Source: a virus
IMG/VR virus record: IMGVR_UViG_3300045952_000369
Location: 1 to 26,586 of that record
Direction: 5' to 3' (one strand)
DNA: 26,586 bases
This document shows, piece by piece, positions 1 to 26,586 of this stretch. Under the pieces are notes generated by a model. It made no database searches. It saw only the letters and a list, made by a program, of their open reading frames with translations, and was not told the origin of the DNA. Both the position numbers and the translations under genes were made by a program. Numbering within the stretch: the stretch's first letter is position 1; each line of letters begins with the position of its first letter.

Positions 1-2
1 GG

Positions 3-788
3 GTGGCCACGGAGGAGACCGCCGGGCGCCTCCGGGCCCGCGCCGACATGGTCGAGCGGGGCCTCGGCGCCTCCGGGCGCCGCGGCGAGGTGACCCACGT
101 GCACGCGTCCACGTGCCGCCCGCGCCTCACGTTGGACGACCTCCCGGAACTCCTTGACCGCACCAAGGCCGAGCTGGTCATCCTCGACAGCCTGACCGGG
201 CTGCGCCCGCGACAGATCCGCGGCCGCGACGTGAGGTGGGACGTCGACAACGACGCCACCGAGGAGCTAACCAGCGGCCTCCGCGCGCTCACCACCGAGC
301 GCGGCGTGCCGCTCATCCTCGTCCACCACACCGGGCGCGAGGTCGCGAAGGGATACCGCGGGCCGACCGCGTGGTGGGCGGCCGCGGATGTGCAGATCGG
401 GCTCGAGCCCGATACGCTCACCGGGACGATCAAGGTGACCACCGAGAAGTCCCGCGACTCCGGGCGCCTCGTGCCGTTCCGGATCCGGCCGGAGTGGACC
501 CCCGAAGGCTTCCGGATCGAGTACCAGGGCGAAACCGTGGCGAAACCACTGGGACACATCGCCCGCCAAGTGCTGGCCTTCCTCAAGGGTCGGGGGCCCA
601 CGGTCCAGTCGGAGATCACCAAGCTCCTCGGCTTCAAGCGCCAGCGCGTATCCGTCGCCGTGAAGGAGCTGATCGAGGCCGAGCTGGTCATGTACGGCCA
701 GCAGATCGACGCCCGGACCCCCACGCTGGTCCTGGTCGAGGACTGTCCGGATTGTCCGAATTCAGAAGCGGACAATCCGCTCGAGTGA
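3..788 (+). CDS. RepA-like AAA_25 ATPase, 3' part
   Basis: This is the C-terminal part of a RecA-fold ATPase of the RepA/AAA_25 type, which in phages and plasmids usually acts in replication initiation as a helicase or helicase loader. The frame is open to the left edge, and the Walker A motif expected in the family is absent, so the gene almost certainly begins upstream; the GTG at 3 is only the first possible start. Walker B is AELVILDS (about residues 56-63), followed by the strand LILVHHTGRE (104-113) with paired histidines typical of the family. Residues about 184-245 form a winged-helix-like DNA-binding domain (IARQVLAFL, then KRQRVSVAVKELIEAELV). The last 16 residues are encoded by a perfect inverted repeat (748-779), so the tail CPDCPN may reflect DNA-level selection rather than protein function. 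The precise role is inferred from the family. Confidence 0.8.
   Translation: MATEETAGRLRARADMVERGLGASGRRGEVTHVHASTCRPRLTLDDLPELLDRTKAELVILDSLTGLRPRQIRGRDVRWDVDNDATEELTSGLRALTTERGVPLILVHHTGREVAKGYRGPTAWWAAADVQIGLEPDTLTGTIKVTTEKSRDSGRLVPFRIRPEWTPEGFRIEYQGETVAKPLGHIARQVLAFLKGRGPTVQSEITKLLGFKRQRVSVAVKELIEAELVMYGQQIDARTPTLVLVEDCPDCPNSEADNPLE
748..779. repeat. Inverted repeat, 11-bp arms
   Basis: CGGATTGTCCG (748-758) and CGGACAATCCG (769-779) are perfect reverse complements separated by 10 nt. The repeat lies inside the last codons of the ATPase gene. It carries two copies of the heptamer ATTGTCC, one on each strand. The 12-mer ATTGTCCGAATT at 751-762 recurs at 828-839. A protein binding site (origin, operator or packaging site) fits better than a terminator because no T-run follows. 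Confidence 0.75.
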
Positions 789-895
789 AAGGCGGTAGCT
801 GTGCGGTTTTTGCTCGCCAACTCGCATATTGTCCGAATTGTCCAGCACATATGCGCCTCCGGTCGGACCAGGGGCGAGGGGCGCGGCGAGCTTGT

Positions 896-933
896 GCGTG
901 TCCGAGGGCCGCGGGAGGGCGGCCCGGACACGC
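896..933. repeat. GC-rich inverted repeat, 15-bp stem
   Basis: The left arm GCGTGTCCGAGGGCCGC (896-912) pairs with the right arm GCGGCCCGGACACGC (919-933) over 15 base pairs. Two unpaired bases (AG) bulge from the left arm and the loop is the hexamer GGGAGG. The stem carries the same GTCCG/CGGAC core as the repeats on either side. There is no downstream T-tract, so an intrinsic terminator is unlikely, although the structure would be very stable as RNA. Confidence 0.75.
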
Positions 934-990
934 CGCCGCGCGCCTGGGCAGAAATGGCGAAAGTCAGAAGTGGCGCAGGTGGTAGACATT

Positions 991-1044
991 CGATTGTCCG
1001 CGCCTCTTGTCTGTCTTCAGACAAGAGCGGCCCCTGGACAATCG
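991..1044. repeat. Nested inverted repeats
   Basis: Two perfect repeats are nested. The outer arms are CGATTGTCC (991-999) and GGACAATCG (1036-1044). The inner arms are CTCTTGTCTG (1004-1013) and CAGACAAGAG (1018-1027), closing on a four-base loop TCTT. The inner element alone would make a 10-bp stem with a tetraloop; the whole could form a cruciform. The outer arms carry the ATTGTCC heptamer found in four other places upstream. The next gene starts 26 bases downstream. Confidence 0.8.
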
Positions 1045-1069
1045 ACTTTCGCCGCCGCGGAGTTGTGGC

Positions 1070-1396
1070 ATGAGCGGCGGAGGCCTGTGCGTCCTGTGCG
1101 CCGCGGCCCGGATGGACGTCCGCGCCGACTTCCACCTCGATGGCGACCCCGTCTGTCGGAACTGCTATGCGTCGGTGGTCCGGTTCCGCGAGATGCCAGC
1201 AGCCGACTACGCCGCCGCCGTCGTCCGGGCGGAGACCATGGTGCGACGCCTTTGCGCCGCCCGGCACGGCGTCCGCGCCGCCTTCCTACTCGCCCCGGCG
1301 CACGGGGCCGTCTCCACGAAGGGGTCTAAGAACCTGGACGACAGCGCCGACGGTGGTACAGAACGCAGGCGCGACGTGTCTGTTCTGGACGGGTAG
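1070..1396 (+). CDS. Small zinc-ribbon-like protein
   Basis: A 108-residue protein of unrecognised family. Its N-terminus has two CxxC pairs, CVLC (about residues 7-10) and CRNC (32-35), a spacing typical of a small zinc ribbon. The rest is helical and Arg/Ala-rich, ending in a polar tail. ATG 1070 is chosen because it sits just before the first CxxC; a TTG at 1007 would extend the frame back through the nested inverted repeat and is less likely. The gene lies between the hairpin region and the small terminase, so a DNA-binding role in packaging or transcription is plausible, but that is inference from position and the zinc motif. Confidence 0.6.
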   Translation: MSGGGLCVLCAAARMDVRADFHLDGDPVCRNCYASVVRFREMPAADYAAAVVRAETMVRRLCAARHGVRAAFLLAPAHGAVSTKGSKNLDDSADGGTERRRDVSVLDG

Positions 1397-1410
1397 GGAA
1401 ATGTGAAGTT

Positions 1411-1734
1411 GTGCGAAAGGGTCACACGAACAACCCGCGCGGCCGCCCCCGCGGCCGAAGCGAGTCGCTGCCCCGCGGGGCAGTGAAGGCCATCCGTGCA
1501 GCGAAGCTCGCCGACGACAAGGACCCACAAGCCGACGAGGCCCTGGGCGTCATCCTGGACGTCATGCGGCGCCCGTCGCGGTACGCGCTTGCTCGCCTTG
1601 CTGCTGCTCGCGAGCTTCTGGATCGGCGCCGCGGCCGCCCCATGCAGGGGATCAAGCTCTCCGGCAAGCTCACCCTCGCCCAGCTCCTCGCGGGCGACGA
1701 CGAGGACAACCCCACCGATGGCGGTAGCGACTGA
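1411..1734 (+). CDS. Probable terminase small subunit
   Basis: A 107-residue basic protein starting at GTG 1411, with AGGGAA about 10 nt upstream. The N-terminus (KGHTNNPRGRPRGR) resembles the basic GNPxGRPxG entry found in DUF5681-type and small-terminase-like phage proteins. The middle (ALARLAAARELLDRRRGRP, about residues 59-77) is a helical segment often seen in terminase small subunits. It ends in an acidic tail and overlaps the large terminase gene by 17 bp. In this position it would recognise the packaging site and load the large subunit. The call rests mainly on position and these short motifs. Start choice is moderately uncertain. Confidence 0.6.
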   Translation: MRKGHTNNPRGRPRGRSESLPRGAVKAIRAAKLADDKDPQADEALGVILDVMRRPSRYALARLAAARELLDRRRGRPMQGIKLSGKLTLAQLLAGDDEDNPTDGGSD

Positions 1735-3202
1735 CGACGCGGTAGCACAGGCGCGCCAGCGCCTGCGCGCGTGGAAAGCGAGCCCACCGCGCTTCGTCCG
1801 CGAGTGCTTCGGGGCGACGCCCGATCCCTGGCAGGACGAGGTCCTCGAGGCGTTTCCGAAGTCGCCGCGGCTCGCTCTGAAGTCATCGGTGGGCACAGGA
1901 AAGAGCGCGGTGCTTTCCTGGATCGGATGGAACTACCTGGCCACGCGCCTGTTCCCGAAGGGATACGCCACGTCGATCACGTGGCCCAACCTCCGTGACA
2001 ACCTATGGGCGGAGATGGCGAAGTGGCAGCGGTCGTCGGAGTTTCTCACCCAGGCGTTCACGTGGACTCAGACCAAGATCTTCGCCGACGACCACCCCGA
2101 GGAGTGGTGGCTCTCCACCCGCCAGTGGGACCGAAGCGCCAGCCCGGAGGTCCAGGGCCAAACGCTCGCCGGGCTGCACGCCGACTACGTCATCGTCATC
2201 GCGGACGAGACAGGGGCGATGCCCAGTGCGGTTCTCGACCAGGCCGACGCCGTCCTTTCCACCGGCCTCGAGCCGCACGTGGTCCAGGCCGGAAACCCAA
2301 CCCACCTCGCTGGGCCGCTCCATGCGGCGTGCTACAGCGACCGGTCGCTGTGGACCCTTTTCGAGATCACGGGCGACCCTGACAACCCCAACCGCGCGCC
2401 GCGGGTCTCGGAGAAGTGGGCCCGGGAGCTGATCGAGAAGTGGGGCCGCGAGCACCCCTTCGTCCGCGCGAAGGTTCTCGGGATGTTCCCCCGCCAGGCT
2501 ACGGACGCCCTCGTGTCCCTCGACCAGCTCGAGGACGCATACGGTCGCCTCAAGGCGCCCGATGGTTCCGAGCTGCGCCGCGGGCTGAAGACCCTGGGCG
2601 TGGACGTGGGGCGCTTCGGGGGCGACGAAAGCACGTGCGCCCAGCGAGACGGGGACTTCCTGGACGAGATCCACGCATGGGCGGGGAAGGACACCGAGGA
2701 AACCTCAGACCGCGTCGCCCACCTGGCGCGCGAGCTGGGCAGCGACGAGATCCGCGTGGACGACATCGGCGTCGGGGGCGGTGTGACTGACAAGCTCCGG
2801 CGCATGCACCGCGAGGGAAACCTGGCCGCGCGCGTCCACGGCGTCAACGTGGGCGAGAAGGCCACGCGCCGCGGGCCCAAGACGCCTCAGGAGCCGGAGG
2901 GCGTCGAGCTGTACGCCAACCTGAAGGCCCAGGTGAACCTCGAGATGGCGGAGCGGCGTTTCCGGCCGGGCCTCATCTCCATCGCCCCGCACCTGAAAAC
3001 CTGCGGTATGCCCGAGGAGGCGGCCGACGTGCGGTACGGCTTCGGGCGCGGCGGGAAGGTGTTCAAGGTCGAGAGCAAGGACGACTTCCGAAAGCGCCAC
3101 AACGGACGCTCCCCCGACCGGTGGGATGCCACCGTCCTGGCCTTCGCGGAGCTGCGGCGCGGCGCCGGTGACGCTGACCTCTCCGGGTGGGGGTGGGCGT
3201 GA
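1718..3202 (+). CDS. terL: Terminase large subunit
   Basis: The 494-residue DNA-packaging motor, an ATPase plus nuclease that translocates DNA into the prohead and cuts the concatemer. Walker A is SVGTGKSA (about residues 57-64), Walker B with catalytic Glu is YVIVIADE (157-164), and a coupling-type AGNPT follows at 191-195. The RNase H-like nuclease domain begins at GVDVGRFGGDES (294-305), with further acidic candidates at RVDDIG (346-351) and SPDRWDAT (465-472). Length is normal for phage large terminases. ATG 1718 gives the usual N-terminus (FVRECFGATPDPWQDEVL); the same frame is open farther upstream but only as a shadow of the small-subunit gene. It overlaps the previous gene by 17 bp and the next by GTGA. 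Confidence 0.95.
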   Translation: MAVATDDAVAQARQRLRAWKASPPRFVRECFGATPDPWQDEVLEAFPKSPRLALKSSVGTGKSAVLSWIGWNYLATRLFPKGYATSITWPNLRDNLWAEMAKWQRSSEFLTQAFTWTQTKIFADDHPEEWWLSTRQWDRSASPEVQGQTLAGLHADYVIVIADETGAMPSAVLDQADAVLSTGLEPHVVQAGNPTHLAGPLHAACYSDRSLWTLFEITGDPDNPNRAPRVSEKWARELIEKWGREHPFVRAKVLGMFPRQATDALVSLDQLEDAYGRLKAPDGSELRRGLKTLGVDVGRFGGDESTCAQRDGDFLDEIHAWAGKDTEETSDRVAHLARELGSDEIRVDDIGVGGGVTDKLRRMHREGNLAARVHGVNVGEKATRRGPKTPQEPEGVELYANLKAQVNLEMAERRFRPGLISIAPHLKTCGMPEEAADVRYGFGRGGKVFKVESKDDFRKRHNGRSPDRWDATVLAFAELRRGAGDADLSGWGWA

Positions 3203-3474
3203 AACCAGCAGAGCCCGCGAACCTGGTCTTCGACCCCGCCACCGGGCGGCCCAGGTCCTCCTGGGAGCTGGTCGAGGCGTTTCGCCGCTGGAAGAACCGG
3301 CGCCGGAAGGGCTGGGTCTGGTACTTCCGGTTCCTGGTGCGCCGTCTGCTGGGCACGATCGCCTGCGGCGGGCACGAGTACGTCTCCGAGGACGACGGCT
3401 TCATCCTGTGCCGCCACTGCAAGCGGGCAGGCTTCTATCGGATGCACGACGGCGTGTGGGACCGGGTGGGCTGA
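3199..3474 (+). CDS. Small Cys-rich protein, possible zinc finger
   Basis: A 91-residue unknown whose GTG start overlaps the terL stop as GTGA; in-frame GTG codons at 3187 and 3193 are alternatives. The first half is basic and aromatic (RRWKNRRRKGWVWYFRF). The second half carries CGGHE, then ILCRHCKRAGFYRM, a Cys/His arrangement consistent with a zinc-binding knuckle. Translational coupling to terL suggests expression with the packaging genes. No family is recognised. Confidence 0.65.
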   Translation: MKPAEPANLVFDPATGRPRSSWELVEAFRRWKNRRRKGWVWYFRFLVRRLLGTIACGGHEYVSEDDGFILCRHCKRAGFYRMHDGVWDRVG

Positions 3475-3911
3475 TGCTTCTCGAGCCTGGCCAGTGCCCC
3501 GATATTTTCCCCACAAGGACTTTCACGACCACCACCGAGGTCTACGGCTTCAAGTCGGAACAGGTTGTGGCCGAGTACCAGATCGGGCACCCATTCCCCG
3601 TGTCCCTCGCGCACCGGGTCATGGCCGAGTACTTCTACGACCGCGAGGGGAACCTCATCTCCAAGGCCGACTGGGTTGCCGCGGCCACGGCCGCCCGGGT
3701 GGATCACGAGATCATGGAGCTGGACCGGAAGCCCCAGCTCCAGACGCAGCCCTGTGCCGCGCGGTGCGGCGTGGCGATCTGCAACCTACCGCGCGGCCAC
3801 GTCGGCGACCACCAGCAGGTGTTCGACAACGGCGGCGTGATCGGCTTCGAGAACCGCGACCGTTCGTCGCTGCGCGACCGTCTGCGCCGGGCGCGGGAGG
3901 ATCGATCGTGA
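3474..3911 (+). CDS. Hypothetical protein with Cys/His GHxGxH motif
   Basis: A 145-residue protein starting at ATG 3474, overlapping the previous stop as TGATG. The N-terminal half has a beta-like region (TFTTTTEVYGFKSEQVVAEY) followed by a helical stretch. Residues about 90-112 hold CAARCGVAICNLPRGHVGDH. Three cysteines followed by a GHxGxH pattern is a recurrent small metal-binding motif in phage and actinobacterial proteins of unknown function. The C-terminus is strongly basic. It is one of three consecutive small Cys/His ORFs between terminase and portal. No function can be assigned. Confidence 0.7.
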   Translation: MLLEPGQCPDIFPTRTFTTTTEVYGFKSEQVVAEYQIGHPFPVSLAHRVMAEYFYDREGNLISKADWVAAATAARVDHEIMELDRKPQLQTQPCAARCGVAICNLPRGHVGDHQQVFDNGGVIGFENRDRSSLRDRLRRAREDRS

Positions 3912-4180
3912 GCACCTTCCGCTGCTGGTGCGGGAAGGCCCGGAAGCCGTGGGCGCACTGGTGCAAGCAGCACGCGGCGTGGGCCGCCGCGGGGCAGCCG
4001 CCGTCGTCGCGCGGGATCCTGACCTATATCCGGTGCCTACCCAAGCGCCTCCGAAAGCAGCCGCTGCAGGTTGGGGGGACGACGCGCGGGCTCGGGATGC
4101 GTCTGTTCGTTGACGAGGCCGGGCGCGTGGACTTCGCGGCACTCGATAGGGCGGTCACGGCGACCCCGGCGGAGGTCTGA
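3908..4180 (+). CDS. Small basic Cys/His protein
   Basis: A 90-residue unknown starting at GTG 3908, overlapping the previous stop as GTGA; its own stop overlaps the portal start as TGATG. The N-terminus RCWCGKARKPWAHWCKQH contains CxC, then a CxxH, which could bind one zinc. The rest is basic and ends with a short alternating segment (GMRLFVDEAGRVDFAAL). Its place in a tightly coupled chain between packaging and portal genes supports its being real, but no family is recognised. Confidence 0.6.
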   Translation: MSTFRCWCGKARKPWAHWCKQHAAWAAAGQPPSSRGILTYIRCLPKRLRKQPLQVGGTTRGLGMRLFVDEAGRVDFAALDRAVTATPAEV

Positions 4181-6459
4181 TGGACGAGCGCCCGCCTCTG
4201 CCCAAGATGCGCGACCGCTTCCGGCTCGCGGGGGTGCTGGCCATCGACGGCCATATGCGCGCCGCGGCCAAGGCGCTGTTCGGTGTCACGTTCCTCCACG
4301 GCAACCTGCCCATCGACCTGGCGTTCGCGCACGGCGGCGTGGCCCCGTCCGTCACGGGGCTCTACGCGAAGCACGCCCCGCTCGCCCTGGCGATTTCGCG
4401 CATCTCCGAGGACGCTGCCAGCGTGGGCTGGGAGGTGGTCGGGGCGAACGGGAAGCCGATCCCGAAGCACCCGCTGCTTGACGTGTTTGCCCGCGGCGGC
4501 GTGTGCGCCGGGAAGAAGCTGTCTGGTCTCGAGCTGGGGATCGCGACGAACCTGCACTACAAGCTCTTCGGCGAGGCGTTCTGGTACTTCCCTGACCTCC
4601 GCATGGCTGACCGCGCGGCGCGGCCCTCGAGCGGCGCGGCCACCGAGACGCTGGGCGAGGTCGAGCTGATCCACCCGCGCCTCGTCGTCACCGAGAAGCG
4701 CGACGGGCGCGTGGTGTGGGGAGCGCGGCGCGATGGATCCAAGACGGAGACGCTGGACGAGACGCGTCTCACGCACTTCCGCCGGTTCGACCCGGAGAAC
4801 CCCGGCAGCGTCCGCGGGCTGTCGGAGATGGACGCGCTCACGGAAGAGATCGTCTCCGACATCGCCGCGCGCGCTTGGAATGCGCGGTTCTTCGGCGAGC
4901 AGAACGGGATCCCCACGATCGTACTGAAGCCTCCGGCGGACACGGAGAGCGTCGAGACCCAGCGCGAGGAGTTCATGAAGCGGTGGAACGCTGCGCTCGC
5001 GGGGAAGCGCGGCGTCGGGCTGTTGCCGCCCGGGTGGGACCTCGACAAGGCGGGGGTCGACCCGAAGAACATGGACTTCCGCGACCTTCGCGAGTACGCG
5101 CGCGAGCAGGTCTTCGGGCTCGAGGGGTTGCCGCCGTTCGAAGGCGGCGTGATGGAGAAGGCGGACTACGCCAACTCGAAGCGCCAGAAGGAGGTCTACT
5201 GGGAAGGGACCATCGCGCGCTTCCTGGCGATCTTCACCGCCACGCTGAACGCGGACTTCCTGCCGAAGATCGGCGTGACCGATGTGACCGTGCGCCCCGC
5301 CTGGGACAAGGTGAAGGCGCTGCTCGAGGACATCCAGGAAAAGACCACGATCGCGAAGGACTGGTTCGCGATGGGGCTCTCGAAGCAGGTCATCAACGAG
5401 CGGCTCGAGATGCGGTGGGACCCGAAGCAAATCGAGGACTACGAGGTTGGCTACCTGCCCGTGGGGATGATCCCCGTCTCGATGGCGGGCATGTCCCTGC
5501 TCCCCGAGACCGAGGAGACGGAGCCCGAGGAAACGCCGCCCGGAGAAGAGCCGGAGGAAGAAGAGGAGCGCTCGTTCCCGCTTCCCCACACGCTCGCGAA
5601 GACCCACCGCCTCGTGCGGCGCCGCAGCGGCGTGTACGTCGTCCGGCGCGCCGACGGGGAGAAGGAGGCCTTCCGCCTGGCGCTGTGGCGCGGCCTGATC
5701 GCCCGGCGGCGCGACCTCGAGATCCGCTTCGAGCAGATCGTGCGGCGGCACATGCACGCGCTCCAGGTCGAGGTGGACAACAACATCCGCTCGATCAAGG
5801 GGTGGTCCGCATCGCGCAAGATGCGCGAGGCTATCGCCCGGGAGACGCCGCCGCCGCTGTTCGCCGAGCTGCGCATCAAGGCGGAGGGCGACCTGGTCTT
5901 CGACCGATACCTCGCGGACAAGGGCATCCGGCTGGCCACGCGCGAAACGTTCAAGCAGGCGCTGCGCCGCGGCGGCGAATCTCTCGCCGCGGAACTGGGC
6001 CCGTCGTTCACGTTCGACATGCTCCGTCCGGAGGTCATGTCGCGCCTGTCCACGCTGACGCTGAAGATCGCGGGCATCAACGAGACGCTCGAGCGCGCGC
6101 TCCGCGCGTCGCTCGCCGAGGGGCTGGCCGCGGGGGAGGGCGTCGATTCCCTCGCCCAGCGCGCTCAGAACGTGTTCGCGGTCGGAAAGACGCGCGCCCG
6201 GGCGATAGCGCGAACGGAGACCGGCGGGGCCTTCACCGCAGGCCGCGAGGCCGCGATGAAGGAGAACGGCATCAAGAACCACGAGTGGCTCTCGTCACGC
6301 GACGACAAGGTGCGCCAGACGCACAAGGACGAGGACGGATCGGTGGTCGCTATCGGGACCCCCTTTCCGCACACGAAGCTGAAGCACCCACATGACCCCG
6401 CGGGCCCGGCCGAGGAGGTCATCAACTGCCGATGCGACGTTCTCCCGGTGGTGGCCTGA
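4180..6459 (+). CDS. Portal protein fused to MuF-type head morphogenesis domain
   Basis: This 759-residue protein joins two usually separate head proteins. Residues about 1-440 look like an HK97/SPP1-type portal, the dodecameric ring at the head vertex through which DNA passes (LAISRISEDAASVGWEVV, then LGIATNLHYKLFGEAFWY and QKTTIAKDWFAMGLSKQVIN-like segments). A very acidic linker follows (about 443-466, rich in Glu and Pro). The C-terminal part ends in a textbook MuF/gpF minor head domain: ARTETGGAFTAG (about 675-686), HEWLSSRDDKVRQTHKDEDG (701-720), then a HP pair and VINCRCDVLP (746-755) at the terminus. The frame is uninterrupted and has no obvious internal ribosome site at the junction, so a true fusion is likely. 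Start and stop overlap both neighbours (TGATG). Confidence 0.85.
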   Translation: MDERPPLPKMRDRFRLAGVLAIDGHMRAAAKALFGVTFLHGNLPIDLAFAHGGVAPSVTGLYAKHAPLALAISRISEDAASVGWEVVGANGKPIPKHPLLDVFARGGVCAGKKLSGLELGIATNLHYKLFGEAFWYFPDLRMADRAARPSSGAATETLGEVELIHPRLVVTEKRDGRVVWGARRDGSKTETLDETRLTHFRRFDPENPGSVRGLSEMDALTEEIVSDIAARAWNARFFGEQNGIPTIVLKPPADTESVETQREEFMKRWNAALAGKRGVGLLPPGWDLDKAGVDPKNMDFRDLREYAREQVFGLEGLPPFEGGVMEKADYANSKRQKEVYWEGTIARFLAIFTATLNADFLPKIGVTDVTVRPAWDKVKALLEDIQEKTTIAKDWFAMGLSKQVINERLEMRWDPKQIEDYEVGYLPVGMIPVSMAGMSLLPETEETEPEETPPGEEPEEEEERSFPLPHTLAKTHRLVRRRSGVYVVRRADGEKEAFRLALWRGLIARRRDLEIRFEQIVRRHMHALQVEVDNNIRSIKGWSASRKMREAIARETPPPLFAELRIKAEGDLVFDRYLADKGIRLATRETFKQALRRGGESLAAELGPSFTFDMLRPEVMSRLSTLTLKIAGINETLERALRASLAEGLAAGEGVDSLAQRAQNVFAVGKTRARAIARTETGGAFTAGREAAMKENGIKNHEWLSSRDDKVRQTHKDEDGSVVAIGTPFPHTKLKHPHDPAGPAEEVINCRCDVLPVVA

Positions 6460-6647
6460 TGCTTTATCTTCTGGTCGCGATCTACTCGTTCGGCTCGGGC
6501 TGCCTGGCGTCGATGTTCGCGTTCGACGACGACTTCAAGACCGAGCCGAAGTATCGGCTGCTTCTGATCGTGTTCCTGTGGCCGCTGATGGCCGTCCTAT
6601 CGGTGGCGCGGTTCGTGTGGCGGCAAACGGGGAAGGAGGTCGGCTGA
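6459..6647 (+). CDS. Small two-helix membrane protein
   Basis: A 62-residue protein with two predicted membrane segments, LYLLVAIYSFGSGCLASMF (about residues 2-20) and RLLLIVFLWPLMAVLSVARF (31-50), separated by a charged loop (DDDFKTEPK) and ending in a basic tail. ATG 6459 overlaps the portal stop and the stop overlaps the protease start, so it is coupled on both sides. An ATG at 6432 would add nine residues, but 6459 places the hydrophobic segment at the N-terminus. A membrane protein inside the head cassette is unusual. Holin, superinfection exclusion or membrane anchoring of head assembly are all possible; nothing distinguishes them. Confidence 0.65.
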   Translation: MLYLLVAIYSFGSGCLASMFAFDDDFKTEPKYRLLLIVFLWPLMAVLSVARFVWRQTGKEVG

Positions 6648-7630
6648 TGGACAGGTACGAAGCGATCCTCCGAGACTGGGACCTGGTGCGGCGGCAGGAG
6701 GAGCAGATGCTGGCCGCGGGCAATCTCCCCGCGAGCCCCCTGATCCGTGCCTTCGTGCCCCAGGTCAAGGCGGTCGATGCGGATAGGCGCACGGTGTCTC
6801 ACCTCATCTCGGACGACAGCATCGACCGCGCGGGCGACATCATCGAATCGACCGGATGGCAGCTCGAGAACTACCGCAAGAATCCGCGCGTGATGCGGAA
6901 CCACTCCTACCGCGTCGAGGACATCATCGGGCGCGGCAAGGTGAAGGCTCAGGAGGACGGGCTCTACGCCACCACGGAGTTCACCGACGCGCCCGTGGGC
7001 GTCGCCGCGTTCGACGCCGTGGCTGGTGGATGGGCGGGCGCCTGGTCCGTCGGCTTCAAGCCGGTCGAGTGGCACCCGGTCTCCAAGGGCGCGGGCGAGG
7101 ACATGGCCTGCGAGAAGTGCATCAAGGCGAAGCGGCGCCAGAAGGGACGCGACTACGTGTACGGCGTGCACTTCACCAAGCAGGAGCTTCTCGAGTACAG
7201 CCTCGTGGCGATCCCCGCGAACCCGGCGTGCGTGATGGCGATGGTCCAGGCCGGTCTGACGGCCCCGCCGCGCTCGGTTCCGGGCCACGGGGAGCTGTTC
7301 CTGGACGCCCAAGAGTCGGAGACGGTGGAGCGCGCCCTCGATGTGCTGGTCGCGGACCGCGAGCGCAAGCGGCTCAAGGCGGTGGGCGTGCCTCTGACCG
7401 ACGAAGAGGCGGAGGTGCTGCGCGAATGGCTGCGGAAGGAAGGTATCTTGAAAGACGGCCGCGAGGCCGCGGGAGACCGCGCGCCCGATGGGGCGACTGC
7501 CGAGCGGAGAGAGCTGACGAAGGAGGCGGAGGTCGATCTGAGGAGCATGCTGGCGCGGGTCAACCGCAAGGCCACGGCCCTCGAGATCGGCAACGTCGTT
7601 TCGACCCTTCGTGGTAGAGTCCCGCAGTAG
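6647..7630 (+). CDS. HK97-family prohead protease
   Basis: A 327-residue serine protease (herpesvirus-assemblin fold) that removes the capsid delta domain during head maturation. The likely catalytic His is in MRNHSY (H86) and Ser in WSVGFKP (S134), and the family signature QELLEYSLVAIPANPACV lies at about 179-196. Two features differ from small family members: a CEKCIKAKRRQKGRDY insertion (155-170) between the Ser strand and the signature, and a long C-terminal extension (about 210-327) rich in charged helices, which could scaffold assembly. The start overlaps the preceding stop (TGATG). The stop is followed by a 105-bp leader to the capsid gene. Confidence 0.9.
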   Translation: MDRYEAILRDWDLVRRQEEQMLAAGNLPASPLIRAFVPQVKAVDADRRTVSHLISDDSIDRAGDIIESTGWQLENYRKNPRVMRNHSYRVEDIIGRGKVKAQEDGLYATTEFTDAPVGVAAFDAVAGGWAGAWSVGFKPVEWHPVSKGAGEDMACEKCIKAKRRQKGRDYVYGVHFTKQELLEYSLVAIPANPACVMAMVQAGLTAPPRSVPGHGELFLDAQESETVERALDVLVADRERKRLKAVGVPLTDEEAEVLREWLRKEGILKDGREAAGDRAPDGATAERRELTKEAEVDLRSMLARVNRKATALEIGNVVSTLRGRVPQ

Positions 7631-7643
7631 ACGGTGGCGGAGC

Positions 7644-7735
7644 TAGGCTGATCCCCGAAAGCGCGCCCGCCCAGGCGCGTGGCTCCGCAGCAGACAACAG
7701 GGCAACCCGCGGGAGGGCGCCGTGCAGGGAACGAG
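7644..7735 (+). promoter_or_regulatory. Capsid-gene leader, homologous to the tail-tube leader
   Basis: The 92 bases before the major capsid gene share ordered elements with the 93 bases before the tail-tube gene at 13600. These are TAGGCTGATCCCCGAA (7644-7659; 15 of 16 identical), a GC hairpin directly after it (CGCGCC 7662-7667 with GGCGCG 7674-7679), GGCTCCGC (7681-7688) and CAGGGCA (7698-7704) 31 nt before the start. An AGGGAAC precedes ATG 7736 by 5 nt. A structured leader or expression signal is plausible; TAGGCT could act as a -10-like box, but no matching -35 is clear. Confidence 0.6.
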
Positions 7736-9229
7736 ATGGAGAAGGACATCAAGACCGTCATGGCGGAGGCAGGCCGGGCGCACGACGACCCGGTGCTGTC
7801 GATCGTCATGGACCTCGGCACGGCCTTCGAGCGTTCGATCAAGAACATCGAGGCTCAGATCGAGACCATCGGCAAGCACTCCGACAAGGCCGCGGAGATC
7901 CTGCGCACCGAGCTGGACAAGTTCAAGACCGAGGTCGACAAGGGGTTCGACTTCCAGCTCAAGAAGCTCGAGGGCCTCGACAAGCGCACGCACGTTCTGA
8001 GCTGGGGCGGCGGCGGCAACAAGACCGACAAGCTCCTCGAAGGGATCGCGGACAACGAGCGCTGGCTCGTCGGTCTGTGTCAGAAGACCTACGACCCCGT
8101 CGTGGACAAGGGCGAGTTCAAGGACCCCATCTTCAAGGCGGCCAGCGCCCTGTGGTTCGACCACAGCATGCGCGCCCAGCACAAGCAGTGGGCCGCGAAG
8201 CGCGAGTACCACCTCAAGCGGATGGAGCAGCTCGAGCAGGCCTTCCGCGACGCGTACCGCGTCCCCATCGAGCTGATCGAGAAGGCGGCGTTCACCACCG
8301 CGACCGACACGCTCGGCGGCCACCTGGTCCCCGACCCGGTCGAGGCGGAGATGAATCGCCTCATCGCGGACAACAGCATCCTGCGCCAGGCGGGCGTCCG
8401 CACGATCCCGATGGTCACCAAGACCCTCGACCTCCCGAAGGAAGGCTCCAGCTCGCTGGGCGTGGCCATCGAGAACGAGGGCGCGGCGATCACCGACTCG
8501 GTCCCGGCGTCCAACGCGGTGGCGAAGGTGACGCTCACGGCGAAGCGCTTCGACGGATACGCCGCGGCTTCGCTCGAGTCGATCCAGGACAGCGCCATCA
8601 GCGTTCTGACCTGGGTGCAGGAGAAGCTCACCGAGCTGATCGGCACCCTCGAGGACACGCAGGCGCTCGAGGGCACCTCGTCGTTCACCGGCCTCGCGGC
8701 CGATACCGACGTCAACGAGATCGCGGCGCAGACCAACGGCGACGCGATCACCTACGCCAAGCTGGTCTCCATCGTGTTCAAGGCGCGCCAGCGGACCAGC
8801 CGCCAACTCGCGCGGTTCTTCATGGCCCCCGAGGCGATGGCCAAGGTGGTCGGCCTGCGCGCCGACGCCGTCACCGCGGCGGACGGGGCGGGCGTGCCGA
8901 TCTTCCAGTTCGGAAACGTGCCGGGCACGATCCAGATGACCCTGCTCGGTTTCCCGGTCGAGGTGCACAGCGGCATCCGCATCGACCGCACCAAGGGCAG
9001 CGGCACCGCGCTGACCAACATCTACTTCGGCCCGCCTCGTCAGATCACCTTCGGTGACCGGACGGGCATGTCGTGGGACGTCAGCGACGTCGCCTCGATG
9101 GTCGTGGGCGGGGTGACCACCAGCGCGTTCCAGACCTACAGCGTCCACATGCGCCTCATCAAGCGCACCGCCATCGCGGTCGCGGTTGGCAAGGCGTTCA
9201 CCCGCGCGGTCGACCTCATCACCACGTAG
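7736..9229 (+). CDS. Major capsid protein, HK97 fold, with N-terminal delta region
   Basis: A 497-residue major head protein. ATG 7736 is preferred over in-frame GTG 7679 because AGGGAAC lies 5 nt upstream and the extra residues are encoded by the conserved leader. Residues 1 to about 185 are charged and helical (FERSIKNIEAQIETIGKHSD and following heptad-like stretches), as expected of a scaffolding delta domain, longer than the roughly 100 residues in HK97. The mature shell protein begins near FTTATDTLGGHLVPDPVEAE (186-205), the usual phage capsid entry, and shows later HK97-fold hallmarks (FFMAPEAMAKV; LLGFPVEVHSG; IYFGPPRQITFGDRTG). The protease upstream would cut near residue 185; the exact site is inferred. 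Confidence 0.93.
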   Translation: MEKDIKTVMAEAGRAHDDPVLSIVMDLGTAFERSIKNIEAQIETIGKHSDKAAEILRTELDKFKTEVDKGFDFQLKKLEGLDKRTHVLSWGGGGNKTDKLLEGIADNERWLVGLCQKTYDPVVDKGEFKDPIFKAASALWFDHSMRAQHKQWAAKREYHLKRMEQLEQAFRDAYRVPIELIEKAAFTTATDTLGGHLVPDPVEAEMNRLIADNSILRQAGVRTIPMVTKTLDLPKEGSSSLGVAIENEGAAITDSVPASNAVAKVTLTAKRFDGYAAASLESIQDSAISVLTWVQEKLTELIGTLEDTQALEGTSSFTGLAADTDVNEIAAQTNGDAITYAKLVSIVFKARQRTSRQLARFFMAPEAMAKVVGLRADAVTAADGAGVPIFQFGNVPGTIQMTLLGFPVEVHSGIRIDRTKGSGTALTNIYFGPPRQITFGDRTGMSWDVSDVASMVVGGVTTSAFQTYSVHMRLIKRTAIAVAVGKAFTRAVDLITT

Positions 9230-9319
9230 TCGAAAAGGTCGGTCCGACAAAGCGCCCCCGGGGCACGTGGCTCCGGGCCCCGGGGGCCACCGACAGGCAG
9301 AAGGAGCTGGAGGGAACGC
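9230..9319 (+). promoter_or_regulatory. Intergenic segment after capsid with GC hairpin
   Basis: These 90 bases between the capsid stop and the next gene contain AAAGCGC and GTGGCTCCG (9267-9275), also found in the capsid leader (GTGGCTCCG at 7679-7687). A strong hairpin occupies 9267-9290: GTGGC pairs with GCCAC and inner CCGG with CCGG, around a GCC loop. No T-run follows, so a canonical terminator is not supported. GGAGGGA ends about 4 nt before ATG 9320. The segment may modulate expression between the abundant capsid protein and weaker downstream genes; that is inference. Confidence 0.5.
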
Positions 9320-9640
9320 ATGAGCAGAGTCAGGTGGCTCAACAACCCGGCGGGCGTCGCGGGGCGCATCGTCGGGCAGACCGAGGACATCCAGGAATCC
9401 ACCGCGAAGGAGTGGGAGCGGCTGGGTTGGGTGGAGATCCTCGAGGAGGCTCCCATCAACGAGGCGCCGCTCCAGCCGGGCGCGCCGGTCATCGAGACGT
9501 CCACGGGACACGAGGTCGAGACCACCACCGCTGTCGACCCCCTCACCGAGGACGAGCTGCCCGTGCTCGAGACCGCCGCGCTCGACGAGCCCGTGCTCGA
9601 CAAGAGCATCCGCACCCCACCCCGCAAGAAGGGAAAGTGA
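9320..9640 (+). CDS. Small acidic protein downstream of capsid
   Basis: A 106-residue protein with a well-placed GGAGGGA ribosome site. The first 45 residues look like a small folded unit (SRVRWLNNPAGVAGRI, then KEWERLGWVEILEE). Residues 46-95 are acidic, Pro/Thr/Glu-rich and probably disordered. The C-terminus is basic (RTPPRKKGK). Small proteins of this shape are common between capsid and connector genes; no function can be named. It does not show the fold of known decoration proteins clearly. Confidence 0.7.
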   Translation: MSRVRWLNNPAGVAGRIVGQTEDIQESTAKEWERLGWVEILEEAPINEAPLQPGAPVIETSTGHEVETTTAVDPLTEDELPVLETAALDEPVLDKSIRTPPRKKGK

Positions 9641-9644
9641 CGCC

Positions 9645-10088
9645 GTGAACCTCTCTCAATCGTCCAAGGTCGTCCGCCACAACGGGCCCGTGGCCGTTGG
9701 TACGACCACGGTCACCCCGTCGGCTGGCGTGGACACCGCGGGCTTCCACGGGTGTCTGTTCGTGGTCCAGCTCGGCGCGATCACCGACGGGACCCCGAAC
9801 ATCTCCGTCCAGCAGTCGGATGACGACGGCGTCGCCGACGCGTACAGCGACCTGGAGGGCTCGGATCAGGCCTTCGCCGATACCGACGATAGCGCCTATC
9901 GGCAGGTCGACGTCTACCGCCCCACCAAGCGCTTCCTCAAGTGCCTCATCACCCGCGGCGGCGCGACCGGTTGCGTCGTCGAGGGGATCGTGGCGATCCT
10001 CTACGAACCCCACGCGCAGCCCGCCGCCCTGCACTCCAGCGTGAAGGGCAACGAGCTGCTCGTGTCACCGGCCGAAGGCACGCCGTAA
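9645..10088 (+). CDS. Putative head-associated beta-rich protein
   Basis: A 147-residue protein from GTG 9645. The sequence is almost all predicted beta strand: CLFVVQLGAITDGTPNISVQ, a QSDDDG turn, YRQVDVY, then RFLKCLITRGG and VEGIVAILYEP. This layout occurs in many phage proteins encoded just after the capsid gene that are annotated only as hypothetical or as possible head decoration. A similar layout recurs in the protein at 12781. It could decorate the capsid surface, but that is inferred from position and beta content only. Confidence 0.7.
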   Translation: MNLSQSSKVVRHNGPVAVGTTTVTPSAGVDTAGFHGCLFVVQLGAITDGTPNISVQQSDDDGVADAYSDLEGSDQAFADTDDSAYRQVDVYRPTKRFLKCLITRGGATGCVVEGIVAILYEPHAQPAALHSSVKGNELLVSPAEGTP

Positions 10089-10103
10089 GGCGGGAGGTGA
10101 TCC

Positions 10104-10457
10104 TTGGCCCGCACTCCTGTTCCCGTCGCGGACCTCTCGGAGACCGGCCTCCTGATCGGAGCGTCCGGCACCGAGGTGAACGGCGACACCGTCAACGGCC
10201 ACGAGTACGTCAACGGCGACAACGTGAATCTCTTGGTGCGCAACTCCGATGCCAGCTCTCACAACGTGACGTTCATCACCGCTCAGATCGTGGACGGGCT
10301 GGCGGTCGCCGACCGCACCGTGGCCATCGCCGCGGGCGCACACCGCGCCTTCCGCGTATGTCCGGCGAACGTCTATGACCAGAGCGGCGCCGACCGCGGC
10401 AAGGTCTTCATCGACGTCGATCACGCCACGCTGCGCCTGCAGGCGATCCGAGGCTAG
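10104..10457 (+). CDS. Putative small head protein, TTG start
   Basis: A 117-residue protein whose start is TTG 10104, supported by an almost perfect ribosome site GGGAGGTGA (10092-10100) 3 nt upstream. The sequence is beta-rich with a characteristic series VNGDNVNLLVRNSDASSHNV, TAQIVDGLAVADRTVAI, HRAFRVCPANVYDQ and KVFIDVDHATLRLQAI. This order is familiar from conserved hypothetical proteins near capsid genes in actinophages and other siphophages. A capsid or neck role is likely by position; the biochemical role is unknown. Confidence 0.75.
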   Translation: MARTPVPVADLSETGLLIGASGTEVNGDTVNGHEYVNGDNVNLLVRNSDASSHNVTFITAQIVDGLAVADRTVAIAAGAHRAFRVCPANVYDQSGADRGKVFIDVDHATLRLQAIRG

Positions 10458-10459
10458 GC

Positions 10460-11068
10460 GTGGCGCTCACCACGGCGGCCAAGGTCAAGGCATACGCCAA
10501 CCCCGAGCTGGATCCGACCAAGGATGCGGAGCTGGCGGAGGCGGTGGCGCGTGTCTCGGCTTGGGTGCCGTACGTCTGCGGCCGTCCTATCGAGGAGGCC
10601 TCTTTCACCGAACGCTTCGATGGGTGCAGGGCGCTGGGGTCCGGCAAGGACCTCATCGTCCTGCGCCCCGAGAGGCGCCCGGTGAAGCACATCACCGGCG
10701 ACCTCATCTCCGTGACGGAGGATGGCAATGCGCTAGTCCTGGCCGAAGGCTACACCACCACGGCGGGCGTCGTTGTCGAGGACGCGAACGAGTACGACCT
10801 GCCGTGCAAACTTCGCAGGTACAACCAGCCGTGGGCCGATGGGTACGGCTCGCAGAACATCACGGTGGTCTACAAGGCCGGTCTCACCAGCGCGCACCCG
10901 CTGTGGCCCGCGCTCGAGGCGCTGGCGAACGAGGTCGCGTGGCTGTCGTTCTCCTCGCCGAACTGGCTGGGCAAGGCGACGGTCTCCCGCGCGGGCGAAA
11001 GCACGAGCTGGGAGAAGGACCTCACCCCGGCATCACGCGATCTGATCCGTAGGCTGAGGGCCTGGTGA
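10460..11068 (+). CDS. Head-tail connector protein, gp6-like
   Basis: A 202-residue protein starting at GTG 10460, two bases after the previous stop. The N-terminus TTAAKVKAYANPELDPTKDAELAEAVARVSAWV has the short helical pattern of phage head-tail connectors (HK97 gp6 / SPP1 gp15 type), with a beta region in the middle (ERRPVKHITGDLISV; YGSQNITVVYKAGL) and a C-terminal helix. Such proteins form a ring beneath the portal. The following gene is gp10-like, the usual neighbour. Its stop overlaps the next start as TGATG. Confidence 0.75.
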   Translation: MALTTAAKVKAYANPELDPTKDAELAEAVARVSAWVPYVCGRPIEEASFTERFDGCRALGSGKDLIVLRPERRPVKHITGDLISVTEDGNALVLAEGYTTTAGVVVEDANEYDLPCKLRRYNQPWADGYGSQNITVVYKAGLTSAHPLWPALEALANEVAWLSFSSPNWLGKATVSRAGESTSWEKDLTPASRDLIRRLRAW

Positions 11069-11688
11069 TGGCCGACTTCCAGGCCGGAATCCGAATCGAC
11101 CTCGAGCAGATCGAGAAGGCGCTCGGCAAGCTGCCGTCCGGGCTGCCTCGCGCCGTCCTCGCCGGGATGAAGGCGTCGGCGATGGTGATCCTGCGGCGCG
11201 TCGTCATGGAGCGCATGTCGGACCCGTCGCCCGGGCGCTTCCCCAACCTGGGGGTCGTGACGGGGACCGGGCGCCGGTCCATGGTGGCCCGCGCCATGAA
11301 GCTGGCCCACGACCGGATCAGCCTCGAGGTTGGCTCGCCGCTGAAGTACATCCGCGCGCACGAGCTTGGCTTCGAGGGCGACGTGAACGTGACGGGGCAC
11401 ACGCGCCACCTCGTCGCCCCGCCGGATATCCGCAAGGGTAAGATCACGAAGACCAGCGCGCGCCGCCTGAAGGCCGCGCTGCGCGCCGGGCGGGCAACGA
11501 CCGCCTTCGTGAAGCCGCACAAGCGCTTCGTGCACATCCGGGCGCGCGGCTTCATCCGCCGGAGCATCAACACCGAGCTGGAACCGACGCGCCAGCGCGT
11601 GCTGCGAGCCATCGAACACCTTGCTCGCACGGGCAAGGCGCCCGGCGTCGGAGACATCTTCGGCGCCGACCTCGGAGGGCGGGCATGA
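11068..11688 (+). CDS. HK97 gp10-like neck / tail-completion protein
   Basis: A 206-residue basic protein. It resembles HK97 gp10-type proteins, which act at the head-tail joint: N-terminal helix (LEQIEKALGKLPSGLPRAVLAGM), a middle with GTGRRSMVARAM, then SPLKYIRAHELGFEG, matching the family's tyrosine-to-glutamate-Gly segment, and KPHKRFVHIRARGFIRRSI near the C-terminus. ATG 11068 overlaps the upstream stop; GTG 11065 is an alternative adding one residue. The stop overlaps the next start (ATGA). Length is somewhat above the usual 130-160 residues. Confidence 0.8.
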   Translation: MADFQAGIRIDLEQIEKALGKLPSGLPRAVLAGMKASAMVILRRVVMERMSDPSPGRFPNLGVVTGTGRRSMVARAMKLAHDRISLEVGSPLKYIRAHELGFEGDVNVTGHTRHLVAPPDIRKGKITKTSARRLKAALRAGRATTAFVKPHKRFVHIRARGFIRRSINTELEPTRQRVLRAIEHLARTGKAPGVGDIFGADLGGRA

Positions 11689-12776
11689 ACAACGTCCTGC
11701 GCGTCGCCAATGTCGCCGTGGCCGCCCTGGCTCTTGCGCTGACGATCCTCGCCAGCGGCCCCCGCGAGGAGCTGGAGGAGTTCCCCGTGACGACGCTCGT
11801 CATTCCTTTCGGAAACGGCAGCGCCGAGCTGCCGACGCCGCCGCCGAACTTCGGCGGCGGGGCCACGCGGCAACTCGGTGGCTCCGGAGGCTATCCCGCC
11901 GCGGCCGACGGCGACTATCTGTTCTCGCTCCCGGGCGTCGCCGGTGCGCCGCTCAACCAGCTTGGCGGGCGCATGTCGTTCACCGCCGTGGGGAACGGGT
12001 GGGCCGACACGACTCCGGGGCACACGTACTCGCTCGTGCTGCGCGTTCATCCCGACCACGCGTTCAACGGTCCGTCGGGGCCGAGTGGGTGGCGGCTCGA
12101 GGTCAACACCAACCAGGGTGTTCACCCTGTGACCGTCAACCTCTACGCCTCGGACTTCCCCCTCGACGCGTGGCAGACCTGGGTCTCTCCGTCGTTCGTT
12201 GCGGACAACGAGAACACGATCCTCCTCCCTCGCATGTTCAGCCTCGGCCCGCAGGCGTCGGCGCAGCGGTGGCTGCTCGACCAGGCATTTCTCGTGGAGG
12301 GAATCGAAGTGCAAGCCAAGTGGAGAGGAATCCAGGGACTCGTCGACCGCTTGAAGACGATCCGCGGGGCCGCGGGCGGTCACCTGGTCGACGTCCAGCA
12401 GCGGGTCTACACCAGCCTCAAGGTTCCCGAGGACGGACTCGCGATCCCGTGGCCCTACATCTGCGTGCCGCTCATCGACGCCGAGACCCGCAGCCTCGAG
12501 ACCGAGCGCGGCGTGGACCGCACGTGGGATCAGAGCGTCTACTGTTTCGTCAAGGAACCGGAGCCGTCGAAGCTCGACAGCGCCGCGGCGGAGGGCCTGG
12601 CCGACCTGTGCGACTCCATCGACAAGGCCATCCTCGAGGACCCCACCCTGGGAGGCGTGGTCCACAACGCGATCGTGGTTGGGGTCGAGCCCCAGGCTGG
12701 GGTGCTGGGCGAGTACGGCGAAGCGGTCGTGACCATCCGGATGCGCCAGCAGTTCGACGCGCAAGACGTGGGGTGA
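11685..12776 (+). CDS. Composite ORF: membrane peptide, beta-rich domain and tail terminator
   Basis: One uninterrupted 363-codon frame with three parts. Residues 1-34 form a signal peptide or membrane anchor (VANVAVAALALALTILAS, then an acidic end). Residues 35-208 are a Gly/Pro-rich, beta-rich jelly-roll-like domain ending WLLDQAFLVEG, reminiscent of carbohydrate-binding or galactose-binding-like modules. Residues 209-363 match in size and pattern a stand-alone tail terminator (gpU-like): LVDRLKTIRGAAGG, then VYTSLKVP, WPYICVPLID and a final strand VVTIRMRQQF. Good ribosome sites precede starts at 11685, 11787 and 12309, all in frame. Expression as nested products or as a long fusion is therefore possible. 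A tail terminator with an exported N-terminus would be odd, since it acts in the cytoplasm on the nascent tail. The family call for the C-terminus is moderately sure. Confidence 0.75.
   Translation: MNNVLRVANVAVAALALALTILASGPREELEEFPVTTLVIPFGNGSAELPTPPPNFGGGATRQLGGSGGYPAAADGDYLFSLPGVAGAPLNQLGGRMSFTAVGNGWADTTPGHTYSLVLRVHPDHAFNGPSGPSGWRLEVNTNQGVHPVTVNLYASDFPLDAWQTWVSPSFVADNENTILLPRMFSLGPQASAQRWLLDQAFLVEGIEVQAKWRGIQGLVDRLKTIRGAAGGHLVDVQQRVYTSLKVPEDGLAIPWPYICVPLIDAETRSLETERGVDRTWDQSVYCFVKEPEPSKLDSAAAEGLADLCDSIDKAILEDPTLGGVVHNAIVVGVEPQAGVLGEYGEAVVTIRMRQQFDAQDVG
11774..11789 (+). promoter_or_regulatory. Internal ribosome site and GTG start
   Basis: GGAGGAG (11774-11780) precedes an in-frame GTG at 11787 by 6 nt. 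Initiation here would skip the hydrophobic N-terminus and yield a soluble product starting TTLVIPFGNG. The site could instead be chance in Glu-rich codons (REELEEFP), since GAG codons mimic Shine-Dalgarno sequences. Confidence 0.45.
12296..12311 (+). promoter_or_regulatory. Internal ribosome site and GTG start for the tail terminator
   Basis: GGAGGGA (12296-12302) precedes in-frame GTG 12309 by 6 nt. Initiation here gives a 155-residue product, the normal size for a phage tail terminator, beginning QAKWRGIQGLVDRL. The site falls exactly at the boundary between the beta-rich domain and the terminator-like domain, which favours real use. Confidence 0.6.
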
Positions 12777-12780
12777 TGCG

Positions 12781-13179
12781 ATGAAGGTTGCTATCCAACC
12801 CAGCGCGGCGCAGACCGGCAGCGCGGCGGGCGACTGGATCAAGGTCCCGACCGGAACGATGCTGGCAGTGGAGGTGGACCTCACCACCGGGTCGGGCACG
12901 ATCACGAGGTTCGACCTGTGGCTCGAGGGGTCGGACGACGGGAACGAGACGGACGCGCCCGACCTCCTGTTCGACTGGTCCGTGAAGGACTCGAACGCGG
13001 GCACCGAGGAAACGGAACGGGTTACCAAGCGCAACATCATCAACAACAAGACCACGACGACGGCGGAGAGGCACAGCGCTCTCTACCGCCACGTTCCGTG
13101 GACCTACGTCAGGGCGCGGTGGGCGCTCACCGGAACGAGCCCCAGCCTCACGTTCTCGGTGAATGGAGACATCAAATGA
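12781..13179 (+). CDS. Beta-rich small protein
   Basis: A 132-residue protein starting at ATG 12781, 4 nt after the preceding stop. It is predicted nearly all beta: IKVPTGTMLAVEVDLTTGSG, RFDLWLEGSDDG, then YVRARWALTGTSPSLTFSVN at the C-terminus. The layout, including an acidic SDDG turn and a strand RxxWxLTG, resembles the head-associated protein at 9645, suggesting a distant relationship. It lies between tail terminator and tail tube, so a tail role such as surface decoration is possible. No confirmed family. Confidence 0.7.
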   Translation: MKVAIQPSAAQTGSAAGDWIKVPTGTMLAVEVDLTTGSGTITRFDLWLEGSDDGNETDAPDLLFDWSVKDSNAGTEETERVTKRNIINNKTTTTAERHSALYRHVPWTYVRARWALTGTSPSLTFSVNGDIK

Positions 13180-13580
13180 GCACGCGGAAGATGATCAGGT
13201 TCGGCGGGCCTGCGCTGCAGGAGCCGGTGTTCACGCACTTCGATTCGGCGATCACCGGCGGCATGCTGCATGGGCACGTGGGCGAGGTTGCCTACGTGGT
13301 CACGCAGGAGGAGGCCGACGCGCTCAAGAAGGAGCTGTTGTATCCGCTCGGCCCGGCGGCGTCCTGGACCGCCGAAGAGCGAACCGCATACGCCAAGTTC
13401 GCTGGCGCAAAGCTGATGCTCGAGAGCGACGTCCGGAAGATCCTCCAACGGTTCGGGGAGCGGATGACGCCGCTGCCGCCGCTGGGCGAGCTGGTGGACG
13501 CGCCCGACGACATCGACATCCGGGTGCTGTGCGGGCTGCCTCCCGCGCCGAAGGCGGCGAAGGGCAAAGCGAAGGAGTAG
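13176..13580 (+). CDS. Hypothetical tail-region protein
   Basis: A 134-residue protein whose ATG 13176 overlaps the previous stop as ATGA. The first third is mixed (KMIRFGGPALQEPVFTHFDS); the middle is helical (EEADALKKELLYPLGP; ERTAYAKFAGAKLMLESDV); the C-terminus is Pro/Ala/Lys-rich (APKAAKGKAKE). No motif is recognised. It ends 112 bp before the tail-tube gene and is the last gene of the neck block. Confidence 0.7.
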   Translation: MSTRKMIRFGGPALQEPVFTHFDSAITGGMLHGHVGEVAYVVTQEEADALKKELLYPLGPAASWTAEERTAYAKFAGAKLMLESDVRKILQRFGERMTPLPPLGELVDAPDDIDIRVLCGLPPAPKAAKGKAKE

Positions 13581-13599
13581 GTCGCAAGGATGGGGCGGA

Positions 13600-13692
13600 T
13601 AGGCTGATCACCGAAGAGCCGCGGCGCCCCCGCGGGCTTCCGCCCCGTAACAAACCAGGGCATGAGGGCCGGGCACCCCGAGGGTTGAAGGC
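13600..13692 (+). promoter_or_regulatory. Tail-tube leader, homologous to the capsid leader
   Basis: These 93 bases repeat the order of the capsid leader at 7644. The elements are TAGGCTGATCACCGAA (13600-13615), a GC hairpin (CCGCGG 13619-13624 with CCGCGG 13630-13635), GGCTTCCGC (13635-13643) and CAGGGCA (13656-13662) 30 nt before the start. Total length differs by one base between the two copies. The shared design before the two most abundant structural proteins points to a common expression signal. GAGGG at 13680-13684 is the nearest ribosome-site candidate. Confidence 0.6.
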
Positions 13693-14223
13693 ATGGCGAC
13701 GCAAAGCGGAAACATCTGCATCGCGGCAGGTGTGGTGAGCGCTGGCCCCTGGGTCGCGAACTACGGGGCGACGACGTTGGTGGACGTGGGGCACACGCGC
13801 GGCGTGTCCCTCAACTACACCACGGAGGACTACGACCACGAGACCGACCGCGCCTTCGGGATCGTCAAGTCGGTTCCGATCCGCGCGCAGGGGGTGCTCG
13901 CGGCGATCCTCGACGAGGCGACGCCGGAGAACTACGCGCTGGCGATGAGGCAGCCCACGAGCAATATCACGGGCTCCGCGCCCAACAAGAGCTTCTTCGT
14001 GGACGCGCCGCAGGAGCAGTACCAGCGCATCACCATCGGGACGCAGGGCATCGGCACCACGCGCGCGCGCACGTTCACGCTGGCCAAGTGCCGCGTCGCC
14101 CTGAACGGAGAGATCGCGTTCCAGAAGGCCGCGGCCCAGGCGCTGCCCATCCAAGCGGCCGCGCTGTTCGACGACAGCATCGCCGCGGGCAGCGGGCAGT
14201 TCTTCAAGTTCGTCGACGCGTAG
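13693..14223 (+). CDS. Major tail tube protein
   Basis: A 176-residue protein that would polymerise into the inner tail tube of a long non-contractile tail. The family pattern is visible as VDVGHTRGVSLNYTTEDYDHETDRAFGIV (about residues 31-59), which resembles the N-terminal beta region of tail-tube proteins, then a helix (LDEATPENYALAM) and a C-terminal beta part (ARTFTLAKCRVALNGEIAFQ; ALPIQAAALFDDS). It is followed by a chaperone-like gene and the tape measure, the canonical order. The leader before it matches the capsid leader. Confidence 0.87.
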   Translation: MATQSGNICIAAGVVSAGPWVANYGATTLVDVGHTRGVSLNYTTEDYDHETDRAFGIVKSVPIRAQGVLAAILDEATPENYALAMRQPTSNITGSAPNKSFFVDAPQEQYQRITIGTQGIGTTRARTFTLAKCRVALNGEIAFQKAAAQALPIQAAALFDDSIAAGSGQFFKFVDA

Positions 14224-14233
14224 GCCGGGGCGC

Positions 14234-14857
14234 GTGTCCCTGCTGAACTTCATCGAGCGGTCGGCGGTCGCCACACACGGCGGCCGCCGATTCGTGTGCC
14301 GCCCGCCGACGGTCTCCACCATCGTGGTGCTCGTCGCGCTCTACCAGAAGGAGCTGCGGGCGCTCGAGGAAGCGGCCAGCAGGTTCGGCGCGCGAATCTT
14401 CGAGCCTGGCGTGGTGGCCGACCTCATTCCGATCTTCGCGCGCGACGCCGTTCGCGCCGGGCGCCTGCTTCGAACGTGCGTTCGCCACGGAGCATGGGGT
14501 GAACTCGAGGAACGCATTCACGCCGACGATGCCCTCGCTCCCGCGCTGATGATCACCGTGCTCGAGATGTGCGACATCGGCAGGATCGTCGAGGCCTTCA
14601 CCAGGCCGCTTCCGCCGCCGATGCCAGGAAAGTCCCCCGTCGATCTGACCGAGACGGGAATGATTCTGATCCTCGCTCGCCAGTACGGCCTCGACCCTCG
14701 CGCCGTGATGGAGTGGCCCTATGAGCTGCTGCTCGACGTCATCGACGAGATGGAGCACCAGACGCGGGGCCAGACGAAGGAGCTGGATGGGTCGGCAGGC
14801 GGTGCCGCGAGCGACGATGCCATCCGGGGGATCCCCGGCGTGGCCTACACGGGATAG
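14234..14857 (+). CDS. Tail assembly chaperone
   Basis: A 207-residue mostly helical protein between tail tube and tape measure, where siphophages encode chaperones that coat the tape measure during tail assembly. Start GTG 14234, ten bases after the tail-tube stop. The C-terminal part contains MEWPYELLLDVIDEMEHQT (about residues 159-177), similar to the conserved Trp-Tyr region of the downstream (T-like) chaperone segment. In many phages two forms arise by programmed frameshifting; here one continuous frame seems to hold the whole, and no obvious slippery heptamer was seen. Confidence 0.7.
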   Translation: MSLLNFIERSAVATHGGRRFVCRPPTVSTIVVLVALYQKELRALEEAASRFGARIFEPGVVADLIPIFARDAVRAGRLLRTCVRHGAWGELEERIHADDALAPALMITVLEMCDIGRIVEAFTRPLPPPMPGKSPVDLTETGMILILARQYGLDPRAVMEWPYELLLDVIDEMEHQTRGQTKELDGSAGGAASDDAIRGIPGVAYTG

Positions 14858-14860
14858 TAC

Positions 14861-17680
14861 GTGGCCGACCTGACTATTCGCGGGATCGTCGAGCTGATCC
14901 TGAAGCAGGTCGGTCTCCGCGAAGGGCAGACCGAGATGAAGGCGCTCGAGCGCGAGGCCAAGCGTCTCGGCGTCACCCTCCGCTCCGACACCTCCAAGGC
15001 CACCGACGCGCTCAGAGACCGGGCGAAGGCCCTCGGGCTCGAGCTGAACAAGACCTCCGGCAGCGCCGCCGCGGTTGGAGGTGCGCTCCGACGATACCTC
15101 GGCATCGCGGCGATCACCGCGTTTGGGCGCGCCGCGGTCAGCGAGTTCGCCGGTGTCGACCGCGCCTTCAACGCCGTGCGCGTGACGATGCGCAACCTCG
15201 GCCTCGAGACCGACGAGACCATCCCGCGCGTCCGAAAGCACCTCGAGCGGATCGCGGCCGACGGCGGGCCGCCGCTCCGCGAGACCGTCAAGATCTTCCA
15301 GAGCTTCATCGGGGTCACCAAGGACGCCGACGCAACGCTCGCCGCGGTTGACCTGGCGACCGACATCTCCGAGACCGGCGAGGCTGGTCTTGACGCAGCG
15401 ACCGCCGCCGAGCACCTCGCGAACATCCTCCAGGGCCGCGCCGGGCCCGCGGCGCGCGCCCTGGGCATCGACATCAAGAAGGCCAACGGGGAGACGAAGG
15501 ACGCGGCCGAGCTTCTCGAGGAAGTGCGCAAGAAGTTCCAGGGCGTGGCCGCGGAAACCGACGACACGCAGAACTCTCTTGACAAGCTCTCCGACTCGTG
15601 GAACCGCCTCAAGCGCGCCGTCGGTTCGATCATTTCTCCGCTCGTGCAGGTCGCCGCCTTCCTTGCCGAGAAGCTCGTCGCCGCCATCGAGACGGGGCGG
15701 GCGGTGTTCGGAATCTTCTTCGACGACATCGGCAAGAAGGCCAAGGCGTTCGCCGAGCTGTTCACCCGCGTGTTCGACTGGAAGACGCTGCTCGCCGCCG
15801 GGCCCGAGGCTTTCCTGAAGGGCGTGGGCAAAGCCTACATGGAGATCGCGAACGTCGGGAAGGAGGCCTTCGACAAGCGCCTGAAAGAGATCGTCTCCCT
15901 GTGGGGGAAGGGCGGAGAGGACAGCGCCAAGGCATACGCCTCGGGGTGGGACCGGATGTTCGGGGAGGCGTTCACCGGCTTCGACAGGCTCAAGGCACAG
16001 GCCGCCCGGCAGGACGCGGAGGAGGAACGGAAGGCTGGAGAGAAGGCGGCCAAGGCACGACTGGACGCGCAGGCCGACGTGCTCGAGGCCGAGGCCGAAG
16101 CCTACCGCGAAGGCACCGACAAGCGCCTCGAGCTGGAACTCCAGGCGCTGCGCGTGCGTGCCGACGCCGAGAAGGCGCAGGCGAAGATCAGCGGGGAGGA
16201 GGCCGAAACCAGCGCCTCGGATATCGCCGCGGCCGTCTCCGCCATCGAGGACCGCTACCGCGCCGAGAAGGCGGCGAAGGAAGCGGCGTTCAACAGGCTG
16301 CGGGCCAACGAGAGCATCAAGGCCGAGCTGGCGCTGCTGAAGGCGCAGATCGACACGCACAAGGAGGGCACCGAGGAACGGCTCAACGCTGAGATCGAGT
16401 TCCTCCGGGCCACGGGCGCGCAGGCCGTCGCCGAGGTCGAAGGGACCGAGGAGACGAAACAGATGATCCGCCAGGCGTTCCTCGACGCCGAGCGGGCCCT
16501 GCGCGATCAGTTCTACAAAGAGACCAAGAACCGCGAGGTCGAAAACGAAAAGGCCGTCGCGGAGGCCGCCGCCCAGGTCACCCAGGATGCTTACGACGCG
16601 GAGGCCGAGGCGGCTCGCGCCCAGCTCGAGCAGCAACTCGCCGACCGCACGCTGACCATCGACCAGCGCGCGGCGCTCGAACAGAAGGCCATCGACGAGA
16701 ACCTGACGCGCGAGTTGGACAACATCCTCGCCAAGGAAAAGGAGGAGCTGGAGTCCATCAAGCGCGTGCTCGAGGCGCGCATCGAAGCCGAGCCCAACCC
16801 CGAGGAGCAGGCCAAGCTCCGGCAGGCGCTCACCAAGCTCACCGAGCGCATCTCGGACACCGCGCGCCGCAAGGAAAAGACGGCGAAGCAAAAGGCCGCC
16901 AACGAGGAGGAGGCTCTCGACCGCAAGGTGGCCGAGTCGAAGATCCAGAACGCGCTCGACACCGCCCAGGCGACGGTGTCGTCGCTCGAGATGGCCTTCG
17001 GGGAGAACAAGGCCACGGCCGCGGCGACCGCTGCAATCAACACGTACCAGGCGATCACGCAGGCGCTCACGCTGCCCTTCCCTTTCAACTTCGCCGTGGC
17101 CGCCGCGGTGGCCGCCCAGGGGTTTGCCCAGGTTCGCTCGATCCTGTCGACGGACCGCAAGAAGACGAGCGGGCAAGCGGGGGCCCTCAGCGCCCCCGCG
17201 GCGGGCGGCGGGAAGAAGACGGGCGCCGGGGCCCCCACGGGCGGCGATGGCGCCGAGCGGCCACGGGCGGCCGCTGGGGGGGACCAGGGCGGCGGCGGTG
17301 CCTTTCAGGTTGGGACGACGGACCGGGGCGGCCGCCGGGCGGGCGGCGGGGGGAGCCTGCGGGCCGTGCGCGAGGGGAGCCTGGACGACCCCGTGAACGA
17401 TATGGTCGCCCGGGGCCTGGGCCGCAGCACCGCCCAGGACCTCATCCGGTTCTTCGGCGGGGGCTTCGCCGAGGAATCCCTGAGGATCATCCAGCGGCAG
17501 CAGCAGGGCGGGGCGGTCTCCAACGTCACGAATGACAACCGCACCGTGGACAGCTCCTCGACCATCGACCAGCGCACGATCATCGAGGGCAACGTCTACG
17601 GAGGCGACGCCGGGCTGCGACACCTCAAGCGGAAGCTCGACGAGGCTGGCCGCAAGGACCTCGGCCGGGTTCAGCGATGA
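14861..17680 (+). CDS. Tail tape measure protein
   Basis: A 939-residue protein that sets tail length and lies inside the tail tube. Start GTG 14861, three bases after the chaperone stop. The N-terminus has the typical tape-measure entry (RGIVELILKQVGLREGQTEM), followed by a region with GRAAVSEFAGVDRAFNAVR, a hydrophobic stretch (SIISPLVQVAAFLAEKLVAA, about residues 256-275) and a long coiled-coil middle rich in Ala, Glu, Lys and Arg (about 370-700). Another hydrophobic segment (NFAVAAAVAAQGFAQV) is followed by a Gly/Ala/Arg-rich stretch (about 765-830) and a folded C-terminus. With about 1.5 angstrom per residue the tail would be near 140 nm; this is a family rule of thumb. Confidence 0.93.
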   Translation: MADLTIRGIVELILKQVGLREGQTEMKALEREAKRLGVTLRSDTSKATDALRDRAKALGLELNKTSGSAAAVGGALRRYLGIAAITAFGRAAVSEFAGVDRAFNAVRVTMRNLGLETDETIPRVRKHLERIAADGGPPLRETVKIFQSFIGVTKDADATLAAVDLATDISETGEAGLDAATAAEHLANILQGRAGPAARALGIDIKKANGETKDAAELLEEVRKKFQGVAAETDDTQNSLDKLSDSWNRLKRAVGSIISPLVQVAAFLAEKLVAAIETGRAVFGIFFDDIGKKAKAFAELFTRVFDWKTLLAAGPEAFLKGVGKAYMEIANVGKEAFDKRLKEIVSLWGKGGEDSAKAYASGWDRMFGEAFTGFDRLKAQAARQDAEEERKAGEKAAKARLDAQADVLEAEAEAYREGTDKRLELELQALRVRADAEKAQAKISGEEAETSASDIAAAVSAIEDRYRAEKAAKEAAFNRLRANESIKAELALLKAQIDTHKEGTEERLNAEIEFLRATGAQAVAEVEGTEETKQMIRQAFLDAERALRDQFYKETKNREVENEKAVAEAAAQVTQDAYDAEAEAARAQLEQQLADRTLTIDQRAALEQKAIDENLTRELDNILAKEKEELESIKRVLEARIEAEPNPEEQAKLRQALTKLTERISDTARRKEKTAKQKAANEEEALDRKVAESKIQNALDTAQATVSSLEMAFGENKATAAATAAINTYQAITQALTLPFPFNFAVAAAVAAQGFAQVRSILSTDRKKTSGQAGALSAPAAGGGKKTGAGAPTGGDGAERPRAAAGGDQGGGGAFQVGTTDRGGRRAGGGGSLRAVREGSLDDPVNDMVARGLGRSTAQDLIRFFGGGFAEESLRIIQRQQQGGAVSNVTNDNRTVDSSSTIDQRTIIEGNVYGGDAGLRHLKRKLDEAGRKDLGRVQR

Positions 17681-19836
17681 GCCAGCCCACGCTCTACGCG
17701 GTCCTAACCAGCCCACTTGGGGACGAGATGGACCTCTCGCCGCGCCTCTCGGAGATCGGGACGCTCTCCGAGCGCATGGAGGAGGGTCTTCTCGAGCTGG
17801 TTCACGGCGACATCGACCTGGAGATCGACAACCACGACGGGGCCTTCGAGCGGTTCATCGTCAACGGGCAGCGCGGCGAGGAATGGACCGTGCGCATCTG
17901 GCGCCGCGTCCGTTTCCGGCGGCAGCCGTGGGAGCTTCTGTTCGCCGGTGTTCTGGACCTCCCGGCATCGGTCCACTACAACCGCAGAACCAAGACGGCG
18001 AACGTCCAGGCGTTCACCTACTCGAAGCTCCTGGAGAGCCATTCGGCCGAAGTTGTCAAACGCAACGTGGTCGGGAGGACGGGGACGGTGGTGGCTGCAT
18101 CGGACAGCGTGTCCGTCTCGGACACGACCGATCTGTTGCCGGGAGACGAGATCACGCTCACCGGAGAAGATGAGTCCGTGGCGGAGACGCAAACCATCGA
18201 GGCGATCGTGGCGACGGGCACGCCCGGAACCATACGCACGGTCGAGGTGTGGGATAACGACTTCACGGACGCCTCTCTCACGCTCGATACTCCGTACCAC
18301 AGGAACGAGACGGTCAAGGAGCTGGCCGCCCTGCTGTTCCAGGCCGCTGGCCTGACCCACTATGACATCCAGGTCGACCAGGACATCTCCGAGACCCCGC
18401 TCGCCACGGTAGGGAATGCCATCGGGCTGCCGCTCGAGACCCTACGCTCGGTCACGGTTCAGGGCGGCGACGTGAGCGTTGTCGGCCAGCTCTCTGGTAC
18501 TCAGCACGCAGACTCGCCCACCGATCCGTTCTCGGACGTCGACGCGGTCATTGACGCTCAGATCGACTGGCGACCGTACCTGCTCAGCGAGCCGGGGACC
18601 ATCGTTCGAGTCCCGACAGGTGTTGGCGCGGTCGACGATGTTGGCCTGTACGCAGCAGACCACGCGGCGGGAGATTACTATAGGCTCATCAAGAATCCGC
18701 TCGGACCGGCGAACCCATCGACGCTCGAGCTGCACCGCAACGGGGTCAACATCCAGCAGGTTGACGGCTATACGGCGGGGAGCGGTAATGCGTTTTGGGC
18801 GTCGCGCTCCCTGGACCTCGACGTGGTCAACGGCGAGGCGTGGTGTAGCTTCAAGCGTGGCGACGGTAGCCTCGAGCGCACGGTTATCGTGCCCATCCCT
18901 GGCGGCGGCAGCGCTACGACCTACAACGACGCGTTCGGGCGCCTGCGGTTCTGTCGCGCCCTCTCTCGGATGTTCCGCCTCGGAGCGAGCCTCGAGATCC
19001 ACACCATCGGCTCGGGCAAGGTCCAGGAGCGGGCGGTCGTTCCCCCCTCTGGTCTGAACGCCTGGACCCTGCGCCACTGTGACGACTTCGTGTTCGGCGT
19101 CTACCGCAACGGCTTCACCCTCGGATGCGTCGTGTGGAGCGCAACGCTATGGACCGAGCTTGCGCGGTTCACCCTGGCGACCGGCAACTATGACGCATTC
19201 ACCACGATCTTCGACGAAACGGATGGCGACCAGGTCGGCCTGGTCCTTCTGGACCTGGGGCCCTTGGGCCCTCTCTACTACGTCATCTCGCGCGAGTTCG
19301 CCGGGGTTATCCCCTATGCCGACTTCGGCGGCATGAGCGTGAGCGCTGGTCTGCGCCAGCTCGCTCTCGTCTCGATGGCCACGGTGTCGGTCGACAGGTA
19401 CCGCACCGGACAGCTCATCGGGCGAAACACGTTCCCAACCTTCACGGAGGAGCACGACCTCGGCGTGCCCCTGGAGCAGACGAGCAGCCCCGTCTCGGAG
19501 GACTACCGCACGAGCGTGCGCGTGACCGGCAAGGACGCGGCGGGCGATGACATCGTGAAGCTTGCGGGCGCCACGGGTGACTCGAGCGCGCGTCTCGAGC
19601 TGGAGTCGCCGATGATCACCACCGAATCTCTCGCCGCCGGGATCGCGCAGAACTACTCCAACCTCCTGTCGTCGATGTTCGCGGCGGGAGAGGAGGCTGT
19701 GGAGATTCGAGAGACCGGCAGGTTGGTTAGGCCGCTGAACCGAGCGACCCTTGATGCCGTCCCGTTTCGTGTGCTGGAGGCCGAGACCGAGATCGATGAT
19801 CGCCGCCAGCAGCTTCGCCTGCTGCGGGTGTCGTAA
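17677..19836 (+). CDS. Tail hub / baseplate-like protein with large insertion
   Basis: A 719-residue tail-tip protein. The start overlaps the tape measure stop as ATGA. The N-terminal 120 residues (ELVHGDIDLEIDNHDGAFER; WELLFAGVLDLPASVHYN) and the C-terminal 150 (PVSEDYRTSVRVTGKDAAGD; VPFRVLEAETEIDDRRQQLR) look like the two halves of a tail hub or gp27-type protein. Between about residues 270 and 580 lies a beta-rich insertion with Trp/Tyr-rich repeats (VFGVYRNGFTLGCVVWSATL, then FDETDGDQVGLVLLDLG), suggestive of a propeller-like or lectin-like domain exposed at the tail tip. The role of the insertion is inferred. Confidence 0.75.
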   Translation: MSQPTLYAVLTSPLGDEMDLSPRLSEIGTLSERMEEGLLELVHGDIDLEIDNHDGAFERFIVNGQRGEEWTVRIWRRVRFRRQPWELLFAGVLDLPASVHYNRRTKTANVQAFTYSKLLESHSAEVVKRNVVGRTGTVVAASDSVSVSDTTDLLPGDEITLTGEDESVAETQTIEAIVATGTPGTIRTVEVWDNDFTDASLTLDTPYHRNETVKELAALLFQAAGLTHYDIQVDQDISETPLATVGNAIGLPLETLRSVTVQGGDVSVVGQLSGTQHADSPTDPFSDVDAVIDAQIDWRPYLLSEPGTIVRVPTGVGAVDDVGLYAADHAAGDYYRLIKNPLGPANPSTLELHRNGVNIQQVDGYTAGSGNAFWASRSLDLDVVNGEAWCSFKRGDGSLERTVIVPIPGGGSATTYNDAFGRLRFCRALSRMFRLGASLEIHTIGSGKVQERAVVPPSGLNAWTLRHCDDFVFGVYRNGFTLGCVVWSATLWTELARFTLATGNYDAFTTIFDETDGDQVGLVLLDLGPLGPLYYVISREFAGVIPYADFGGMSVSAGLRQLALVSMATVSVDRYRTGQLIGRNTFPTFTEEHDLGVPLEQTSSPVSEDYRTSVRVTGKDAAGDDIVKLAGATGDSSARLELESPMITTESLAAGIAQNYSNLLSSMFAAGEEAVEIRETGRLVRPLNRATLDAVPFRVLEAETEIDDRRQQLRLLRVS

Positions 19837-20501
19837 TGGCCAACGGTTATCAGCACTACAACCTGCTGCGCATGAGCCCGCAGAACGGACGGGTCGAAGT
19901 GCTCGACCTGATGCTGGCGTTCACCGAGTCCAAGGGCCCGACGTCGACCGTCCCGGCCTACTCCTACATCGCTGACCAACGCGAGGACATCAACAACAAC
20001 ATCGACGTGATCGCCCGCGGCTTCCGCATGTCGGTCACGATGACCATCGACTTCTTTGCGATGGCCGACGAGGCTGTCCTGCTCGAGATCGTGAGGCGCG
20101 CCGGTGAGACCATGATCGACGGGTCGCGCGCCTGGGACTTCGACCTGTCCATCGACGGGGGCATCAACTTCCACCCCGTCCTTCTTCGGTCAGGCGGGGT
20201 CGACGGGCCCGACGGCCACGCGAACAAGACCATCGCGGGGAACCGCTGGCGCACGACCTGGCACCGCATCGGGTTGCTCGACGCCATCCCGCTGTCCGAT
20301 CCAGGAGCGGGCGCCCCGGTCGGGCTCGCTGCCTTCCTGCCTACGGTCTGGCAGCTCCCGACGGCCAGCGAGTCGAATCGCGGCTATGTCTACCTGCTGC
20401 GCCGAGCCGGTTTGCCAGACGAGGCGTTCATTTCGCTCGGCGATGGCATCGGCGGGTTCGGTTATCTTTCCTGGGCCTACGGTGGAGCGCTGCTACCATG
20501 A
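19836..20501 (+). CDS. Distal tail protein of unknown family
   Basis: A 221-residue protein. ATG 19836 overlaps the hub stop (TAATG), and its own stop overlaps the spike start (ATGA). The first 140 residues are mixed alpha/beta (YNLLRMSPQNGRVEVLDLML; RGFRMSVTMTIDFFAMADEA). The C-terminal 50 residues (GYVYLLRRAGLPDEAFISLG, then GGFGYLSWAYGGALLP) are glycine- and aromatic-rich. By position it should join the hub to the spike. No family is recognised. Confidence 0.7.
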   Translation: MANGYQHYNLLRMSPQNGRVEVLDLMLAFTESKGPTSTVPAYSYIADQREDINNNIDVIARGFRMSVTMTIDFFAMADEAVLLEIVRRAGETMIDGSRAWDFDLSIDGGINFHPVLLRSGGVDGPDGHANKTIAGNRWRTTWHRIGLLDAIPLSDPGAGAPVGLAAFLPTVWQLPTASESNRGYVYLLRRAGLPDEAFISLGDGIGGFGYLSWAYGGALLP

Positions 20502-23500
20502 CGAAGACACTCTACGTTCTCGCCGTTCTTGTCGGAGTCGGACTCGTTCCTCAAGCCTACGGCCAGGCGTTCACACCATCGAACCCCAACACCTCGAACG
20601 TCAGCCCGGTGCCGGACTCCGCGTGCACCAAGCTCGGCATGATGCGGTTCATCTCGAGCGGACCAGACCGCGGCAAACACTGGTGCTGCGAGGACGACTC
20701 TGGCTCGCTCAAGTGGAAGCAATGCGAAAACGCAGGAGGCTCAGGCTCCGGTGACGTCATCGGGCCGGGAGCCGCGGTCAACCTCGCGGTTCCAGTGTTC
20801 GACGGCACGACAGGGAAGCTGATCAAATACCAGTCCAACGCACCGACCATCACCTCGACCGGAATGACGCGAAGCCGTGGCCCGTTCTACGACGTGGCGC
20901 ACCCGAGCTTCGGGGCCAGCACCGGCGGCAGCGCGGCCGCCAACGCCACGGCGATCCACGCGGCCATCGCGGCCGTGGAGGCGCTGAACGCGGGCGTGGT
21001 GGTCATCTCCGAGAACTACACGACCAACGCCATCACGGTACCGGACGGGGTGTCCATCGAATGCACCGGGGAGGGGAGCGGGCTGACGGCTGGGGCGGGA
21101 GTGACCACGCTGCTCGACTACGCGCCCGCAGGAGGCACGGGCGACCGCGGGAAGTACATCGCGAACTGCAAGTTCGACGGCGCGGGCATCGCGACCACCG
21201 TCGTCAACCTGGACGCGGGCGCGAAGCTGCTTTTCGAGAACAACAACGTCACGGGCGGGGCCGCGTCGGGCTCGACCTGCCTGCTCATCGACGGGCTGCA
21301 GAACTCCACCATCGGGCACAACAACATTCAGGACTGCGAGTCGGCGATCGTCCTCCAGGGGAACAGCTCCCTCAACGTCATCGAAATCCCCGACGTGGAG
21401 CGGCCCGGGGTCGTGTCGTTCCGGTCCAAGGAAGCGAGCGGCGGTGAGAATCAGTGGGGCAACAAGCTCGTATGGGGCGTGTACGAGCGCGACCGTGACG
21501 GAGCGGGCACGCCCTACGCTGGCCCGACCCATCACATCTACTTGACCGGCGGCGGCGACTGGCAGATTTACGGGCCGCACATCGGCACGCCGTCTCAAGA
21601 GGCCATGTTTTCGTTTATCGGCGCGGGCGGCGCGAGCCTGCCCGGTGGGCAGAACGGCGTGAACGGTGTCCGCATGTACGGCGGCTCGATGCACCTGGCC
21701 CCGACCAACGCGAGCGCGGAATGTCTCGGTTCTGGCAACCCGCACCCGTGCTGCACCGGGGCGGGCACGGGCTGTAACCAGGACTGGGACACGAGCGGCG
21801 ACTGCGGCGTCTACGTCGAGGGCACCGCGAACGTGGTGCTCAACGGCATGGGCGTCTCTAGCGGCAATACCCGCTGCTACTTGAAGGCCGCGACCGGGGC
21901 GGAGGCGGTGAGCCGGGATCCGATGTTCGAGACGGGCAGTTCGACCACGAGCGGCTCGGTATGGCAGCAGTCGCTTTCCGACTGGCAGAACAAGCAGTTC
22001 ACGGCCAAGACCTACGACACGACCGCGGCGCGGTACGACTACACGACCAACAATGCGGAGCAGTATTCGGAGCGTGCGACTTCGGACGGTCACTGGCAGC
22101 TATGGGACACGGGTGGCACCGACGCGATACGCTTCGAGGTTCGGGCGGACGACGGCGGCGCGGCATGGATACGCGGCTCCACGCCCGACCTCGGGGCCGT
22201 GGACGACTGCTCGGGAGTGACGTGTACGACCGGGCCGCACATGCTGATCGAGACGAGCTGCAATAGCGCCATACCTACCGATTGCGACGCGAACCTTCAA
22301 GCGATGATCGACGACACCATGACCTCGTGGTTCAAGTGGACGGGAGCCACCGAGCGCGCGGCGGTCAAGCGCGGCACCCTGGAGTTCTCCGACACCGCAA
22401 CCTCCACGGGCATCAACTGGAACGACGGCTCGCAGGACGAGTGGCAGATGCTGCGTGTCGATTCCAGCATGGACGCGGACCAGGACCTCGGCATCTGGAA
22501 CGCTCAAGGCACGGCCGGCTCACAAGAGCAGGTAGTCAACTTCGACGCGGCGTTCGCATCGGCGTCCACGCATACCGTTGGCACGACGCTTGTGGGACGG
22601 GCGACGACGTTCTTTACCGGCGTGTTCGTGGACTGGATCAATCAGGAGCGGCGCAGCGACGGCTTCACGGACATCGCGACCGCGCTCACGGATCTGCCCT
22701 CGACGGACGGTCTGCTGCGTATCGACTCGGACGAGAACGACACGACGGCGTTCGTGGACACGAACCCCGCCACGGCCTCGGCCGGCAAGCAGGACGCGCT
22801 CGTGGTGGATACACGCGACGGCAAGTTTCGAGTGCTGTCCTCAGCAGACCAGCCGCACTGCGGCAGCGGGAACAACTGCACGCAGGACATGGTGCCGTTC
22901 TCCTTCTTCGTGCGCATGGACGATCCCACCAAGGCGTTCTCCGACAGCGATGCGGACGGCACGCTCGACGGTGGCGCCATCGGGGAGTGGAACGACCAGC
23001 AGGACATCGGCTCGTGCTCGACGACAACCGCGACCAAGTGTAACGCCGATGGCGACTGTCCGGGAGGCGAGTTTTGCCGCACCGGGACGTGTTCGGTGAC
23101 AAGCTCGACCGAATGCAAGACGGCGGCGCAATGCCCGGCGGGCGAAAGCTGTGTCTCCGGGAGCGACAACAGCTTCGAGGAGTACAAGAACATATCGACC
23201 GGGCACTTCGTCGGCGGCGCTGACGCGTCGAGCGATCCCTCGTACATGCACGGCGGGATGTGCAATATCGGCGAGACCTTCTGCTCCACGACCACGGCGA
23301 CCAAGTGCCTTGTGGACGGCGACTGCCCAGGCGGGGAGACATGCATTGAGACTCAGCTGACCGGGTGCGGCGGCGCCGCTATCGCGGAGTTCGGATACCA
23401 CACGGACTCCTCGACGGGCCAGCCGGGGGAAGCGTTGAAGCATCCGAGCGTCGTCATCACGACCGGTGGTCTCAATATCCACATGCCGCCCGAGACGCAC

Positions 23501-24400
23501 ACCTACTACACGTCGCCGTTCACGATCTTCCGAGGGCAGGGGAACAACTGGTCGCCAGGCTTGTGGAACATGCCGTTCTTCATGATTACCGACGACGGCG
23601 TGCGGTCGGACGGTGGAGGGTTCTTCGGCAACACGAAGGCGTGGCCCGCCCCGCTGACCAGCTACATCTACCCGACATTCAATCTTGCCGCGCACCACGA
23701 CGTGCAGAGCACCGACCCCGCGGCTGCCATCTTCTCTTCGACGAACAGCGGCAGCGGCTGGGAGGACGGTATTCTGTTCCGAATCGAGGACAAGACCGGC
23801 ATCAACACTCGCTCCGGTGCGAAGTTTTGGGATTACACATTCACGGGCCAAGAAGACGTTATGACGCGGGAAGCCTTCGGGGTCTACGCGAACAGCGTGG
23901 TCAAGCTCGGGAGCTACGCCGAGACGCTGAGCGGCGATGTGAATGAGGGGCAGTACATCCAGTGGGAAGGCATCGAGCAAGACGGCGCGACTGGCGGCTA
24001 CACGGCCATCACGGATGGCATCCAGATCCGGCTAGGGTCACAGTTCCCCACCTCGGCAGACAAGTACATTCGCGTGCCCGACGCCAGCGGCGGTCTGCCT
24101 GTGGACCGCGACGGCACGGAGACTTCGACGCCCATCACCTTTGAATGCGGCTCGGTCTCGATGGACCCGCCGAACGTCCCGACAGTGTCGACAGCGACTG
24201 GCACCGCCACTGTTACCGGCCTGGCCGCCAACGACGTGTGCGAGTGCGCGGCCAGGGCGGACTTCAACGACGACCTCATCGCCAAGGGAGACGGATGCTA
24301 CGGCACCACGAACACCCTCAACCTCAGGCTGTATAATCCGACCGGCGCCGACATCAACCCGACGGCACAGACCGTCGATTATTGCTGTTGGAGGAAATGA
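20498..24400 (+). CDS. Giant beta-helix tail spike with signal peptide and Cys-rich repeats
   Basis: A 1300-residue protein. The N-terminus has Sec-signal form: MTK, hydrophobic TLYVLAVLVGVGLV, then PQAYGQA with a possible cleavage site near residue 22-24. From about residue 127 a pectate-lyase-type beta helix begins (YDVAHPSFGASTGGSAAANA; then VVISENYTTNAITVPDGVSI and NNNVTG-type turns), the common architecture of host-polysaccharide-degrading spikes. Cysteine is abundant: CLGSGNPHPCCTGAGTGC (about 409-426), CSGVTC, and two repeats containing CSTTTATKC followed by DGDCPGGE (about 839-890 and 927-955). Such repeats are usually found in secreted bacterial proteins, fitting an exported product. 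The C-terminal part is beta-rich and ends with VDYCCWRK. Whether it is assembled on virions, secreted, or both is not known. Enzymatic residues could not be picked out. Confidence 0.8.
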   Translation: MTKTLYVLAVLVGVGLVPQAYGQAFTPSNPNTSNVSPVPDSACTKLGMMRFISSGPDRGKHWCCEDDSGSLKWKQCENAGGSGSGDVIGPGAAVNLAVPVFDGTTGKLIKYQSNAPTITSTGMTRSRGPFYDVAHPSFGASTGGSAAANATAIHAAIAAVEALNAGVVVISENYTTNAITVPDGVSIECTGEGSGLTAGAGVTTLLDYAPAGGTGDRGKYIANCKFDGAGIATTVVNLDAGAKLLFENNNVTGGAASGSTCLLIDGLQNSTIGHNNIQDCESAIVLQGNSSLNVIEIPDVERPGVVSFRSKEASGGENQWGNKLVWGVYERDRDGAGTPYAGPTHHIYLTGGGDWQIYGPHIGTPSQEAMFSFIGAGGASLPGGQNGVNGVRMYGGSMHLAPTNASAECLGSGNPHPCCTGAGTGCNQDWDTSGDCGVYVEGTANVVLNGMGVSSGNTRCYLKAATGAEAVSRDPMFETGSSTTSGSVWQQSLSDWQNKQFTAKTYDTTAARYDYTTNNAEQYSERATSDGHWQLWDTGGTDAIRFEVRADDGGAAWIRGSTPDLGAVDDCSGVTCTTGPHMLIETSCNSAIPTDCDANLQAMIDDTMTSWFKWTGATERAAVKRGTLEFSDTATSTGINWNDGSQDEWQMLRVDSSMDADQDLGIWNAQGTAGSQEQVVNFDAAFASASTHTVGTTLVGRATTFFTGVFVDWINQERRSDGFTDIATALTDLPSTDGLLRIDSDENDTTAFVDTNPATASAGKQDALVVDTRDGKFRVLSSADQPHCGSGNNCTQDMVPFSFFVRMDDPTKAFSDSDADGTLDGGAIGEWNDQQDIGSCSTTTATKCNADGDCPGGEFCRTGTCSVTSSTECKTAAQCPAGESCVSGSDNSFEEYKNISTGHFVGGADASSDPSYMHGGMCNIGETFCSTTTATKCLVDGDCPGGETCIETQLTGCGGAAIAEFGYHTDSSTGQPGEALKHPSVVITTGGLNIHMPPETHTYYTSPFTIFRGQGNNWSPGLWNMPFFMITDDGVRSDGGGFFGNTKAWPAPLTSYIYPTFNLAAHHDVQSTDPAAAIFSSTNSGSGWEDGILFRIEDKTGINTRSGAKFWDYTFTGQEDVMTREAFGVYANSVVKLGSYAETLSGDVNEGQYIQWEGIEQDGATGGYTAITDGIQIRLGSQFPTSADKYIRVPDASGGLPVDRDGTETSTPITFECGSVSMDPPNVPTVSTATGTATVTGLAANDVCECAARADFNDDLIAKGDGCYGTTNTLNLRLYNPTGADINPTAQTVDYCCWRK

Positions 24401-24402
24401 CC

Positions 24403-25524
24403 ATGAAGCGAGCAAGGGTCCTCGGGGTCCTGGCAGCAGCGACCATCAGCCTGGTCATCATCGCTTACGCCGGGTGCCAAGTCTTTGCCGGCGAGGTCCC
24501 CCTGCAATGGGACCACGTCACCTGCTCGCAGGGCACCCGGACCTATACCGTCCACAGCGGCACGGCGACCGGCACCTACACCAACGTCCAGAACGTCGGC
24601 GACGTGAACGCCTACACCAAGACAGGCCTCACCGACTGCACCACGTTCTACCTGGCAGCGAAAGCGGTCTGCACTGTGGGCACCACGATCTACACCAGCG
24701 CAACGTTCTCGAACGAGGTCAGCGGCTGGCCTCGCATCTTCGTCACGAGCACGAACCCGGCGCAGCTCGTTGCACCAGCGACCGGCGTCTCGACCGTCCC
24801 GCTCGGCCTGGTCGGAGGCAACATCCGCAACGGGTTCACCGCCACCACGACCTACCCTGGACTCCGCGTGCTCTCGACCAGCTCGACCGACTGCCGCAAC
24901 GTCACCATCAACCTCGAGCTGACAGCGGCCACGCTGCAACCCGGCAGCGCGGTCCTCACGATCACGAACCCCGAGGGCACGTTCGGCACGCTCGGCCTGT
25001 CCGTGCAGCAGGCCACGATCATCGTCCCGATCGTCCCGAACCTCGGCCGCACCGACATCTCGGCCGTCCTGCCTCCGGTGCCACCGACCTCGAGCATCCT
25101 CGACGACGGCGATCCAGGAACGAGCAAGGTCGGCTACTGGCGCTCGACCGACCTCGGCATCCCGACCTCGACGGCTCACGGCGGCGACTACAGCAGAGCG
25201 AACTACGCGCAGAGCCAGACCGGGATATGGGATACGTACACGTGGAACCTGACCGGCCTCGCACCCGGCGGCTACGACGTGTTCGCTCACATCCCGCCCG
25301 ACACGCAAGTGACCTCGCGCTGGGTTCAGGCCGCGCTCTACACCATCGCGGGCAATACCGTCACCATCGACCAGCGCGCCAGGACCGCTGACAACTGGCA
25401 CTTCCTCGGGCGGTTCATCCTCGGGACGACGGCCACGGTGACGGTGCGCAAGGCGACGCTCCCGAACGACAGCAGCAAGAACCTCATCGCCGACGCGGTG
25501 AAGATCGTGGGGGCTGCGTCGTGA
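24403..25524 (+). CDS. Exported FnIII / golvesin-like binding protein
   Basis: A 373-residue protein. ATG 24403 is preferred: GGAGG (24390-24394) lies 8 nt upstream, whereas ATG 24397 is only 2 nt from it. A signal peptide is apparent (MKRARVLG, then VLAAATISLVIIAYAG, Cys at 25); AYAGC resembles but does not fully match a lipobox. A fibronectin-III-like domain follows (LQWDHVTCSQGTRTYTVHSG to FSNEVSGW, about residues 30-110), then a beta region. From about residue 226 a golvesin/Xly-type carbohydrate-binding domain is recognised: ILDDGDPGTSKVGYW, WNLTGLAPGGYDVFAHIPPD, WHFLGRFILG, and the ending ADAVKIV. It probably binds surface glycans. Neighbouring spike and endolysin genes overlap or nearly touch it. 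Confidence 0.8.
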   Translation: MKRARVLGVLAAATISLVIIAYAGCQVFAGEVPLQWDHVTCSQGTRTYTVHSGTATGTYTNVQNVGDVNAYTKTGLTDCTTFYLAAKAVCTVGTTIYTSATFSNEVSGWPRIFVTSTNPAQLVAPATGVSTVPLGLVGGNIRNGFTATTTYPGLRVLSTSSTDCRNVTINLELTAATLQPGSAVLTITNPEGTFGTLGLSVQQATIIVPIVPNLGRTDISAVLPPVPPTSSILDDGDPGTSKVGYWRSTDLGIPTSTAHGGDYSRANYAQSQTGIWDTYTWNLTGLAPGGYDVFAHIPPDTQVTSRWVQAALYTIAGNTVTIDQRARTADNWHFLGRFILGTTATVTVRKATLPNDSSKNLIADAVKIVGAAS

Positions 25525-25958
25525 CGCTCGGGGAGAAGCGCAGGCTGTTCACGTCGCTCGCGGCGCGGCTCGTTCTGCACGCCGAGACCCTTGGTCTGGC
25601 CCTGGCGCTGGCCGAAGCCAAGCGCACCGACGAGCAGGCTGAGATCAACGCGATGGGCGAGGCCGGGCGCGAGGCCCTGGCTCTCCACGTCAAGAAGCTG
25701 TGGCCGCGCCTCGCCAACGCGATCATCAATAACGGGGCGGCGAACGGCATCCGCAATTCCCTCCACGGCGACGGGCTCGCTGCTGACTTCGATCTGTACC
25801 GCGTCGCGGCTCCCGGTATCCCTGGATCCTACCTCGACAAGACCGAGGACCACAGGCCGCTGGGTGAATGGTGGGAAGCGCAGCATCAGCTCTGCCGCTG
25901 GGGCGGGCGCTTCGGTGACGGCAACCACTACTCGCTCGAACACGAAGGGAGGAAGTGA
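25521..25958 (+). CDS. M15-family peptidoglycan peptidase (endolysin)
   Basis: A 145-residue zinc peptidase that would cut peptide stems of peptidoglycan, acting as the endolysin. Motif SLHGDGLAADFDLY (about residues 80-93) supplies the first His and Asp (H82, D89). WGGRFGDGNHYSLEH (127-141) supplies the catalytic Asp and last His (D133, H136), as in L-alanyl-D-glutamate peptidases such as T5 endolysin and CwlK. No signal peptide or cell-wall-binding domain is seen; the compact form is usual for Gram-negative hosts. GTG 25521 overlaps the previous stop as GTGA. The products downstream look like membrane partners in lysis. Confidence 0.88.
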   Translation: MTLGEKRRLFTSLAARLVLHAETLGLALALAEAKRTDEQAEINAMGEAGREALALHVKKLWPRLANAIINNGAANGIRNSLHGDGLAADFDLYRVAAPGIPGSYLDKTEDHRPLGEWWEAQHQLCRWGGRFGDGNHYSLEHEGRK

Positions 25959-26293
25959 TGGCACGTGTGACGCGGTGGGCGATCGTGTTCGTGATCGGAG
26001 CGGTTGTCGGATTCTCCGTGGGGGTGGTCTGCGCTCAGAACCCTGCCCCCGGTGGTGGCGGTCGGGTATTCGAAGGGATCGACTGTTGCGAGAAGATCGG
26101 GCACCTCCTGTACGGCATCGAGACCGCGATCAGCGAGATGGGACCGTATGACAAGAAAGAGAGCGAGGTCCGCACTCTCTCTCGTGCCGTGCTCGAGTCC
26201 GCGCTTTCCAACGCTGGTTTCAAGTGCCAGTGGAGTGTCGTCACCGACGGCAAGAGCGGGACCGTTCAGCGGTACCTGTGTGACGTCCGATGA
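25958..26293 (+). CDS. Small exported protein, possible lysis accessory
   Basis: A 111-residue protein with an N-terminal membrane segment or signal peptide (WAIVFVIGAVVGFSVGVVCA, about residues 7-26). A Pro/Gly linker (NPAPGGGGR) leads to a mixed domain with four cysteines (DCC, FKC, YLC), consistent with disulphides outside the cytoplasm. ATG 25958 has GGGAGG 5 nt upstream and overlaps the endolysin stop; GTG 25955 is an alternative. The place after an endolysin suggests a spanin or lysis regulator, but no lipobox is present. Function is inferred. Confidence 0.7.
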   Translation: MARVTRWAIVFVIGAVVGFSVGVVCAQNPAPGGGGRVFEGIDCCEKIGHLLYGIETAISEMGPYDKKESEVRTLSRAVLESALSNAGFKCQWSVVTDGKSGTVQRYLCDVR

Positions 26294-26571
26294 GCAACGG
26301 CGACAACCCGAACAACGTGGTGCAGATCCCTCGGTGGATGCTTGGCGTCGCGCTCTCTGTCGTGGGCGCGCTCCTCCTGATGTTCGTCGCGGTCCTGGGA
26401 GTGATCGGGATGAAGGTGTGGGAGTCGTCGGACAGCTCCTCGAAGGAAACCATCAGGCTGCAGGGAGACGTCAAGGTGATGAGCGGTCAGATAGACGCGC
26501 TCCGAATGCAGCAGATCGGATTCGAGAACCGGCTCGAAGGGGTCGAGGACCGGCTTAACCGAAAGGAGTAG
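26290..26571 (+). CDS. Single-helix membrane protein with coiled coil, holin or inner-spanin candidate
   Basis: A 93-residue protein: a short polar N-terminus, a strong membrane helix (MLGVALSVVGALLLMFVAVLGVIGM, about residues 17-41) and a charged coiled coil (IRLQGDVKVMSGQIDALRMQ onward). The TM-then-coiled-coil order is that of inner-membrane spanins; pore-forming holin is an alternative. The start overlaps the previous stop (ATGA). It completes an apparent lysis module behind the M15 peptidase. Confidence 0.7.
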   Translation: MSNGDNPNNVVQIPRWMLGVALSVVGALLLMFVAVLGVIGMKVWESSDSSSKETIRLQGDVKVMSGQIDALRMQQIGFENRLEGVEDRLNRKE

Positions 26572-26574
26572 GAC

Positions 26575-26586
26575 GTGGACGACATG
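26575..26586 (+). CDS. Start of a further gene, cut by the window edge
   Basis: GTG 26575 follows AAAGGAG by about 7 nt and the previous stop by three bases, and opens a frame reading V/M-D-D-M before the window ends. The spacing matches other starts in this operon, so a gene probably continues, but nothing can be said about its product. Confidence 0.4.

Follow-up and report, generated by a model that had tools for sequence, protein, structure and literature searches.

In the textbook view, virions of tailed phages are completed inside the cytoplasm, ahead of lysis. Among the exported phage proteins described so far, T5 Llp and the Cor family are encoded beside receptor-binding genes (PMC9586334) and lambda Lom is encoded beside tail genes (PMC12309495), while endolysins with signal peptides, for example fOg44 Lys44, are late phage proteins exported by the host Sec system (PMC6116005). 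On the bacterial side, WceF of Pantoea stewartii is an exported tailspike-fold glycanase that carries a Tat signal (PMC7949094). Finally, a DGR survey reported N-terminal transmembrane segments or signal peptides for cellular targets (PMC8144416). No description of signal peptides on tail fibres or spikes was found in the open-access literature that we searched.

Here we analyse a stretch of 26,586 nucleotides (the window) from an IMG/VR record of an uncultured tailed virus of bacteria (67% GC). The original prediction for this DNA was that a spike and the protein encoded next to it both begin with signal peptides, so that they may act at the cell surface rather than, or as well as, on virions.

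Results and Discussion

The head-to-tail gene content of the window comprises terminase, portal-MuF, capsid, neck, tail tube and tape measure (14861-17680; phrog_9483, phrog_3336). Two further tail-region genes (17677-19836 and 19836-20501) stand between the tape measure and the spike (20498-24400, +; 1300 aa), which starts in an ATGA overlap with the second of them and lies in the tail module. On the 3' side follow an FnIII/golvesin protein (24403-25524, +; 373 aa), a candidate M15-type endolysin without signal peptide (25521-25958, +; PF13539, 0.014; phrog_2649 endolysin, 0.006; HGDGLAADFD motif), a small Cys-rich protein (25958-26293, +) and a one-TM, coiled-coil protein (26290-26571, +), which gave no useful family match and from its sequence looks holin- or XhlA-like by eye. 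Short gene overlaps are seen at 20498, 25521, 25955 and 26290, and because overlaps of only a few nucleotides link most of the downstream genes, those from the spike to the end look like one late operon, placed between the tail and lysis genes. Both reading frames of the original prediction are indeed present. Its suggestion that they might be expressed in lysogens finds no footing, since we saw no integrase in the window and overlaps tie the two genes to late tail and lysis genes. A search of IMG/VR for relatives of the complete spike, golvesin, 719-aa and portal proteins gave none, and a tblastn search of isolate phages returned no match to the spike, golvesin, 719-aa or 221-aa proteins; the portal has only remote matches among isolates (<60% identity).

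The N-termini were judged with a rule-based scorer, which evaluates the charge of the n-region, an uncharged hydrophobic core and the residues at -3 and -1. On a control stretch of E. coli K-12 the scorer recovered 12 of the 14 proteins known to be exported. With the threshold at ≥11 it called one of 22 proteins presumed to be cytosolic (YmdA, itself possibly exported) and three of 12 inner-membrane proteins, so that the rule does not separate anchors from signal peptides. The spike scores 13.1 and the golvesin protein 15.2; both have a basic n-region, a hydrophobic core and small residues at -3 and -1, and when the N-terminal 60 residues of each protein were shuffled 2000 times, no shuffle reached the observed score (0/2000 in both cases). 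The plausible signal peptides of the original prediction are therefore borne out for both proteins.

In the spike the predicted signal peptide covers residues 1-22 or 1-24 (20498-20569, +). The N-terminus reads MTKTLYVLAVLVGVGLVPQAYGQA|FTPS, and cleavage two residues earlier, at AYG|QA, is equally plausible. The golvesin reading frame can also open at 24382 or 24397, but the start is most likely 24403, with GGAGGAA about 8 nt upstream, and this choice gives the protein a KRAR n-region. Its putative signal peptide (24403-24489, +) would be cleaved at VFA|GE or, alternatively, at AYA|GC (MKRARVLGVLAAATISLVIIAYA|GCQVFA|GEVP). A lipobox ([LVI][ASTVI][GAS]C) is absent from the end of the hydrophobic core in the spike; the golvesin protein has YAGC there, with a non-standard Tyr at -3.

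A third candidate for export, absent from the original prediction, is the small protein 25958-26293, with a putative signal peptide (25958-26035, +; score 15.3, matched by 1/2000 shuffles) and four Cys in the mature part. It sits between the endolysin candidate and the one-TM gene and could have an accessory, perhaps spanin-like, role in lysis. Separately, a neck-region gene at the tail-terminator position (11685-12776) has an N-terminus, MNNVLRVANVAVAALALALTILA, that looks like a signal peptide or an anchor (13.1); this gene has an extra N-terminal domain ahead of its terminator-like part.

By position and motif the 1300-aa protein is a predicted tail-spike-type protein, and the window offers no other candidate for a spike. 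Behind the signal peptide lies a base region with Cys residues (C43, C63, C64 and C76; 20624-20725, +) that resembles by eye the fibre beta-hairpin 'GxxxYnt...W'. It is followed by the phage tail-fibre motif GDVxGP...FDGTTGKLI at residues 85-111 (20750-20830, +), which is common to phage fibres and spikes. The protein had been described as a beta-helix spike; the tail-fibre motif and the tail-module position support the spike, while the right-handed beta-helix is weak, matching PF13229 over residues 220-296 (21155-21385, +) at 7e-5, below the Pfam cut-off. A PDB sequence search gave no useful match. Residues 840-949 (23015-23344, +) contain three Cys repeats of the form C-x7-C-x5-C-P-x-G-E-x-C with a weak match to DUF7107 (0.003); the repeat was found in none of the viral contigs searched. 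Altogether the spike has 40 Cys where about 7 are expected (3.1% versus 0.52% in the other genes of the window, P ~2e-18), and the enrichment persists outside the Cys-repeat insert (P ~4e-10).

The neighbouring protein has a firm Golvesin_C domain (25102-25509, +; PF25275, 6e-10, 39.7 bits against a gathering score of 31.6), while the FnIII domain named in the original prediction is assigned by reading, with no database match. We regard it as a sugar-binding-type neighbour of the spike. The tail-fibre motif is absent, and an AlphaFold model computed without alignment was unusable (pLDDT 45). Both proteins had been called cysteine-rich. The golvesin protein has only five Cys (1.3%, a mild enrichment), one of them in or adjoining the signal peptide, and we therefore restrict the term to the spike.

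Compared with the described systems, the window spike resembles WceF in its predicted export and perhaps in a right-handed beta-helix tailspike fold. WceF, however, is encoded by a bacterial gene in an exopolysaccharide operon, uses a Tat signal and has a solved fold, whereas the fold of the spike is weakly predicted and a WceF-type catalytic beta-helix finds just the Pfam match given above, with none in the PDB. Llp, Cor and Lom likewise have export signals and genes among or next to tail or receptor-binding genes. They are small lipoproteins or a beta-barrel and show no spike features, while the window proteins are large (373 and 1300 aa, against under ~10 kDa for the Llp/Cor type) and have no standard lipobox. 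fOg44 Lys44 differs in that there the lysis enzyme itself carries the signal peptide.

How rare are signal peptides on fibre-type proteins? A search of IMG/VR with the motif GDVxGP...FDGTTGKLI gave 80 viral loci with 76 motif ORFs closed at the 5' end. The scorer passes four of these, but the call for L063 (8.7) is weak and depends on an upstream start; setting it aside leaves three (L028, L073 and L074, representing two lineages). These fibres and spikes, for example L002 and L003 (MW202545, 'endo n acetylneuraminidase'), share with the window spike the motif near the N-terminal base, the tail-module position and a large body, and differ from it in that nearly all are without signal peptide (73/76) and most are Cys-poor. 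Across all ORFs of ≥250 aa in the motif loci, 8 of 301 score ≥11, all within contigs L028, L073 and L074. In a second sample, collected with another fibre motif, none of the 33 motif ORFs has a signal peptide, and a wider scan of these loci found one more fibre that has (L116/L120). In 13 reference or isolate phage stretches one of 179 large ORFs (Mx8 p64) is positive, and it is no tail gene; in GTDB genomes two of 43 motif ORFs score ≥11 (L148, L160). The samples are small and the motif samples biased toward sequences near the query, so these rates are only rough. Signal peptides on fibre-motif proteins are thus rare and, where present, tend to come in sets. The numbers agree with the premise that tail proteins normally lack Sec signals, and given 3/76 motif ORFs and 1/179 isolate or reference ORFs, those in the window are unusual.

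Some further observations came from these samples. Mx8 p64 (L184 32795-33868), a Myxococcus phage hypothetical protein with a strong signal peptide, lies outside the tail module and is a candidate lysogenic-conversion protein. EBPR siphovirus 2 gp70 (L182 1204-2367), near lysozyme and tail genes, has a Tat-like N-terminus, TPRRALIGAATAGIVLA. A Cys-bearing fibre hairpin (YVCNGTAW) was rejected as a mark of exported fibres, with signal peptides on 0/33 motif ORFs, seven of which contain Cys. We also discarded even Cys counts as evidence for disulphides: they dominate in the proteins with signal peptides, but they depend on the cleavage site and were noticed post hoc.

Predicted signal peptides on virion-family proteins recur in at least four other unrelated phage or provirus sequences. 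In a 37.7 kb sequence (G001; L087/L088) about a dozen genes of one tail block have them, including fibres, a LamG protein, one protein with an Mtd domain (PF21916, 1e-5) and another that is nozzle-like by reading (L087:3981-6443; phrog_511 'internal virion protein', 3.6e-10); none is seen among the genes for head and packaging. The nozzle-like gene starts in an overlap with its predecessor, and the AlphaFold model of its product without alignment was unusable (pLDDT 33). The same sequence encodes a 408-aa multi-hydrophobic protein that is O-antigen polymerase-like by eye. In G002 and G003 (L089-L092) signal peptides are found on a collar-domain fibre (PF07484, 1.3e-23) and on the spike, and are missing from the terminase, capsid/head, internal and adaptor-position genes. 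The two spikes are 96% identical over 641 residues including the signal peptide and then diverge, one copy having a LamG domain. Such an exchange of the C-terminus behind a constant signal peptide and base resembles virion-anchored fibres and favours a place on the virion.

G004 (L120; capsid phrog_9953) has a fibre with, and a nozzle-like gene without, a signal peptide. Isolates of its capsid lineage (Mx8, Mx9, BUCT555 and others) have none on their tail genes, which shows that the trait is not needed for tails of this type. Finally, a Nitratireductor MAG contig (L160) encodes a fibre in which a signal peptide is combined with collagen-like repeats and the GDVxGP motif; a lysin-like gene comes next. 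In a Nitrospina MAG (L148 6593-10939), signal-peptide-bearing proteins resembling phage fibres, possibly domesticated ones, stand amid ordinary bacterial genes. Fibres with signal peptide but without any Cys also exist (L089:9056-10846, L120:4505-5389), so disulphides are not the general reason for the signal peptides.

Across five unrelated sequences the N-terminal segments have no common sequence and nevertheless the same layout of K/R, hydrophobic core and AxA with cleavage sites, several of which precede Q; the cores are mostly of signal-peptide length. Because five unrelated sets of tripartite N-termini have AxA-type sites and no sequence in common, Sec export is the simplest reading. We give a probability of roughly 45% to the view that Sec export is real, that folding is oxidative and periplasmic, and that virions most probably acquire the spike at lysis or later. 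The spike, its golvesin neighbour and the small Cys protein would be made as Sec precursors late in infection and cross the inner membrane; after processing by signal peptidase I they would form disulphides and fold in the periplasm, as their signal peptides and Cys suggest. At lysis the exported proteins would meet the progeny particles, and the spike would dock on tails through its tail-fibre-like N-terminal base (residues ~25-110), with the golvesin protein as an accessory binding protein beside it. This proposal rests directly on the signal peptides, the gene order, the tail-fibre motif, the Cys enrichment and the recurrence in other phages, from which we infer export, cleavage, disulphides and docking. 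Signal peptides on virion-family proteins, together with a constant base and varying tips, favour a virion fate via the periplasm. Phage P22 particles can take up spikes in vitro; the open-access papers that we searched gave no precedent for exported spikes that dock after lysis. Against the periplasmic route speak the isolates of the G004 capsid lineage, with no signal peptides on their tail genes, and the difficulty of fitting into it a nozzle that has to close the head channel. More tentative is the wider idea that unrelated tailed phages make their adhesion proteins and the distal parts of their tails outside the cytoplasm, with fibres, spikes and Mtd-type proteins, and once a nozzle-like protein, passing through Sec export, periplasmic folding and addition at or after lysis.

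The original prediction had put forward another fate, as an alternative or an addition to a place on virions. In its exclusive form the spike and the golvesin protein are exported but stay off the virions, being set free or presented on the surface of infected cells. There they could trim or coat capsule or receptors, aid progeny release or block superinfection, with Llp/Cor and Lom, encoded beside tail genes, and the exported WceF as models. The signal peptides on both proteins, the missing tail-fibre motif of the golvesin protein and the known exported proteins, phage-encoded beside receptor-binding genes or tailspike-fold and bacterial, are all consistent with this. Llp and Cor, however, are small lipoproteins, while here a 1300-aa protein with tail-fibre motif is the sole spike candidate; in addition, no surface anchor or outer-membrane secretion route was identified, and in other phages collar-domain, Mtd-domain and nozzle-like proteins carry the signal peptides. 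We rate this fate somewhat less probable than the virion one, but a strong competitor. Export itself is well supported by the sequence, and it is the phrase 'rather than on virions' that is weakened, by the signal peptides on virion-family proteins elsewhere and by the G002/G003 pair, in which different C-termini follow an unchanged signal peptide and ~640 residues.

It is improbable that the hydrophobic N-termini stay uncleaved, whether to anchor the proteins in a membrane or to form a hydrophobic virion segment that, for example, inserts into a membrane during infection. In its favour, the scorer also passes inner-membrane proteins of the E. coli control (3/12 at ≥11), and the neck gene 11685-12776 and the G001 nozzle-like protein, which are expected in assembled tails, have such N-termini; the conserved layout with cleavage sites and signal-peptide-like core lengths in five unrelated sequences argues against it. 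An artefact of wrong start codons or of a chimeric contig with a bacterial segment is very improbable: the start at 20498 has no clear Shine-Dalgarno sequence, and relatives of this IMG/VR record, a linear fragment, are almost lacking, but neighbouring genes overlap by a few nucleotides, GC and GC3 are level over the junctions, the signal peptide directly follows a coupled start with the phage-fibre motif 85 residues in, and independent contigs show tail-type proteins with signal peptides too.

Conclusion

The signal peptides on the spike of the window, on its neighbour and on tail-type proteins elsewhere hint at an undescribed way of making or using tail proteins. With Sec signals on spikes, fibres and perhaps a nozzle, either part of virion assembly would run through the periplasm, or infected cells would put spike-like enzymes and lectins to use before they lyse. 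Such signal peptides could mark environmental phages of this kind during annotation. If true, the building of tail proteins in the periplasm would give Caudoviricetes a route of assembly that has not been described.
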